Translations under genes and position numbers: made by a program | Virus record (IMG/VR): IMGVR_UViG_3300025480_000005 | Location: 1-54,958 of that record | Source: a virus | Strand: one strand, 5' to 3' | DNA: 54,958 bases | The notes under the pieces: model-generated | What the model was told of the DNA's origin: nothing | Database searches by the model: none | What the model saw: the letters and a program-made list of their open reading frames with translations, nothing else | In this document: one piece after another, positions 1 to 54,958 of the stretch | Position numbering within the stretch: position 1 is the first letter of the stretch | Layout of the letters: each line of letters opens with the position of its first letter

Positions 1-1661
1 GTGTTGCCGAGCGAATAAGACGTGCTGTTGGCTCGCGCCGTCGCGTTCCATTGCGACGTTGAGTCGGCGGTGAGCGCGGTGCCGGTAGCGAGATTGTTGG
101 CTTTGGTATCATTGGCGAAGCTGGCCATCGGCGAACTCGCCGAGCCGAAGTATTCGCACTCCAGCCATATCTGATCGTTGTTAGGAACTGCGGCGGCGTT
201 GACGAGACCGTAAACCGTGACATTGCGGGACGATCCGGTAAGTGTGTTCCACTCTGGAATCTGGAAAGCATTGAATGGATTGATCCACTTGCTGTTCGCT
301 GTCGTGACGATGTTCCAGCTAATCGGCGTCGTGCCGTCCGATGCGCCGCCACTGCGGTAAACCGATGTCGATTGCGTCAAAACACCGGAGTAGTGGTATC
401 GTGCCTGCCGGTAATTTGTCGCCGCGCTATCGCTAGTGATGAAATCTACGTTACATCCTGGGTAAGTTTGCGCGATGCAAGGCGTCACGCCAGACCCCAA
501 CAGACAATCCCTGAATATCACGCCACCGTTGAGCGAAGTCGAATCAACAAGTGTCTTACCGGAGCCCAAGGCCGAAAGGTCAACGCCGTCTATCAATGCC
601 AATCCGAGGACAATACCTTGGAATAGATTCGTCGGCAAAGTCGCGCCTTGGATTGCACTCGGCGTATTCTTCCAGATAAAATTAGAGGTATTAATCGATA
701 CCCCATCGGCGGTGGTTCCGATTTGCAGCGTCGTGTTAACGAGTTCGACGTAGATGTTATACACTGTTGTAATAGAACCTGAGTTAGAAGATGTGCCCAA
801 TTTTGCAATCGTGCAATTTTCTATCTTTTGCCAGTTCGCTCCAAAAGTAAAAGTAGCATAAGAGCTTGAACCGCTGCCCGCGTTGAACGTGAGGCCATTG
901 CAATAAACGGCGGTGCCAGCAAGACTAAGGTTACTAATCAGAGTCGTAGAAATTGATGCGCCAGTGATTATGTCGCCGGTGCCAGGCGGAACGCTGCCTG
1001 GGGATTGTGCCACGCAGTAGCAATATGCCGGAGCGGCAAAAGTGCCAGGTGAAGTCAGCGTGTTTGCTGATGCTTGCGTCTCGGCATGAATGGCGCTGAT
1101 GAAGAAAGAGTTCCCGGCCTGTCCCCAAGTTGAAGCGAAGGCGTTACCTAGCCGCGCGTGCGGCGCGCTCCAGATTGAAAAGCCACTTGCCAGCCCGAGC
1201 GAAGTCCAGGTCGCGCTGGCGTCCGACGCGGTGACGCCAGCCGTCGCCGAGAACGTTGGAGAACCGGAGGTCTTGCCTGCTCCGCCGACCGTGCAAATCT
1301 GGATCGAGGTCGTGCCAGGATCGTAGATGTGCTGACCAAGCACCCAAGTCTTGCTCAGTGACCACTGCGGCGTGTTGGTGATGTCGCCGTTGAGGCCGCT
1401 GAGTCCGGTACATTCCTGGAAGACCGCCGTACCGCTGGTGTTCAGCGCGCCGCGCGTCACCGTCCATGTCGGTTCCGTCGTGGTCGAGCCCGCCGTTGTA
1501 ACGATGAAGCAGCGTTCGCTGCCAACCGCTGGCGTCGTGAGCTGCCGATAAAGCGCGCCAGCCGCAACAACGGTCAAGCCAGGGAATGTCGGGATGGCGT
1601 AATAGCCTGTCGAGGAGCCGTTGCCGAAGTTGACATACCAAGCATTATCGACGAGGGCCAT
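1..1661 (-). CDS. Virion surface or tail-appendage protein, 3-prime end off the window
   Basis: An open frame of at least 553 codons begins at the ATG at 1661 and runs off the left edge without a stop. The ATG overlaps the stop of the upstream gene (TGATGG). The product is rich in Ser, Thr, Gly and Asn, with repeated Trp-containing beta-strand-like stretches such as EPTWTVTRGAL and ATWTSLGL, as in phage fibre and surface proteins. There is no signal peptide and no catalytic motif that I recognise. It is the last gene of the visible minus-strand structural run and follows depolymerase-like genes, so a receptor-binding or decoration role is an inference. Confidence 0.75.
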   Translation of the reverse strand, partial: MALVDNAWYVNFGNGSSTGYYAIPTFPGLTVVAAGALYRQLTTPAVGSERCFIVTTAGSTTTEPTWTVTRGALNTSGTAVFQECTGLSGLNGDITNTPQWSLSKTWVLGQHIYDPGTTSIQICTVGGAGKTSGSPTFSATAGVTASDASATWTSLGLASGFSIWSAPHARLGNAFASTWGQAGNSFFISAIHAETQASANTLTSPGTFAAPAYCYCVAQSPGSVPPGTGDIITGASISTTLISNLSLAGTAVYCNGLTFNAGSGSSSYATFTFGANWQKIENCTIAKLGTSSNSGSITTVYNIYVELVNTTLQIGTTADGVSINTSNFIWKNTPSAIQGATLPTNLFQGIVLGLALIDGVDLSALGSGKTLVDSTSLNGGVIFRDCLLGSGVTPCIAQTYPGCNVDFITSDSAATNYRQARYHYSGVLTQSTSVYRSGGASDGTTPISWNIVTTANSKWINPFNAFQIPEWNTLTGSSRNVTVYGLVNAAAVPNNDQIWLECEYFGSASSPMASFANDTKANNLATGTALTADSTSQWNATARANSTSYSLGN

Positions 1662-1972
1662 CAGACGAAGCCTCTCCTAGACCGGCTGAATGACTTCCAG
1701 CCGTAATGCCCGAAAATCTTCACCACGCCGCGCTGGTACACGATCTTGCGCGCGACCTCCCCGGTATCAACATCGTTCCGCATCACCGTCCACTCGAACT
1801 CGCCGCTGTGGACCTCGTACTGCGTCCCGATGGTCCAGGCCGCACCGTCGGAATCGGTGATGATGAAGGCTGGCGGTATCTCGACATAACTCTCCGTCTT
1901 GTTCGCGCGCTCGTAGCGGGCACCGTTGATGATGCCGACGAGCATGTCTTTGTCAAAAAGAAAATCCGTCAT
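1661..1972 (-). CDS. Small phage structural-region protein, 103 aa
   Basis: This compact gene lies between two large surface-protein genes. Its stop overlaps the start of the next gene and it sits one base after the upstream stop, so translation is probably coupled. The protein is mixed alpha/beta and polar, with several aromatic residues (YVEIPPAFIITDSDGAAWTI), and ends in a basic SRSRRGF tail. I recognise no domain. A small tail-associated or chaperone-like partner of the adjacent fibre proteins is possible, but the only support is position. Confidence 0.7.
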   Translation of the reverse strand: MTDFLFDKDMLVGIINGARYERANKTESYVEIPPAFIITDSDGAAWTIGTQYEVHSGEFEWTVMRNDVDTGEVARKIVYQRGVVKIFGHYGWKSFSRSRRGFV

Positions 1973-1973
1973 G

Positions 1974-2900
1974 TCATGCTGCTTTCTTCGGCAGGATCAG
2001 GCCACGATTCGGCACTAGCAAGCCAGACTTTCTATGCCGCTGGTAGCGTGGCGGTAACCAACCCACAGATTTCCGCCGCTGCGCCAGGATAGGCCCTTGC
2101 TGCGGCCAAGGATTATAAGGATTGAGGCCGGTAGCGCCGCCGGTCTGCGATAGTGCGTCCACCATGATGCCCCAGCCGCCCGCCGTCGCGGCAGAGGCGA
2201 ATGCGGCAGAGGCGGAGGAAATAGTGGCGGCCAGAACCCGATATTCTACTTGGAGACCAGCCGCATTGCTTCCAGAGTTTTCAAGCGCGACATCCGGCGT
2301 GACCGAAGTTCCTGTTGTACCAGCGAGTGGTCCAGGCTGGACACTTTCAAAAAATGGGACAGTAGCGCCGTTGTCCGAGCTACCGCCGAACGCAAAGGTT
2401 AACGTCGCGGCATTCGCGGTTGAGACGTTAGCCCCGGACGTCAACTGTGTCCGCGTAGCGCCGTTGTTGGTGACCGCAAACCCGAGTGCCGTCGTTGCCG
2501 ACTGATCCCACGGATTTGTCCGATAGGATGTTCCCGTGAACCCGGTGACCGAGAAGCTCATGAACGCGCCGTTGTCCAAGGCACCGCCAGCGGTGGTGAT
2601 CGAAATAGAACTCGAGACTGTTAATGCCGTGGCAATGTAGGTCCACCAGATCTCCAAATCGGTCAATCCGCTGCCAAACGCCGAATTAGACGTGTACTGA
2701 ATGCCGTTGCGTTTTTGATAGATGTTGCTGGTTCCGTCAGATGGCGGAGTAGAAGTCGATATCGTTGGGTACGATGCGCTGACACTGTCCATGACGGAAC
2801 AAATGATGACGACGTCACCCACGCTCGCGAGCATCCCAGTTTCCGCGATGGGCGAGGTCGTCGAGATTCCCGAGGCATAGTCTCGTATGCTTAGAGCCAT
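1974..2900 (-). CDS. Tail or surface protein, 308 aa
   Basis: The start at 2900 directly follows the stop of the upstream beta-helix gene (GGATGAGATGG). The N-terminal 250 residues are Ser/Thr/Ala/Gly-rich and look like a beta-sandwich virion protein (VGDVVIICSVMDSVSASYPT). The last 50 residues are basic and Pro/Trp-rich. No enzyme motif is visible. It is co-transcribed with the other surface genes at 1-5.9 kb. A minor tail or capsid-fibre protein is the best guess. Confidence 0.7.
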   Translation of the reverse strand: MALSIRDYASGISTTSPIAETGMLASVGDVVIICSVMDSVSASYPTISTSTPPSDGTSNIYQKRNGIQYTSNSAFGSGLTDLEIWWTYIATALTVSSSISITTAGGALDNGAFMSFSVTGFTGTSYRTNPWDQSATTALGFAVTNNGATRTQLTSGANVSTANAATLTFAFGGSSDNGATVPFFESVQPGPLAGTTGTSVTPDVALENSGSNAAGLQVEYRVLAATISSASAAFASAATAGGWGIMVDALSQTGGATGLNPYNPWPQQGPILAQRRKSVGWLPPRYQRHRKSGLLVPNRGLILPKKAA

Positions 2901-2901
2901 C

Positions 2902-4380
2902 TCATCCGCCTAAGTTGGCGCCAGTCTTCAGGTTCGTGTTGCCGGAATAAGTGATTGTTGGATTGTAAGTCCCTTCGCCTTCGTTAGCCACAGAGAACAC
3001 TCCGTAGTCCGTTCCGGTCGGATCGACAAAATTATTCTCATAGGTCATCGAGGTCTTAATGTTGCTCGTATCGACGTACCAATCATAGCTGACGGTATTC
3101 GTCCCGAGCGTCACCATTGTATTATTATTCGTAACGACAACGGTTGCGCTGCCGCTGTTGCCAGCCGCACTGACGATGCTTAAACCTTGTGTCGCGGCTC
3201 CGGCATAAGTTCCCGTCAAGCCCGGTTGGCGCCAAAGATTGAAGTTCGTGGTGATAGTCTGAATGTTGCTGGCGGAAATGTTGAAAACCTGCAACCAGTC
3301 ACCATGAGAACCGTCGATTGGAAAACCAGCTCCAGCGACTTCAACTAGATTGTATTGAATTGTCAGCGTCACTCCGGTTTGTGCCGGAGTATCCTGACCA
3401 TAGACAACATCTTCGTTCCAGAAATTCTTGATCCAATTATATTGGATTAGATTAGTGCCATACCCATTGCCCTCAATCCCTCCGGCATTATTGTTGGTGT
3501 AACCCTGCAACGCACCCCCGTCCACGATGTTGTACGCGACCGTTACGTTGGATGCCACAAGACTCGCGGAACCTACTGTTTCAATTCCCGGTACAGTAAT
3601 CTGGCCAGACCCATAAGTCGTGCCGCCGCCGCCTTCATGCCAATAGTTATCGCGGATAGTGAACCCGGAACAATTAGCCACGATGATGCCAATGCCAGTA
3701 TGCAGCGAGAAGTCATAGCCCCACAACACGGCATTATTGGCCGATGATCCTGAGAACTGAATAGCTTGACCATTGCCGCTATAAGAGCCGGGGTAAGTGC
3801 CGCCAATCGCTGTCAGTATAGAGACGAGCGTTCCGACCGTGTTGCTTGTGTAGCTAGAGAACGGATCGCGCAGGAAATAAAAGTTGTTCCCCGACATACC
3901 AGAAGTCGAGGCGTTGATCGCCGATCCGCCGCTAGTTGTCGAGACTTGGAATTGCGTTTCCGTCAATCCAGTCGAAATGACATAGTACGGTACGCCCTGC
4001 GTCAGCGCGCTAGGCAAAACGTTCGTGCTGGTCAGTGGTAGACCGCTGGTGGGAGAAATGTTGTCCTGTTGTGCATAGAAGGTGATGATCTGGCCAGCGG
4101 AAAGACCATGCGTCGACGGTAACCCGGGCGGTGCGACATAGGTAAACAAGATCGTCGAACCAAAGTTTGACATCGTCAAGTTGGCATTGATGCCGACGGC
4201 GTAATCCCAACCGCTTACCTTCCATGCCGGTGGATGAGCATAGTTGGCCCGCTCGTTCGGCCACTGCGCCGAGCCAATCGCAGCGTTCGGCGAGCCATCC
4301 ACTCCCGCATATGGATCGGTGGACGAACCGGACGATGGCGGCGACAATTTCGGCTTTGTCTGAATGAGAACGTAATCCAT
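2902..4380 (-). CDS. Beta-helix tailspike-like protein, 492 aa
   Basis: The central part has the short repeated strand pattern of a right-handed parallel beta-helix (VANCSGFTIRDNYWHEG, VTVAYNIVDGG, NLIQYNWIKNF), as in pectate-lyase-like tailspikes. The N-terminus (MDYVLIQTKPKLSPPSSG) resembles that of the next gene product (MDDFILVQRAPRSIPLPS), which suggests a common virion-anchoring peptide. A surface-polysaccharide depolymerase or binding protein is the likely role. The active site cannot be assigned from sequence alone. It lies 9 bases downstream of the glycosidase gene and is probably in the same transcript. Confidence 0.75.
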   Translation of the reverse strand: MDYVLIQTKPKLSPPSSGSSTDPYAGVDGSPNAAIGSAQWPNERANYAHPPAWKVSGWDYAVGINANLTMSNFGSTILFTYVAPPGLPSTHGLSAGQIITFYAQQDNISPTSGLPLTSTNVLPSALTQGVPYYVISTGLTETQFQVSTTSGGSAINASTSGMSGNNFYFLRDPFSSYTSNTVGTLVSILTAIGGTYPGSYSGNGQAIQFSGSSANNAVLWGYDFSLHTGIGIIVANCSGFTIRDNYWHEGGGGTTYGSGQITVPGIETVGSASLVASNVTVAYNIVDGGALQGYTNNNAGGIEGNGYGTNLIQYNWIKNFWNEDVVYGQDTPAQTGVTLTIQYNLVEVAGAGFPIDGSHGDWLQVFNISASNIQTITTNFNLWRQPGLTGTYAGAATQGLSIVSAAGNSGSATVVVTNNNTMVTLGTNTVSYDWYVDTSNIKTSMTYENNFVDPTGTDYGVFSVANEGEGTYNPTITYSGNTNLKTGANLGG

Positions 4381-4389
4381 CGTCGCCCT

Positions 4390-5856
4390 CTATGGTGCCG
4401 TCAGCACCAAGACCCAGTCCGGGTCGCCGTTGGCGTTGTTGGATGTCGGAACAAAGTTATGCGTGCCGGTATTGGAAAACGGCGAACCAGAGATGGCCGT
4501 AAATGCTCCGTTAGTCGGGTCGAGCCATCGTGCCGTCACGCTGCCAGCAAAGTGTGACATGGCAACCGTGAGCGTGCCTGTCTGACCATAGATGAAATAC
4601 GCGAGGGCCAGCGTACCATCCGGCGTCGCCGACACCGTGATGTAGTTGGTTGCTGCGAAGCCAGTGGCAGCAGTCGGGTTTGAACCATAACCAGCAGTGC
4701 CTACGGTGTGGGCGTTATCTGGAACTAGGTTCTGCCACGCGATAGTGGAAAGGAAATTTCTTTGTACGGTAAGATCCGCGACGCCCGGCGTCGCCATGTT
4801 GTTCTTCCATCGCGGCGACGTGTTGTTGTAACCAGTCACCTGAATGTTAGAACCGACGTTGACCTCAAATCCGGTACTGAGAAAGCCATTACCGTATTGC
4901 TGCCCGAATACCCCAGAGCACAGCGTCCACCATGCCTGCTGCCGCAGATTCAGACGGTTGCCGGGGTTGCCGACGTTGTTCTCATATTCGTAATTGGCTT
5001 CAAGCATCGTTGACGGGCACGGCGTCGGCGTCTTATTGGTGCCGGTCACGCCGGCGAACGCGGCTGGCGACTGCAAATAAGACACGAGCGAATACCAAAA
5101 GGTCACATAGTAGGAATAATTGCCCGTCCAGTTGACGTAAGACCTGAAGTTCGCATCGTCGAGCGCGGTACTGTCTGATGGAGTATAATTCATCTCCATC
5201 GTGATCAGCGTGCCAGCAGGAGCAGTTTCCTGGACGCCTAACATCATGGCGGCGACCTGCGCGTCGAAAGAGCCGCCGTAGTCGTTGCCGAACTGATAGG
5301 CGACGTGCTTGTAGCTCTTGTAGCGGTTGGCGACCCATGCCGTGTACGCCGTGCAGTCAGCAGTTGCAAAGCCTTCGAAGTTGCCTTCCGATCCGGTCTG
5401 CATCGGGTTGAGGATGCACCACATCCCATAAGTCGCGCATAGTTGAACGAAAGTATCCATGCGCGACCAGTAGGCCGCGTTGACGCTGCTGTTGCCGTTG
5501 AATGGTGACGGGATGAAGCCGTTGCCGACGAAGGCGTAGAGACCGTCGAGAGTTCCGTAGTTATTGTAGGAGATTGTTCCGCCGCCGCTTGTCACGTAAC
5601 CACCAGCGCCAGGGGCCAAATCCCACTGCACGGCGTTGAAGCCGAGTGATGACATGGTCGAGAGAAAGGTCGTGACATCGGCGACTGACTGCTGCGACAT
5701 TCCCTGCGCCGATATGCATTGCAAATAGAATGGCTGGCCCTGCGCGTTGACCAGATAGCGGCCGTTGGAACTGGCGGCCAACGGGAATGGACCGCTCGAT
5801 GCGGAAGGCAACGGGATCGATCGCGGCGCTCTCTGGACCAGGATGAAATCGTCCAC
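4390..5856 (-). CDS. Virion-associated glycoside hydrolase (DUF4038/apiosidase-like TIM barrel), 488 aa
   Basis: After an N-terminal anchor-like peptide the protein has a segment typical of DUF4038/GH140-like barrels: NGRYLVNAQGQPFYLQ, then a long alpha/beta region with LSSLGFNAVQWDLAPGAG, HVAYQFGNDYGG and TLITMEMNY. A C-terminal beta-sandwich has the feel of the collagen-binding-like domain often attached to these enzymes (GTLALAYFIYGQTGTLTVAM). The family hydrolyses plant-type or bacterial polysaccharides. In a phage particle it would act on capsule, exopolysaccharide or O-antigen. There is no signal peptide, consistent with assembly into the virion. Assignment to the barrel fold is fairly confident; the substrate is unknown. 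Confidence 0.75.
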   Translation of the reverse strand: MDDFILVQRAPRSIPLPSASSGPFPLAASSNGRYLVNAQGQPFYLQCISAQGMSQQSVADVTTFLSTMSSLGFNAVQWDLAPGAGGYVTSGGGTISYNNYGTLDGLYAFVGNGFIPSPFNGNSSVNAAYWSRMDTFVQLCATYGMWCILNPMQTGSEGNFEGFATADCTAYTAWVANRYKSYKHVAYQFGNDYGGSFDAQVAAMMLGVQETAPAGTLITMEMNYTPSDSTALDDANFRSYVNWTGNYSYYVTFWYSLVSYLQSPAAFAGVTGTNKTPTPCPSTMLEANYEYENNVGNPGNRLNLRQQAWWTLCSGVFGQQYGNGFLSTGFEVNVGSNIQVTGYNNTSPRWKNNMATPGVADLTVQRNFLSTIAWQNLVPDNAHTVGTAGYGSNPTAATGFAATNYITVSATPDGTLALAYFIYGQTGTLTVAMSHFAGSVTARWLDPTNGAFTAISGSPFSNTGTHNFVPTSNNANGDPDWVLVLTAP

Positions 5857-5862
5857 GGCCGT

Positions 5863-6201
5863 TCACTTCCTGACGGGGCCGACGTACTCCCATCTCGCCC
5901 GCATCAAGTGACTGGTCGGCCACGCGAGCCGGTTGCCGCGGTCGGGGATCGCGGACGCCCATGCCCGCTCCGCCGCGACCCAGATCATCTCCAACGGCTT
6001 CGCGCCGCCGGGCGGCTTCATGAGATGGATGGTGCCGTTCCTCGTTCCAGCGCCGGGTTCACAATTCTTGCTGCCGCGCGCGCTCGCGGGAAGCTCCGGC
6101 GGACCACTATGCTTGAGGTAGCCGATCCCGCGAAGGAGCTGATGATGCGTCCGCTGCTTGACGGCCTCTGATCGGGTGACGAGCGGCGAGGCGGCAATCA
6201 T
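5863..6201 (-). CDS. Conserved phage protein, 112 aa
   Basis: The ATG at 6201 overlaps the stop of the upstream gene (ATGA). The product is mostly polar with a central hydrophobic stretch (AKPLEMIWVAAERAWASAIPD) and a Trp/Tyr-rich C-terminus. No family is recognised. Its place between the head-tail genes and the depolymerases suggests a small tail-region structural or assembly protein. Confidence 0.65.
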   Translation of the reverse strand: MIAASPLVTRSEAVKQRTHHQLLRGIGYLKHSGPPELPASARGSKNCEPGAGTRNGTIHLMKPPGGAKPLEMIWVAAERAWASAIPDRGNRLAWPTSHLMRARWEYVGPVRK

Positions 6202-6383
6202 AGCGCCAAAGCCTTAAATACGTCGCCCAATGTCGAAGATTGAGCCTTCGACATTTGTAAGCCAATAACAAGCGCGTCATTCGTGCGATCTCTGATCATA
6301 CAGCGCACTTCCTCGCCATCTGGGCTATCGACTTTGCGGACGATTAGATCGACATCGCCGATTCGGATCGTTTTCTCGCCCAT
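6198..6383 (-). CDS. Small phage protein, 61 aa
   Basis: The ATG at 6383 is preferred over one 18 bases upstream because GGAGAAAATCGC precedes it at good spacing. The product (starting MGEKTIRIGDVDLIV) is a small beta-rich, acidic protein with no motif I know. It overlaps the next gene by ATGA. It begins inside the 3-prime end of the GIY-YIG fragment, which suggests that the fragment was inserted just upstream. Confidence 0.6.
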   Translation of the reverse strand: MGEKTIRIGDVDLIVRKVDSPDGEEVRCMIRDRTNDALVIGLQMSKAQSSTLGDVFKALAL

Positions 6384-6501
6384 GCGATTTTCTCCTCTCA
6401 TGATGAAGCCAACGTTGACCTTTGCCTTTACCGATGTAGCAAGGCGAACCGTCCCACGGTCGAAAAAGAGCGTAAACGTAATAAATACGTTTTTCTGGCA
6501 T
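6325..6501 (-). pseudogene. GIY-YIG nuclease N-terminal fragment, 58 aa
   Basis: The reading frame starts at 6501, overlapping the stop of the upstream gene (TGATG), and encodes the signature of a GIY-YIG endonuclease: YYVYALFRP, then CYIGKGKGQRWLHHE. The family needs about 90 residues with a downstream Glu and Asn. Here the frame changes to a low-complexity basic tail after HHERR and stops, so the catalytic second half is missing. It is best read as the remnant of a homing endonuclease that invaded the structural operon. A very short functional protein cannot be excluded. Confidence 0.6.
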
Positions 6502-6974
6502 CACGTAATCCAAGCGAGAGAACTCGCACTATATAAACCGCTATCAATAAACGAAACTCCCGTTCCCGGCCGCGCGCGTTTGAAACGTGCCGATCGTTTT
6601 TTGCCGGAACGGCGGTCGAGCGCGGCTTGCGTCGGCACGCCGGGATAGCCGATCTTTTCCATTTCGCCTTCGGATAGGAACTTCTTGAAGCGGTCGCCGA
6701 TCTTTGACGTCGCGGAGCCGAAGACGTCGAGCGAAGTCGGGGCACCCATCAAAAGGCTTTCCAGCGCGCCAGCGAGACCATCTTCAAGATCGCCAGCGAT
6801 ATTTTCTTTGTGAAGCTCCCAGAAGTTTTCGAATATGTGATATTTCGCCTCTAGAATTTCAGCCACGTCACCCGTCGTCTGTGTCCCGGCCGCGATTTTC
6901 TTTCTCCGTCTTTTGCCGCTCGGCGGAGGCTCGTTGTACGGAATGTCGTTTACACCGAGATGAAGTGTCGGCAT
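6501..6974 (-). CDS. Phage head-tail region protein, 157 aa
   Basis: Starting at ATG 6974, six bases after the previous stop, the product has a basic N-terminus (SGKRRRKKIAAG), a helical centre and a C-terminus IGYPGVPTQAALDRRSGKK followed by SFIDSGLYSASSLAW. I associate that ending with a family of small phage virion proteins found in rhizobial phages. A tail-terminator or completion protein is possible, but no experimentally known homologue is recalled. It is probably cotranscribed with the flanking genes. Confidence 0.7.
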   Translation of the reverse strand: MPTLHLGVNDIPYNEPPPSGKRRRKKIAAGTQTTGDVAEILEAKYHIFENFWELHKENIAGDLEDGLAGALESLLMGAPTSLDVFGSATSKIGDRFKKFLSEGEMEKIGYPGVPTQAALDRRSGKKRSARFKRARPGTGVSFIDSGLYSASSLAWIT

Positions 6975-6979
6975 GGGCG

Positions 6980-7567
6980 TCACACGTAGAACACTGTGAG
7001 GTTCGCCGCGCCACCGCCGTCCGTCGCGATGGCGATCAAGCCTTCCTCGATCGCCGCGCCGACCGGGATGAAGTCCTGCGCCGTAGTCGAGTAGGTCCCG
7101 ATCGGATCGGAGACGTTCCACCCGGTCTGTGTCCCAGATTGGGAGCCGGACGTATTGATCTGATTCGTGCCGGCGAGCGCATGCGTCTTGGTGTCTGAGA
7201 CGGCGAAAGTGTTCGCCGTCAGATTCGCATCCTGGGCGACGTAATATGTCGTGTTCGCCGTCAGCCCGGTCGGTAGTGCGCCGCCGCTGCTGGTCGTGAA
7301 CTTGACCGCCGCGCCGGCCGCGAGACCGTGACTTGGCCAAGTGATGACGCCCGGCGAGGCGAGCGTGATGGTGACCGTCGAGCTCAAGCCGTCGTACATC
7401 GTGACCGCCGAAGAAGTCCCGGCAGTGTTGATCCCGAGGCCGGAGAAAACGCCGGCACCCTCCTCGATCTGGAAATTCGCCGACGTCGTCAGGTTTTCCC
7501 AATAGGAACCGCCATTGAACGACGGGATCGCGCCGTTCGGGCCGAGGAAGTCGTTGGGGTTGCCCAT
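6980..7567 (-). CDS. Phage tail/structural protein, 195 aa
   Basis: The protein is Gly/Ser/Thr/Asn-rich and beta-structured. It contains ITWPSHGLAAGAAVKF and PTGLTANTTYYVAQD, a repeat unit common in phage tail and surface proteins where Gly-rich strands precede a TYYV motif. There is no signal peptide. It lies 11 bases after the 160-residue gene and 6 bases before the next, in the middle of the structural run. A decoration or tail-fibre-base role is an inference. Confidence 0.7.
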   Translation of the reverse strand: MGNPNDFLGPNGAIPSFNGGSYWENLTTSANFQIEEGAGVFSGLGINTAGTSSAVTMYDGLSSTVTITLASPGVITWPSHGLAAGAAVKFTTSSGGALPTGLTANTTYYVAQDANLTANTFAVSDTKTHALAGTNQINTSGSQSGTQTGWNVSDPIGTYSTTAQDFIPVGAAIEEGLIAIATDGGGAANLTVFYV

Positions 7568-7578
7568 GTTGCGTTTCC

Positions 7579-8061
7579 TTATGAAATGCCGACGGTTGAT
7601 GGCCCATAGCCCTGAGCGATTTGAAGATACATTCGCCCATACGGGTCCTTCAATCGTTGGAGATCAGAAAGCGTAAATTTCTTCGCTGCTTCCTGAACGA
7701 CCATGTTCTGGCTCGTCGATTCGTCTGACGCGGATTGTATCACGCCGGACACGAAGCCATTGATGTTGAACTTGGCACGGAGTTTCTCGAAGAATTTCCG
7801 GCCAGATTGATCCTGTGCAAAATTGATAACGAGACTAGCCGCGAGGTTATAGATCGCCGTGACGTAGACGGAGACCGGCGGAAGCCCAGGAATCGGCGGC
7901 CCGCAGGTGGAGACACCGCGGAGCGCCGGATTGACGATCTGGATGGCGAACGACAGCGCCCAAGCAACTACGGCCGAGTTCGGCGGCAGATCGTTCGCGC
8001 CGATTTGCATGATGTTCGCGATGAAAAATTGGAACCCAGCGAGCGTCGGCTGCTGCTGCAT
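7579..8061 (-). CDS. Phage head-tail region protein, 160 aa
   Basis: The protein has hydrophobic helical stretches (GFQFFIANIMQIGA, VVAWALSFAIQIVNPAL, VTAIYNLAASLVINFAQ) with Pro-rich turns, followed by a polar C-terminal half (FFEKLRAKFNINGF). A similar small protein often lies between capsid and tail genes in rhizobial phages. I recognise no named domain. The gene follows the 202-residue gene by 4 bases. Confidence 0.7.
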   Translation of the reverse strand: MQQQPTLAGFQFFIANIMQIGANDLPPNSAVVAWALSFAIQIVNPALRGVSTCGPPIPGLPPVSVYVTAIYNLAASLVINFAQDQSGRKFFEKLRAKFNINGFVSGVIQSASDESTSQNMVVQEAAKKFTLSDLQRLKDPYGRMYLQIAQGYGPSTVGIS

Positions 8062-8065
8062 CTAA

Positions 8066-8674
8066 TCACCCCGCAGCTCTCCGCCTGCCGAGGCCGCGCT
8101 TCGGCGACGCGGTCACGCGGCCCTTGAACTCCCGCCCTGGTGCCACGGCGTCAGTGACGCGGACGCCCTCCGCAATCGTCTTCTCGCCGGCCGGCGTCTG
8201 CTCGACCTGCTCAAACGTCGTCTCGACGCCGGGGATCTTGACCTCGTTGGGATCGCCGCCGAGGTTGGCGACCGCGTTCTGGACCGCCGTCTCGATGGCT
8301 TGATTGTTCGCCACTGCGGCCTTTCTCCGCCGCTCCGCGCCTTCCTGAGCAAGGACGCCCATGTTCAGCGCGCGAACGCGCTCGATGATGGCCGCCGGCA
8401 CCGGCTTGTCGACGTTGAAAACGAGCGGCGTGTACACCCTCTGCCGTTGAACGTCCGTGACGCCGATCGCGCCATATTTCGAGAGCTGCTTCACGATCGA
8501 TTCGACTTGAGAAATATGCAGGTCGCCGCCAATGGCATTCTGCTTCCCGGACGGAATCGGATGCTGTTTCGCTGGCGTGAAGCGGACGTTCGGCGAACCG
8601 TCGTCGTTGAAGTCGAGACGATAGAAGATGATCCAATTTTGCGGGGTGGCATTGGCCACGAACAGCTTGGACAT
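8066..8674 (-). CDS. Phage structural-region protein, 202 aa
   Basis: The product starts MSKLFVANATPQNWIIFYRL, then carries a helix-rich middle with an Ala/Arg-rich segment and a basic tail ending in RRRAAG. The start codon is preceded by the leader CCAACAGGGGAGA, which recurs upstream of other genes here (near 13.9, 17.2 and 45.2 kb). It is the first gene after the capsid-gene terminator, so the leader may mark a new transcript. No family is recognised. Confidence 0.7.
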   Translation of the reverse strand: MSKLFVANATPQNWIIFYRLDFNDDGSPNVRFTPAKQHPIPSGKQNAIGGDLHISQVESIVKQLSKYGAIGVTDVQRQRVYTPLVFNVDKPVPAAIIERVRALNMGVLAQEGAERRRKAAVANNQAIETAVQNAVANLGGDPNEVKIPGVETTFEQVEQTPAGEKTIAEGVRVTDAVAPGREFKGRVTASPKRGLGRRRAAG

Positions 8675-8739
8675 TCGATAATCTCCCCTGTTGGCGCCGA
8701 TTCATCGCGGCGCACGGCATCATAGCACTCCCGAAACGA

Positions 8740-8772
8740 AAGAGCGAAGGGCCGACCAGGCCCCTCGCTCTT
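8740..8772 (-). terminator. Hairpin after the major capsid gene
   Basis: On the minus strand AAGAGCGAGGGGCC pairs with GGCCCTTCGCTCTT across a 5-base loop, with one mismatch, and is followed by the short T-rich run TCGTTTC. It lies directly after the capsid stop and before the next gene. It may act as an attenuating terminator that favours capsid over downstream expression. Confidence 0.6.
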
Positions 8773-8812
8773 AATCCCCACTTCCCCTCGGTTCTCGACC
8801 GATTGCGAATCG

Positions 8813-9838
8813 CTATGAATACACCATCAGGATTTGGGTTACTGCCTGTGGCCGCGGCGTCCATCCCGACGTGATGCGCCATTCCTGCAGGAAATCCGTG
8901 GCGCCGCCAGCCAGCGGCGAGACGATCTCGCGTGGCGCCGCCATATCGCAATACTGCGTTACGCAGACCTTATTGCCGGGCGACATCGACGCGAAGATGT
9001 TGGTATTCACCGGCTTGTCGGTCGCTGGCTTCTCGACCTCCGGCATGACAAGGAGAACGACATCGGTGTCGGCATTGCCACCGGCGCCCTGCAGCGTATC
9101 GTCGTAGGCCCAGAGCAGCGTGTCGCCGTTGTCCATCAGAATCGATTTGAACGTCCCGGCGGTCGAGGTCGTGCCGGCGCCGATGCGCTGGAATTGCACG
9201 AGCTGAACCACGTTGTACTCGAAGAGGCCGAGCGTCCGCTGCGGGCCGAGGATGCAGAACAACCGACCCATACCGAGTTGGTAGGTCCGCTGCTTCAATG
9301 CGAGGACCTGCGATGCTACGAAGAACGCCATCTCGCCGTTGTCATAGGTCACGACAGTGTCGTTGCCGTTGGTGTCCGGCGGCAGCGGCACCGTGGTGGT
9401 ACCCGGCGCATTGACGATGCCCTCGCCGATCTGAGGATTGAAGCCGAAGAGCGCAGCATCCCTGGCAAGCTGGAAGTGACCCTGCCGGCCGCCGAGGCGG
9501 TAGGCTTCCGGGACCGCGAAGCCCCAGCGACCGCCGGCCGCGACATCATGGTGGTTCCACTCTGCGCGAACTTGCAGCAAGTAAGTCGCGGTCGAGAACA
9601 TCGTCGCCATGATGTCCACGCCGGGAAGTTCGTTGTAGGAAGCCTGCCCCGCCGCCATCTTGGTGCGGAGATTGAGCTGCTTCATGTAGACCACCAAATC
9701 ATCCTCGGCGAGCCGGACGCGAAGCTGCTGGTCGGCCATGAGATCGAGGAAGCCACTGACTTGGCTGTATTGAAGTATAAGCTCGGGCTCGATGAACGAA
9801 GGGTTCACCGTGATATATGCGTCGGCTTGAATCCCCAC
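8813..9838 (-). CDS. Major capsid protein (DUF2184-like), 341 aa
   Basis: Length, position after the protease/scaffold and decoration genes, and sequence features (FIEPELILQYSQVSGF near the N-terminus, WGFAVPEAYRLGG, LGMGRLFCILGPQRTLGLFE, C-terminal WRITSGWTPRPQAVTQILMVYS) fit the DUF2184 family of HK97-like major capsid proteins, which form the icosahedral shell. No cleavable delta domain is obvious at the N-terminus. The gene is followed by a hairpin terminator, in keeping with separately controlled high expression. Confidence 0.8.
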   Translation of the reverse strand: MGIQADAYITVNPSFIEPELILQYSQVSGFLDLMADQQLRVRLAEDDLVVYMKQLNLRTKMAAGQASYNELPGVDIMATMFSTATYLLQVRAEWNHHDVAAGGRWGFAVPEAYRLGGRQGHFQLARDAALFGFNPQIGEGIVNAPGTTTVPLPPDTNGNDTVVTYDNGEMAFFVASQVLALKQRTYQLGMGRLFCILGPQRTLGLFEYNVVQLVQFQRIGAGTTSTAGTFKSILMDNGDTLLWAYDDTLQGAGGNADTDVVLLVMPEVEKPATDKPVNTNIFASMSPGNKVCVTQYCDMAAPREIVSPLAGGATDFLQEWRITSGWTPRPQAVTQILMVYS

Positions 9839-9853
9839 GGTTGATCCTCCTTC

Positions 9854-10744
9854 TCAGATCTGAATCACGGCGCACGCGCCGTTGAAATTCCAAGTCGCAA
9901 ACCCGGTCGTCGGATTGTAGACGACCGTCTCGCAGTTCGTCACTTGGACGTCGAGAACCTCGACCGGGATCGCGACGTCCGAGCCGGAGCCCGGCGTTAC
10001 CGTGCCGCCGGTAATGGTGGTGGCACCCAAAGATGCGGCCGCCTGATAGGTGATCACGTCACCGGAAACCGATAGCACCGTGTAGGTGCCGTTCTGTCCG
10101 CTGATGGAGCTGCCAGTCAAGGACGAGACGACAATCGAATCGCCGGGCGATCCGCCGTAGGCGGTCGTCAGCGTCAGCGAAACGATACCGCTGGTATTGT
10201 TGTAGGCGCTACCCGTCGAATTGACCGTGTAAGCGGCGAGGTACGGCACGAGCACTTGGTTGACGAAATCCCAAGAGACCGACGCACCGATCGGTCCGCC
10301 TTCGAGGTCGGCGAGGATCGGGTCGCAGGCGACTGCGATGCGGGCCTGGGAACCGAAGGCATAGGCGTTGACGTGATTGAGGGAACCGGCCAGCGGGACT
10401 GGCGATTGCGGCGACGTGATCATCGCGTAGGCCTGGTCGAAGACGGAGAACCCGGCAAGGTTCTTGGAGCCGCCCGTCAGCGCGGTCGCGCGCCCCATTT
10501 GGACGCCGAGCGTCGTGCTGGGGCCGGTATTGCCACTGCCGCGATTCGGCACGTTCATGTAGACGCCGACGCCGCCCCACATCGGAAGCGTCTCACTATT
10601 GGCGAGGATGCCGCCGCGCAGCCGCCAGCGTGAAGACGGATCGGGATAGGCGGTGCCCTGCCGAAGTCCGACGGAGCTAACGTTGAAAAGCCCGGCGTTG
10701 CCGACGGTCGTCTGATAGGGAGCAATCGTGACGTTCGCGCTCAT
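9854..10744 (-). CDS. Capsid decoration/cement-like structural protein, 296 aa
   Basis: This protein lies between the protease and the major capsid gene, the usual place for a head decoration protein. It is beta-rich with many small residues (GGTVTPGSGSDVAIPVEV). A Gly/Ser/Thr insertion at about residues 180-255 (VSLTLTTAYGGSPGDSIVV) resembles an Ig-like or fibronectin-like surface domain inserted into the protein. It ends in a distinctive TGFATWNFNGACAVIQI tail. The role is inferred from order and composition. Confidence 0.65.
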   Translation of the reverse strand: MSANVTIAPYQTTVGNAGLFNVSSVGLRQGTAYPDPSSRWRLRGGILANSETLPMWGGVGVYMNVPNRGSGNTGPSTTLGVQMGRATALTGGSKNLAGFSVFDQAYAMITSPQSPVPLAGSLNHVNAYAFGSQARIAVACDPILADLEGGPIGASVSWDFVNQVLVPYLAAYTVNSTGSAYNNTSGIVSLTLTTAYGGSPGDSIVVSSLTGSSISGQNGTYTVLSVSGDVITYQAAASLGATTITGGTVTPGSGSDVAIPVEVLDVQVTNCETVVYNPTTGFATWNFNGACAVIQI

Positions 10745-10812
10745 TGCGGCCTCATCTCCTGATGTTCAACGACCGTTCCCCTGTTTTTACCTCCATCGCT
10801 CGGCGCTCGACC

Positions 10813-12756
10813 TCAATGCTGAGTGACGTTTCGCTTGAAGAAGTTCGCGCCAGGCGCCTTCGCCGCGCGTCCGGTCTGCCCGGCGAATTGGCTCATCCAA
10901 GTCGAAGGCTGGCCGTAGAAGTCGCGATAGGTGTGGCCGCCCTCGACCCGCTCGACCATGCGTAGTACGTCGACCCCGATGTTCGTGGGATCGCGCGCCG
11001 CGACGATGGAATCCTCGAGAATCTGTCCGGAAGCGACGTTGAATGCGGCATCGTCGGCGAAAGCGGCCGACTTAAGGTCAACGCCCTTCCACCGCGGGCT
11101 GAGGACTTGAAGATCAAGCGTGGTGCGGCGCCGGAACTGCTTCGAGGTCTCACCCGGGATCGGGCGCGGCGTCTGCTTGCCGAGCAACGGGTAGACGCGG
11201 TCGGCCTCGGTCCAGGCGTCGGCGAGCGCGGCGTGCTCGTCGTCGGCGAGCGGGCGCACGAGCTTGGAAAGTTCGTCGAGTTGGCGTTTGACGTCGGCGC
11301 TATCGGCCATCGCGGCATCCTTCTTCGCCTTGTCGGCCTTTTCCTTTTCCTCTTTTTCCTTGTCCTCGGCGTCCTTCTTGGCCTTATCGGCGGCGAGCTT
11401 CTCGGCCTCGCCCTTGTCCTTGTCTTCGGCGTCTTTCTTCGCCGCGTCGTCCTTGCGGCGGGCGTCGTCGCGAGCCTTGTCCTTCTCCTCCATCGAATCC
11501 ATGCGGCGGCCGAGGTGCGAGACGGCGTCCGCCATCTTGCCGAGATAGCCCGAGATTTCGGAGAGCTTGTCGTCGAGGTTCTTGCCAGCGTCGGCATCTT
11601 TGCGCGCGGCGTCGTCTTTGGCTTTGTCGTCGCGCGCTTTATCGTCTCGCTTCGCGGCGTCGTCGGCGGCCTTCTTCGCGGCAGCTTCCTCTTCAGGGGT
11701 CATCGCTGAGTCCTCTCTCGATTCGGATCGAACGCCACTAATCTCGTCACCTTTATCCCAAACGCCGCGCGAACACAACGCGACGTGATCCAAAAGGCTA
11801 GGATCGCCCTCGACCAGCAGCTTCGCTCCGTTCTCCAGGGTGAGCTTCTGGTTGACGCTGAGATCGTGGAAGTAGACCGCCGGCGATGTCGATAGCTGGC
11901 CATCTTCAAGTTCTCGGCCAGCCTCTTCGTCGTAGACCTTGGCGATTCCCCAGACCTCGTCGCCCTTTTCGCCGCCAATGTACGGCAGAAAGATGCTCCC
12001 CACAACTCTTTCGGCGAACTCGTCGGAGTCCAGGAGCTGCCCCTTGGGATGCTTGTAGATTACCGTGAGACCGTTACAGCGCGCCAAGGCTTCGTCGTTC
12101 AGCCATATCTTCGGATCGCGGAAGACGAACTCCTTTAGCTTCGGCCGATAGGCGTATCCGGTCCCAGTGATTCGGATCGCCACCAGCCACATGTTCTCGT
12201 AACGCTGCGGAGACGTCAGCCGATTCGCGGCGATGGCGCGCGCGATGCCGAGCTCGTTCATGGTGAGTCGTTCGAGCGCGATCGAGCAGCCTGGATGAAG
12301 CGGCGCCGGCGGCGAGGCGACCGGGACCCATGCCCAGCCATCGTGTTCGTCGTTCAGTTCCGGCGTGAACTCATTCGTCACTTTTTGCAAAAACGTGGAA
12401 TAGTCCACGCCCGGCGCCCCCATCGGACCAGCCGCGATCGCGCTTGCGGGGGGAGCCGGTGCCGGAGCAGCGGGCGGCGTAACAGGGACCGCCGCGGTCG
12501 CCGATCCGGCACCACCGTTGAGGTCGGCAACGGGCGCCCCTTTCTGCCGGGTCAGGAGCGACCGCACCCCCTCCGGCAGGAAACCAATCTCTTCGCGGGT
12601 TTCTCGGATCGCGGTCTGTTCGGTCGATTCGTCACCATCTTGCCCGCCGCCGGGCAGATCCCAGTATCCGGCGAAATCTTGCGAGGCCGCGCTGCGGCGG
12701 AGAAAGAGCGCCGTTCCGTTCAACGACAAAAAAAGTATGCCAGCGCCGCGGATCAC
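10813..12756 (-). CDS. Nudix domain fused to DUF2213-like prohead protease and charged scaffold, 647 aa
   Basis: From a GTG start overlapping the upstream stop (GTGA), residues 1-70 form a Nudix hydrolase domain with a perfect Nudix box (G-x5-E-x7-RETREEIGF, about residues 37-59). A linker rich in Pro/Ala follows. The part from about 170 (MNELGIARAIAANRLTSPQRY) to about 360 looks like a DUF2213 phage capsid maturation protease. Residues 370-480 are a very Lys/Asp/Ala-rich coiled coil typical of an internal scaffold. The last 150 residues are globular. The gene sits just before the decoration and capsid genes, as a protease-scaffold should. The Nudix fusion is unusual; such domains hydrolyse nucleoside-diphosphate-linked compounds. 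Confidence 0.75.
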   Translation of the reverse strand: MIRGAGILFLSLNGTALFLRRSAASQDFAGYWDLPGGGQDGDESTEQTAIRETREEIGFLPEGVRSLLTRQKGAPVADLNGGAGSATAAVPVTPPAAPAPAPPASAIAAGPMGAPGVDYSTFLQKVTNEFTPELNDEHDGWAWVPVASPPAPLHPGCSIALERLTMNELGIARAIAANRLTSPQRYENMWLVAIRITGTGYAYRPKLKEFVFRDPKIWLNDEALARCNGLTVIYKHPKGQLLDSDEFAERVVGSIFLPYIGGEKGDEVWGIAKVYDEEAGRELEDGQLSTSPAVYFHDLSVNQKLTLENGAKLLVEGDPSLLDHVALCSRGVWDKGDEISGVRSESREDSAMTPEEEAAAKKAADDAAKRDDKARDDKAKDDAARKDADAGKNLDDKLSEISGYLGKMADAVSHLGRRMDSMEEKDKARDDARRKDDAAKKDAEDKDKGEAEKLAADKAKKDAEDKEKEEKEKADKAKKDAAMADSADVKRQLDELSKLVRPLADDEHAALADAWTEADRVYPLLGKQTPRPIPGETSKQFRRRTTLDLQVLSPRWKGVDLKSAAFADDAAFNVASGQILEDSIVAARDPTNIGVDVLRMVERVEGGHTYRDFYGQPSTWMSQFAGQTGRAAKAPGANFFKRNVTQH

Positions 12757-13193
12757 TCTTTGTGCTCCGGTTCGCGCTTTTCCTCGCTGATGAACTTCTC
12801 GATGCCCTTCCAGTCTTCTGGCGTCATGTCTCGCTTTGCCTTTCCGGCATCGGCCAATTTTGCGAACTCATTCATGTTCGGGCGCGCGCCTTCGTCGGCC
12901 CGGAGCGTCTTCGCTTTCGCGTGGAGGCGCATGTGCTCATCCGCATTGAAAAGTGGCGTTGAAAACGACTCAGCATCCATGCGGGCGCAGCGGGCATCCA
13001 TCCGCATGTGAAGCCGCGTGATGCCGTCGCAGATCGTCTTGACGGCGTCGAGGATAGCTCCGGCTTCATCGTCGTCGATGCCCTTGAACGTTCCCTTGTT
13101 CTTCCCCGCGTAGAGAACGCGCTCACCTTTCTCAGCGCCGTACTCCTTCTGGAGCGCAGCCTTGATCGTCTCGCCTTTGGCTGTTAACGGCAT
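12753..13193 (-). CDS. Phage protein upstream of the protease/scaffold, 146 aa
   Basis: The N-terminal part (MPLTAKGETIKAALQKEYGAEKGERVLYAGKNKGTF) matches a small helical domain found in many phage proteins near the head genes, in which a conserved Tyr-Gly-x-x-Lys-Gly-x-x-Val-Phe/Leu-Tyr pattern precedes a KGT. The rest is helical and charged, ending EEKREPEHKE. It overlaps the protease gene by 4 bases and the upstream gene by 10. The function is unknown; an assembly accessory role is likely from context. Confidence 0.7.
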   Translation of the reverse strand: MPLTAKGETIKAALQKEYGAEKGERVLYAGKNKGTFKGIDDDEAGAILDAVKTICDGITRLHMRMDARCARMDAESFSTPLFNADEHMRLHAKAKTLRADEGARPNMNEFAKLADAGKAKRDMTPEDWKGIEKFISEEKREPEHKE

Positions 13194-13489
13194 CGCTTCC
13201 CTCCCAATCCCATCGCCCGCTCGTTCGTCTCGATCGCAACGGCGTGCAAGATGAAAGTCTCCGCGAGGCGGTCGGCGATCACGGCGTCGTCCTGTGTGAA
13301 AACCCAGGTTCCGTCTTCGTAGCGGACCACGGAAACGTCGCCGCAAAGTTGGAGATTGAGCGGGAAGTAGAAGGCGCTGCTGGCGTCGCTCGGCGTCCCG
13401 GTCTTGAAACCGGCCTTGGCGAGCTTGCGGCGGAGCGCCGACGCGATGAGCTTCTGCAACTCGCCGTCGGTTAATCGAAGCTCGCGCAC
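13184..13489 (-). CDS. Phage protein, 101 aa
   Basis: The gene begins with GTG at 13489 and overlaps the next gene by 10 bases. The product is alpha/beta (ELQKLIASALRRKLAKAGF, then DVSVVRYEDGTWVFTQDD, then ADRLAETFILHAVAIE). No named family is recognised. The hairpin at 13512-13539 lies just upstream, so a new transcript may start nearby. Confidence 0.65.
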   Translation of the reverse strand: MRELRLTDGELQKLIASALRRKLAKAGFKTGTPSDASSAFYFPLNLQLCGDVSVVRYEDGTWVFTQDDAVIADRLAETFILHAVAIETNERAMGLGGKRCR

Positions 13490-13511
13490 GGTTTACCTTT
13501 CCACGAAAATG

Positions 13512-13539
13512 ACAAGCCCCGGTACTAGCCGGGGCTTGT
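13512..13539 (-). terminator. Strong GC-rich hairpin between two structural genes
   Basis: ACAAGCCCCGG pairs perfectly with CCGGGGCTTGT around a 6-base loop. On the minus strand the stem is followed by CATTTTC, a weak T-run. It separates the 94-residue gene from the head-assembly genes, so it probably attenuates late transcription here. A bidirectional role is possible because the stem is symmetric. Confidence 0.6.
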
Positions 13540-13575
13540 TATAACATTTAACCGCGTGATTCACAAAAGCGCGGA

Positions 13576-13860
13576 TTAGATTGCTCCGTCGAGCCGCGAG
13601 CCGACTTCATAGATTCGGTCGCTCAGGCGGGAAAGTCTATCGACTTGATCCGTTAAATCGCTGACGAGACCCCCAACACCGGCTTCCTTCAATAATGCCT
13701 TTCCTTCAACGTTCTTTGGAGCGCCAACTAACTTGTCGGTAAGACCTTCAAGTCGAGCGGCATGTTTCTCGAACGTATCGGCCAAATCTAACAAACGAGT
13801 ATGGATTTGATCGAGCTGACTAGCTTTGCGAGCTTCGTCCTTCGCATGCGAGACTGACAT
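13576..13860 (-). CDS. Small coiled-coil phage protein, 94 aa
   Basis: The product is almost entirely helical with heptad-like Leu spacing (LDQIHTRLLDLADTFEKHAARLEGLTDKL and VSDLTDQVDRLSRLSDRIYEV), so it probably oligomerises. The start is preceded by the recurring leader CCAACAGGGGAGA. It stands alone between the HD-hydrolase insertion and a hairpin. A small scaffold or head-accessory protein is possible but not shown. Confidence 0.65.
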   Translation of the reverse strand: MSVSHAKDEARKASQLDQIHTRLLDLADTFEKHAARLEGLTDKLVGAPKNVEGKALLKEAGVGGLVSDLTDQVDRLSRLSDRIYEVGSRLDGAI

Positions 13861-13957
13861 AGGATGATTCTCCCCTGTTGGAATGGATTAGAAGACGCAC
13901 GCCACCTATAGCACGTCTGCGGGATTCGTCACGAATCGGTTGAGGAGAGCGAGCCAG

Positions 13958-13975
13958 TCAGATTTTGTCACTGCG
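13958..13975. repeat. 18-bp sequence shared with 19322-19339
   Basis: TCAGATTTTGTCACTGCG is identical at both sites. In each it forms the last codons and stop of an otherwise unrelated moron-like gene. A second shared motif, GGTCTTTAGA, lies just upstream of both genes (14718-14727 and 19897-19906). Confidence 0.7.
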
Positions 13976-14365
13976 AGAAAGCTCTGCGAGAAATTCCCGC
14001 TTCGCTCTCGGTGGCGACCAGAATTGAAGCTTAACCCCAACAGGCTCGGCGGCTGTGCTCCATGCTATGGGCGGCGGCGCCATGTTCTGCTGCATCTCAT
14101 CGGTCAGGATGCGCGTATCCAATTCCTTCACTTCTGCTGGCATTTCTGCGAGTAGACCAAACCGCTCACAAACCGCGCGCATGATTTTTTCTTCGGCTTC
14201 ACGATAGCCGACGAGAAACGGTTTTAGCGGGCGTGGCACGTCCACCAAATATGCCTCGCTGGCGTCACGCAGGAGCGCCCAAAGCCTATTCTCGGCTGAT
14301 ACCTTGCGCGCCAACAATACGGAATGTTCTGCCACGCTGTAGAACCTGAGACAGTGACCACCGAA

Positions 14366-14585
14366 GCCGCAGTGGCCAATCAAAAATAAAACTTGGCTGC
14401 TCAACTGAAATGCTAAGGCCGAAAATCGACGATGTGTGGGAGTTTAGATAAAAAGATTGCGCCCCACCGTCCTATCCACGGGAATCCCGTAGAACGCACG
14501 CCATCCGGCGACAGTTCGGAGCGGCGGGGCGACTTTTCGAACCGGAAAATGTGCGCCTCGAGGGCGTTTGTCAAACGCTTGCGCC
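14366..14585 (-). other. Insertion of about 220 bp inside the HD gene
   Basis: This stretch separates two halves of one protein and carries a stop in the 5-prime frame. CGGC occurs at both junctions. It contains hairpins such as GCGTTTGACAAACGC near its 5-prime end and ACGGGATTCCCGT further on. No group I or group II core could be identified by eye, and it is too short to encode a transposase. A small intron, a MITE-like element or a deletion scar are all possible. Confidence 0.45.
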
Positions 14586-14758
14586 GACACTGAAGCGATA
14601 AGGCATGGGCGACATCCTGCGGTTCGATCTCGCTCGACCGAGGATCAATCGGCCAAAACTGGCCGCCTAGCGCCGTCTGTATCCAGTCGCCCCTTGCGTT
14701 CATTTGTTCCTCAGACTGGTCTTTAGAGCGCGAGTATAGAGAAATCTTTATCTAAAGT

Positions 14759-16915
14759 CTATCCTATGGCTTCGAGACGCCGCATCAGTCGTCGTCGCTC
14801 CGCTTCGATCCCGACCGCTGGCCGAATCGTCATCCGCTCCTCCCAGAATTGCGCCAGTTCGGCCGGGAGCGGCAGCTTCAGCATGAATCGCGCATAGCTT
14901 TCCGCGAAGACTTCCGAAGCGACGCTATCGACCTTACCGCGGCGGCGGAGATCATCGAGATGTATCCGGTTCGCCATCTCGAGGAACGAACCGATCTTGT
15001 TCAGGTGCCGACGCTTGAACTCGGCGTAGGTCCCAGGGTCGATCTCCTGCCCGCGGTGGCCGGCCTCATGAAGGAGGATTTGGACGCGGTCCATCGCCGG
15101 GAGTTGATCGAATTTCCGCTGGATTTCGACGCTGTCATCGTCCGATTCGTAGGAAGCGTGCCAAGCGTCGCGATCATCCACGAAGCGAACATCGGTCACC
15201 CCGACGAAATATCCGAGCGCGTCGCGCCGCAGCGCCTTGCGGAAGATCTCTGAGTGGACGAGGTCGAGCCCGCTCGCCGCATCATCCGCCCGGGCCGCAG
15301 AGACTATGCGCGCATTCGCGAGCCACGCCTTGCCCTTCGCCGTGAGCATGTCGTCTGGCAAATCCCGGAGCGCGTATAAAAATCTGTAGGAACAACGGCA
15401 ATTATGGACGATAATGCCATCGGCAACAAACCAGCCTGATTCGGTTTGGAGATTATAGACATGCCCAGACCATTGCCGCCGTTCGATCTTGATGATGCGC
15501 GTCGCTCGTACCTCGAAGGGGAAAGTCTCTTGAGTTTGTCCAAACGATTGTGTGTTTCGCGCGGTGCGCTTGCCCACCATCTCAATATTCCTCTGCGGAA
15601 TGGCTCCGAAGCAAACTTGATCCGTATGGCCCGCGAAGGCGAAGATGGTCGGCGCAAATTGGTTGAGGCAGCACATAAAGCGCGCACCGGCGCTAAAGCT
15701 AGTTTGGAGGAAAAACTTAACCGCGCCCGCCGCCGTTCGACAGAGGTCGGCTACGGAGAACGAGAAGTGATGCAAGCCCTGCAGGCGCATGGGATTAAAA
15801 CCGAATCTCAATGGCCATGCGGTCCCTACAACATCGACATCGCTTGCGGTTCCATCGCCGTGGAATTGCTTACACGAGCCTCCAATCCTCTCAATGACCC
15901 CGAATTTATTGAGCGTAGCAAATATCTCTGCAATGCAGGTTACTGTCTTATTTTGGTTCGTTTCCGAGTTGACCGAACGGACGATGTTATCGCTAATCTC
16001 GATCATATCGTCGCCTTCATTGAGCGCGCCAATCTGGACCCATCCATGAGAAGTAAGAATTGGGTGATTAGGTGTAGCTCGGAGCGTTTTGCCAGAGGCC
16101 GTAATGATCGTGGTCAAGTCACCGCTGTACCAACGCCGATACGCTTTTTCCACATTATCAGCGAATGGTATCTGTGAGTCGCCAGGGAAGCAGAAGGGAA
16201 GTTGCGCCGGTGCTTCGATTTCGTCGACGAAAGGTCGACTATTCTTCTTGACCAAACCGGCACGATGCGCCCACGAATCGCGGACAAGATAGATTTGCTC
16301 GTCGCGCGCTTTATGCTCAGGCCTCGCGTCATAGCCTGCCTGACGCCACATACTTCGCCACATTCCCGCTATCGCTCCCCCGTCCGTGGCAACGAGATCG
16401 TTGATTGAGGCGATGAGTTTAGCCGATTGATCGATCACAACGCGGCGTTCTTCATACGGCAGCGAGGCAAGCGCCTTCTTAACGTTTTGCTTGACCTCGC
16501 GCCTTCCCTCTGCCGAAACCCCGCCGGGCGGAATCGACGTCGACCAACCCTGGAATCGCCGCAGCGTCTTCTCGATCGATTCGGCCCGGTTGAGCTTGAT
16601 GAGATCGGACGAGGCGACGATCCGCCGGTCGAGTTCGGCACGGAGTTGAGGTCGCACCTTCTCCAGCGTGAACCGCTCGACGCCTTGGTGATATTTTGCG
16701 ATCCCGCCGCGCTCGACGAGACGCCGGTAGATCGTCGCCAATCCTTCCCGGAGCTGCTGCTCCAGCGCCACCGCCGAGATCATCGAGGCCTCGGCCGCGA
16801 TCCGGAGTTCGCGCGTCCACTTCGCGATTCGTTCCCCCGAATCAAAGCCATGCTGCAAAATGTCCTCGACCGCAGCGTCAAGGACTTCCTGAAAGGTCTT
16901 CAGGCGGGCGGTCAT
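14759..16915 (-). CDS. Mu F-like head morphogenesis protein containing an intein, 718 aa precursor
   Basis: Residues 1-241 and 506-718 together form a phage head morphogenesis/minor head protein (SPP1 gp7/Mu gpF type), with RSMWRQAGYDARPEHKARD followed by the conserved CRCSYRF motif. The C-terminal extension has an HEAGH metallopeptidase-like signature (VQILLHEAGHRG), seen in some fusions of this family. Residues 242-505 are an intein inserted immediately before the Cys of CRC. After splicing the mature protein would be 454 residues. The gene lies directly before the HD-gene insertion and after a 4-base overlap with the 78-residue gene. An endonuclease gene is nested on the opposite strand. 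Confidence 0.85.
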   Translation of the reverse strand: MTARLKTFQEVLDAAVEDILQHGFDSGERIAKWTRELRIAAEASMISAVALEQQLREGLATIYRRLVERGGIAKYHQGVERFTLEKVRPQLRAELDRRIVASSDLIKLNRAESIEKTLRRFQGWSTSIPPGGVSAEGRREVKQNVKKALASLPYEERRVVIDQSAKLIASINDLVATDGGAIAGMWRSMWRQAGYDARPEHKARDEQIYLVRDSWAHRAGLVKKNSRPFVDEIEAPAQLPFCFPGDSQIPFADNVEKAYRRWYSGDLTTIITASGKTLRATPNHPILTSHGWVQIGALNEGDDMIEISDNIVRSVNSETNQNKTVTCIAEIFATLNKFGVIERIGGSCKQFHGDGTASDVDVVGTAWPLRFGFNPMRLQGLHHFSFSVADLCRTAAGAVKFFLQTSFSAGARFMCCLNQFAPTIFAFAGHTDQVCFGAIPQRNIEMVGKRTARNTQSFGQTQETFPFEVRATRIIKIERRQWSGHVYNLQTESGWFVADGIIVHNCRCSYRFLYALRDLPDDMLTAKGKAWLANARIVSAARADDAASGLDLVHSEIFRKALRRDALGYFVGVTDVRFVDDRDAWHASYESDDDSVEIQRKFDQLPAMDRVQILLHEAGHRGQEIDPGTYAEFKRRHLNKIGSFLEMANRIHLDDLRRRGKVDSVASEVFAESYARFMLKLPLPAELAQFWEERMTIRPAVGIEAERRRLMRRLEAIG
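15448..15451 (+). promoter_or_regulatory. Shine-Dalgarno site of the nested endonuclease
   Basis: GGAG is spaced 9 bases from the ATG at 15461. This favours that start over the TTG 15 bases upstream, which the same GGAG would overlap. Confidence 0.55.
15461..16177 (+). CDS. Homing endonuclease (HTH plus Vsr/EDxHD-like nuclease) antisense within the intein, 238 aa
   Basis: Residues 15-50 (LEGESLLSLSKRLCVSRGALAHHL) form a helix-turn-helix of the kind fused to phage homing nucleases. Residues 98-170 have the Vsr/DUF559-like core: GYGEREVMQALQAHG with E100, then GPYNIDIACGSIAVELL with D126 and E135, then ERSKYLCNAGYCLILVRF. The frame runs 238 codons with no stop and lies entirely inside the intein on the opposite strand, so both strands are coding across it. 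It has its own ribosome-binding site. Its product would be expected to cut the intein-free allele of the head gene. I know of inteins with in-frame nucleases and of free-standing neighbours; I do not recall this nested antisense arrangement. Confidence 0.8.
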   Translation: MPRPLPPFDLDDARRSYLEGESLLSLSKRLCVSRGALAHHLNIPLRNGSEANLIRMAREGEDGRRKLVEAAHKARTGAKASLEEKLNRARRRSTEVGYGEREVMQALQAHGIKTESQWPCGPYNIDIACGSIAVELLTRASNPLNDPEFIERSKYLCNAGYCLILVRFRVDRTDDVIANLDHIVAFIERANLDPSMRSKNWVIRCSSERFARGRNDRGQVTAVPTPIRFFHIISEWYL

Positions 16916-17148
16916 GGCAGCTTCCTCGGATCAACCGCGGCGATGATGGCGTTGCGCGCGGCGGGCGAGATGCGGCCCCGGAGGCTGATCGTCGTCATCA
17001 TCTTCGCCATCCGCTCGAAGCGATCGCGGTCACCGGGACCGGACAGGGCATGGAGCGCCCTGGAAGGTTCAAACAGGTGGGCCGCGGCGGAGGGCTGAAA
17101 GACCGTCCCATCGCGGAACGCGCGCTTCTTCTGCTCGTAAGGCGTCAC
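16912..17148 (-). CDS. Phage protein, 78 aa
   Basis: The gene starts with GTG at 17148 after the recurring leader CCAACAGGGAGA and overlaps the head-morphogenesis gene by ATGA. The product (TPYEQKKRAFRDGTVFQPS, then RFERMAKMMTTISLRGRI) is helical and basic. Coupled translation with the next gene suggests an assembly partner of the minor head protein. No family is recognised. Confidence 0.65.
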   Translation of the reverse strand: MTPYEQKKRAFRDGTVFQPSAAAHLFEPSRALHALSGPGDRDRFERMAKMMTTISLRGRISPAARNAIIAAVDPRKLP

Positions 17149-17311
17149 GGCTGATTCTCCCTGTTGGCTTCCGCGGCGGCGGCTCGGCCGCGGCGGAGAG
17201 GGCCGACCAACCCTTCTCGGTCAGCAAGAACCTACCGTGCGTCGACCGTTCGATAAAGCCCTGCCGCTCGAGGTCGAGGATTCGGCTTAGCTGAGCGCCC
17301 TCGATCGACAT
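17069..17311 (-). CDS. Small winged-helix-like protein, 80 aa
   Basis: The N-terminal 50 residues (IEGAQLSRILDLERQGFIERSTHGRFLLTEKGWSAL) read like a winged-helix domain with a wing hairpin. The C-terminus overlaps the next gene by 80 bases in another frame, so its true end is uncertain and a frameshift is possible. Located between the exported protein gene and the 78-residue gene. Confidence 0.45.
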   Translation of the reverse strand: MSIEGAQLSRILDLERQGFIERSTHGRFLLTEKGWSALSAAAEPPPRKPTGRISRDALRAEEARVPRWDGLSALRRGPPV

Positions 17312-17313
17312 CG

Positions 17314-17697
17314 CTATCCCTGTGCGCCGGGCATGAAACATCTGATTTGCGTTGCCCCATCTGCGTCCATGTACGGCCACACCACGGCCGGGCCGAAGCG
17401 ATTCGGTTCCGTCACCAGGGCGCTCTCCGGGACGTAGACCCATTCACCGTGCAGGCGCACGCGGTAGCGGCACTCTTTCCGCCCGAGCAGGTCGTCTTTG
17501 CATTGCGTGTCCCAGTCGACGTCCTGGATGCTCACGCCGTCGGCGAAGGAGCAGCACAAGCCCTTCCCGCTCGCGAGTTGGCTGAACCAGAGGCGCATCT
17601 TCGGGTCCATTCCGGCGTAGCGGCCGTCGTCGCGCGCGGCGACCGAGGCCGTCGTCACGATGGCGATGCCCATCCCGGCGAGCGCGCCCCGGATCAC
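17314..17697 (-). CDS. Exported Cys-containing protein, 127 aa
   Basis: Starting from the GTG that overlaps the portal gene stop (GTGA), the product has a Sec-type signal peptide (MIRGALAGMGIAIVTTASVAA) followed by a mature domain with five Cys (GLCCSFADGV, DTQCKDDL, KECRYRV, IRCFMPGA). The pattern of a periplasmic, disulphide-bonded domain is common in Rhizobiales genomes and their phages. A periplasmic or host-modifying role is inferred. It is odd to find it inside the head gene run. Confidence 0.7.
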   Translation of the reverse strand: MIRGALAGMGIAIVTTASVAARDDGRYAGMDPKMRLWFSQLASGKGLCCSFADGVSIQDVDWDTQCKDDLLGRKECRYRVRLHGEWVYVPESALVTEPNRFGPAVVWPYMDADGATQIRCFMPGAQG

Positions 17698-19280
17698 GAC
17701 GGCACCCTGGAGCGGGAGCCGTTCCCCGGCTTCGGAGGCGCGAGTCGCGGGCGTTCCCGCTTTTCCAACATCTCCACCAACTCAGCGGCTGCGTCCGAAT
17801 AACGATCAAGCGCCCGGCGATGCCGATCCGCCGAATCCTGGGCCGCAAACGGCCTCGGTTCTTTTGGCTCTTCGAGCGGCTGCGGCGGCACATATTCGCG
17901 CAGCTTGTCGAAGTCGAAGGAAAGCGGGTTTTGGAACATGTACTTGTCGTCGTTGATGTTGTCTTGAAGCCACTGGATGATGATGGCCTTGTTCTCCGGA
18001 TCGAGCGCGGGCATCAAGACCTCGATGGTCGCGATGATCGCCTTCAACTTCACGTCCGCGCTCTTGACCTTCTCCGAATCGGGTTCGGTAAGCAGATTCG
18101 GCCAGATCGCCTTGAACGACACTGACCAGCGGTAGAACGCCTCCTCGTAGGTAACGTCGGCCCAAGCCGGATACTTCTTCTGGATGATTTCGTAGAACTG
18201 CCGGTTCCACGCCCGGTGCATGCAGATCTTGTTGAAGTAGACGTAGAGCGGCAGCATCTCGACGCGCATGCGGTCGACCCAGCGCGCGACCTGCTTCGCG
18301 TCCTCGGTGCCCTCGCCGAAGCCCTCCGCGAAGGTTTCCTCCTTCAGCAAGATCGCCGGCATGGCGGCGCCCGACGCGATGTTCTCCAGCACGTTCTGCC
18401 GCGCCGTGGTCATCGCCTTGTCGATGTTCTGCATGTTCAGCGTCTCGACCTCCTCCTCGGTCCCGATCGAGATCACGTTGCCGTTGGTCGATACCTTCAG
18501 GAACCACCGCTTCAGCGCGGCCATTCCCTGCATGATGTTGTTGATGATGGCGCCGGCGACCGATAGCTTGAAGATGAAGACGCCCGCCTTCTTCGTCACC
18601 AGATCGTCCGTGATCATCGACTGAACGAACGATTTCAGCGGAAAGAGGATGCGTTGGTAGACCGACCGGCCGACGAAGCCGAACGCCGAAGTCGTATAGG
18701 CGATGTAGATCGGCCGCTCGTTCATCACCGTGACCGCCCGGCTCCGATGATAGATCTGGCCGGAGACGGCGATCGTCGTCACTTTCATGAAGTCGATGGC
18801 GTTTGGATTCTGGTTGAGAACGAGCGAGCCCGCCGTGTTGAGCGGGTCGAAAACCGAGAACGCGATCGGCAGGTCGGCGATCTTGTCGAAATCGAGCGGT
18901 TCAGATGGCGGTAGCTTTTCCGAGACCAGCGCGACCGACGCGATGCCGTAGACCCGGGAAAGCGACTTGACGTTGAAAATAACCTCGTCGAAACCGTCCT
19001 CCTCCCATTGCTGGACGAACCGCTCCCGGACGTCGTCCTCCGGACTGTCGGGAATACTGATCTCGCGCTTCTGGCACTGCGCCATGATGATCGGCAGTTC
19101 GGCCAACTTCGCGCCGAGCGGATGCGCCAAAAATATGCTTTTGCAAAGGGCGTAACTGGGCTGTTCGCCGGGGACAATGTCTTCGGCCTCGAGCAGTTCA
19201 GTTAAGGCGTTTCCGAGGCTTGAGCCGACCGTGATCTCTGCCAACGCCGTCCCCTCCGAGCGATTCCCGCCGGACAGCAC
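17694..19280 (-). CDS. Portal protein (DUF1073-like), 528 aa
   Basis: The protein has the size, position and motifs of DUF1073/phage portal proteins: YHRSRAVTVMNERPIYIAY, GRSVYQRILFPLKSFVQSM, MQNIDKAMTTARQNVLENI, PAILLKEETFAEGFGEGTED and YFNKICMHRAWNRQFYEII. The portal forms the ring through which DNA is packaged and to which the tail binds. The start is a GTG at 19280; a TTG 42 bases further in is an alternative. It is separated from the terminase gene by a run of accessory genes that includes two apparently acquired segments. Confidence 0.85.
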   Translation of the reverse strand: MLSGGNRSEGTALAEITVGSSLGNALTELLEAEDIVPGEQPSYALCKSIFLAHPLGAKLAELPIIMAQCQKREISIPDSPEDDVRERFVQQWEEDGFDEVIFNVKSLSRVYGIASVALVSEKLPPSEPLDFDKIADLPIAFSVFDPLNTAGSLVLNQNPNAIDFMKVTTIAVSGQIYHRSRAVTVMNERPIYIAYTTSAFGFVGRSVYQRILFPLKSFVQSMITDDLVTKKAGVFIFKLSVAGAIINNIMQGMAALKRWFLKVSTNGNVISIGTEEEVETLNMQNIDKAMTTARQNVLENIASGAAMPAILLKEETFAEGFGEGTEDAKQVARWVDRMRVEMLPLYVYFNKICMHRAWNRQFYEIIQKKYPAWADVTYEEAFYRWSVSFKAIWPNLLTEPDSEKVKSADVKLKAIIATIEVLMPALDPENKAIIIQWLQDNINDDKYMFQNPLSFDFDKLREYVPPQPLEEPKEPRPFAAQDSADRHRRALDRYSDAAAELVEMLEKRERPRLAPPKPGNGSRSRVPS

Positions 19281-19321
19281 CTTAGCCTATCTTCGCGCGG
19301 GGTTCATCCCCTGCGGGCCGA

Positions 19322-19339
19322 TCAGATTTTGTCACTGCG
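19322..19339. repeat. 18-bp sequence shared with 13958-13975
   Basis: TCAGATTTTGTCACTGCG, identical to the 3-prime end of the HD-hydrolase gene. Here too it forms the last codons and stop of a gene. Confidence 0.7.
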
Positions 19340-19888
19340 GGCGATCGAGATCATAAGATCGCGGAACGCCAATGGCGTTGCTGCCAACTCTGCATCCGGC
19401 AGAAGCGGCAGTTTTTGGTCGAATTTTCCGATCTGATATTTGCCAGCAACTCGCCTCCATCTAAGCAGTGGCGGAGTTATACCGGCACAAAGCAACCACG
19501 TCCGCTTGCGGGCGCGATGCCCATAGGAGGATTGCCATATCTCGGTAACCCAATCTCCGTCGATTGTCCTTTGCCAACCGTCGTCTATTGGCTCTGGTAA
19601 TCCATGAAATTTGAAGGCTCGAGATTCGGCGGGATGCTCAAGCACACCACCCCAACGACGGACGGCGGCCAATGCCGCTGCAAAGCATCCGTCGTCATCG
19701 TCTATCTTGTAGCCCCATCGTTTATGATTGACCGCGCTCAGTTGGTGCCATCGCTCACAGGGAGGATGGGCCACGACCGACCAAGGGCCATCGTACAGCC
19801 GCGCATCACGCTCGACCGGCTACAGGTCCACGTCCGGCAAACCGGCATAGATGCCCTCGGCGTCAACGAATAGAGCGGCTATCTTCAT
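19322..19888 (-). pseudogene. Moron-like gene with in-frame amber codon, 188 codons
   Basis: From ATG 19888 the frame reads MKIAALFVDAEGIYAGLPDVDL, then TAG at 19820-19822, then PVERDARLYDGPWSVVAHPPC and onward to ARSDKI at 19322. The family normally reads through here (GLPDVD followed by a charged RDARLY segment), so the amber is probably a point mutation. The conserved HPPCERW, NHKRWGYKIDDDDGCFA, GGVLEHPAES and YGHRARKRTWLL motifs recall a methylase-like phage family, but no catalytic assignment is safe. An internal ATG at 19774 could give a shortened product. It shares end sequences with the HD gene at 14 kb. Confidence 0.6.
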
Positions 19889-19912
19889 CGCGGTCAGGTC
19901 TTTAGACCAGCC

Positions 19913-20368
19913 CTAGCCCCGCCGCGGCGGCGGTGCTGGCATTCCCATCACTAACGGCCCGCGCGGCGGCTGCTTCTCGGCCGGTCTCGGCTTCACCGAA
20001 TCGACGCCCTCGGCGAACGCCTTCTTCATGTCGGCCCTGAGCCTGAGAACCGGGCCGATATCGCCTTGGAGCGCGTCCGACATCAGGCCGCCGGCGACGC
20101 GGGCGACCGACATAAAAAGCAAGCCCGGCGGGATGCCCGGTCCCGAGACTAGGAGACCGCGCAGCACGATCCCGATGACCTGTTGCACCTGCGGGTCGAG
20201 CATCGCCTTGACCTTGTCCATCGGCGCGTCGTTGCCTTCCGGGACTGGTTCGGCGAGCGCCTCGCGGAGCTTGTTGACTTTGCCTTCGATCGCGGGACCG
20301 CCGAGCTGACCGTTGGCGCGTTGGTCAAAATCGGCGATTGAATCGCGTGGCTTTTCGTCTTCCGTCAT
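19913..20368 (-). CDS. Phage protein next to the portal, 151 aa
   Basis: The product is helical in the middle with a mildly hydrophobic stretch (VQQVIGIVLRGLLVSGPGIPPGLLF) and Pro/Arg-rich at the C-terminus (PAPPPRRG). Its start overlaps the stop of the 3-prime half of the gene interrupted by element A (ATGA). No family is recognised. Position between terminase and portal suggests a packaging or head-assembly accessory. Confidence 0.65.
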   Translation of the reverse strand: MTEDEKPRDSIADFDQRANGQLGGPAIEGKVNKLREALAEPVPEGNDAPMDKVKAMLDPQVQQVIGIVLRGLLVSGPGIPPGLLFMSVARVAGGLMSDALQGDIGPVLRLRADMKKAFAEGVDSVKPRPAEKQPPRGPLVMGMPAPPPRRG

Positions 20369-20432
20369 AGGAGTTCTTCTTTTGCTGTAAGCATCGCCTT
20401 TATGGCCTGAATTTTTGTTTCATCCCTTATAT

Positions 20433-20771
20433 CATGCTTATCCGGTTTAGACACACAGCCCTACATCTTGTGGTCAGGTTCGCGCCCGTGAAAATCTTGG
20501 GCTTGGTCCCAGCGTTCGCCGGTCTCGCCGCCTTTGCTTACCGAGCAAACGATAGATGCCCATTCCGCCGCTGGAATTACCAATGTGGTGCGGCCATCAC
20601 CCGGCGCGCAGTTAGGATCGTGCTTTTCAAAGTCGCCGTGATTGCGAACTTCTACGCTGCCATCCGGCAGCCGCGACCAGTACCATCCATTTTGCCAGTG
20701 AAAAGCCATCGTCATTTTCTCCTATATCTAGTGGGTTTCAGGGCTTGTGTGTGGCAACCGGATAAGCAATG
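20433..20771. mobile_element. Element A: non-autonomous inverted-repeat cassette, 339 bp
   Basis: The left end is CATGCTTATCCGGTTTAGAC and the right end, read inwards, is GCTTATCCGGTTGCCACAC. They match over 12 outer bases and again at ACACACA further in. The right tip has one extra base (GCAATG instead of GCATG). It holds one gene and no transposase. The flanks do not show an 8-bp duplication, but a small gene is split at the site. The ends are the same as those of elements B, C and D and closely related to those of the transposase-bearing element E. Confidence 0.75.
20461..20715 (-). CDS. Cargo gene of element A, 84 aa
   Basis: Starting at ATG 20715 behind AGGAGAAA, the gene encodes a Trp-rich, acidic protein (FHWQNGWYWSRLPDGSVEVR, AAEWASIVCSV, ERWDQAQDFHG) that fills the whole element. 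The stop TAG lies a few bases from the left inverted repeat. In the other cassettes an ATG sits at the CACTAGATG motif; here that site reads CTAGATATAGG and the start has moved downstream. The function is unknown; it looks like a small phage-type protein. Confidence 0.65.
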   Translation of the reverse strand: MTMAFHWQNGWYWSRLPDGSVEVRNHGDFEKHDPNCAPGDGRTTLVIPAAEWASIVCSVSKGGETGERWDQAQDFHGREPDHKM

Positions 20772-20844
20772 TTTTCGTTTTTAAGCGGCATATTCTGAAA
20801 CGTTTGAAGACGCATCAGTAAGTTCGGATGGAATCGAAATTCGT

Positions 20845-21051
20845 TCATCGTCGCCTCTCCTTAATAAAACAGCTTAAACCATAGATGAAAAACCAAGGCC
20901 AAAGAGAAATTCCTAAAAACGAATCTATAATTCCTTCGTGCCAACTTTTGCGGAAATGCGAAAATCTCTTGGTAATAAGGTCCATCGTTTGTAGAAATAA
21001 ACCTATAAGCAAATATAAAGTTAACGCAATTAGTTCGAGATCGTCGCTCAT
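20845..21051 (-). CDS. Small membrane protein, 68 aa, two transmembrane segments
   Basis: Two hydrophobic segments are visible: LELIALTLYLLIGLFLQTM near the N-terminus and GISLWPWFFIYGLSCF near the C-terminus, joined by a basic loop (ITKRFSHFRKSW), with a KERRR tail. The stop overlaps the start of the gene interrupted by element A. It might be an inner-membrane accessory such as a superinfection-exclusion or antiholin-like protein, but nothing specific supports this. Confidence 0.65.
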   Translation of the reverse strand: MSDDLELIALTLYLLIGLFLQTMDLITKRFSHFRKSWHEGIIDSFLGISLWPWFFIYGLSCFIKERRR

Positions 21052-21066
21052 CGTCGTTCTCTCTGT

Positions 21067-21150
21067 TTAGCGCCAGCAAAGTGAGCGATGCGCCACCATC
21101 GTAACGGCAGGCTGGACGCGCGTGGCACCGGCAATGTGTCCGATTTGCAT
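21067..21150 (-). CDS. Possible very small ORF, 27 aa
   Basis: ATG 21150 is preceded by AAAGGGTTCTGAA, nearly the same leader as that of the 25-residue ORF just upstream. The peptide is MQIGHIAGATRVQPAVT plus a short basic tail. The similar leader suggests that both are translated, but so short a peptide cannot be confirmed by eye. Confidence 0.35.
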   Translation of the reverse strand: MQIGHIAGATRVQPAVTMVAHRSLCWR

Positions 21151-21171
21151 TTCAGAACCCTTTCGCGTTGT

Positions 21172-21249
21172 TTATAGACGCCAAAGTAGCGCATAGATAG
21201 GAATCATTGCTACAGCGATACCGAGCACGATCCACCATTCCACCGGCAT
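21172..21249 (-). CDS. Very small single-pass membrane peptide, 25 aa
   Basis: ATG 21249 follows AAAGGGATTCTGAG and encodes a single hydrophobic helix (MPVEWWIVLGIAVAMIPIYA) with an Arg near the C-terminus. It directly follows the ancestral end of the terminase gene (TGAGATG), which suggests translational coupling to the full-length terminase frame. Tiny membrane peptides of this sort are frequent in phage genomes. Confidence 0.5.
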   Translation of the reverse strand: MPVEWWIVLGIAVAMIPIYALLWRL

Positions 21250-21302
21250 CTCAGAATCCCTTTGCGTTACCAAGGGCAATCGCCACGCCATAACAGAAGC
21301 AG

Positions 21303-22607
21303 TCAAAGCAAGTCGTCGGACCGAGTCGGCGTCTTGTCGCCGACTCGGAAGCCAACGACTTCCCCTAAGAGATGATTCCTGGTTGTGCCTTTGTAAATCG
21401 TCGTTTTGTCATAGGCGTGGCGGCTGATCTTGACGAAGCCGCGATAGACGTATCCAGAGACAGAGATTGCGCGCTCGTCCTTGCCTAGAGCTGTCAGCTT
21501 AGAATCGATCGCATGCGCTGGCCAGCCGCGCCGCATGGCCTGTTGAATCAGGACCATGCCCGTCGCTTTATCCTCGATCATTGAACCGAGAGAGCCCATG
21601 CGAGCATGGCAAGTTTGCGCGAAATGTTGCAGATGCTGGAAGACAGTCGGGAGCCAAGTCTCCAATAGCGCGCCTTCGATCTGCTGAATATCCCAATCGA
21701 GGATGATGAGATTGTATTGCGGGCCAACAACGCCTTCAGCGGAGACCGACCGAATAACGTTTCGGAGGAGCGCGTAATAGACCACCGCCGTTCCATCGTT
21801 TTCCTTCCCGGTCTTTACGGCCGTGTCGATAACGGCGAACACAGCTTCGCAGCGAATGGGATAATCTACGGGCTGACCATTCACAAGCAAGCTGTCGCGC
21901 GTGAAAAAAGCCGACCCTGACCAATCCACAAATTCAGCAAGAAATTCTTGCTCATAAACGAGCGGGAGATTGTCTCGTTGTAATGCCTCGACCTCGGCGC
22001 GGGGAAGATACGGATTTGATCGTGTCGGGGCATGAAATTGAACAAAGCCGTATCTCGCCTCATTGCATAGCGCAAACAACATGTTGTCAGGATCGATGCC
22101 GTTTGTGTTCGACATCATCAGCGCGCGGCCGCCGTAATCGAGAAGCGTCGGTTTGATCGATTTCGTCCAGATGTCGATCGACTTCGGCTTGGTGAATGCG
22201 ATTTCGTCGCCGATGACGCGATGGTATTTCCGGGACCGGCCGGCGTTCTCGTCCTCCATCGACCAGAACTCGACGCGGCCTCCGGTGATGGTCTCGATCA
22301 TGCCGTGGGTCTTGTCGGATCGTTTCTTGATCGGATCCAGCGCCTCGACGATGACGTTGTAGCTCTCGGAGAGCCGCTTGTTCTCCGGGGCGAACCAGCC
22401 GACCCGCAGGCCGTGCGCGGCATCATCGCTGGCGACCGTCTCGCCGACGACGTTCTTGCCCCATCGCCGACCACAGCGGGCGACCACGAACCGGCACTGC
22501 GACATCAGCCAGCGAAGTTTCGCTTGGGCCGGGAAGAACGTCGGGAGATTGACGACCGCCGTCTCGGAGTTCTGCGGCGGCAGATCGAGAAGTGTGGCGT
22601 CGGACAT
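21303..22607 (-). CDS. terL: Terminase large subunit, 434 aa, C-terminus frameshifted
   Basis: The N-terminal ATPase has a Walker A-like loop (CGRRWGKN, residues 45-52) and a Walker B (HRVIGDEIAF, D134 E135). The C-terminal half carries the nuclease fold with Asp in VFAVIDTAVKTGKENDGTA and later Asp residues (SMIEDKATG, TRSDDLL). It packages concatemeric DNA through the portal. The frame stops after TRSDDLL. Skipping one T in the run at 21305-21307 would extend it by LDCFCYGVAIALG and a short tail to the stop at 21251, which is how such terminases normally end. So a one-base frameshift, or a sequencing error, is likely. Confidence 0.85.
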   Translation of the reverse strand: MSDATLLDLPPQNSETAVVNLPTFFPAQAKLRWLMSQCRFVVARCGRRWGKNVVGETVASDDAAHGLRVGWFAPENKRLSESYNVIVEALDPIKKRSDKTHGMIETITGGRVEFWSMEDENAGRSRKYHRVIGDEIAFTKPKSIDIWTKSIKPTLLDYGGRALMMSNTNGIDPDNMLFALCNEARYGFVQFHAPTRSNPYLPRAEVEALQRDNLPLVYEQEFLAEFVDWSGSAFFTRDSLLVNGQPVDYPIRCEAVFAVIDTAVKTGKENDGTAVVYYALLRNVIRSVSAEGVVGPQYNLIILDWDIQQIEGALLETWLPTVFQHLQHFAQTCHARMGSLGSMIEDKATGMVLIQQAMRRGWPAHAIDSKLTALGKDERAISVSGYVYRGFVKISRHAYDKTTIYKGTTRNHLLGEVVGFRVGDKTPTRSDDLL

Positions 22608-22621
22608 CGTCTATTACGATC

Positions 22622-22807
22622 CTACTTTTTGGGTAGTGTTGTCCCAAATGAAACGGTCGGCCGGGAAATCGCAGCAGTCATTGGCAGGCAAGCCGGCGCC
22701 TTGTCGCCGTCATCCCAAGCGAGGCCGCACCGTTCGCACTCCCAACCTGCCCAACCTGTGGCGAGCTGCTGGGCGACGCAGACGATGGCAGGTTTCTCTT
22801 CACTCAT
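22622..22807 (-). CDS. Small Cys-containing protein, 61 aa
   Basis: The ATG at 22807 lies 5 bases inside the end of the upstream gene. The product contains a C-x2-C pair (WECERCGLAW) and another Cys later, resembling half of a zinc ribbon (GDKAPACLP). It lies directly before the terminase gene. The function is unknown. Confidence 0.55.
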   Translation of the reverse strand: MSEEKPAIVCVAQQLATGWAGWECERCGLAWDDGDKAPACLPMTAAISRPTVSFGTTLPKK

Positions 22808-23033
22808 ACGCGATTGCCCATCCGTAGATCTCTTGCGCGGCATTCTGATAGGCGGCAGCGCGAGCCTTGGCAGCACCATAATCTGCGCCAGGGAACTGCT
22901 CTGACTTCTCCTGTTTCTGACTCAGCCAATCGCCGGCGCGGTAAAAAGCTAGTCGGGTCGCGGCGTCGGCGATCTTGGCTTCTCGCTCAGAAAGGTTTTC
23001 AAGCAATGTGCGATCGTCATCTGCTCGGCTCAT
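22800..23033 (-). CDS. Small helical phage protein, 77 aa
   Basis: The product is helical with a conserved-looking DADAATRL-type core (KIADAATRLAFYRAGDWLSQ) and C-terminal AQEIYGWAIAYE. It overlaps the next gene by 8 bases and its ATG overlaps the previous stop. It fits a run of small accessory genes ahead of the terminase. No family is recognised. Confidence 0.65.
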   Translation of the reverse strand: MSRADDDRTLLENLSEREAKIADAATRLAFYRAGDWLSQKQEKSEQFPGADYGAAKARAAAYQNAAQEIYGWAIAYE

Positions 23034-23287
23034 GCGCTGCGCGCCTCTCTGGCATTGACACCCATGCCGATACCATGAATTTCCTTTTGCCGGTCGACTC
23101 GGAGATCAAGCGACCCTTGCAAAGGACTGATTCTCTTAGGCCGCGTTGTCGCAGGTAAGTGCCTGATTTTTCTGATCATTGCACCGATTCTCTTGTGAGG
23201 CCGTTCTGACGCTTTTGCCGCGACGATTTGCGCTTTTTTGATGATGTCGGCGACGGTGTCTGCAATTAATTTGGCGCGTATTGTCAT
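23030..23287 (-). CDS. Small basic phage protein, 85 aa
   Basis: Starting at ATG 23287 (overlapping the previous stop), the product is strongly basic (MTIRAKLIADTVADIIKKAQ, then ERPHKRIGAMIRKIRHL and TTRPKRISPLQ), consistent with nucleic-acid binding. Helical at the N-terminus, extended afterwards. No named domain. Confidence 0.6.
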   Translation of the reverse strand: MTIRAKLIADTVADIIKKAQIVAAKASERPHKRIGAMIRKIRHLPATTRPKRISPLQGSLDLRVDRQKEIHGIGMGVNAREARSA

Positions 23288-23601
23288 GTTTTGCTCTCCG
23301 CCTTTCGACGCCACCAGGTTCGCTCCGAAATACCTTGGGCAACCCACGGCTTGCGTTGCGTGATCGTTTCCTGTTCGCTTCCGCGCCGCGGACGGCCACC
23401 AGTTCCCTTTGGCGGACCTTTCCGTTTCTTTGGCGGCTTGGACGTTATGCCAGTCAAGATCTTCACCGCCGTAATAGTGGCCTTGGCTACTCCGATCATA
23501 CCGCCAGAATGCTTCGTTGGTTTGTTCGGCGTTCCCATGAATTTGGGGCACGGCCCGATGCGATGCCGTTCGCCGCACGTCCTGCATTTCACTGCGTCCA
23601 T
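23284..23601 (-). CDS. Putative DNA-binding protein with zinc knuckle, 105 aa
   Basis: The N-terminus has a CxxC-x3-H-x5-C cluster (CRTCGERHRIGPC), followed by a basic, Lys/Pro-rich linker (KPPKKRKGPPKGTGGRPRR). The C-terminus (RKPWVAQGISERTWWRRKAE) resembles an HTH recognition helix of the kind found in small terminases and phage regulators. It sits between the putative small terminase and the terminase. A DNA-packaging or regulatory role is plausible. Confidence 0.6.
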   Translation of the reverse strand: MDAVKCRTCGERHRIGPCPKFMGTPNKPTKHSGGMIGVAKATITAVKILTGITSKPPKKRKGPPKGTGGRPRRGSEQETITQRKPWVAQGISERTWWRRKAESKT

Positions 23602-23634
23602 GACATACTTAAAGGCATACTTTTGGCACGGTGT

Positions 23635-24315
23635 CTAGCTCGCCGCGGCTCTCGGCGGCGGCAACGGCGCTGATTCTTCGCCTTCTGGCGGATCATCCTC
23701 GGCCGTGATCACCGTCAGCGCCGGCAACGCCGCGCCCTCTAGCTCCACTGAAGGCTTAAAATCATTAGGCATTCCGCCTTCCACCTTGATCTTCGTCACC
23801 ACGGTCGCCCCGACGACAACGGCCGAATAGCGGGGATCCTGGAACGGTGCCAACGCCTTGGCGGCATCGACCGCCAGCGCGGCGTATTTGTCGAATTTCG
23901 CGTCGTCCGGCTTCCGACCCGGCGGCGGCACGGTCATCCCCGGAGGGAGCGGCTGAGACACCGCCGCCATCCCCGCGAACAATTCCATGAAGTTTTCCAA
24001 TACCTTCTTGGCCCGCCTCGAATCCGGCATGCCCTTGCGTTCCAAGGCCTCGATCGCCGCGTCCTTCGCCACCGCCGCGGCCGCCGCCTCCCGGGCAACC
24101 CGCTTTAATCTCTCGATCTCGAGCGTCTTCTTGTTCTTGATGCCGGGCTTGCGGCCGCCTTTGCCCTTGGGTGGCCCGCGTTTCTTCTGCGGACGCCCGT
24201 CTTTCGTTAATTTGATGGGAGGTGGCTCACTACCGGCAATGTTGGTTCCGCCTTCCAGCGGCGTTTTCTGCGCGATTGCGGGGCCTTCTGGTGGCGATGG
24301 GAGATCGTCTGACAT
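23635..24315 (-). CDS. Putative terminase small subunit, 226 aa
   Basis: The N-terminus holds a basic GRP-type linker (DGRPQKKRGPPKGKGGRKPG) and the middle is helical, with NFMELFAGMAAVSQPLPPG and KFDKYAALAVDAAKALAPF. The C-terminus is acidic and Pro-rich. Similar proteins lie upstream of the large terminase in rhizobial phages and are often called small terminases, but I see no clear HTH, so the call rests on position and composition. Element B begins shortly upstream. Confidence 0.5.
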   Translation of the reverse strand: MSDDLPSPPEGPAIAQKTPLEGGTNIAGSEPPPIKLTKDGRPQKKRGPPKGKGGRKPGIKNKKTLEIERLKRVAREAAAAAVAKDAAIEALERKGMPDSRRAKKVLENFMELFAGMAAVSQPLPPGMTVPPPGRKPDDAKFDKYAALAVDAAKALAPFQDPRYSAVVVGATVVTKIKVEGGMPNDFKPSVELEGAALPALTVITAEDDPPEGEESAPLPPPRAAAS

Positions 24316-24392
24316 GCCTTGAAAATAGTTTATGAAACTTAATTTTGGAAACTTTTTTGTTAAACCATTGATTTCATATATGCTTATCCGGT

Positions 24393-24563
24393 TTAGACAG
24401 ACAGCCTTACAGCTTGTGGTTCGTGGGTTAGCAACAGTTGCATGAGATGCTGATCTTTGCCGCTGCGAAGATCGTAAACGCCGATGCGGCTGAAATCGGC
24501 GCTGAGGCGGCTCAACCAGTCTCCGGAAAAGTCAACGGACAAATAATCCGGGCAATTGTCCAT
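24393..24563 (-). CDS. Cargo gene of element B, 56 aa
   Basis: ATG 24563 follows TAGGAGCG. The product is acidic (MDNCPDYLSVDFSGDWLSRL, then RIGVYDLRSGKDQHLMQLL). Its stop codon TAA is supplied by the inverted repeat itself (GTCTAAACCGG), so the element end closes the gene. The function is unknown. Confidence 0.5.
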   Translation of the reverse strand: MDNCPDYLSVDFSGDWLSRLSADFSRIGVYDLRSGKDQHLMQLLLTHEPQAVRLSV

Positions 24564-24681
24564 CGCTCCTAATTGTACGTGCGCGTAGCGTCACGACCGT
24601 CCGCAAAGGTACGCGCAATATTAGGAGCGTCGCGGCTTCCTTGCCTTTGGCCGGTGCCCGCCGGCTGGTGACGGTGACCAT
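24532..24681 (-). CDS. Possible small cargo ORF of element B, 49 aa
   Basis: ATG 24681 is preceded by GGGGAGAACCGAC. The peptide is basic (MVTVTSRRAPAKGKEAATLL, then LRTVVTLRARTIRSDG) and overlaps the next ORF by 32 bases. Composition fits a small DNA- or RNA-binding peptide, but confidence is low because of length. Confidence 0.4.
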   Translation of the reverse strand: MVTVTSRRAPAKGKEAATLLILRVPLRTVVTLRARTIRSDGQLPGLFVR

Positions 24682-24841
24682 GTCGGTTCTCCCCGACCGG
24701 AGAATCGCAGGCGAGGGTTAATGGTTCCTGACAAAAGCCGCCGCGAAGCACCTGGGGCGGCAGCGTTTCCGGGCGGTGTAGGGCCGCCAGCTTCACTTTT
24801 TGGATCAATAAATCGGTCGCAAAAATGAAGCCCAGACCGCG

Positions 24842-25075
24842 CTATGAGCTAGCATCCGCCCGGTTCCAAGACGCCAGCCCAGCTAAAACACGCCATATCA
24901 TAACAATGGCATTGTTATTGGATAATTTGCAGTGGCGTAGGGCGTATGGCCAAGGCCCCTCTCGAAGGGCGAGATCGATTTCTTCATTGAGAAGCGGATC
25001 GTCCTCAAATGCCGCTCTAGCAACTGCCGCTACAGCTTCTTCTTCTCCGGGCACCATGAGATGATACGTCAACAT
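24842..25075 (-). CDS. First cargo gene of element B, 77 aa
   Basis: The start ATG at 25075 is part of the conserved inner motif TACTAGATGTTGACG of the element end, so the protein begins MLT as in elements C and D. The product is acidic and helical (MVPGEEEAVAAVARAAFEDD, LLNEEIDLALREGPWPYALR). No family is recognised. Transcription would enter from the right or from a promoter in the element end. Confidence 0.6.
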   Translation of the reverse strand: MLTYHLMVPGEEEAVAAVARAAFEDDPLLNEEIDLALREGPWPYALRHCKLSNNNAIVMIWRVLAGLASWNRADASS

Positions 25076-25120
25076 CTAGTATCTCTCAGAATTTGTGTGT
25101 GGCAACCGGATAAGCATGAT

Positions 25121-25342
25121 TCAGAGTGTCGGCCTTTTATAGCCCAGATACCGAAGCGTTGCGGCTTCCCAGTCGAGATCGTTCATGTTCTCGCGGAATG
25201 TCGCGTCGGCAGCACTAATGACAGCCTTGGCAACATCGGGATCGTCGTATTCGATGTAGTCCTGGCCGGTCCAGCGGGAGGCGGCTTGGGTGATGATGCG
25301 GGAGCGGCGGGCGAGGTGGTCAGTGGTGGAGCGGTGGTTCAT
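25121..25342 (-). CDS. Small phage protein, 73 aa
   Basis: The product reads HRSTTDHLARRSRIITQAAS, then YDDPDVAKAVISAADATF and DLDWEAATLRYLGYKRP. It is intact: its TGA stop is 2 bases before element B. It belongs to the chain of small minus-strand accessory genes into which B and C have inserted. The function is unknown. Confidence 0.65.
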   Translation of the reverse strand: MNHRSTTDHLARRSRIITQAASRWTGQDYIEYDDPDVAKAVISAADATFRENMNDLDWEAATLRYLGYKRPTL

Positions 25343-25534
25343 CAGAGTGCGGTTGCTTTCTGCGTCGATCCATCATTGCGCGGCATCGGCGATCACGGCA
25401 AGTTCCGCCCGTTTTTCTAGTTCCTGATAACTCGGAAGTGGCAACTTTAGTTTCTCCGCGCGACCAATCCAGAAGCTATGACGATAACAGTGTGAACGGT
25501 TAGCCGAAGGCTCGGGCGCGTCGAGGTCGTAGCC

Positions 25535-25542
25535 ATCCATAT
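25535..25542. repeat. 8-bp target-site duplication of element C
   Basis: ATCCATAT immediately left of element C is repeated exactly at 26218-26225, immediately right of it. Eight bases is the duplication length of the IS1595 family. Confidence 0.85.
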
Positions 25543-26217
25543 CATGCTTATCCGGTTGACACACACAGGCCGAAAATGCCCCAACATGTAGTGGCTCCTT
25601 CATGGTCTACCTGTAGTGGGTTGCTTGATTTCGATGGCGTGCGTGATGTGCCACTTGCCGCTCGCGCGCGGATATTGCGAGATCAAGTGAGGGGCGATGA
25701 CGCGCGTCCAATCCTGCAAAGAGCACCATCCGGTGCCGTTATTCATGCAGTTGATGTCAAAAACCCCGTAGGAAGATCGGCCACCCTGACCGCCAACCCA
25801 ATGGGTATAGCGATAGCGGGCGCGCATCGGCACCTCGGGGCGCGTCCATGGCCCCTCCCATTGAATGCGAACAAGCCCATAGCGGGGCCAACCGATAAAA
25901 TCGTCCGGCGTAAGGGCGTAGCCGAGCGCCGCAGAGCGATATTTTGCGCCGATGCTTTTCAGCGCATCAAACATCATCGTTGGGTTCGTGTAGCGCTTGT
26001 AATCAAAGCCGATCAGGTGCGGTCGTACTTCATCCAGCGTCATGCCCATGATCGCGGCGAGCGCGCCGGGGCCGCAATTTGCGCCCCATTCATCGTGAGC
26101 GCGGTCGGCGTCGGCCAACGTGAAACGCGGCGCTATAGGTTGTGTTGCGCTCGCCGCCGGGTCTTTCGTCTGTGTCGTCAACATTTAGTACCTGTGTGTG
26201 TCAACCGGATAAGCATG
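25543..26217. mobile_element. Element C: non-autonomous inverted-repeat cassette, 675 bp
   Basis: The two ends are perfect inverted repeats over 27 bases, beginning CATGCTTATCCGGTTGACAC at the left and its complement at the right. The element is flanked by the exact duplication ATCCATAT. It carries one gene and no transposase. It interrupts a phage gene that is restored when it is removed. This is the best-preserved of the four transposase-less copies and so probably a recent insertion. Confidence 0.88.
25600..26184 (-). CDS. Cargo gene of element C: papain/C39-like fold protein, 194 aa
   Basis: The protein starts MLTTQTK at the ATG inside the element-end motif TACTAAATGTTGACG. It contains WGANCGPGALAAIMGMTLDE, then RYTHWVGG and YGVFDINCMN: a Cys-Gly-Pro near the N-terminus, a Thr-His-Trp and an Asp/Asn later, the order of a C39/NlpC-like papain-fold catalytic site. 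A Trp-rich middle follows (IGWPRYGLVRIQWEGPW). Similar proteins occur in rhizobial phages. Peptidase or deamidase activity is an inference. The cargo fills the element. Confidence 0.65.
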   Translation of the reverse strand: MLTTQTKDPAASATQPIAPRFTLADADRAHDEWGANCGPGALAAIMGMTLDEVRPHLIGFDYKRYTNPTMMFDALKSIGAKYRSAALGYALTPDDFIGWPRYGLVRIQWEGPWTRPEVPMRARYRYTHWVGGQGGRSSYGVFDINCMNNGTGWCSLQDWTRVIAPHLISQYPRASGKWHITHAIEIKQPTTGRP

Positions 26218-26368
26218 ATCCATATAGCCTTCGATCATTTCAGCGTTCGCTTGTTTCATGGTACACCCGATTGATTCGCAGGATAGAGAAATATTTACCT
26301 ATTGTCTAGACGGGCGCGGCCCCAATGCGCTAACGTATCGGCCCGGAGTAAAGTTGTGGAGAGTTCCG

Positions 26369-26776
26369 ATGCCGAACTTGAGGCCGCGGGCGCGCGACTT
26401 GCTGATCGAGTATCTCGACGGGCGACACGTCCCGATCATCCGCCAGCAACGCAACGGGCATTTCTCGAACTGCGATCCCGACGTTTCCCGCCGGAACCAG
26501 TCTATCGGCGCGTTGCTCAAGCAAGGCTGGATCAAGCCCGTCACCGTGGCCGGGAAGGCCGGGCCCATCGCCACCGTCATCACCGAGGCCGGGCGGCAGG
26601 TCATATCCGAAGCCCTCGCGGATTGGGCCGACGCGCTCGACAGGGCCAGGATCGCCAGCGATTTTGCGCTGGACAACGCCGCCGATTCACGGCTTAATGA
26701 TCGGGCGCCGGTGCAGGGAAACGTTTACCTTCCGCTCAAACCCTCTCCCTCCGCCGCCGATAGGAGCGACCCATGA
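26369..26776 (+). CDS. Phage protein with possible winged helix, 135 aa
   Basis: The ATG at 26369 behind GGAGAG is preferred to an earlier frame start. The N-terminal 95 residues (RPRARDLLIEYLDGRHVPII, SIGALLKQGWIKPVTVAG, TVITEAGRQVISEALADWAD) resemble a winged-helix protein with a conserved GW-I-K wing. The remainder is low in structure. It is the first gene of a small plus-strand operon opposite the gene hit by element C, which suggests a divergent control region at 26260-26368. Confidence 0.6.
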   Translation: MPNLRPRARDLLIEYLDGRHVPIIRQQRNGHFSNCDPDVSRRNQSIGALLKQGWIKPVTVAGKAGPIATVITEAGRQVISEALADWADALDRARIASDFALDNAADSRLNDRAPVQGNVYLPLKPSPSAADRSDP

Positions 26777-27195
26777 GATACGACTACATCACCGAATCCG
26801 GCAAGACGATCACGCAGGACACGCGCGATGTCTGGCCAACGCGCGCTTTCACCGCGACTGGGCAAGGCGTCACCGTTCACAAATCGACCGGACGCCTATT
26901 CGTCGCAACCGGCGAGGATGAGATCGTTCCGCTGGTCAGGCGAACCGCCCCGGTTCGCAACATCATCGAAGCCGCCGCCCGTTGCGACGATCTCTTCCTC
27001 GCCATGCGGACGATCTCCGACGCGCTGGAGTTGGAACGGCTGCGGCTCGCCGAGGCGAACCTGAGCAATGCCGCCCGCTGGCGCCGTCTTCCCCATTCCG
27101 CGAGGCTGAAGGAGATCGCGGGGTGGCTCACTGCGGAGTGCTTCGAACTCATGGATCTCATCGAAGTCGATCACGTCAGCACCATCGGAGATTGA
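26773..27195 (+). CDS. Phage protein, 140 aa
   Basis: The start overlaps the previous stop (ATGA). The N-terminal half is beta-rich (DYITESGKTITQDTRDVWPT, TVHKSTGRLFVATGEDEIV) and the C-terminal half helical (IISDALELERLRLAEANLSN, LKEIAGWLTAECFELMDLI). No family is recognised. It is co-translated with the putative regulator upstream and followed 2 bases later by the gene that element D interrupts. Confidence 0.6.
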   Translation: MRYDYITESGKTITQDTRDVWPTRAFTATGQGVTVHKSTGRLFVATGEDEIVPLVRRTAPVRNIIEAAARCDDLFLAMRTISDALELERLRLAEANLSNAARWRRLPHSARLKEIAGWLTAECFELMDLIEVDHVSTIGD

Positions 27196-27407
27196 CCATG
27201 AGCGCGCGCATGACGCCCATCGTCAAACTCGCTCGCGAGATTTGGTGGTGGGACTTCTCGCCGAGAGGACGGCGGAAATACCGCAAGGCATCGCAGTGGC
27301 AAGCGATCAAAGAGGATAAGCGTCAGATGTACCTCTCTGAGGCTCGCCGCTTCGCCTACCTGCTCAAGCGAATCGATGTGAATGTCCTCAATGACAATCT
27401 TGAGATC

Positions 27408-27415
27408 ATCCAAAT
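27408..27415. repeat. 8-bp target-site duplication of element D (7 of 8)
   Basis: ATCCAAAT at the left of element D corresponds to ATCCAAAC at 27922-27929 on the right. One base differs. The sequence resembles the C target (ATCCATAT), which hints at a target preference. Confidence 0.7.
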
Positions 27416-27452
27416 CATGTTTATCCGGTTGCCACACACAAACGCGGAGAGC

Positions 27453-27467
27453 CACTAGATGTTGACG
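27453..27467 (+). promoter_or_regulatory. Conserved start-codon element just inside the cassette end
   Basis: CACTAGATGTTGACG in element D holds the cargo start codon. Element B has TACTAGATGTTGACG and C has TACTAAATGTTGACG at the equivalent place. A has CACTAGATATAGG and E TGCTAGATAATGG. A purine-rich GGAGAG lies upstream in D and GAGAG in B. The cassette end therefore provides translation start signals to whatever gene it carries. Confidence 0.65.
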
Positions 27468-27887
27468 GAGGTGAAAATGGAGCGGCCGTTGATGAAATGC
27501 GGATGCGTCGCGCAAGGCGTTCTTCGCGCCAGAGGCGGCGAGACTTTGGACCCGCCGATCCCGGCTTATGTTGTCCATGAGTGCTACGATGTTGCGGACG
27601 ATAAGCCCGATTTGACTGGCCGCATCGCACAATGTGCCTATTTGCCAAAAGGACATGCGCCCAAGCCGTCGTCCTATGATCTGGCGTTTTTTGAATATCT
27701 TGGTCCCGGCTCCCGAGAGTCGTCTGACCTGTGCAAATGCGGCTTCTCAAAAAAGCCCCACGATGAAAATGGCGGTCGTATTCCGCCGAAAAAGTACGCC
27801 GCCAACATGAAAGGTTGTGCAGCTTTCACGCCGAAAGGTCCCGCCGAGTTTGACCGCTACTATTGTGGTTGCCACGGATGGGACTAG
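27459..27887 (+). CDS. Cargo gene of element D: Cys-rich protein, 142 aa
   Basis: The product begins MLTEVKMERPL at the start codon in the element end. It contains several Cys and His suited to zinc binding (MKCGCVAQGVL, VHECYDVAD, IAQCAYLPKGH, DLCKCGFSKKPH, YYCGCHGWD). Such zinc-ribbon-like small proteins are common in phages, with unknown roles. The stop TAG comes shortly before the downstream element end. Confidence 0.65.
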   Translation: MLTEVKMERPLMKCGCVAQGVLRARGGETLDPPIPAYVVHECYDVADDKPDLTGRIAQCAYLPKGHAPKPSSYDLAFFEYLGPGSRESSDLCKCGFSKKPHDENGGRIPPKKYAANMKGCAAFTPKGPAEFDRYYCGCHGWD

Positions 27888-28002
27888 GGGTAGGGCTGTG
27901 TGTCTAAACCGGATAAGCATGATCCAAACAGCCGAGAGAATCCGCGACTGCGGATTCCCCGATTTCCTTAACCGCTGGCTGATGATGCTGGAGGAGGAGA
28001 AC

Positions 28003-28416
28003 ATGGTTGCGATCGGACCAAAAGAACAAGCCCTGCGCGATGCGCGGAGAATTACTGCCCGCTCGGCAAAGCCAGCAGAATCAGCCGCGAAAGCGGCCCA
28101 ACAGGAGGTCCCAATGGAGACCCAAACCACGGAGAGTGTCGTGAGCAAGACGAAGAAAACAGCGAAGTCGAAAAAGCCCGCCCGCGCGAAATCCCGCACG
28201 ACGGTGAAGCCTGAAGCCAAGACGAATGGCATCCGGGCAGGATCGAAGCTGGAGATCATCGTTGGCCTCCTGAAGCGGCCAGAAGGCTGCACGATGGCTG
28301 AAGTAACCGAGGCTGTCGGCTGGAAAACCATGAGTTTCCCGCAGCAGGCCAAAGCCGCAGGGTTGACGCTGAAGAAAGAAAAGGACGGATCGGTGACCCG
28401 CTATCGGGCCGCCTGA
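28003..28416 (+). CDS. DUF3489-like phage protein, 137 aa
   Basis: The ATG at 28003 follows GGAGGAGGAG. An alternative start at 27919 lies in the outward-facing CATG of element D and is in frame. The N-terminus is Lys/Ala/Thr-rich and disordered (KTKKTAKSKKPARAKSRTT). The C-terminal 70 residues (GSKLEIIVGLLKRPEGCTMA, EVTEAVGWKTMSF, KKEKDGSVTRYRAA) match the DUF3489 winged-helix domain, probably DNA-binding. It is followed by a terminator. Confidence 0.7.
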   Translation: MVAIGPKEQALRDARRITARSAKPAESAAKAAQQEVPMETQTTESVVSKTKKTAKSKKPARAKSRTTVKPEAKTNGIRAGSKLEIIVGLLKRPEGCTMAEVTEAVGWKTMSFPQQAKAAGLTLKKEKDGSVTRYRAA

Positions 28417-28452
28417 GCCAATACGCGCGCCGCTGGTGCGGCCATGCCGGGG

Positions 28453-28480
28453 AGAGCGCCATCAGGGCGCTCTTTCTCGT
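28453..28480 (+). terminator. Rho-independent terminator ending the 26.4-28.4 kb operon
   Basis: AGAGCGCC pairs with GGCGCTCT across a 5-base loop, followed by TTCTCGTTT. It lies 36 bases after the DUF3489-like gene and faces the convergent ParB-methylase gene. The remaining sequence up to 28644 holds no gene that I can support. Confidence 0.7.
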
Positions 28481-28644
28481 TTAAGCGCCTACGGGCGCCC
28501 TGTGGCTCGGCGGCAGGGCATCCGCAGGGCTAGGCCATATGGACTGACCATTGGTCATGATGCGTCCCCCGGAGGCTCGGGAGCGGTATCCAGCCGAGCA
28601 GGACGTAATCCATCGCCAGAGCGAAGGGCGCGAAGCGGTGCAGG

Positions 28645-30051
28645 CTAACTGAGCTTTTCCAATCTGGCGCGCAATTTGTCGCCTGAGATGAGTTGTTCGG
28701 GATGCTCTTTGATTTCAGCGAGTCGCTTGCGGGCAATTCGGACATCGCGCTCATCCTCTGTTTCTCGTTTCGCCTTCCCCTTGCGGCGCGCGGCCGCGAC
28801 TTGGTCTAGCGTCTTTCCGTCAAGCGTCGCTAGCCGATTCGTAAAACGCTGCCAACGCACGATGCTGACTTCGACAAAACGAGGATCAACGTCCATTGCT
28901 GCGGCTTTCCGGCTGTTCATCTCGCAGGCAATAATCGAGCCGCCAGCGCCGACGAAAGGATCAAAAACGATTTGGCTGACCTTACTGCTATTCGCTATTG
29001 CCTCGGCCGCGAGCGCAACCGGTTTCTGGGTCGGATGCTCGTAGTCGGATTTTTGGGCATCGCGATTTAGCGTCCAAACAGTCGTCTTAGTTCGATCCCC
29101 ATAGAAGCGGTGCTTGCCCTTTCCTGGCTTCCATCCGTAGAGCATCGGCTCATGTTGCGAGCGATAGTCCTGCCAGCCCATCCCGGCCGCTTGCTTCACC
29201 CAGATGATCGTCGCTGACTTCGTAAAGAACTCAGCGAAAGCGCGCTCGAAGGCGAGTTTCGGACCAGATGCAGCGTCGGGATGGCAAACATAGATCGAGG
29301 CCAAGTTCTTCATATTCGCCGCGATCACTTCGAACGATGATCGCAGGAAAGCGGCAAAGTCCTTCTCGCTCATGTCGTCATTCTTGATCGTACCGAGCCT
29401 ATTCTGGCCGAGGCCAGAATAGGCTAGGTTGTAGGGCGGATCGGTGAAGACGAGGTCGGCTTGTGCGCCCCCGCCCATGCACATTGCCACGTCAGATTCG
29501 GACGTAGCATCGCCGCAGACTAAGATGTGGTCCCCTAAGACCCAGCGATCACCGCGACGCACTACCGGCTTCTTCGGCGGCTCCGGTGTGGCTTCTGGAT
29601 CGGCTTGGCCTTCGGTGCCCATTTGGACGCCCCAGCCGCGAAGCTGAGATTCGGGGAAGCCGAGCAAGGGAACGTCGTAGCCAGCGAGTTTGAGATCCTT
29701 AAGTTCGGCGGTGATCAGCTCGACTCCCCACGTCGAAAGTTCGGCATAGGAATTATCTTTGATCCTGACGGCGCGCTTCTTCTCTTCGGACCAGCCAATC
29801 GCTACGGCGACTGGATAGCGCGTATACCCATTCTGAAGAGCCGCAAGTCGCCGACCGTGTCCGTAAATGATCACGCCTGCTTCATCGACGAGGATCGGAG
29901 CGGTGACTCCATCATCCTTCATTGAGGAGGCAATGAGATCAATCTGAGCCTGAGAATGTTGGCGTGGATTTTTCTCATAAGGCCGGATTTTTTCTATCGG
30001 CCACAGCGCGACCTTTGATGCTGGCCATGTCTCTTCAAGTCGCTTCGCCAT
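28645..30051 (-). CDS. ParB-domain/DNA adenine or cytosine-N4 methyltransferase fusion, 468 aa
   Basis: Residues 15-100 form a ParB/Srx-like domain (IRPYEKNPRQHS, GVIIYGHGRRLAALQ with GHGR at 64-67, RIKDNSYAEL). Residues 165-410 are an N6/N4 methylase with FTDPPYN at 204-207 first and FDPFVGAGGS at 364-370 last, the motif order of the beta class. HPTQKPVALAAE precedes motif I as usual. Phages use such fusions to modify their DNA against host restriction. No partner restriction gene is near. It overlaps the preceding small gene by one base. Confidence 0.85.
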   Translation of the reverse strand: MAKRLEETWPASKVALWPIEKIRPYEKNPRQHSQAQIDLIASSMKDDGVTAPILVDEAGVIIYGHGRRLAALQNGYTRYPVAVAIGWSEEKKRAVRIKDNSYAELSTWGVELITAELKDLKLAGYDVPLLGFPESQLRGWGVQMGTEGQADPEATPEPPKKPVVRRGDRWVLGDHILVCGDATSESDVAMCMGGGAQADLVFTDPPYNLAYSGLGQNRLGTIKNDDMSEKDFAAFLRSSFEVIAANMKNLASIYVCHPDAASGPKLAFERAFAEFFTKSATIIWVKQAAGMGWQDYRSQHEPMLYGWKPGKGKHRFYGDRTKTTVWTLNRDAQKSDYEHPTQKPVALAAEAIANSSKVSQIVFDPFVGAGGSIIACEMNSRKAAAMDVDPRFVEVSIVRWQRFTNRLATLDGKTLDQVAAARRKGKAKRETEDERDVRIARKRLAEIKEHPEQLISGDKLRARLEKLS

Positions 30052-30260
30052 CAGGCCACCTTCGGCCGCGCGCCGGGGAGCGGCTCTTTTGGGTCATCGT
30101 ACCACCGGACCGCCTTCAGCGGCCACGGCCCTTTTCCTCCCGGCATGTCGACGTCGAGATCGACGAGCTTGCCATCGAGCCGGACGTTCGTCACCATGGC
30201 GCTCCAAATATCGCCGGCAAAGCTCCGATAGGTTACACGCTCGTTGATGGCAGGCATCAT
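30051..30260 (-). CDS. Small phage protein, 69 aa
   Basis: The product is a beta-rich small domain (NERVTYRSFAGDIWSAMVTN, GKLVDLDVDMPGGKGPWPLK, VRWYDDPKEPLPG), reminiscent of small SH3-like barrel proteins of phages. It overlaps the methylase gene by one base and its start overlaps the stop of the gene interrupted by element E. The function is unknown. Confidence 0.6.
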   Translation of the reverse strand: MMPAINERVTYRSFAGDIWSAMVTNVRLDGKLVDLDVDMPGGKGPWPLKAVRWYDDPKEPLPGARPKVA

Positions 30261-30487
30261 GGTTCCTTCGGCTTGTTCGTGTGCCCTTTGAAAAACTCTG
30301 GCATCGCTTCCGCGACGGTGCGGTTGAGGAATGGCTCTGGATCGTTAGTCGAGATTGCGACGCGGCTTCTCGCCATCCCAGCTTCGAACGCGCCAAATAG
30401 CTTCAGCGCGGCCGCAGCGATTCGGTAGTCGCGCGGGATGCGGAGCGAGGTCGAGTTCTCGATGATCTGTTTTATGCTTATCGGGTT

Positions 30488-31561
30488 TCAACATGCAGTG
30501 TCTAGCGGTTGATCGTCATCATGACTGACCTTTTGATGCTGCCACTTGCCGCTGTAGAGGCCGTCATAGGTCGGGCTTTCACCGTTCGCGCCGATGCCCA
30601 AGAGGGAGCGGAAGGCGTTGAACGGGTAGAAGCGGCGATTGAAGCGGAAGGCAAATTCGTTGAGGTAGGCTTGAAGGTGCTTTGGCTCGACGCGCCCGTG
30701 ATGGGTGCTTTGCAGCCATGCTTTGAGGTTGCTGAAAACAAGGTGGACGATGGGCAGGTATTCTTCCGCGACTTCGGGATTGCCACCTTCGACCACCGGC
30801 AGATGGGCATAGCCGCGTTTTTCGAGCGAATTATACGCGGGAGCCGCGTCGGTGATGACGATTGCGCCAATGGCGACGGCGGCTTCCACAAACCCGCAAA
30901 GAGCCTTTTCGGTACGATCTGGCACAATCTCGATACGAAGCCGCCCCGCGTATCGGCCGCCTCTCCGCATGGGCTTGTCGCCTTTCTTAGCTGCCCGCTG
31001 GCGGACTTCGACGGCAGCAATAATCAGGCATTTTTCATCGGCGTGGGGGCCTTTGCCCTTCCCGCGCGTCTTGCCGCCGATGTAGCACTCGTCAACCTCG
31101 ACGTGATCGCTACGCGCCAGATTGCCGCCGATGGGATCGCGGTTAGGTCGCACCATGCCCGCCCGCAGCTTGTGCAGGATTTGGAAGGCGGTTTCGTAGC
31201 AGCCGACACCGACTTGCCGATGCAATTGCACCGCCGAAATGCCGGGTGTCATGCTCGAAACAAGATAAGCGGACCAAAACCATGCCGTCAGGGACGTGTG
31301 GGTTCCTTCCATGACGGTTCCGACCGTGATGGAAGTTTGCTTTCGGCAGGCGCGGCAGGCCAGCACCTTCGGCCGACTCGCCAAGCGCACCGGCTCGCCC
31401 TTTTCGTGGCAGTGCGGGCATTCAAAGCCCTTCAACCATTTCGCGCCTTCAAGCCAACGGGCACACGCGGCATCGTCAGGAAAGAGCCGCTGGAAGTCTT
31501 TGAGAGATTTCGGGAAGGGCAGGTGTTCCCATTGATGAACGTCGGGGATGGCGGGCGACAT
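30488..31561 (-). CDS. IS1595-family (ISXO2-like) transposase, 357 aa
   Basis: The N-terminus has a zinc ribbon (CPHC at 48-51, CRAC at 69-72). The catalytic core shows HVEVDECYIGGK with D157, then IVITDAAPAY with D238, and the ISXO2 signature NLKAWLQSTHHGRVEPKHLQ with N278, K280 and H287/H288, ending YLNEFAFRFNRR. This is the DDN/DDE architecture of ISXO2-like enzymes, which make 8-bp duplications. The ATG at 31561 directly follows the TAG of the passenger gene, so transposase is the last gene of a four-gene unit. It may also act on elements A-D if it tolerates their CCGG tip. Confidence 0.9.
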   Translation of the reverse strand: MSPAIPDVHQWEHLPFPKSLKDFQRLFPDDAACARWLEGAKWLKGFECPHCHEKGEPVRLASRPKVLACRACRKQTSITVGTVMEGTHTSLTAWFWSAYLVSSMTPGISAVQLHRQVGVGCYETAFQILHKLRAGMVRPNRDPIGGNLARSDHVEVDECYIGGKTRGKGKGPHADEKCLIIAAVEVRQRAAKKGDKPMRRGGRYAGRLRIEIVPDRTEKALCGFVEAAVAIGAIVITDAAPAYNSLEKRGYAHLPVVEGGNPEVAEEYLPIVHLVFSNLKAWLQSTHHGRVEPKHLQAYLNEFAFRFNRRFYPFNAFRSLLGIGANGESPTYDGLYSGKWQHQKVSHDDDQPLDTAC

Positions 31562-31831
31562 CTATCCGCTCACTTTTTGCCCTTCGGCTTCCGCAGTCGC
31601 ACATGCATCGCAATAATCCCCAACAAGATCAGCGCCGCAGCACTCGCAAATTCCTTCTACTGGCGCATCCCACGCGCCGCGTGGCGACGGACAGCCCGCA
31701 CCTTCACATTCTGGACACTTTCCAATATCGGTTTCGAGGCTAGGATCGTCCGGTTGCGGGTCGTGCCGCATGAGGCGACCGTCTATGCACCGGGTCTGGG
31801 TAGTATGGAAACTACGGTTTCGGCGGCTCAT
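31562..31831 (-). CDS. Passenger gene of element E: zinc-ribbon protein, 89 aa
   Basis: The C-terminal 50 residues contain paired CxxC motifs (CPECEGAGCPSPRG, ICECCGADLVGDYCDACA) of a double zinc ribbon. The N-terminus is basic and polar. The stop is immediately followed by the transposase ATG. Zinc ribbons of this kind can bind DNA or partner proteins, so a role in transposition or in the host phage is open. Confidence 0.65.
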   Translation of the reverse strand: MSRRNRSFHTTQTRCIDGRLMRHDPQPDDPSLETDIGKCPECEGAGCPSPRGAWDAPVEGICECCGADLVGDYCDACATAEAEGQKVSG

Positions 31832-31834
31832 AAT

Positions 31835-32083
31835 TTAGGCCCCCGCGTGGATCGGATGACGAATGTCGTGACCACAGATCGCGCATTCGTCGATGGATTT
31901 GCCGACCATCGTCCCGGCAGCATGGCAATGGTCACGCTGTTCGGCGACGATCAGGGTCTTTTTCGTGGCTTCGTATGCCGCCTCAATGTGATCCATGATG
32001 ATTTTGTCATCGGATGGCGCACGTTGCCGAATAGCCGCCCCAAGGTGGCCAAGGATGTTTTCAAGGTGCTGGACTTTCATCAT
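31835..32083 (-). CDS. Passenger gene of element E, 82 aa
   Basis: Helical N-terminal half (KVQHLENILGHLGAAIRQRA, DHIEAAYEATKKTLIVAEQ) and a C-terminal Cys/His cluster (DHCHAAGTMVG, DECAICGHDIRH) that looks like a small zinc finger. Separated by 3 bases from each neighbour. The function is unknown. Confidence 0.6.
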   Translation of the reverse strand: MMKVQHLENILGHLGAAIRQRAPSDDKIIMDHIEAAYEATKKTLIVAEQRDHCHAAGTMVGKSIDECAICGHDIRHPIHAGA

Positions 32084-32086
32084 GGC

Positions 32087-32512
32087 TCAGGCTCCAACAC
32101 CGAATTGCCCATTATCGGCTCGGATTTGTTCGGCCTGTTTCTGGCGATCAGAGCACCAACCCCGCAGACCGTTGTCGATGATCCCGCCCCTTCCGATCAG
32201 CGACTCGACGTTGATCGAAGTGCTCGGGGCGTTGTTGGCATCGAAATGGAGCCAAGTTCCATCGCGACCGCAGTTAATCGACAGTCCGCAATCATCTATC
32301 GGGATAGTCGTGGCTTGTTCGATTTTGGCGGGACTGGCGGGCAGCGGCATCCAATGTGTCGGTTGCTCGTCAGCCGGGTAGGGCGAATAAGCCGGACCAT
32401 TTGTGGCCCAACACCCTTGCTGCCGGTGCCAATGGCAAACGGTCATCCATTGGCCTGTGCAAGCAAGGAAACTGGACCCGTCTTTCGGTGCGCTCTCAAT
32501 CAGTTTCCACAT
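32087..32512 (-). CDS. Passenger gene of element E: DUF551-like protein, 141 aa
   Basis: The first 65 residues (LIESAPKDGSSFLACTG, HWHRQQGCWATNG, THWMPLPASPAK) match DUF551, a short domain common in phages, with the characteristic APKDG and HWMPLP. The C-terminal half is unlike it. The gene is first in the element E unit; the 60 bases between it and the repeat probably hold its promoter or leader. The function of DUF551 is not known to me. Confidence 0.7.
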   Translation of the reverse strand: MWKLIESAPKDGSSFLACTGQWMTVCHWHRQQGCWATNGPAYSPYPADEQPTHWMPLPASPAKIEQATTIPIDDCGLSINCGRDGTWLHFDANNAPSTSINVESLIGRGGIIDNGLRGWCSDRQKQAEQIRADNGQFGVGA

Positions 32513-32663
32513 CTTAGTCTCCTGTTAACTAAGGCCGTCCATCGGCCTAACCATTATCTAGCACAGGTAGGTGCATGTGTCAACCCGATAAGCATGAAAC
32601 GAAATGCCTTGTCGGTCTCCCCGCGCTTCTCGGCGGCAATATCGACCACTTCCCGATGTCTAC

Positions 32664-33338
32664 TCACGGCGCGATTTCCTCGCTCGGCTTTGAGCGTCCT
32701 GATACTTCTCGCTCCTCGCTCGCATATTTCTCCCGCAGCGCGCTGTCCGTCAGCGGCGCCTTCCAGGTCCGCGCCATCCGCGTCCCGCCTTGCGAGTAGA
32801 ACGCCGTTAGCGTGACCCAGATGCCGTGCCGGCCACCGAAGTCGCCCCATTTCCACTCGCGGGGGTCGACGTCCCTCCCGGCCGCCCATTCCTTCATCGC
32901 CTCGTAGGACGGCGAATCGTCGCCGATGAAGACGTTCGCGAAGCATCCCGGCTCCCGCGGCGGCGGCTCGTAGTACCGCTCAGCCGGGCGGCGCGGCGCC
33001 TGCGCGAGGTTCCGCATCGTCTGCGTGGCCTCGTGGCACGCGCTCCTGACTTCGGCCAAGTTCGGTACCCACTTGACCCGGCTCTGGACGCCGGTCCGGG
33101 CGTCGGTGACGAAGTCGACGACGGCGCGCGCGAACTCGCTGAGCACCGCGGCGACGCCGGAAACGTAGATTTCAGGGTTGTTCACTTCGTCCTTTCGATA
33201 AGAGCCGAACATCAGTTCCGCCCGGCTCAGGCAATAGACTAGGTCGGGGCGCGAGTCTGAGCTCCCCGCGTTCGGCTTGCTCGGCAAGACGCCCGGCAGC
33301 GCGGCTTGCGCTTTTGTCATGTCCATTCGATCCTCCAT
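32664..33338 (-). CDS. Phage replication-region protein, 224 aa
   Basis: A conserved segment (DLVYCLSRAELMFGSYRKDE, then VAAVLSEFARAVVDFVTDAR, then VKWVPNLAEVRSACHE) marks a family of rhizobial phage proteins found beside replication genes. The C-terminal part has WKWGDFGGRHGIWVTLTAF. No catalytic motif is seen. It overlaps the preceding gene by 167 bases in another frame, so the true start may lie further in. A role as a replication or loader accessory is inferred from context. Confidence 0.6.
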   Translation of the reverse strand: MEDRMDMTKAQAALPGVLPSKPNAGSSDSRPDLVYCLSRAELMFGSYRKDEVNNPEIYVSGVAAVLSEFARAVVDFVTDARTGVQSRVKWVPNLAEVRSACHEATQTMRNLAQAPRRPAERYYEPPPREPGCFANVFIGDDSPSYEAMKEWAAGRDVDPREWKWGDFGGRHGIWVTLTAFYSQGGTRMARTWKAPLTDSALREKYASEEREVSGRSKPSEEIAP

Positions 33339-33555
33339 TTTGTTTTGCTACTCGACGCATCCAGCCCTTGAAGGCCATAGACCAGTTCGCTTTGCAGGCG
33401 ACCTGCCGGTTACCGTTCGCCCCGGCCCAAAGGCGCATGTCCTCCGCCATGTCGTCGATCTGCGCGTCCGATAGATGCAAGACGCGATGACCATAGTCGC
33501 GATCATCGTTCGATGGCGACCACTCATCCGATAGCGTTGTTCCTCGCGCCATCAC
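33172..33555 (-). CDS. Replication-protein C-terminal-like protein, 127 aa
   Basis: The segment MRLWAGANGNRQVACKANW followed by AFKGWMRRVAKQNGG is like the C-terminal end of phage replication initiator proteins, where a W-FKGWMRR motif is frequent. The start overlaps the RNase H stop (ATGA). The last 55 codons overlap the next gene in another frame. It may be a stand-alone remnant of a split replication protein. Confidence 0.55.
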   Translation of the reverse strand: MMARGTTLSDEWSPSNDDRDYGHRVLHLSDAQIDDMAEDMRLWAGANGNRQVACKANWSMAFKGWMRRVAKQNGGSNGHDKSASRAAGRLAEQAERGELRLAPRPSLLPEPGGTDVRLLSKGRSEQP

Positions 33556-34064
33556 GCCGCCTCTGGCTGGATCTTAAATTCGACGCCGTTTTTGCGTAGC
33601 TCGGCTTTCGATAGTTCGTCGGCAAGCGAATTAAGGTCCCGACTAATCCACGTCCCGCGAAGCGCGCGGAACTTTTTGATCTTCTCGCGTGCAGCCTTCG
33701 CGTGCTCGGCATAGAAGCCGCCCTTGATTCTCCATTTTCCGAAACATTGTTGGATCACGAGGTTCGAATCGCCTTTGACCAAGATCAATTCCTTTGTCAA
33801 CCCTTGCTCGATGAACCAATCAAGGACGGCATTGAAGGCGAGGTACTCGGCGACGTTGTTCGATGTCTGAGGCGAGGCCGGGATCATTCCCGAAGTTTGC
33901 CAAACGCGCGCGTTATTTTTGAAAATGACCGCTCCGTATCCCGCGGTCCCGCCAGGATTGCGCGGCTCGCAGCACCCGTCGAAAAAAGCAATATAGGCAC
34001 CCATTGATTCGGCATACCGGACCGCATTTTCGTCTGTTCGTACTCGCGCCCGCCTTCGCTTCAT
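33552..34064 (-). CDS. Ribonuclease H-like protein, 170 aa
   Basis: The acidic residues of an RNase HI fold are in order: IAFFDGCCEPRNPGG (D29), SNNVAEYLAFNAVL (E73), LILVKGDSNLVI (D99) and SRDLNSLADELSK (D143 or D149). This type (RVT_3-like) removes RNA from RNA-DNA hybrids, for example primers during phage replication. The N-terminal 20 residues are basic. It overlaps both neighbours by 4 bases in the early operon. Confidence 0.8.
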   Translation of the reverse strand: MKRRRARVRTDENAVRYAESMGAYIAFFDGCCEPRNPGGTAGYGAVIFKNNARVWQTSGMIPASPQTSNNVAEYLAFNAVLDWFIEQGLTKELILVKGDSNLVIQQCFGKWRIKGGFYAEHAKAAREKIKKFRALRGTWISRDLNSLADELSKAELRKNGVEFKIQPEAA

Positions 34065-34396
34065 TTAGCTCCCCTATCAGATAGCCGAGTCTTCAATGCG
34101 TCGATAGCAAAGTGCATCGTATGTTCAGTCAAGAGAATGCATGGCTTGTTTGTCGCCCTGAAATAACGGTTGATCTGTTTGTGGTTTTTACGCATACCGC
34201 CGCGTCTTTTGATCTCGACCGTGCAGACTAAATCTCGGCTGTCTGAACGGAATACTGCAATATCAAACCGACAGTTGCGATACGAATACTCGCCTCGCAC
34301 GATGTAATCTTCACCAAGAGCTTCCTTGAGAAGAGAGATTGCCTCAGCTTGAACTTCAAACTCTGATTTTGGCTTGTTTTTGGCTATTTTCATCAC
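34061..34396 (-). CDS. Putative PD-(D/E)xK nuclease, 111 aa
   Basis: After a helix (EFEVQAEAISLLKEALGED) the protein shows RFDIAVFR (D45) and TVEIKRRGG (E61, K63), the D-x-ExK core of a small PD-(D/E)xK nuclease. An N-terminal Glu (EVQAEA) and C-terminal helices complete the fold. The family includes VRR-NUC and holiday-junction-type nucleases. It is coupled to the RNase H gene and is the last but two of the operon. Confidence 0.65.
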   Translation of the reverse strand: MMKIAKNKPKSEFEVQAEAISLLKEALGEDYIVRGEYSYRNCRFDIAVFRSDSRDLVCTVEIKRRGGMRKNHKQINRYFRATNKPCILLTEHTMHFAIDALKTRLSDRGAK

Positions 34397-34471
34397 GTCC
34401 CCGCGCGCTTAGAGAGGCAACCTCGGACTCTAGTTTCTTAACCCTTCCTCGCCTACAAAAACTTAAAGGCA

Positions 34472-34504
34472 GGAAAGAAAAACCAAGGGAGGTCGGAACC
34501 TCCC
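34472..34504 (-). terminator. Rho-independent terminator after the 34.5-37.4 kb genes
   Basis: On the minus strand GGGAGGT pairs with ACCTCCC across TCCG, followed by TTGGTTTTTCTTT. It lies between the low-confidence ORF at 34.5 kb and the nuclease gene and would stop transcription from upstream genes. Confidence 0.7.
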
Positions 34505-34535
34505 ACAATCAACCGAGGGCGTAAGCCTTTGCCGG

Positions 34536-34718
34536 TCATCCATGTTTGTCGCGCCCGACACCATCCGACGCCCATTCTACGGCTGGGCCAGACCGTACTC
34601 CTTTGTGGGCCGCCCGCAGGGTCATCCCTGCTGCGGTGTAATCCCGTTCGGTTTCCCTGCCGCGCATGAACCCGCGAGCAGGCAGGCCCTTGGGACCTGA
34701 CGTGCGCGATGGCGGCAT
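34536..34718 (-). CDS. Possible small protein, 60 aa (doubtful)
   Basis: A frame from ATG 34718 reads MPPSRTSGPKGLPARGFMRG, then TAAGMTLRAAHKGVRSGPAV. No good ribosome-binding site precedes it and the composition is weakly protein-like. The stretch 34505-34834 otherwise has no supported gene, but holds a plus-strand terminator and inverted repeats, so it may be a structured RNA or control region. Confidence 0.3.
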   Translation of the reverse strand: MPPSRTSGPKGLPARGFMRGRETERDYTAAGMTLRAAHKGVRSGPAVEWASDGVGRDKHG

Positions 34719-34797
34719 GTGGTGGAATTGACGGGCGTTACGAAAAATCGTACATACGCCCTCGATCGCAACCCGCCGCCAAGCTAGATTGCGATCC

Positions 34798-34836
34798 GCC
34801 CGGCACGGAACCATCCCGGCCGGGCATTCTTTTTCT
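34798..34836 (+). terminator. Plus-strand terminator inside a minus-strand operon
   Basis: GCCCGGC pairs with GCCGGGC across 14 bases and is followed by ATTCTTTTTCT. No plus-strand gene lies upstream, so it may end a small antisense transcript originating between 34.5 and 34.8 kb. Confidence 0.55.
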
Positions 34837-35095
34837 AAGCCGATTCGCTGCCATCGTTCCAGCCGCTAGACCTAGAGCTATTTTCCAAACCGTCGCTAGG
34901 GATAGATCTCCGCGCCAGTTCGGCGTCGATCATGGCGCGAATCAGTGAGTCTTCGGCCTTCACCGGGAACGAGGTCAGTCCCACCGGCGCCGTCCGCGGC
35001 TCGGAAGGGGAGCGGAACTCGAGGCGTTCCAGCGCCAGATCCCGCTTCGCCTTCGCCTTGCGAGCGGATTCTTTGGGGGAATAGCGACGAGTCAC
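34835..35095 (-). CDS. Small phage protein, 86 aa
   Basis: Starts with GTG 35095 overlapping the upstream stop (GTGA). The product is charged (SPKESARKAKAKRDLALERL, then EDSLIRAMIDAELARRSIP), helical, and without a known motif. It is coupled to the next upstream gene. Confidence 0.6.
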   Translation of the reverse strand: MTRRYSPKESARKAKAKRDLALERLEFRSPSEPRTAPVGLTSFPVKAEDSLIRAMIDAELARRSIPSDGLENSSRSSGWNDGSESA

Positions 35096-35328
35096 TTCTT
35101 TGCCTCCAGCTTCATCCGCTTCGTGCGGCTCGGGTTCGGATTGTTCGGCGTTATCGTCACCACCGCGTTGTTCTCGATCTCGAACATGTGGCCTTTGGCC
35201 TTCACCGTGCCGCTGGTGACGCCGGCGCAGATTGCTTGAATTTCCTTGCGGTCGCGGTCGAAGTTGAAGCCGCGGACGCGCTCGAGCCAGCGGATCAGGC
35301 AATGATCGGTGACGCGGAGCAGCTTCAT
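35092..35328 (-). CDS. Small phage protein, 78 aa
   Basis: The product (MKLLRVTDHCLIRWLERVRG, then IQAICAGVTSGTVKAKGHMF, then NNAVVTITPN) resembles a phage family with HCLxRWLERV at the N-terminus and a C-terminal VTITPN strand. Its function is unknown. ATGA/GTGA overlaps join it to the methylase upstream and the 86-residue gene downstream. Confidence 0.65.
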   Translation of the reverse strand: MKLLRVTDHCLIRWLERVRGFNFDRDRKEIQAICAGVTSGTVKAKGHMFEIENNAVVTITPNNPNPSRTKRMKLEAKK

Positions 35329-35918
35329 GCGGCGATCCCGAATTTGTCGGCTTCATCACCCCTGACGACCCAGCCGACACGTTGCTGGCGACCGAAGAGT
35401 TCAAGGCGCGGCCCGTCGCAATATCGTTCGACGCGCTCATAGAAACTCTCTGGTTTCCGGCTGTGCTCGCGCCGTGGCTCGATGATGACTTCGTGGACGC
35501 CGGCGTCGCGACGGACCGAGCGGCCGCGCTTGCCGATAAGGCAAAATTCCGCATTCTTGCGAGTCGTGAAACCTCCGCCGATCGATAGATCCGTCTTCAG
35601 GATGAAAAGCGACGCCGCGCGTGGGTTTAGCTTGATCCAGACGAATCCCATTCCGGATGGTTTGAAGCCCCAGGCCCTCATGATCGGCAGGTGGGCCCCG
35701 ACGGCGAGCAGCGGCCCGGTGATCCAAAGGAAGAGCGCGGCGTTGTCCGCCGCATAGTCGCCGACCGGGAGCCCCGCGATCTCTTCGATCATCATGCAGC
35801 GGTAATGCCGCCTGGCGTTCCTTCCCGGTTTCGCCTCACTGTTACTCTTGAAAAGGTAAGGTGGATCAATGGCTAGGCAAGCGAACTGACTGCGTTGAAG
35901 TCCGTCGAACATTTGCAT
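35325..35918 (-). CDS. MT-A70-family DNA adenine methyltransferase, 197 aa
   Basis: The catalytic motif LAIDPPYLF (D18-Y21) is followed by MTA70-type strands (GLPVGDYAADNAALFLWITG, IMRAWGFKPSGMGFVWIKL, GFTTRKNAEFCLIGKRG, HSRKPESFYERVERYCDGPR, ELFGRQQRVGW). The family methylates adenine N6. DPPY takes the place of the more common DPPW. With the ParB-methylase fusion, the phage has two DNA methylases and no visible restriction enzyme, consistent with protection from host restriction. Confidence 0.8.
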   Translation of the reverse strand: MQMFDGLQRSQFACLAIDPPYLFKSNSEAKPGRNARRHYRCMMIEEIAGLPVGDYAADNAALFLWITGPLLAVGAHLPIMRAWGFKPSGMGFVWIKLNPRAASLFILKTDLSIGGGFTTRKNAEFCLIGKRGRSVRRDAGVHEVIIEPRREHSRKPESFYERVERYCDGPRLELFGRQQRVGWVVRGDEADKFGIAA

Positions 35919-35998
35919 GGGGAAGCCCGCCCGAATCGTCCGCCAAGGAAGGCCGAGTCCCGCGCCGGTGTCCAGCCTTGGCGGGAAAACTGTTCCCG

Positions 35999-36451
35999 TT
36001 AATCCCGCTGTTCGCTCTCGAAAACCTCAATTTGCGAGATTTCGACGCGGAGGCGCGGGTTTTCGGCGTACAATTTCACTGCCCGGCCATCTACGACCTG
36101 GACGTCGTCGGTCCACACTATGCCCTTCAAGGCGTCCATCTGCTTGATTATGTTGTCATAATCAGGCTTTACCGTCGGCCTTAGCGTTCCGGCCAGGGCG
36201 GCGTCTCGTTTCCGGCCGGACCAAGATGCGGGGACGGGCATGAAGGCTATCACTAACAGCCTCAGCGGCCCCGCCAGCGGGCCTTGCCCCTTCATGGCTA
36301 CCTTGGCTGCCAAGGCAACCGCGCGCTGATAGGCGCGCGTCTCTGCGGGAGTGTAAATGGTTGCAAAAGGCTTCTTGCCCTTCGGGGTCACGACGCGGAG
36401 TCCGGTCCGCTGCCAGCCGACCGGCTCGCCATGAAGTTCGAAGGAAATCAT
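35999..36451 (-). CDS. rusA: RusA-family Holliday junction resolvase, 150 aa
   Basis: The protein has the RusA hallmarks: a hydrophobic N-terminal strand (ISFELHGEPVGWQRTGLRVV), a C-terminal half PTVKPDYDNIIKQMDALKGI with the DxDN catalytic acidic pair, and VWTDDVQVVDGRAVKLYA. RusA dimers cut four-way junctions, which helps the RecE/RecT-like recombination in the plus-strand operon. It overlaps the next upstream gene by 4 bases. Confidence 0.85.
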   Translation of the reverse strand: MISFELHGEPVGWQRTGLRVVTPKGKKPFATIYTPAETRAYQRAVALAAKVAMKGQGPLAGPLRLLVIAFMPVPASWSGRKRDAALAGTLRPTVKPDYDNIIKQMDALKGIVWTDDVQVVDGRAVKLYAENPRLRVEISQIEVFESEQRD

Positions 36452-36843
36452 GCCGATGGCGTGGCGGCCCCGGGCTGGCGCAGGTTGCTTGGCCGCAAGT
36501 CCTCTTCCGCAGTATTGCCTTCGACCTCAGTCCCGGCGACCAGGGACAGCCGCGGGGCGGAATTGGCACGGTCGATCAGGCCGAGGACATCCCGGTAGTA
36601 GTCCTGGGCGTCGTAGAAGTCGGCGAGCTTGTCCGGCTCCATGCGATCCTCGGCCAATACGGCCCGGAACGCCTTGCGGTGAAGGTGCTTGTTCTCGACG
36701 GCGTTCGCGATGGCCTCGCCGAGGCGGCCGGCCATCTCGCTGACGTCGTTCTTCGTTGACCGCGTCAGTTTCACCAAGTCTTTCAATGCATTGACGCCGA
36801 TCTGCTTCGCCTTCTCCGTCCCGGTCTCTGACTTCTTCGCCAT
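36448..36843 (-). CDS. Conserved phage protein, 131 aa
   Basis: The sequence KDLVKLTRSTKNDVSEMAGR, then ANAVENKHLHRKAFRAVLAE, then EPDKLADFYDAQDYYRDVLG marks a helical family found in rhizobial phages beside recombination genes. The tail is disordered. It may be DNA-associated, but no evidence beyond charge and context. Confidence 0.65.
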   Translation of the reverse strand: MAKKSETGTEKAKQIGVNALKDLVKLTRSTKNDVSEMAGRLGEAIANAVENKHLHRKAFRAVLAEDRMEPDKLADFYDAQDYYRDVLGLIDRANSAPRLSLVAGTEVEGNTAEEDLRPSNLRQPGAATPSA

Positions 36844-36862
36844 TTTCCGTCCTCCGTTGGGG

Positions 36863-37048
36863 TCAATGAATCTGCCGGTGGGCAGCCTCGTCGTCCACGC
36901 GAATGTCTCGCAACATCGACGCGACGATCGCCGCCGCCCTTTCGTCGCAGCCGCCCGCCAGCGCCGCCAGCCATGCCAGCGTCGCCCGGTCCAAGGGGAG
37001 GGCCAGGGGAACGACTTCGACCTCGTGCTCTTCGGCGTGCGAACTCAT
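36863..37048 (-). CDS. Small acidic phage protein, 61 aa
   Basis: From ATG 37048 the product is short and helical (LDRATLAWLAALAGGCDERA, then AIVASMLRDIRVDDEAAHR). No good match to a known family; small proteins of this kind lie near phage early regulators. An earlier ATG at 37081 is possible. Confidence 0.5.
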   Translation of the reverse strand: MSSHAEEHEVEVVPLALPLDRATLAWLAALAGGCDERAAAIVASMLRDIRVDDEAAHRQIH

Positions 37049-37111
37049 GGGCGCGCTAGATACACGATTCGGGAATCCCAAACCGGGAAAAATTAAAAAT
37101 CGGGGAAAACT

Positions 37112-37390
37112 TTACCCGCGCTCGTGAGGGCCCCGGATGATGACGGCGGGGCCTAAAGGCCAGTCGCCGTCCTTGGGCCAATCAGCGCGGATTTTCGTAA
37201 GGAGTTCATCGTATTTAGAGGCCGTGATCGACGACTTCCCGGACAGATAGGTCTGGAGCGCCGAGGGGTGGCCGTAGAACTTACTGCTGATGGTCGCTAT
37301 CGCTAGGCCGGTAGCCTTCCGGTACGCGGCGACGATCATCGCCATGTTTTCCCGGAGGAGGCGATCAACATATCCTTTCCTTTTAGCCAT
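37112..37390 (-). CDS. Putative HTH regulator at the divergent early control region, 92 aa
   Basis: From ATG 37390 the protein (MAKRKGYVDRLLRENMAMIV, then AAYRKATGLAIATISSKFYG, then HPSALQTYLSGKSSITASKY) has an N-terminal HTH-like arrangement with KATGLAIATISSKFYG as the turn and recognition helix. It is the first gene on the minus side of a divergent region that also serves the recombination operon, the classic place of an early phage repressor. That role is inferred. Confidence 0.6.
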   Translation of the reverse strand: MAKRKGYVDRLLRENMAMIVAAYRKATGLAIATISSKFYGHPSALQTYLSGKSSITASKYDELLTKIRADWPKDGDWPLGPAVIIRGPHERG

Positions 37391-37408
37391 GCGGCAAGGA
37401 ATTACCAC

Positions 37409-37470
37409 GCAATTAGGCCGTGACGCAAGATGCCTATAGACTTAGGTAAATGATTAGGCTATTCTCCGAC
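37409..37470. promoter_or_regulatory. Candidate operator region between the divergent early operons
   Basis: The sequence has repeated TTAGG-type words in both orientations: ATTAGGC at about 37412 and 37452, GCCTA at about 37430 and CTTAGG at about 37440, in an AT-rich stretch flanked by GC-rich coding sequence. This is the expected place for promoters and regulator sites of the HTH gene and the plus operon. Exact promoter boxes are not clear. Confidence 0.4.
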
Positions 37471-37504
37471 TCGCGACGCATCCGAAACGCTGCGGACGAG
37501 GACC

Positions 37505-37615
37505 ATGAACGCCCAAATCCACATCAACGTCGGCAACGTCTTGATCGCCGCCTTTCTCGCGGTGACGGTCATCGCGAATCTTTTTGAGATCGCGCGCGTG
37601 GTGCTACAGCCGTAA
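37505..37615 (+). CDS. Small single-pass membrane protein, 36 aa
   Basis: ATG 37505, preceded by GGACGAGGACC, encodes MNAQIHINVGNVLIAAFLAV followed by TVIANLFEIARVV, one clear hydrophobic helix. It is the first gene of the plus-strand early operon and lies 11 bases before the next start. Phage early operons often begin with small membrane proteins that affect the host; that role is speculative. Confidence 0.5.
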   Translation: MNAQIHINVGNVLIAAFLAVTVIANLFEIARVVLQP

Positions 37616-37626
37616 AAGAGGGTCTG

Positions 37627-37911
37627 ATGCGAAAGCATGACTGGGCCGACGAACTGGCGCAACAGATCGCACGCGACTTCGATGTACCAGGTCAGCCGAG
37701 AGAACGACTTGACCTCGTCGCAGCGCGGCTCCGCGTCGTCCGCCAGGAAGGCATCGGGATCGGAATCGATCAAGCAAAGATAGAGGCACTCAAGGCAATT
37801 TCGAGGGACTTCATTGGTTTCCTGGCTACCGATTCATCCAGGAGACGAGAAAAAGACGAGACGCTGCTGTTGCCGTTGAAAGAAAGCGATTTTGAAGGAG
37901 AAACTAAGTGA
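37627..37911 (+). CDS. Phage early protein, 94 aa
   Basis: The product (MRKHDWADELAQQIARDFDV, then RERLDLVAARLRVVRQEGIG, then KIEALKAISRDFIGFLATDS) is charged and helical. Its last bases overlap the GTG start of the exonuclease gene. In rhizobial phages similar small genes precede the recombination genes. The function is unknown. Confidence 0.6.
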   Translation: MRKHDWADELAQQIARDFDVPGQPRERLDLVAARLRVVRQEGIGIGIDQAKIEALKAISRDFIGFLATDSSRRREKDETLLLPLKESDFEGETK

Positions 37912-38864
37912 CCAAGCCGAGTTTGAAAACGATTGCTTGGGAAGGCGTGCCAATCAACAAACCGGGCATGTACGGCGGCATGGACATTGATATTTATCAC
38001 GCCTCTGGCGTTTGTGAGGGTCCTTCGATTTCATCAAGCGGGCTGCGTCAAATCTTTAACGAATCGCCGGCGCACTTCTTCGCGCAGTGGCGCGGCAATC
38101 CCAAGCGAGTCGACAAGCCGGAGAGCCGCCATTTCATCATCGGCCGAGCGGCGCATCACTTGCATTTAGGACAACAGAACTTCTCTTCCATGTTCGCGGT
38201 TCAGCCGACTGAATACGAGGATGAGAAGACCGGCGAAGTAAAGCCGTGGAACAACAATGCTAATGCCTGCAAACGATGGCATGCTGCGCGGAAAGAAGAA
38301 GGCAAGACAGTTCTCAACGCCAAGGAAGCCGAGCAGATCATCGGCATGGCCGAAGAGCTCGGCCGGCATCCAATCGTGGCGCACGGCGCGCTGAACGGCC
38401 TGGTCGAGCGGTCGATGTTCTGGAAGGACGAAAAAACCGGAATCTGGCTCAAAAGCCGTCCCGATGCGATCCCCGGCGACAGCGGCGATTTCGTCGACTA
38501 CAAAACCACGACCAGCGTCGAATGGACCGCCTTGGTCCGGTCGATCTACGATTTCGGCTACAATCAGCAAGGCGCCTTGGTGCGGCAGGCCGCGCGCGCG
38601 GTTCTGAAAATTCCAAACCCATCTTTCTCTTTGGTGTTTCAAGAAAAAGAGCCGCCCCATTGCGTTCGTGTCGTCACGCTGAAAGACAACGATCTGGAGC
38701 TCGGCGACAAGCAGAACCGCGCCGCGCTTGATCTCTTCGCGAAGTGTCTGAAAGAAAATCATTGGCCCGGCCCTGGCGGCGACCAGCGCGACGCTGACCC
38801 GATCGAAATGAGCGAGGCGGCGCACAAGTGGGTCGATGATCGACTTGCTCTCATGGGGGTCTGA
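37908..38864 (+). CDS. RecE-like exonuclease (PD-(D/E)xK), 318 aa
   Basis: The start is GTG overlapping the upstream stop. The protein has the features of phage exodeoxyribonuclease VIII/DUF3799 nucleases: an N-terminal segment YHASGVCEGPSISSSGLRQI with ESPAHFFAQW, then GRAAHHLHLG, then the catalytic LKSRPDAIPG and DFVDYKTTTS (D, D-x-K) and YNQQGALVRQA. It resects linear DNA 5-prime to 3-prime to provide single strands for the annealing protein encoded 2 bases downstream. Confidence 0.85.
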   Translation: MTKPSLKTIAWEGVPINKPGMYGGMDIDIYHASGVCEGPSISSSGLRQIFNESPAHFFAQWRGNPKRVDKPESRHFIIGRAAHHLHLGQQNFSSMFAVQPTEYEDEKTGEVKPWNNNANACKRWHAARKEEGKTVLNAKEAEQIIGMAEELGRHPIVAHGALNGLVERSMFWKDEKTGIWLKSRPDAIPGDSGDFVDYKTTTSVEWTALVRSIYDFGYNQQGALVRQAARAVLKIPNPSFSLVFQEKEPPHCVRVVTLKDNDLELGDKQNRAALDLFAKCLKENHWPGPGGDQRDADPIEMSEAAHKWVDDRLALMGV

Positions 38865-38866
38865 CG

Positions 38867-39997
38867 ATGAACGATGTTATCGACAACGAAGCGGTAGACA
38901 ACGCGCCATCAAGCGCGAAAGACGCCATCCGGCAATCCCGCGAACTAGTTTCCGTCACGTCGACGGGCGTGCAGATCCACGACCTCGCTCAACAGGTCGA
39001 TTACGCGCAGACGATGGCGAAGGCGAAGGCGGCCATCCCTAAATTCCTGCAGGAGAACGTCGGCGACTGTTTGGCGATCATCGACATTTCCTCCCGCGCC
39101 GGGCTGTCGCCGTACATGGTCGCTCAACATTGCTACGTTCAGAACAATCGGCTTTGTTTCGAGAGCCAACTGTTTCACGCTTTCCTGCAGGCGTCGCATT
39201 TGCTGAAAGGCGATCTCGAAGTCGAGTACGAAGGCGAAGGCGGCGAGATGGTTTGCGTCGTCACTGGCCATCTGCGCGCCGACCCGACGAAGGCGCGCGT
39301 TCATCGATCGCCTCCACTGAAAGAGCGGCATCCCGGCTTCGTCCTCAAAAAGGCATACGACGACGGCAGCACGGCGAAAAAATATCTGTCCTACTTGGAC
39401 GGCGAAAAGCTGCGCCAGGAAGGCAAGATCGAGGAAGGCATGAAATTGTTCTCTCAGGGTTCGCCGCTCTGGGTGACGAAACCGCTGGTTCAGTTCTTCT
39501 ATGATACATCGCGGGACTGGACCCGCATGTTCGCTCCGCGTGCCACGCTCGGCATCTACACGCCGGACGAGATCGCCGAGTTCAGCCCCGAGATGGCGCG
39601 CGACGTGACGCCCGTTGGATCTGGCCTATCTGAACGGCTCCGTTCCAATGCGGTCGATAAGACCGAAGGCCACAAGGACGGTCAAGCCGCGACCGAAATG
39701 GGCAAGGCGAAAAACGGCGAGGCGGCGGCGCCGAAGACGCGCGCAAAGAACAAGAAATCCGCAGAAAAGCAGACCGAAGCGGCGGCACCGAAGAAAGAAG
39801 ACATCAAAACCGCCGCGCAGTGGAAGCAATACTGTCTCGCCTGGATCAAGGCCGAATCGAGTTTTGAGGCAATCCGTCAGAGATGGAACGATGAAAGGCA
39901 GCTTCGCAACAACTGCGGTGTGACCTCCGATGAGCGCGATCCCGTTCAGACACAGATGGTCGAGCGATGCAAAGAATTAGGAGAACCGGCAGCATGA
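38867..39997 (+). CDS. RecT-like single-strand annealing protein, 376 aa
   Basis: The core contains IPKFLQENVGDCLAIIDISS, SPYMVAQHCYVQNNRLCFES, WVTKPLVQFFYDTSRDWTRM and RATLGIYTPDEIAEF, characteristic of RecT-type recombinases of rhizobial phages. A Lys/Ala-rich linker (about residues 265-310) precedes a helical C-terminal extension (AAQWKQYCLAWIKAESSFEA). It would anneal the single strands made by the exonuclease. The gene is followed at once by an ATGA-coupled small ORF. Confidence 0.8.
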   Translation: MNDVIDNEAVDNAPSSAKDAIRQSRELVSVTSTGVQIHDLAQQVDYAQTMAKAKAAIPKFLQENVGDCLAIIDISSRAGLSPYMVAQHCYVQNNRLCFESQLFHAFLQASHLLKGDLEVEYEGEGGEMVCVVTGHLRADPTKARVHRSPPLKERHPGFVLKKAYDDGSTAKKYLSYLDGEKLRQEGKIEEGMKLFSQGSPLWVTKPLVQFFYDTSRDWTRMFAPRATLGIYTPDEIAEFSPEMARDVTPVGSGLSERLRSNAVDKTEGHKDGQAATEMGKAKNGEAAAPKTRAKNKKSAEKQTEAAAPKKEDIKTAAQWKQYCLAWIKAESSFEAIRQRWNDERQLRNNCGVTSDERDPVQTQMVERCKELGEPAA

Positions 39998-40170
39998 GGC
40001 GCTTCGCCTTCTTCTGCGCTTCTATCGCCTGCTTCTGCGCGATCATCAGGATCGCGGGCTTCGATTCGGATGGTTCGATCGGCTCGATCACCATCACCGC
40101 CTCAGAAGTCGTTGGCACGTCGTTCGCTGGTTGGCTCGGAATCGAATGTTTAGGGAAGGCAATGCGATGA
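39994..40170 (+). CDS. Small membrane protein, 58 aa
   Basis: From ATG 39994 (overlapping the RecT stop by ATGA) the product has a hydrophobic N-terminal helix (RRFAFFCASIACFCAIIRIA) and a second weak hydrophobic stretch (EVVGTSFAGWLGIECL). It could be a signal-anchored small protein. The function is unknown. Confidence 0.55.
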   Translation: MRRFAFFCASIACFCAIIRIAGFDSDGSIGSITITASEVVGTSFAGWLGIECLGKAMR

Positions 40171-40496
40171 GCCGCATCGCAGAATCCGCCTATGGCGACC
40201 GTCCGCTGGCTTATCCTACCGAAAGAGCATGGAAAGAGTCGGGAACGTCGAAAGACGCAGCCAAGGCTATTGTCGGTGATGCCTCGATCCTTCGGGAAAG
40301 AGCCTATGCCGCCCTTGCGGCGGCCGGTAGTGCGGGCCTAACGGCAGACCAGGTTGCCCTAGCCCTCGGGCGCGATCGCCTTTCAGTGAGGCCCAGAATT
40401 ACCGAGCTTGCCAAAATAGGTCGCGTAATCCGAACGGGAGAACGGCGCCAGAACGAATCCGGTCTTTCTGCCGCCGCGTGGAGGATCGTTCCATGA
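40167..40496 (+). CDS. Winged-helix phage protein, 109 aa
   Basis: The C-terminal 75 residues (ILRERAYAALAAAGSAGLTADQ, then ALGRDRLSVRPRITELAKIG, then VIRTGERRQNESG) form a typical winged-helix domain of phage Rha/GntR-like type, probably DNA-binding. The start overlaps the previous stop (ATGA). It is a likely local regulator or replication accessory of the early operon. Confidence 0.7.
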   Translation: MSRIAESAYGDRPLAYPTERAWKESGTSKDAAKAIVGDASILRERAYAALAAAGSAGLTADQVALALGRDRLSVRPRITELAKIGRVIRTGERRQNESGLSAAAWRIVP

Positions 40497-40849
40497 GCGA
40501 TCGCATCTTCACCACCGAAGAGAAGCTGGCCGAAGTAGAGCAACTCGTGGAAAACTTTAGATGGTCCCGTCGTTACCCAGAAGATCCTGAATATCAGACC
40601 TACCTGGTTCTGAAAGCTATCGCCGAAGATCTCCGCGCTCCGCTGCCGGCGACTCAGAACAAGGCACTCGAAGTCGTTGGCTTCGTCGTCAACGCGGCGA
40701 TGCGGTCCAAGGCGCAGCTCGGCTATCTCGAGGTCGGTCACCAGCAAGCAATCGCGGATCGTGTGATGAAATACTGGGGAACGATCAGAAGCGCGCTCGA
40801 GCAATGCGGTGGCAAGGAGAAGGTTTCAGCAGGGGAGTACCAACGATGA
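40493..40849 (+). CDS. Phage early protein, 118 aa
   Basis: The product is helical (TEEKLAEVEQLVENFRWSRR, then YQTYLVLKAIAEDLRA, then RSKAQLGYLEVGHQQAIADR). It overlaps both neighbours by 4 bases. The family is not recognised. Strong coupling suggests stoichiometric expression with the coiled-coil gene downstream. Confidence 0.6.
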   Translation: MSDRIFTTEEKLAEVEQLVENFRWSRRYPEDPEYQTYLVLKAIAEDLRAPLPATQNKALEVVGFVVNAAMRSKAQLGYLEVGHQQAIADRVMKYWGTIRSALEQCGGKEKVSAGEYQR

Positions 40850-41229
40850 CGCCTGACGTGGAAGTGTTCAACGGTCTATTGGATCGGATCGAGGCGCTGG
40901 CGAACAAGGCCGGGCGCTTGGAGGGCGAGCGCGAGCAGTTCCGCCTCGCCATCGAGGACGCGAAGCGCGAGATCGTCGCGCTCCAAAGCGAGAAAAAGTC
41001 GCTCGCACTCATGAACGCTGAGTATGTTCAGAACCGCGACCGAGCAATCACAGCATGCGAGCGAGCGGAGAAGATTGAACGCGAGGCGATCAACATCATA
41101 CGCGATCTCTCGGCCGCCGCGCGCGCTTATTGCAATAATCGCGGTCGACGAAGAGCGAGGGCATTTGCGAGTCTTCAATCCGCGATCCTTGTCGCAGACG
41201 CGAAAGTCGAGGCTTTTAGGCCGTTCTGA
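40846..41229 (+). CDS. Coiled-coil phage protein, 127 aa
   Basis: Residues 10-95 are a long coiled coil (LLDRIEALANKAGRLEGERE, FRLAIEDAKREIVALQSEKK, RAITACERAEKIEREAINII). The C-terminus is basic (NNRGRRRARAF). It starts with ATG 40846 overlapping the upstream stop. Likely an oligomeric accessory; no family known. Confidence 0.6.
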   Translation: MTPDVEVFNGLLDRIEALANKAGRLEGEREQFRLAIEDAKREIVALQSEKKSLALMNAEYVQNRDRAITACERAEKIEREAINIIRDLSAAARAYCNNRGRRRARAFASLQSAILVADAKVEAFRPF

Positions 41230-41672
41230 TGCGTCTATACAGACCATATGTTCCGATTGCCGTTCGCATCAAGGTCGCGGAGCGGCAGTTGCTAACATGG
41301 AAAACTCACGATCAAGTGTTTGTTGCCTCACTGCAAAAGCTATCGCCGTCGCGCTATCTTGAAGCATTGCTCGCGTATATGTTTTATTCCTTCGTTTTTC
41401 ATCTTGATCACGATCCGGCGCTAGAGAACCGACCGTTCAACAAGCGGACCAAGAAATACACTCCCGACGCGAACGATCCGGAGTTCCTGATCTATCGTAC
41501 GAAGGAAGATCATCGAATCAAGACATTAGTGCGAGGAGATGGCGCGCAACTCTCCGACGCGGCGATTGCCAGGAAGCGGAAACGCAAAGAACGAAAGATG
41601 CGACGACCGAAGACGCGATGGCCTTCTCGACCGCTGCGCTCGCGTAGTTTTGTGAAGGTCGCACCAATTTGA
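41229..41672 (+). CDS. HNH-like phage protein, 147 aa
   Basis: The ATG overlaps the upstream stop (TGATG). The stretch FHLDHDPALENRPFNKRTKK, then TPDANDPEFLIYRTKEDHRI with KTLVRGDGAQ resembles the phage HNH endonuclease family in which LDHDPALxLRP and a later DH-x-KT pair carry the metal site. The C-terminus is Arg/Lys-rich. Nuclease activity is likely but key residues should be confirmed by alignment. Confidence 0.5.
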   Translation: MRLYRPYVPIAVRIKVAERQLLTWKTHDQVFVASLQKLSPSRYLEALLAYMFYSFVFHLDHDPALENRPFNKRTKKYTPDANDPEFLIYRTKEDHRIKTLVRGDGAQLSDAAIARKRKRKERKMRRPKTRWPSRPLRSRSFVKVAPI

Positions 41673-41687
41673 AGAAAGAAAACGATG

Positions 41688-42044
41688 ATGAGCAACGATA
41701 AACCTTTGTCACTGGTTAAAGTCGAAACGAGCGATGATCCCGATGTCGCGCGTGTCCTGGAAAACATCTCCGGCATCCGCCACGAACGCGACGTCCTGAA
41801 GCTCGATCTGGAAAAATCGATGCGTGATCTCGCGGTCGCTGACGGTAAGATCGCCTATCTGCAAAGACGCCTCGATGAAATGCAACGCCAGCGCGATCAC
41901 TTCATGGGTAAGTTGATTGAAGTGATGACTAACTTCCAGACCATCAAGGGTGCCGTCGAAGCGATCGAAAGGGCCGCCAACTCATCGGTCCAAGTCGGCA
42001 AGATAGCCGCCGACGCGGCGCGGGATCTGAAACGGTCTTCGTGA
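41688..42044 (+). CDS. Coiled-coil phage protein, 118 aa
   Basis: Helical over most of its length (LENISGIRHERDVLKLDLEK, ADGKIAYLQRRLDEMQRQRD, MTNFQTIKGAVEAIERAANS). ATG 41688 or the ATG 3 bases earlier is the start. It ends the plus-strand operon, at the convergent terminator. Probably an oligomeric accessory; the function is unknown. Confidence 0.6.
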   Translation: MSNDKPLSLVKVETSDDPDVARVLENISGIRHERDVLKLDLEKSMRDLAVADGKIAYLQRRLDEMQRQRDHFMGKLIEVMTNFQTIKGAVEAIERAANSSVQVGKIAADAARDLKRSS

Positions 42045-42070
42045 AAAAAGGCCCGGCAGCGGGCCGGGCC
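42044..42070 (-). terminator. Terminator between the convergent early and lysis operons
   Basis: On the minus strand GGCCCGGC pairs with GCCGGGCC across a 5-base loop and is followed by TTTTTT. It ends the minus-strand lysis operon. The same hairpin, just after the plus-strand stop, may also help to end that transcript. Confidence 0.75.
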
Positions 42071-42143
42071 GAGTCGGGAGGAAACGCCTCCAAGGAGCTG
42101 ACGGCAGCGATGAATATAGCACGATTCGATTTCTGATGCGATT

Positions 42144-42494
42144 TCAGAATGAGCGTCGTCGTATGTCGCGCCTGCTATTGTTGTCTTCGGCACGCATGAA
42201 AAAGTCCTGCGTCATGTAGCCGAGCGCCCGTAATAGCGGAAAGACGATGATTCCGAACAACAGTAAGAGTTGCCAGCCACATTCTTTCCAGTCCGCAGAA
42301 TAATCGTCATTCAATCGACCGATGCCGAGAGCGAACAGTGCCAATGCCATGAGTGCGTAGATCGCGCGGCGGAAAAGCACCCATCGAGTTTGGCTCGTTA
42401 AAAAACCGGCCCTTGACGTGATCTTTTGCATCGCTGCGAGCATCACGATGCCGCAGATTGTGTCCGAGATGCCGAGCACGTAATCGGGGGTCAT
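42144..42494 (-). CDS. Membrane protein of the lysis module, 116 aa, about three TM segments
   Basis: Hydrophobic segments are visible at the N-terminus (YVLGISDTICGIVMLAAM), in the middle (AIYALMALALFALGIGRL) and near residues 75-95 (CGWQLLLLFGIIVFPLLRAL), with a basic tail (NNSRRDIRRRSF). Number and size of segments fit a holin or holin accessory. It overlaps the upstream membrane protein gene by 4 bases and is the last gene of the lysis operon. Confidence 0.6.
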   Translation of the reverse strand: MTPDYVLGISDTICGIVMLAAMQKITSRAGFLTSQTRWVLFRRAIYALMALALFALGIGRLNDDYSADWKECGWQLLLLFGIIVFPLLRALGYMTQDFFMRAEDNNSRRDIRRRSF

Positions 42495-42799
42495 GAATGT
42501 GGCTCCTTTGGCCCCGGTCCGTTGTGGGCGCTGAGGTATTTTCGCACTAGGACTTCAATTCCCTGCATGATCAAAATCGCAAAATATCCGACGATGAATG
42601 CGGCACCGTAATCCCCGACCCAGGACGGCACGACGTGTTGCGCGGCCGGACCGAGAAAATTCGCCACCAAGATGCCAACGATGATCGAACCAGCGACCAC
42701 GCCAGTACTGAAATCTCTTACCGTAAAGACATGAGCAATACCGCCGGCGAAGCCGCCGATCAATCTGGCCGCGTTCAGTCCTAAATCTTCCAAAGTCAT
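42491..42799 (-). CDS. Membrane protein of the lysis module, 102 aa
   Basis: Two or three hydrophobic stretches (LIGGFAGGIAHVFTV, STGVVAGSIIVGILVANFLG, YGAAFIVGYFAILIMQGIEV) with a charged C-terminus are typical of small phage holins. It follows the lipase gene with an ATGA overlap. Holin identity is inferred from topology and neighbours. Confidence 0.6.
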   Translation of the reverse strand: MTLEDLGLNAARLIGGFAGGIAHVFTVRDFSTGVVAGSIIVGILVANFLGPAAQHVVPSWVGDYGAAFIVGYFAILIMQGIEVLVRKYLSAHNGPGPKEPHS

Positions 42800-43488
42800 C
42801 CCCCGCTCCCGGCCGCTTGAACTGCATGCACTGTGCTGACGTAGTTTTTGATGTAGTGATCCTGGATTTTGACGTGCAGGTTGTCGAGCCAGTTGTCGTC
42901 GAGCGTCGCGTCGGGACCGACGTGGTCGAGCGGGACCTGTTCATAGGGCCATAGCGGCTCCCAGTGGAACGGGACGCGGGGCACCGGATCGTCGCCATAC
43001 CACGGCGCGCAGAGTGGGATAGACGTCAGCACCCTCACGAACTGGGCGCCGCCGACCCGCGGCAACGCGAACGCGCCGATCTTCATCGGCGCCAAGCCGT
43101 CGTTGACTTTAAGGCGGGCGCCCAGCAGCGCGCCGACGGCGGCGCCAAGACTGTGGGCGCCGATCGCGAACGGCTTCCCCCGCCTCTCCAGTTCTGCGAG
43201 GATGCGGCCATAGATCCTGTCGACGATGAGGTTGAAGCCGGCGTGAACGAAGCCGAGGCTCGGATGGTCGATGCCGCCGTGATCCTTGATGCTCAGCGCG
43301 CAGAAGTCGAGCGCCCAATCAATAGCGTCGTGAGATCCTTGCGGGGATACGATGATGAAGCCGTCATCGCGCGTCGTTAGGAATACCCGGATGGCCGAAT
43401 CGACATCATCAATGAAGGGCACCGCATCTGGATCATTAGTCCGTGCGGCAGCATCGACCAGATCGGCATCTGAAGGCGGCGCGATCAT
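42796..43488 (-). CDS. Class 3 lipase-like serine hydrolase, 230 aa
   Basis: ATG 43488 overlaps the stop of the 74-residue gene. The nucleophile elbow is GAHSLGAAVG (S113) and VHAGF precedes it as in class 3 lipases. A downstream Asp (DDPVPRVPF) and a C-terminal His (QDHYIKNYV) supply the triad. In the lysis module it could attack membrane or cell-wall lipids, or mycolate-like outer layers; there is no signal peptide, so export would be via holin or lysis. Family assignment is good; the substrate is not known. Confidence 0.75.
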   Translation of the reverse strand: MIAPPSDADLVDAAARTNDPDAVPFIDDVDSAIRVFLTTRDDGFIIVSPQGSHDAIDWALDFCALSIKDHGGIDHPSLGFVHAGFNLIVDRIYGRILAELERRGKPFAIGAHSLGAAVGALLGARLKVNDGLAPMKIGAFALPRVGGAQFVRVLTSIPLCAPWYGDDPVPRVPFHWEPLWPYEQVPLDHVGPDATLDDNWLDNLHVKIQDHYIKNYVSTVHAVQAAGSGG

Positions 43489-43709
43489 GTCGGCTTCCCG
43501 AACACCCTCTCGGCCTCGGTGAGCTGGCGCTCCCGGAGCTCCTTGACCTGATTCAGGGCAACGTCGAAGCCCTTCATGAGCTCGTCGACCGAGTTGACCT
43601 TGCCGGAAAGCTTGAACCACTCCGACATCGCGGCGTTCTTCACATTCTCGTCGAAGGCGTCCTCGATCGTCGATCGGACACGGTTCGCGAGCGAAACATC
43701 ATCAGCCAT
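43485..43709 (-). CDS. Small helical protein, 74 aa
   Basis: Short helical protein (VSLANRVRSTIEDAFDENVK, then KVNSVDELMKGFDVALNQVK) coupled to the lipase gene. No domain recognised. It could be a lysis regulator or a chaperone for the lipase. Confidence 0.55.
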   Translation of the reverse strand: MADDVSLANRVRSTIEDAFDENVKNAAMSEWFKLSGKVNSVDELMKGFDVALNQVKELRERQLTEAERVFGKPT

Positions 43710-43751
43710 GTCAGGCCGCCTCTGATGATTTTTGGGGATGAGCCACTAGAA

Positions 43752-44300
43752 TCAACTCCCAGCCTTGGCCGTTGGTGATGCCGCAATTATCGCAGCGCCC
43801 GCAGTACTTTGAGGTATGAAATCTACGATTCTCTTGGCAACGCTCTCCGGCGTTAGCCCGAAGCGCGCCGCAGCGTCGGGGGCGGCGGCGAGCGCGGCAT
43901 TTGCAGCCTCAGCAAGAGCCTCATTATCGACGGTGATCGTCTTGCCCTGTAGTGCCACCTTGCCATCGGCGATGAGTGATGCCGCTTGCCGCTGCGCTGC
44001 CGCCGTGATTGAGGCGCGGTGCTCGGCATCAATGTTTATGTTGAGTTTGGTCCGCAGCAGCCAGAACAGCCAAGTTAGCCCGGCCATAATCAGCGAGTTG
44101 ACGGCGGCGTTGATATAGGGCTCGGCAATCTCGCCGAAGGCTTGGCCGACGTTGATGACGCCGCCCTGCTTCTGAGGCACGACGATCATCGGCGAACCTC
44201 CGACGGCCGTGGCGAGAAAGGTTGCGTATGTCGGAACTTGAGCATGAGCTGAGACGATGAGCATCGCGATCAGCGCGGCTGCGGCGAACAATCGCTTCAT
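43752..44300 (-). CDS. Exported/membrane protein of the lysis module, 182 aa
   Basis: The N-terminus is a signal peptide (MKRLFAAAALIAMLIVSAHA). A second hydrophobic helix (YINAAVNSLIMAGLTWLFWLL) lies at residues 65-90, followed by an Ala-rich, mostly helical C-terminal half with the feel of a phage LLH-type holin (FGLTPESVAKRIVDFIPQ). It may be a holin or a pinholin-like protein; the export signal points to a periplasmic C-terminus. A terminator lies upstream. Confidence 0.6.
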   Translation of the reverse strand: MKRLFAAAALIAMLIVSAHAQVPTYATFLATAVGGSPMIVVPQKQGGVINVGQAFGEIAEPYINAAVNSLIMAGLTWLFWLLRTKLNINIDAEHRASITAAAQRQAASLIADGKVALQGKTITVDNEALAEAANAALAAAPDAAARFGLTPESVAKRIVDFIPQSTAGAAIIAASPTAKAGS

Positions 44301-44321
44301 GGGAAAGTCTCCCCAGAAATG

Positions 44322-44352
44322 AAAAAGACCGCCTCCGAATCCAGAGGCGGTC
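44322..44352 (-). terminator. Terminator after the outer-membrane-like gene
   Basis: GACCGCCTC pairs with GAGGCGGTC across 8 bases, followed on the minus strand by TTTTTC. It separates the outer-membrane-like gene from the downstream lysis genes. Confidence 0.75.
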
Positions 44353-44390
44353 CCGATATATCACGGATGCGCGATCAACACATCTGGCGT

Positions 44391-45194
44391 TTATAGGCCG
44401 AATAATACGTGCAGCCCGAGCCAATACTGCGTGCCGAGCGAGACGCTGGCGCCGGTCGTCAGCGGCGCTCCGTTCGCGGCAAACACGTTGTTCAACGTCA
44501 GCCCGTTGACCGGGAAAGCGACGCCAGCAAAAGCCTCGATCGCTCCGCCGTTCGGTTTGCCGTTACTGCCCAAGGTCGGCCAGACGAAGCCGGACGTGAG
44601 CATCGGCTCGACCAACCATTGCGATCCAGACGCGGCACCAATAGTGCCGCTGAGGCCGACCTCCTTGACGCCCACACCGACATATTGCTGCGGAGCGCCG
44701 ACCGTAATGTTGCTAGGCAGCGTCGGAGTGAAGGTGGGGAAGTTGATGTTGGCGTTGACCACCGACAACACCGGCGTCAGCAGGGTCTGGAACACGTTCA
44801 GCCCGATGTCGGCTTCCTGGGACGCCGACCAACGCGCGGCGAGGCTGGCACCGCCGCCGAGCGGCGTGCCGGCGGTGACGTTCTCGTAGCTCCCCGTGGC
44901 CTGAAAGCGCGCCCAGAAGCCCTGGCGTGCCCAGATGTAGCCCCAGACGGCGTCGACGGTGGCGCCGTCAGCGGTCAAGTTGCCGTTGACCAAGCTGGTC
45001 GCGAACACGTTGTTGCCGGAGACGCTGGATTGAGCGACCGAGGCGCTGGAACCAACGCCGACATACCAGCCGGAACCGTTCTGGATGAGGAACGGGTTTT
45101 GAGACGCCGCTTTCGTCGGCAATAGGTCACCGGCAAATGCTGCCGTTGACGCGAGAATGGCCGCAGCGATCGCGGCCAGAAGCAATCTGCGCAT
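44391..45194 (-). CDS. Outer-membrane beta-barrel-like protein, 267 aa
   Basis: A signal peptide (MRRLLLAAIAAAILASTAAFA) is followed by a protein with alternating hydrophobic strands ending in an aromatic residue (YWLGLHVLFGL at the C-terminus, LVEPMLTSGFVWP, FWARFQATGSYENV), typical of small outer-membrane barrels. The start is preceded by the recurring leader AACAGGGGAGA. A phage-encoded outer-membrane protein could block receptors or change the host surface. It has its own downstream terminator. Confidence 0.65.
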   Translation of the reverse strand: MRRLLLAAIAAAILASTAAFAGDLLPTKAASQNPFLIQNGSGWYVGVGSSASVAQSSVSGNNVFATSLVNGNLTADGATVDAVWGYIWARQGFWARFQATGSYENVTAGTPLGGGASLAARWSASQEADIGLNVFQTLLTPVLSVVNANINFPTFTPTLPSNITVGAPQQYVGVGVKEVGLSGTIGAASGSQWLVEPMLTSGFVWPTLGSNGKPNGGAIEAFAGVAFPVNGLTLNNVFAANGAPLTTGASVSLGTQYWLGLHVLFGL

Positions 45195-45275
45195 TTGGGT
45201 CTCCCCTGTTGATGGAATTTACAGTGGCAGCTTATCAGCGATAACTGTGACTTTTACGCCACATTCGAGAAATCT

Positions 45276-45623
45276 TTATCGTCCGATCACGTCGAGGCGG
45301 ACCGACGCCAATCCGGAGAAGCCAAGAGCGCGCGCCGCGGCCGGCGAGAGATCGATAACTCTTCCGCGCCGGAACGGCCCCCTATCCGCGATACGGACGA
45401 TCGTGGTGCGCCCGTTCCGGAGATTGGTCACTTTCACCCTCTCGCCAAAACGAAGCGACCTGTGAGCTGCGGAGAGGCTTTGGCAGTCCAGCGGGCGACC
45501 ACTAGCCGTTCGGTGGCCACAGAGTGCCGCGCTGTAAATCGAGGCGATACCGGTCTGCTGGGCGGCCGCGGGGCCGCAGACCAGCAGGATCGCGGTCAGA
45601 GCCGCGCGAACAGGCGCTGCCAA
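45276..45623 (-). CDS. RlpA-like septal/lytic protein, 115 aa
   Basis: From a TTG start at 45623 inside the end of the lysozyme gene, the product has a signal peptide (APVRAALTAILLVCGPAAA) and the double-psi beta-barrel of RlpA: GIASIYSAALCGHRTASGR, SAAHRSLRFGERVKVTNL, RTTIVRIADRGPF and RVIDLSPAAARALG. RlpA-type proteins cut denuded peptidoglycan glycan strands. With the GH25 lysozyme it is likely to take part in lysis. Confidence 0.75.
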   Translation of the reverse strand: MAAPVRAALTAILLVCGPAAAQQTGIASIYSAALCGHRTASGRPLDCQSLSAAHRSLRFGERVKVTNLRNGRTTIVRIADRGPFRRGRVIDLSPAAARALGFSGLASVRLDVIGR

Positions 45624-46417
45624 ATGCTTCCGCCGGATGTCGCGGGCGAGACTGCCGCCGTTGCTGGGACCGATTTGCCAGGGGTTCCCCAGGCGGCGGC
45701 CAATTTGGCGACGGTCATCGGACCGATCACCGTGGAATTGTCGCACAATGTCGTGATGCCGGGGATGCGGTGCGGGCCGGGTCCATATGTGTCGCCATCG
45801 TCCTGATGCAGAATCGGGTAGCCGACCGCCTGCCAAGGTCGCGGCAACTCCTTCGGATTGAACGGCCCATATTGGCAGAACCATAGCGCGCGCGCGGCGA
45901 AGGCTTCCAGCATTGCGTCGGGGATGTTCGCGAACGAGAGTTGCTCGCGTGGCACATTGCCACCGTAGACCCAGCACGGGCGACCGATGGCGTCCTCAAC
46001 GGTCTTGCAGAAGGCGTCGGCGCAGGCCGCGGGCGGCGAGTAACTCTTGCCGACGGTTTCCCAATCGGCGAACGGCTCGTCGCCAGGCTCGAGCGCAGCG
46101 GTGGTGATGAAATGCTTGGCCTCCTGAATCGCTGACGCCTCGCTGGCACCGTGTAGAAATTGATATGCACCCCATTTACGCGCGACGGTGATCGTCGTGC
46201 CGTCGACGTCGACCAGCGTCACCGCGCCGCCGGCCATCCACTTCGCCCGACGCGCGGCGTAGCGCGAATCGGTCTCGGTCAAACCTTCGCTGGCCTTATG
46301 GATCAGGAACGGGATGCCATCGCCAGCAACAAGATCGAGGCCGGCGAGCGGCGTCGGGTCATCGCTGACGGCGTCGCCTTGATAGAGATCGATGCAATAG
46401 GGCTTGTTCACCATCAT
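45596..46417 (-). CDS. GH25-type lysozyme (endolysin), 273 aa
   Basis: The N-terminal domain (residues 5-200) has the GH25 pattern: YCIDLYQGD, FLIHKASEGLTETDSRYAAR, AYQFLHGASE, then FADWETVG and PDAMLEAFAARALWFCQYGP, and GYPILHQDDGDTYG. D9 and the DWE acids are the expected catalytic residues. The C-terminal Pro/Ala/Ser-rich tail ends in a short helix (IWQRLFARL), perhaps a membrane- or wall-targeting part. There is no signal peptide; release depends on a holin. It overlaps the RlpA-like gene by 28 bases. Confidence 0.8.
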   Translation of the reverse strand: MMVNKPYCIDLYQGDAVSDDPTPLAGLDLVAGDGIPFLIHKASEGLTETDSRYAARRAKWMAGGAVTLVDVDGTTITVARKWGAYQFLHGASEASAIQEAKHFITTAALEPGDEPFADWETVGKSYSPPAACADAFCKTVEDAIGRPCWVYGGNVPREQLSFANIPDAMLEAFAARALWFCQYGPFNPKELPRPWQAVGYPILHQDDGDTYGPGPHRIPGITTLCDNSTVIGPMTVAKLAAAWGTPGKSVPATAAVSPATSGGSIWQRLFARL

Positions 46418-46419
46418 TC

Positions 46420-46932
46420 TTACTCCAGGATTGGCGCGAGCGGCGGAATCAGATTGCCGGGGACGTGGTTCTCGCGTGGTTTGAGCGCCGACTTTTTGAT
46501 GCGGAACAATTTCGGAATCTCTCGCTCGCTGTCAAGCAGTTCCTGGACTCGATCATTGAGCGCCTTCTGCGCGTCGGCATTATCCGGCGTGAGCGGGCCA
46601 CCGTTCTTGCTCTCCGCCTCGGCGACGATGCTCTTGCGGACCTTCTCCGCAGTGTCGAGGAACTTTTGCAAGATCTGAATGTCGTCGACCATCGCCCAAG
46701 TCGTGTCGTCGTCGAAGGCGTAAGGTATCTGAACCGTTCTCTGATTCGATCCTTGGCCGATGATCTCGTCATGCGTTCCGGTTAGATGATCAAGCGCGTT
46801 GCGAAGATCCATCGCCTTGCGGACTTGGATCGTTTCTGTTGGTCCGGATGGCGGTTTGTCGGAGATCTGAGCGGCGGTGACGATAGAAGCGGATAGCGCG
46901 AATGCAGTGAAGGCTGCGATGAAACGTTTCAT
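46420..46932 (-). CDS. Exported protein of the lysis module, 170 aa
   Basis: The ATG at 46932 gives a clear signal peptide (MKRFIAAFTAFALSASIVTA); an alternative ATG at 46968 overlaps the previous stop (ATGA). The mature part is helical (TIQVRKAMDLRNALDHLTGT, DDIQILQKFLDTAEKVRKSI, ALNDRVQELLDSEREIPKLF). Composition and location between the tail and lysozyme genes suggest a periplasmic spanin-like or lysis accessory protein. No Cys for lipoprotein attachment. Confidence 0.55.
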   Translation of the reverse strand: MKRFIAAFTAFALSASIVTAAQISDKPPSGPTETIQVRKAMDLRNALDHLTGTHDEIIGQGSNQRTVQIPYAFDDDTTWAMVDDIQILQKFLDTAEKVRKSIVAEAESKNGGPLTPDNADAQKALNDRVQELLDSEREIPKLFRIKKSALKPRENHVPGNLIPPLAPILE

Positions 46933-46964
46933 GGGAACCCTATTAAGAGATTGTGGAGAAACGA

Positions 46965-47207
46965 TCATTGGATCTTTCCTTGATTTGGAGTGCAGCTGAC
47001 CTTGATGACCTCGCCGGGCCGCAGCGCATAGTTGAACGCCCGCACGAGATAGTTCTCGACCCCGCCATGCTGCGCATTGGTTTCTTGCTGATATAACAGA
47101 CACGCCCGCAGCGTGATCCGCGTCTGCGTGAACGTGTGCAGCGCGTTTCCGGCCACACAGTTCGCCAGCGAAGCACAGATCAGCACCGTCATCGTCGCCA
47201 TGTCCAT
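46965..47207 (-). CDS. Small exported or membrane protein, 80 aa
   Basis: From ATG 47207 the first 20 residues are hydrophobic (MATMTVLICASLANCVAGNA). The rest is polar with a further Cys (LYQQETNAQHGG, KVSCTPNQGK). The GGAG upstream overlaps the stop of the tailspike gene, so the genes are coupled. It may be a spanin-like or lysis-associated protein. Confidence 0.55.
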   Translation of the reverse strand: MDMATMTVLICASLANCVAGNALHTFTQTRITLRACLLYQQETNAQHGGVENYLVRAFNYALRPGEVIKVSCTPNQGKIQ

Positions 47208-47220
47208 GTTGCTCGTTCTC

Positions 47221-49803
47221 CTAGCACGCAGTATTCGACGAAGCATTGGAGCCGATGTTGCCGTTGCACCGGCTGATCACGGCGCCGATGCTGTCGTTGT
47301 TGGTGTTAGATGTTATCAGATTGCCGTTGATGGCGATTGAGCCTAAGCCAGACGTTCCAATGCCGTAAGCGTTAGCGACGATTGTGCTACCCGAGATGAC
47401 ATAATTGCCGCCGCTGTCCGTCAGGCTTATTCCTGTACTAGAGTTGCTGGCAACGTGGGCGCCGACGAACTTTGAATACGATCCGCCGGCTCCAGCACTG
47501 CCGGATTGTGTAGGGATACTAAATCCATTGCCTGTATTACCTGCCGACCAGCAACCAACACACTCCAAAAGGGCCATAGAATTGGTGCCGACGACCACTC
47601 CACCAGACGTGTTGCTATCAACATCGCTATTCGTGTTCATAAAGATTTCGCGGTTAGCAATCCCGCCAAGTGACGTTTCAATGGTTATTCCGTATGCGTT
47701 CAGAATTGAGCCAGCGGCAATACGGACGCCGCCCATACCGCCGCCGATTATAATCCCGCTATAAGCGCATCCCAAAATGATGCTGGCAGGATCAATATAA
47801 AATTCGGCGTTAGGAGCCGAGCTGTAGACGACAATCCCATTTCCGAGACAGTTATTGACATGCCAATTACGAAGGCTGATTTCGCCAAGGCCGGCGCTGG
47901 AATTACCCGAAAACTGCGCGCCGCTCCAGATGTTGCTGTCCATCCAGATATTGCTAGACGTGAAAGGGCTGACACCTTGAGCAGTTAACATGTTGCCGCC
48001 GGTCGGCGTCCCGGAGTGAGTAAACCTCATATTATTTAATTGAAAATTTGTTATTGTATTTGTGCCATCGCCAATGCTCAGAATGCAATTGGTCGCTCCG
48101 GTCGCCTGCATATTGGTGCTGTATCCGCCACCATCAATCATGCCACCTGTGACCGCGCCAGTGATCGTCGCGCAAGTGCCGATCGAATAGGTTCCCGCAG
48201 GCACGTGGCACCGCCCCCCAGCTGCAGCGGTATTGACGCAATCTTGCCAAGCCGTCGAACAATCGTGCCCAGACGTACCGCAGCCAGGGTCATGCACCTG
48301 CGGCGTATCGTATTGCGACTTGCCGCCGATTGAGAGAGTTCCAACCGCGAGATTGAGATTAGCAATGTCGAATGTGCCATAAGTCGAAGTGCTGTAATTA
48401 TACTCCTGGGCGTAACCAATGCCGTTGATGGAATCTATGTTCAAATAAGTGCCGCTATTCGGACTTGTAGGCAAGCTCACAGTATCGGCAATAAGAAACT
48501 CGCCGCTGCCGATGCCAACATAGCCGGAATTGTTGCTGGTGATGTTGACGCCACTGTAACTCCACGGCGTGTTGATCGCACCACCACTCACCGAGAATCC
48601 GGTGCCGAGCGAGACTTGACTCAACGTGCCACTGTTGTTGGAGAGCAAATCGCCCGATGTGCCGCCGCCGATCGAGGTCACGCCGATCGTGATGCTTGAT
48701 GCGGCCGCTCCGATCACCGTCAGCTTGCCGCTGACGACGACGATCGTCGAGTTGTCGGGATAGCCGCACCCGATCTGCGACGCCGTCATTGTTGTGCAGG
48801 AAATCACGCCGGTCGATATTGTCAGCGTCGAGCCGTCACCTTGTACGATGCCTTGCGCGGCCGAAGTGGCGATGGGGAGATATGCGGCACCGACCGTGCC
48901 GGAATTGATCTCGGAACCCGCGATCGACTTATTGGTCAGAGATTGCGTGTCGGTCGTGCCGACCAAAAGGCCGCTTGCCGGAAAAGTTTCGGCCTGCCCG
49001 CCGATCTCGAACGTGCCGGTAAAGTTCGCCGTGCCCGACACGGTTTCCCCGGCGATGGTAGGTGCGGTGGCAAGCACGACACTGCCGCTGCCGGTGACCG
49101 CGATCTGCGTCAGGCTCGGCCCGCTTCCCACGGCAAGAATATCGCCGGGCGTGCCGTTGATGACGCCGGTCGGAGAGCCGCCGCCGACGGTGACATTCGC
49201 CGCCGTCGCCGTAATCGAGCAACCGGGAGATGCGACGCCGAGCGTGCACGGCACGCCATTCACGTAAACGTAATCGAAGGCGAGGTCGGTGTTCGTAATG
49301 AGACCGGCCGCCGAGACAGAGCCAGTGAAGGTCGGGTTGGCGATCGTCGATCCGGAAGAAAGCACCATCGCCCCGGTGCCGGTGACCGAGTTCGACAGCG
49401 TGACGCCGCCGTAAGTAATCGCGGCGGAAAAAGTTGCACCGTCGGAAAAAGTTTGTGGTGCTAACCAACTATTCGCGTGCGACAGGTTGATGCCGAGATT
49501 GTTGCTACCGTCGACGGTGAGGCTGCTGTTGATGTTGAGCGAGAGTGTCCCGGCGCTGTAGTTGAGCGGCGCGTCCGTCGCCGTGACCGATTGAACCAGC
49601 GAGTTGTTGAGATAGTAACCGTCGCTCGCATTGAACGTGCCGGCGCCGGTGTTGTTCAATGATGATGTTCCGGCGTTCACGCTGCCGTTCGGGTAGTAGA
49701 TCAACGGCCCGTTCTGAACCCAAGGCTGCGTCGGTCCCGGTCCCGGCTGCGCCGAGGCGGCGGTTGCGAGCAGAGAAAAGATCAGCGCGAGGATCGTTCT
49801 CAT
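47221..49803 (-). CDS. Large beta-helix tailspike with signal peptide, 860 aa
   Basis: From ATG 49803 a typical signal peptide (MRTILALIFSLLATAASAQP) begins the protein, unusual for a tail component. Repeated Ser/Thr/Gly-rich strands follow (SVSAAGLITNTDLAFDYVYV, VGGGSPTGVINGTPGDILAV). From about residue 500 a right-handed beta-helix is evident (HVPAGTYSIGTCATITGAVT, GIVVYSSAPNAEFYIDPASI, GIIIGGGMGGVRIAAGSIL). The C-terminus is Cys-containing. Pectate-lyase-like spikes degrade surface polysaccharide. Confidence 0.75.
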   Translation of the reverse strand: MRTILALIFSLLATAASAQPGPGPTQPWVQNGPLIYYPNGSVNAGTSSLNNTGAGTFNASDGYYLNNSLVQSVTATDAPLNYSAGTLSLNINSSLTVDGSNNLGINLSHANSWLAPQTFSDGATFSAAITYGGVTLSNSVTGTGAMVLSSGSTIANPTFTGSVSAAGLITNTDLAFDYVYVNGVPCTLGVASPGCSITATAANVTVGGGSPTGVINGTPGDILAVGSGPSLTQIAVTGSGSVVLATAPTIAGETVSGTANFTGTFEIGGQAETFPASGLLVGTTDTQSLTNKSIAGSEINSGTVGAAYLPIATSAAQGIVQGDGSTLTISTGVISCTTMTASQIGCGYPDNSTIVVVSGKLTVIGAAASSITIGVTSIGGGTSGDLLSNNSGTLSQVSLGTGFSVSGGAINTPWSYSGVNITSNNSGYVGIGSGEFLIADTVSLPTSPNSGTYLNIDSINGIGYAQEYNYSTSTYGTFDIANLNLAVGTLSIGGKSQYDTPQVHDPGCGTSGHDCSTAWQDCVNTAAAGGRCHVPAGTYSIGTCATITGAVTGGMIDGGGYSTNMQATGATNCILSIGDGTNTITNFQLNNMRFTHSGTPTGGNMLTAQGVSPFTSSNIWMDSNIWSGAQFSGNSSAGLGEISLRNWHVNNCLGNGIVVYSSAPNAEFYIDPASIILGCAYSGIIIGGGMGGVRIAAGSILNAYGITIETSLGGIANREIFMNTNSDVDSNTSGGVVVGTNSMALLECVGCWSAGNTGNGFSIPTQSGSAGAGGSYSKFVGAHVASNSSTGISLTDSGGNYVISGSTIVANAYGIGTSGLGSIAINGNLITSNTNNDSIGAVISRCNGNIGSNASSNTAC

Positions 49804-49808
49804 CCGAT

Positions 49809-50099
49809 TCACCAATAGATCGCAGAAAAGCCATGCCCACTAGACGCGGCATTGCATGTAGTTGCGGTCGTCTGGCCAGGAATGACGGTCCAAGTCTGCC
49901 CCGGCGCGAGACCGAACGTAGTCCCGCCAGCGGCGAGTTCCGCCTCGGTGACTGGGCTCACGAATAGCATCTCCGTCGCCGTGGCCGGATTGGTGATGAA
50001 TCCGCCGTTCGGATTGGCGGGAATCACTTCAACGGGATTGCCTCCCGTCGCGATCTGGGAGACGAGACCGGGACCTGGGGTGACGGGAGTCACTGTCAT
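49809..50099 (-). CDS. Small tail protein sharing a domain with the 365-aa tail protein, 96 aa
   Basis: The sequence (GGFITNPATATEMLFVSPVT, then GLAPGQTWTVIPGQTTATTC, then NAASSGHGFSAIYW) matches residues 30-105 of the tail protein at 51794-52891 in order (GGIITNPAS, IQPGASYFFTPDQTTS, NAATAGHRFSGF). So one domain occurs once alone and once fused. Possibly a trimerisation or fibre-attachment domain. It overlaps the tailspike reading frame by a few bases. Confidence 0.65.
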   Translation of the reverse strand: MTVTPVTPGPGLVSQIATGGNPVEVIPANPNGGFITNPATATEMLFVSPVTEAELAAGGTTFGLAPGQTWTVIPGQTTATTCNAASSGHGFSAIYW

Positions 50100-50100
50100 A

Positions 50101-51132
50101 TCAGTACTTCACGAGCATGATGACGGTGGAGGTCGGTTGGACCGTGGGCACGGCAATCTGAGTGACGCCGCCGTTGATAGAGTTCGTCGTTATCGAGCCA
50201 GAATCCTGTGACCACGTTGGTTCCGTCGAGAGTGCCTGGTTTCCCGATGGTGCGTTCGCGCCAGGACCGGCGTTCCAGGGTTGACCACCGAACGCGCCGC
50301 CTTGACCAATGCCGACTGCGCCGTCCGAGTTGTGGCCCGTTATGGTGGCGGAACCGCCGAGAGTGACATTCGGGAGAGAACTCTGCGCCAGCGTGCGGTT
50401 CTGCGCGCCGCAGTTCACCCCCGGCCCCGTCGCGGCGCAGCCGCTCCCAGAGTTCGTCAAGATATTCGCCGTCACGCCGCCTTGGGTGTCCGCAGCGACC
50501 GAGGCGCGACCATTGGCGAACTTGATGTGGAATTGCCCGCCAGGACAAGCGCCGCCGGTCGATCCCGGCGAATAGAGGTCCGTGCTGCCGTAACTCGCGT
50601 ACAGCGCGGGATAGGTAGTTTGAGACATACAGATGCCGTTCTCGACGAGATAGCCAGACGGGAGGGCGGCGGCTGCCCCACTGAACAGTTTTTCCGTTCC
50701 TACCGGATCTGTGCCGGTCGCCGGATTTGTCTGTGTGAACTGCGTGCCATCCCAGATGATCTCGGCGCGGACCCCAGAACCGAAGTCGCCGCCAGCGATC
50801 GGGACCAACGCGCCGCCCGATACTCGATAGACAGTCTGCGTCGTCAGAACATTCGAGAAGCCGTTGTAAATCGTGACCGTCGTTGCGCCGGCGGAATTGG
50901 AAGAAGCCGGCAGAAAGCGGAGAGGTACGCCGAGTAGATCACTTGATGATGTGACGTTGGGAATCGTCAAAATCACCGCGTTCGACGTGCCGCCGACGTT
51001 TGCGCTGGTGACCCAAGTCTGGACCGCGTCAAGCTGCGCGCGCGCCTTGCCGACGTATTGCGAGAGAAATGATCCGGCGGCGACCGCAGCGAGAAGTGCA
51101 ACACCAATGAAAAATTTTCCGTTTAGCCTCAT
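50101..51132 (-). CDS. Tail-collar-domain fibre protein with N-terminal hydrophobic segment, 343 aa
   Basis: ATG 51132 overlaps the previous stop (ATGA) and gives a signal-anchor-like start (MRLNGKFFIGVALLAAVAAG). Residues 150-230 have the tail collar pattern (LPSGYLVENGICMSQTTYPA, LYASYGSTDLYSPG, GQFHIKFANGRASVA) and the C-terminus has the Gly/Ser-rich GSATITGHNSDGA repeat of fibre tips. Probable receptor-binding tail fibre. The hydrophobic N-terminus is unusual. Confidence 0.7.
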   Translation of the reverse strand: MRLNGKFFIGVALLAAVAAGSFLSQYVGKARAQLDAVQTWVTSANVGGTSNAVILTIPNVTSSSDLLGVPLRFLPASSNSAGATTVTIYNGFSNVLTTQTVYRVSGGALVPIAGGDFGSGVRAEIIWDGTQFTQTNPATGTDPVGTEKLFSGAAAALPSGYLVENGICMSQTTYPALYASYGSTDLYSPGSTGGACPGGQFHIKFANGRASVAADTQGGVTANILTNSGSGCAATGPGVNCGAQNRTLAQSSLPNVTLGGSATITGHNSDGAVGIGQGGAFGGQPWNAGPGANAPSGNQALSTEPTWSQDSGSITTNSINGGVTQIAVPTVQPTSTVIMLVKY

Positions 51133-51773
51133 AATTTGACGCTCCAGATGTTGTTGCCGTAGTAGACGAAGCGTGCGCATTGCCGATTGTAATTGAGCAC
51201 GACGGCGGCCTCGCCAGCGATAGTCTGTCCGGCCGGCGCGTTCACCGTCACTGGATAAGTCGAGAAGTTCCCCGCCAAGTCCTCGATGCCGTATTCCTGT
51301 CCATCTTCCGCGTTCGGCGGCAGCGTCGTCGAGGAAGCCGCAACCGAAACCGTCCTGTTCAAGCCGACATGCCCGTTCGCATCCGCAGTCGTCATCGCGA
51401 AGACGCCGCTCGCCGTCACGATCCTCGACGGATAGAGCGTCGAGACTTGAAGCATCGCCTCCATCTGTCCGGCGGTAAGTAAGTTAGCGGCGAGATCGCC
51501 TGCAAGCCACGCCTGCGCCGTCGTGCCTTCCTGGCCGCGGAGGAGCGGAAGCGAAACCGAGCCAAATGTGTCACCGGAAACCGTCTGAACGTAGATGATT
51601 TCCGTCAGCAGCCCGGTCGCGGCGTCGTTCATCGTCAGCGAGAACTGCTGATTCGAACTCGGAACGGGAAAGAGCGCGCCGGTGCCGGACGCCAGCGTCA
51701 GCGTCGTCGCCGTGCTCGAGATCGGGGCGGCCAGTGTCGAGCTGGCGTCATTGCTGAAGATAAACACGGCCAT
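51129..51773 (-). CDS. Tail fibre-like protein, 214 aa
   Basis: The sequence (VFIFSNDASSTLAAPISSTA, TLTLASGTGALFPVPSSNQQ, LPLLRGQEGTTAQAWLAGDL, LTAGQMEAMLQ) is a known pattern of the proximal part of phage tail fibres, with GTGALFP and RGQEGT. The C-terminal half (EDGQEYGIEDLAGNFSTYPV) resembles a pyocin-type knob. Adjacent to the collar protein. Confidence 0.7.
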   Translation of the reverse strand: MAVFIFSNDASSTLAAPISSTATTLTLASGTGALFPVPSSNQQFSLTMNDAATGLLTEIIYVQTVSGDTFGSVSLPLLRGQEGTTAQAWLAGDLAANLLTAGQMEAMLQVSTLYPSRIVTASGVFAMTTADANGHVGLNRTVSVAASSTTLPPNAEDGQEYGIEDLAGNFSTYPVTVNAPAGQTIAGEAAVVLNYNRQCARFVYYGNNIWSVKL

Positions 51774-51793
51774 CTATCAGTCCCTCTCCCGGA

Positions 51794-52891
51794 TCAGATG
51801 CTTATCACGACCTGATTCTGAAATGGCAGGATCAGCACGCCCGATTCGACCGCTTCAGCCAGAACATTAGCATACATCGGTGGACTCGATCCGCTGGAGA
51901 ATATCGTCCGCAGCGCGTTGAACGGCATCCTGTTGTAGCCGAAACGGTTGTAGAGCGCACCCCCAGTGATGGTCCGCGTTCCGTAAGAAAGCCGGACGGC
52001 AATGATCCCTGGTCCGTAAGTGACGCTGATCTGGTAGGTCTGATCGACGTTCGGCGCCATTCCATTAGGCCCGATCAGGAACCGCATGATCCGCCGCTTC
52101 AGCCAGCGAACATTGAAGACATTGCCGTCGCCCTTGTAGAAGTTCCAGGTCATGATCCGCTTGAAGACGTCGTCGGACGTGACCGTGATGTTCCTGGGCC
52201 CGACGAGCTTCCGGACGTTGAATCCTAGTTTATTGTAGCCCCAGGTATTCAGCGGGCCGATATCGAGGTTCTTCCCGGAGGAGAGCGCGGGGCGCGTCAT
52301 CCCGTAGATGCCTTCCGCCACCCAATCGAGCAGCGCGCCGACGATCAATGGATTCGTGTAAACCGGCAGCATGATCGTGGCGAAGAAGGCGACGAACTCG
52401 TTGGCGATCGAATTGAACGCCGCGACGAAGGCCTGCAAATTGTCGTCGTCCGCGTATTCTTGATAGAGGTAAGAGCCCATCCAGACGGTCTCGCCAGGGG
52501 CACCGAGCGACGTCAACGTGGTCGGCCCCGGCGGTGGGAACGTCCCGACCTGTGGCACCGGCGGATAGGGTGTCGGCGTCTGAGTGACGAAGCCGGAGAA
52601 TCTATGTCCAGCCGTCGCCGCGTTGACGCTGATGCTTGTCGTCTGATCCGGCGTGAAGAAGTAGGATGCGCCGGGCTGGATCGCGATCGTCGTCTCCGTG
52701 ACCGCAAGTCCTGCGGGAGCGCCGGTCGGGTCGACGTAGATGACTTCCGCCGTCCCGATTCCTTGCTGTTCCGTCGATGCCGGATTCGTGATGATGCCGC
52801 CAAGGAACGGTCCATAGGCAACCGTGACCGCCCTGCCGCCGACGGCAATAGCCGAATTTGCAAGCGGATAAAGCGATATGGGCGCCGTCAT
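51794..52891 (-). CDS. Tail/baseplate-associated protein, 365 aa
   Basis: Residues 1-105 carry the same domain as the 96-residue protein at 49809. A Pro-rich linker (TQTPTPYPPVPQVGTFPPPG) separates it from a C-terminal domain (ADDDNLQAFVAAFNSIANEF, MTWNFYKGDGNVFNVRWLKR, RRIMRFLIGPNGMAPNVDQT) similar in style to phage proteins that sit just after baseplate J. Location 4 bases after the J gene supports a baseplate or fibre-connector role. Confidence 0.7.
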   Translation of the reverse strand: MTAPISLYPLANSAIAVGGRAVTVAYGPFLGGIITNPASTEQQGIGTAEVIYVDPTGAPAGLAVTETTIAIQPGASYFFTPDQTTSISVNAATAGHRFSGFVTQTPTPYPPVPQVGTFPPPGPTTLTSLGAPGETVWMGSYLYQEYADDDNLQAFVAAFNSIANEFVAFFATIMLPVYTNPLIVGALLDWVAEGIYGMTRPALSSGKNLDIGPLNTWGYNKLGFNVRKLVGPRNITVTSDDVFKRIMTWNFYKGDGNVFNVRWLKRRIMRFLIGPNGMAPNVDQTYQISVTYGPGIIAVRLSYGTRTITGGALYNRFGYNRMPFNALRTIFSSGSSPPMYANVLAEAVESGVLILPFQNQVVISI

Positions 52892-52895
52892 CGGT

Positions 52896-54350
52896 TCATC
52901 CCTGAACGAAAGTTATTCCAGCGACCGTGGCCTCGAAATACGATTCCGGGTCCCCGAAATAGAGCTTCGTCCCGCTCTGCGGCGGCGTCGACACGCCGTT
53001 GATCGAGACCGCGTAGGTCAGGACCGAGATCTGCGATTCCAGAAGCACGCTGGCGACCGCTTCGATGAATGCGTCGTCGAGCTCCAGCGCATTGATCGGC
53101 TGTCCGACCGGAATCGAGTTGACGTAGGCCGCGATCGCCGGGCCGGCGAGTTGCTCGATCGCGCTCTGGGAGACGAAGTTCGGCCCGGTCGTGTTCCAGG
53201 TCACCGCGATGGTCACGGTTTGCTGAGGCGGGTTGACGAACGTGATCGCGTACTGATCTGGGTAATCGTAGATGCTGACGGTGACGTTCCGTAGGTTCGG
53301 CGACAGCACGCCGCCGCTGACGTAGGCCGGGAAGCCGGTCGTGTTGACGTTGATGGTGAAGTTCTTCTCGTCAATGATCGTTTCGACGGTGAAGAGGATG
53401 CCGTTGAGATTAGTCATCCCGACGATGCCGGTCGCCGTCGCCTGCTGTCCGGCGCTATAGCCGTGATTGATGTCGGTCGTGATCTGCGCGCTCACGGCTT
53501 GGGTGACGGCGGTGATCGCGAGCGTCGATCCGGTGACTCCCTGAATGTTGATCCCGGAATCGCAGATTGCGTTCGCTACTTCGTAAGGATCGCCGCCGCC
53601 GACGATGATCTCCCAGTTCCCGTTTTCCGCTTGAACGACGGAGATCAATCGCTGCTGGACGCCGGGGACTTGGCCCAGCAGCGTCTTCAATTGCTGCGGC
53701 GCCCCGGTGGATATGGCTTGCCCGGCCTGAACGACGCGCGCGCGGTACTGCGCCTGCGTCTCCGCAGGGCCGCCGGAAGTCCCCGGCGTCGGATTCGTGC
53801 AAGTGAGCGTGATGGTCCCTGGAACGGAAGTCACGATCTGCGAGACGGAGTTCGTCGGCACCGCCCAGGTGCCGGGGATCGTCGCTTGGCAGAAGATCGG
53901 CGAGGAATAGCCGCTCGACGTCGTGACGCCGCCGTTCTGGATGATGTACTGGTACGTTCCGTCGGAAACCGTGAATCCGACCGGGATGACATAGCCCGGC
54001 AATGGGTTTGAGCTGGCGTCCTCCGCGTAGAAGACGACGTAGACCGACGTGTTCGTCGGCACCGCCGGCGCAGAGCCCGGCCCGAGATAAACCTGCCCAA
54101 GTTGGGACAACATGAACGGGTTCGCGGTCGATGGTGAGATCGAGTTGATCGTCTCGACCGCCGCAGTGTCGCACATCACCAGTGCGCCGACTTCGGTGGA
54201 CGAGATGTCCTCGATCAAACTCGCTGGCAACGTGAAAGTTATCCCGGGAACGACGGCCGTGACCGAAGCGATGAGGTCCGCGAGCAGCGCCGCCGGCGGC
54301 GTCGGCTGCGCGCCAGATGGGCCTATCGTGAAGTCGTAGATGTTCGACAT
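52896..54350 (-). CDS. Baseplate J-like protein, 484 aa
   Basis: The protein follows the gp25-like gene and has the baseplate J layout: N-terminal helical part (LLADLIASVTAVVPGITFTL), FVTLSQLGQVYLGP-like segment (ANPFMLSQLGQVYLGPGSAP), AEDASSNPLPGYVIPVGFTV, ETQAQYRARVVQAGQAISTG, QQLKTLLGQVPGVQQRLISV and C-terminal GPAIAAYVNSIPVGQPINAL with a final AVSINGVSTPP. It forms the wedge of the contractile-tail baseplate. An approximately 90-residue beta insertion (about 275-365) is unlike the core. Confidence 0.85.
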   Translation of the reverse strand: MSNIYDFTIGPSGAQPTPPAALLADLIASVTAVVPGITFTLPASLIEDISSTEVGALVMCDTAAVETINSISPSTANPFMLSQLGQVYLGPGSAPAVPTNTSVYVVFYAEDASSNPLPGYVIPVGFTVSDGTYQYIIQNGGVTTSSGYSSPIFCQATIPGTWAVPTNSVSQIVTSVPGTITLTCTNPTPGTSGGPAETQAQYRARVVQAGQAISTGAPQQLKTLLGQVPGVQQRLISVVQAENGNWEIIVGGGDPYEVANAICDSGINIQGVTGSTLAITAVTQAVSAQITTDINHGYSAGQQATATGIVGMTNLNGILFTVETIIDEKNFTINVNTTGFPAYVSGGVLSPNLRNVTVSIYDYPDQYAITFVNPPQQTVTIAVTWNTTGPNFVSQSAIEQLAGPAIAAYVNSIPVGQPINALELDDAFIEAVASVLLESQISVLTYAVSINGVSTPPQSGTKLYFGDPESYFEATVAGITFVQG

Positions 54351-54357
54351 CGCGCTC

Positions 54358-54723
54358 TCATTCCGGAATTTGTTGCGTGATTTTTACACCAGTGTTCGTT
54401 GTAACATTTATCTGATAGGTCGGCTTCGTCGCCCCAGGCACGCGCGAGACGATCAACGCAGCGAAGTATTGCGCGAACAGTTGTTGCGTCCGCGCGACGT
54501 AGTAATCGGGCCAGACCTGTTGGATGACGGACTGTTCGGCGGGTAAGCCGAAAGAAGCATAAAAAGGACTTTCACCCAAATTAAGTAAAAGAACCTGACA
54601 AAGAGTCACGAGCCATACCAAGTCATTCGACCCAGTTACTGGATCGGTCTCAATGGCTTCCCAGTACGGATACCCGGGCGGCTGCGGCTTCGCCCGCGTC
54701 CCGTCCGGATTGAGATAAAACAC
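54358..54723 (-). CDS. Baseplate wedge protein (gp25/GpW-like), 121 aa
   Basis: Starting with GTG behind GGAAGG, the product (WEAIETDPVTGSNDLVWLVT, LCQVLLLNLGESPFYASFGL, YFAALIVSRVPGATKP, TYQINVTTNTGVKI) has the GESPFYxxFGL and C-terminal beta-strand features of gp25/Gp-W-like baseplate proteins. It lies directly before baseplate J, the usual order. Confidence 0.7.
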   Translation of the reverse strand: MFYLNPDGTRAKPQPPGYPYWEAIETDPVTGSNDLVWLVTLCQVLLLNLGESPFYASFGLPAEQSVIQQVWPDYYVARTQQLFAQYFAALIVSRVPGATKPTYQINVTTNTGVKITQQIPE

Positions 54724-54758
54724 CCTTCCCCACGTCCTAATGGCGGCCTCCCGATTCC

Positions 54759-54958
54759 CTACTGCGCCGTGAGGATAGTCGTTAGCTGCGCGGAGGTCAT
54801 CTGCTGAGTTGGAGGCGAGCCGTTCGAGGGATGCGTGTGATTATTGAACAGGGCCTCAAACGCGGCGGTGACCAGACGACTGACTTTCTCCGTCGCGGCA
54901 GTGCCCGCGATGACCACTCCACCGGATTCATTCAGCGTGAGGGTGACCGTCTTCGCGA
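54759..54958 (-). CDS. Baseplate spike-like protein, 5-prime end off the window
   Basis: The last 65 codons of a gene that continues beyond the right edge read KTVTLTLNESGGVVIAGTAA, TEKVSRLVTAAFEALFNNHTH, then PSNGSPPTQQMTSAQLTTIL. The NNHTHPS motif and beta-strand/VTAAF pattern are typical of the C-terminus of phage baseplate spike proteins (gpV/gp45-like), where the His of HTHP binds metal. Stop TAG at 54759-54761. Confidence 0.65.
   Translation of the reverse strand, partial: AKTVTLTLNESGGVVIAGTAATEKVSRLVTAAFEALFNNHTHPSNGSPPTQQMTSAQLTTILTAQ

Follow-up and report, generated by a model that had tools for sequence, protein, structure and literature searches.

A transposase-less single-gene cassette with IS1595-type ends in a phage contig, and a largely phage-borne family of related cassettes

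Introduction

Phage genomes are mosaics. To our knowledge, illegitimate recombination and homing endonucleases aside, there is little to explain how single accessory genes hop from one phage to an unrelated one. The window analysed here is the whole stretch of 54,958 nucleotides of IMG/VR record IMGVR_UViG_3300025480_000005, a phage contig with terminase, portal, head and baseplate genes. In this contig a small phage gene is split by a 675 bp segment, element C, which has inverted terminal repeats and encodes a protein but no transposase. What kind of element is C, and what could have moved it? C is very probably a non-autonomous single-gene transposon (a mobile insertion cassette, MIC) of the IS1595 type, moved by the transposase of a related transposon.

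Results

Element C splits a small phage gene

Element C lies at 25543-26217 with its passenger gene on the minus strand; its ends and duplication were read from the sequence. The terminal inverted repeats, at 25543-25569 on the passenger 3′ side and at 26191-26217 on the passenger 5′ side, are perfect over 27 bp, or 29 bp when the AT of each duplication is included. The octamer ATCCATAT flanks the element at 25535-25542 and 26218-26225 (8 of 8 bases matching), and these are its only occurrences on the plus strand of the window. Both the duplication and the perfect ends were found as the earlier note had described them.

The interrupted gene was traced by frame reading and by homologues. Its 5′ part (MKQANAEMIEGYMD) is at 26218-26259 and its 3′ part (GYDLDAPEPSANRSHC...) at 25373-25534, both on the minus strand. 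Removal of C and one copy of the duplication joins ...EMIEGYMD in frame to GYDLDAPEPSANRSHC... The in-frame joining claimed earlier holds, but not the length of 75 codons, as the rejoined protein has 67 residues from its ATG. Uninterrupted homologues, which the earlier note had proposed to look for in related phages, were found in three other viral contigs (L174, L175, L176) and span the junction; in one such alignment EMWTGYLDGFDPDSPEPNANRSHCYRHGF is paired with EMIEGYMDGYDLDAPEPSANRSHCYRHSF. The "typical phage motif" ascribed to the rejoined protein does not stand in that form and comes down to small phage homologues. A cassette homologous to C occupies an unrelated site in another phage (L017), with its own perfect duplication AAAGAAAT. 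The hallmarks of C itself, the uninterrupted homologues, the L017 cassette and the wider family bear out the view of C as a transposase-less cassette that was inserted here. Its supposedly recent arrival could not be upheld: all five contigs found of C's phage carry C and the exact empty-site string had no match in viral contigs, so the insertion cannot be dated.

Every source is a metagenome assembly, in which contigs may be broken or wrongly joined at such short repeats, and the structure might be an artefact of this. This explanation deserves next to no credence, since separate assemblies (L009-L013) agree on the junctions of C. The duplications, moreover, differ from cassette to cassette, and misjoins would not make matching 8-mers outside the repeat.

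The passenger of C (25600-26184, minus strand) is a single protein of 194 aa without a transposase domain. C works like an IS1595 derivative, yet it is not an IS. The start codon is 33 bp from the cassette end. The protein is predicted to be a papain-like cysteine protease from conserved Cys37, His128 and Asp143 (NCGP, THW and Asp are conserved) and from a structural model with pLDDT 85. The best matches in a fold search were mostly cysteine proteases (C39 peptidases, Josephin, staphopain), none of which passes E 0.001, and comparison with Pfam, PHROGs and NCBIfam gave no match.

Sibling elements in the window

The cassette end is present in 10 copies in the window, delimiting five elements, A to E. 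Element D (27416-27921, plus strand; passenger 27459-27887) is a sibling cassette between ATCCAAAT (27408-27415) and ATCCAAAC (27922-27929), which match at 7 of 8 bases. In the near-identical strain L012 (99.7%) D is absent and a single target copy represents the empty site. Element A (20433-20770, minus strand; passenger 20461-20715) is a sibling cassette without target duplication; at its site L012 has about 86 bp that are absent from the window, which suggests an adjacent deletion after insertion. Element B (24379-25118, minus strand) has sibling cassette ends and no duplication. It is longer in L012 and L010, where it carries a DNA methyltransferase gene. L012 also has a 119-aa gene that the window lacks; this gene and the methyltransferase gene lie between the leader of B and its remainder, so that B of the window looks like a deletion derivative.

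Element E (30473-32596, minus strand) is a transposon with related ends (CATGCTTATCGGGTTGACACATGCA). Its 357-aa transposase (30488-31561, minus strand) has the domains of the IS1595 family (PF12762 7e-33, PF12760 2e-9, NF033547 3e-53). No target duplication of E was found, though terminal repeats are present. It also carries passengers 1 and 2 (89 and 82 aa, no assigned function; 31562-32083, minus strand) and passenger 3 with a DUF551 N-terminus (32087-32512, minus strand). The protein of C, the transposase of E and the cassette ends gave no real match in isolated phages.

Elsewhere in the window, an intein (PF14890) is located in the head-morphogenesis gene (14759-16915, minus strand). A 243-aa frame antisense in the intein region (15446-16177, plus strand) has an EDxHD/Vsr-like look and no family match; an antisense homing endonuclease is one reading of this frame, chance another.

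A cassette family with exact 8-bp duplications

The family was scanned with the pattern CATGCTTATCCGGTTNNNACACAC; only exact matches to this one pattern were counted, and the counts are thus lower bounds. The scan gave 112 stretches in public viral contigs, on about 97 distinct contigs, and only 8 in 257 Gb of bacterial genomes; as the length of the viral collection is unstated, no exact enrichment follows from this comparison. A reversed control pattern had no match in the viral contigs, and the cassette ends were not found in plasmids.

Pairing of the ends gave 93 distinct elements, 64 with a perfect 8-bp duplication at the exact predicted register. At each of eight shifted registers (-4 to +4) no perfect duplication was seen among the 93 end pairs, and random pairing of left and right flanks gave a mean of 0.73. 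Chance is therefore excluded for the duplication of C. The targets are AT-rich, with a GC content of 32% vs 56% in the flanks, and the 68 elements whose duplications match at 7 or 8 bases are spread over 63 flank groups and 67 different targets. Empty sites were also seen: the target of the L123 cassette is present as a single copy in L053 (81%), and that of the L150 cassette, which sits inside another cassette, in L080 and L075 (81-83%). The L051 and L066 cassettes are 98% identical and occupy two unrelated sites with different duplications.

These data bear on the proposal that the repeats serve phages as boundary or linker sequences, with genes swapped by homologous recombination between shared ends. 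Different genes do share ends, some cassettes share 3′ tails despite different passengers, and the strain difference at B resembles recombination or deletion. Homologous recombination, however, would give neither exact duplications at one register in 64 of 93 elements nor such a diversity of targets and single-copy empty sites. As the main mechanism it is largely refuted by the duplications and empty sites and is very unlikely, while recombination between ends probably adds to the shuffling of cassettes.

The idea of frequent insertion inside genes was rejected: the rejoined site lies within an open frame of 120 codons or more in 40 of 55 cases, compared with 451 of 500 random points. The elements thus favour gene edges or AT-rich gaps, and target preference and selection are both compatible with this pattern.

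At L162:2899-3806 two tandem cassettes have one 8-bp copy of a common target (CGTTGATC) between them, the arrangement expected if one cassette had landed precisely on the duplication made by the other. On a contig of a Rhodoplanes piscinae MAG, a perfectly duplicated target flanks a DNA methyltransferase cassette near dnaA (L165:3849-4709), so that such elements may reach bacterial chromosomes.

Cassette anatomy and selection on passengers

Most cassettes contain one intact gene and no transposase. Over 52 well-bounded cassettes the 5′ consensus is CATGCTTATCCGGTTgccaCACACAaacgCTgagacctactagatgttga. The motif CTARATGTTG occurs in 29 of the 52, and its ATG is the start codon of the passenger in 23 of these 29. 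At the other end, 14 of the 52 cassettes have the stop codon within the repeat, in their final 16 nt. The passenger is directed with the flanking genes in 28 cassettes and against them in 10, with 14 unclear (p = 0.005).

Could the elements be decayed MITE-like remnants with incidental internal frames? Their lengths start from 275 bp, overlapping the MITE range, and some contain only short frames. MITEs are short and without coding capacity, whereas the median coding fraction here is 0.84 (71 elements), passenger families recur and known enzyme domains are found. In addition, dN/dS was 0.05-0.40 in 12 of 13 homologous passenger pairs, the remaining pair being too similar to judge, and the passengers are thus real genes under purifying selection. 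An origin as MITE remnants is extremely improbable. The cassettes also do not conform to integron cassettes, which have a single attC site and no target duplication, as they have two inverted ends and an 8-bp duplication.

Some unrelated passengers have 3′ tails in common, for example C and L150 with their TTGRP end; this suggests that genes are replaced inside a cassette frame. In the passengers of L078:224-909, L087:6322-7072 and L055:5707-6226, short ADYxAKxA repeats vary in number while the ends on either side stay constant.

Phage-borne IS1595 transposons as candidate helper

Autonomous elements were searched with a transposase alignment as query. This gave 49 viral loci, with an end pair reported for 35. 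The combination of inverted repeats and perfect 8-bp target duplication expected of IS1595 was present in 26 of these 35 phage-borne relatives; E lacks the duplication. The elements with a perfect duplication are about 1.6-2.3 kb long, and small accessory ORFs precede the transposase. The end seen most often among them, CATGCTTATCCGGTTGACACATACA, and that of C are distinguished by 1 base of 25. The earlier note had linked C to IS1595 through the length of its duplication, and the link is strengthened here, as phage-borne IS1595 transposons with nearly identical ends also make 8-bp duplications. The cassette end most often reads ACACACA and the ends of transposase-bearing elements ACATACA, ACATGCA or CCCACA; given these differences, the specificity of the helper is only assumed.

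Several elements bridge the two groups. The cassette L117 and the autonomous element of L080 share their first 28 nt. A transposase-less element of 928 bp (L247) has ends of the autonomous type and its own duplication ATGACTTT. The C-terminal half of E passenger 3 is 69% identical to the gene of a stand-alone cassette (L052:2172-2490), the same gene thus being found inside E and on its own. The two groups also co-occur: a perfect-duplication cassette was present in the fetched stretch (up to about 17 kb) of 11 of the 35 autonomous loci. An IS1595 transposase of any class was present in only 15 of 49 cassette contigs vs 2 of 29 controls (p = 0.02), where the 15 are not all of E's class and the contigs are fragments, so that a helper may come from elsewhere. 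By such comparisons, phage-borne IS1595 transposons are the likely helper of the cassettes, and we infer that the transposase of E's class mobilises them in trans.

Alternatively, a transposase of the host bacterium rather than a phage-borne IS1595 could move the cassettes. No IS1595 gene is seen in 34 of the 49 cassette contigs, and a few cassettes are in apparent bacterial chromosomes (near dnaA in the Rhodoplanes MAG; Bradyrhizobium). Against this, the E class is rare in bacteria: at the threshold applied, a search of 298 genomes from a single order found no close relative of the E transposase, although the same query matched one alphaproteobacterial MAG (75% identity, with its own duplication). 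The end is scarce in bacterial genomes (8 stretches, as above), and the best-matching autonomous elements found are phage-borne. A host enzyme is therefore an unlikely mover.

For a cassette moved by a helper of the IS1595 type, the steps would be as follows. The transposase would come from a full-length transposon related to the cassette; in this phage that would probably be E, or else a relative carried by a co-infecting phage. The enzyme would recognise the end of about 25 bp, CATGCTTATCCGGTTNNNACACACA, on both sides of the cassette and move it, and insertion at an AT-rich target would leave the 8-bp duplication. The conserved 5′ end often supplies the start codon of the passenger (CTAGATGTTG) and some 3′ ends the stop codon. 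The cassette would thereby arrive as a ready-to-translate gene, more often along the direction of the surrounding phage genes. Insertion, duplication, empty sites, a family, intact passengers under selection and co-occurring autonomous elements can each be read from the compared contigs; selection for accessory functions would be what keeps the cassettes.

A second IS1595 class, of about 307-320 aa, is present in the same phages. It was set aside as a helper, since in the two cases with flanking repeats that could be located (L178 and L179) these read GGAATTATA, unlike the cassette ends. In L179 an 8-bp direct repeat, TTTAGTAT, flanks this second-class element.

Relation to known mobile elements

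MICs such as MIC231 of Bacillus cereus and mic-qnrD of Proteeae have two inverted repeats, a target duplication and a passenger replacing the transposase; a cognate IS mobilises them in trans, or is thought to do so (PMC3913671). Cassettes of the C type share the two repeats, the duplication and the passenger in the transposase's place. Unlike these elements, of which MIC231 is related to IS231 and the others are bacterial elements of small plasmids, the cassettes have IS1595-type ends and occur for the most part in uncultivated phages; their passengers comprise dozens of unrelated genes, and the conserved end frequently includes the start codon. ISsaga (PMC3129680) mentions IS copies that contain passenger genes, in a statement citing Siguier et al. 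2009 on IS1595. E and its relatives resemble the IS1595 "transporter IS" in their transposase, 8-bp duplications and extra genes; they differ in being phage-borne, with recurrent small accessory ORFs before the transposase, and the cassettes differ in having no transposase.

MITEs lack protein-coding genes (PMC11389934), and a 2024 preprint of Nadal-Molero et al., as cited there, linked viruses and hosts through MITEs. Like MITEs the cassettes are non-autonomous and helper-dependent; unlike them they are mostly coding. With integron gene cassettes they share one feature, being compact single-gene units exchanged between genomes, but they have paired inverted repeats and a target duplication in place of a single attC site and an integrase.

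By structure, therefore, the cassettes are mobile insertion cassettes, and both MICs and IS with passengers are already known. Novelty is limited to a phage-wide family of IS1595-type coding cassettes with built-in translation signals and phage-borne partners. No description of such a phage-wide family was found in the searchable literature, which misses most subscription papers and preprints.

Passenger functions and possible role of the cassettes

Pfam searches of 69 passengers identified three C5 cytosine methylases, one Dam, one N6/N4 methylase, one Mom, three NADAR proteins, one RNA ligase and one RlaP nucleotidyltransferase. Genes for DNA modification, NADAR or RNA repair thus account for 11 of 69 passengers vs 0 of 110 neighbouring ORFs (p = 2e-5), or p = 6e-4 when only proteins with a Pfam match are compared, the number of passengers with a match being an estimate. 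The function set was picked after the passengers had been viewed, and the control ORFs were called mechanically, some being spurious; the enrichment is therefore suggestive only.

The cassette family is widespread and largely phage-borne, and a helper transposon carried by the same viruses seems to move its members. They represent a concrete and testable route of gene transfer by which environmental phages could trade single accessory genes, DNA-modification genes included: the ends are marked, the footprint can be measured and there is a candidate for the helper enzyme. A broader reading, to which we give about an even chance, is a gene-cassette economy in which a phage-adapted IS1595 family supplies the transposase and dozens of different single genes circulate ready to translate, enriched for DNA modification, ADP-ribose handling (NADAR) and RNA repair. 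If true, this would let phages gain or lose counter-defence functions gene by gene. The cassette ends could also serve as a homology-independent search signature for phage accessory genes, including those for DNA modification and possible counter-defence.

One passenger with an Acb2/Tad1-type match was left out of the counter-defence tally, as such a match also occurs among the controls. At L099:3703-4850, a cassette-like end pair without target duplication encloses a TnpB/Cas12f-like gene of 357 aa.
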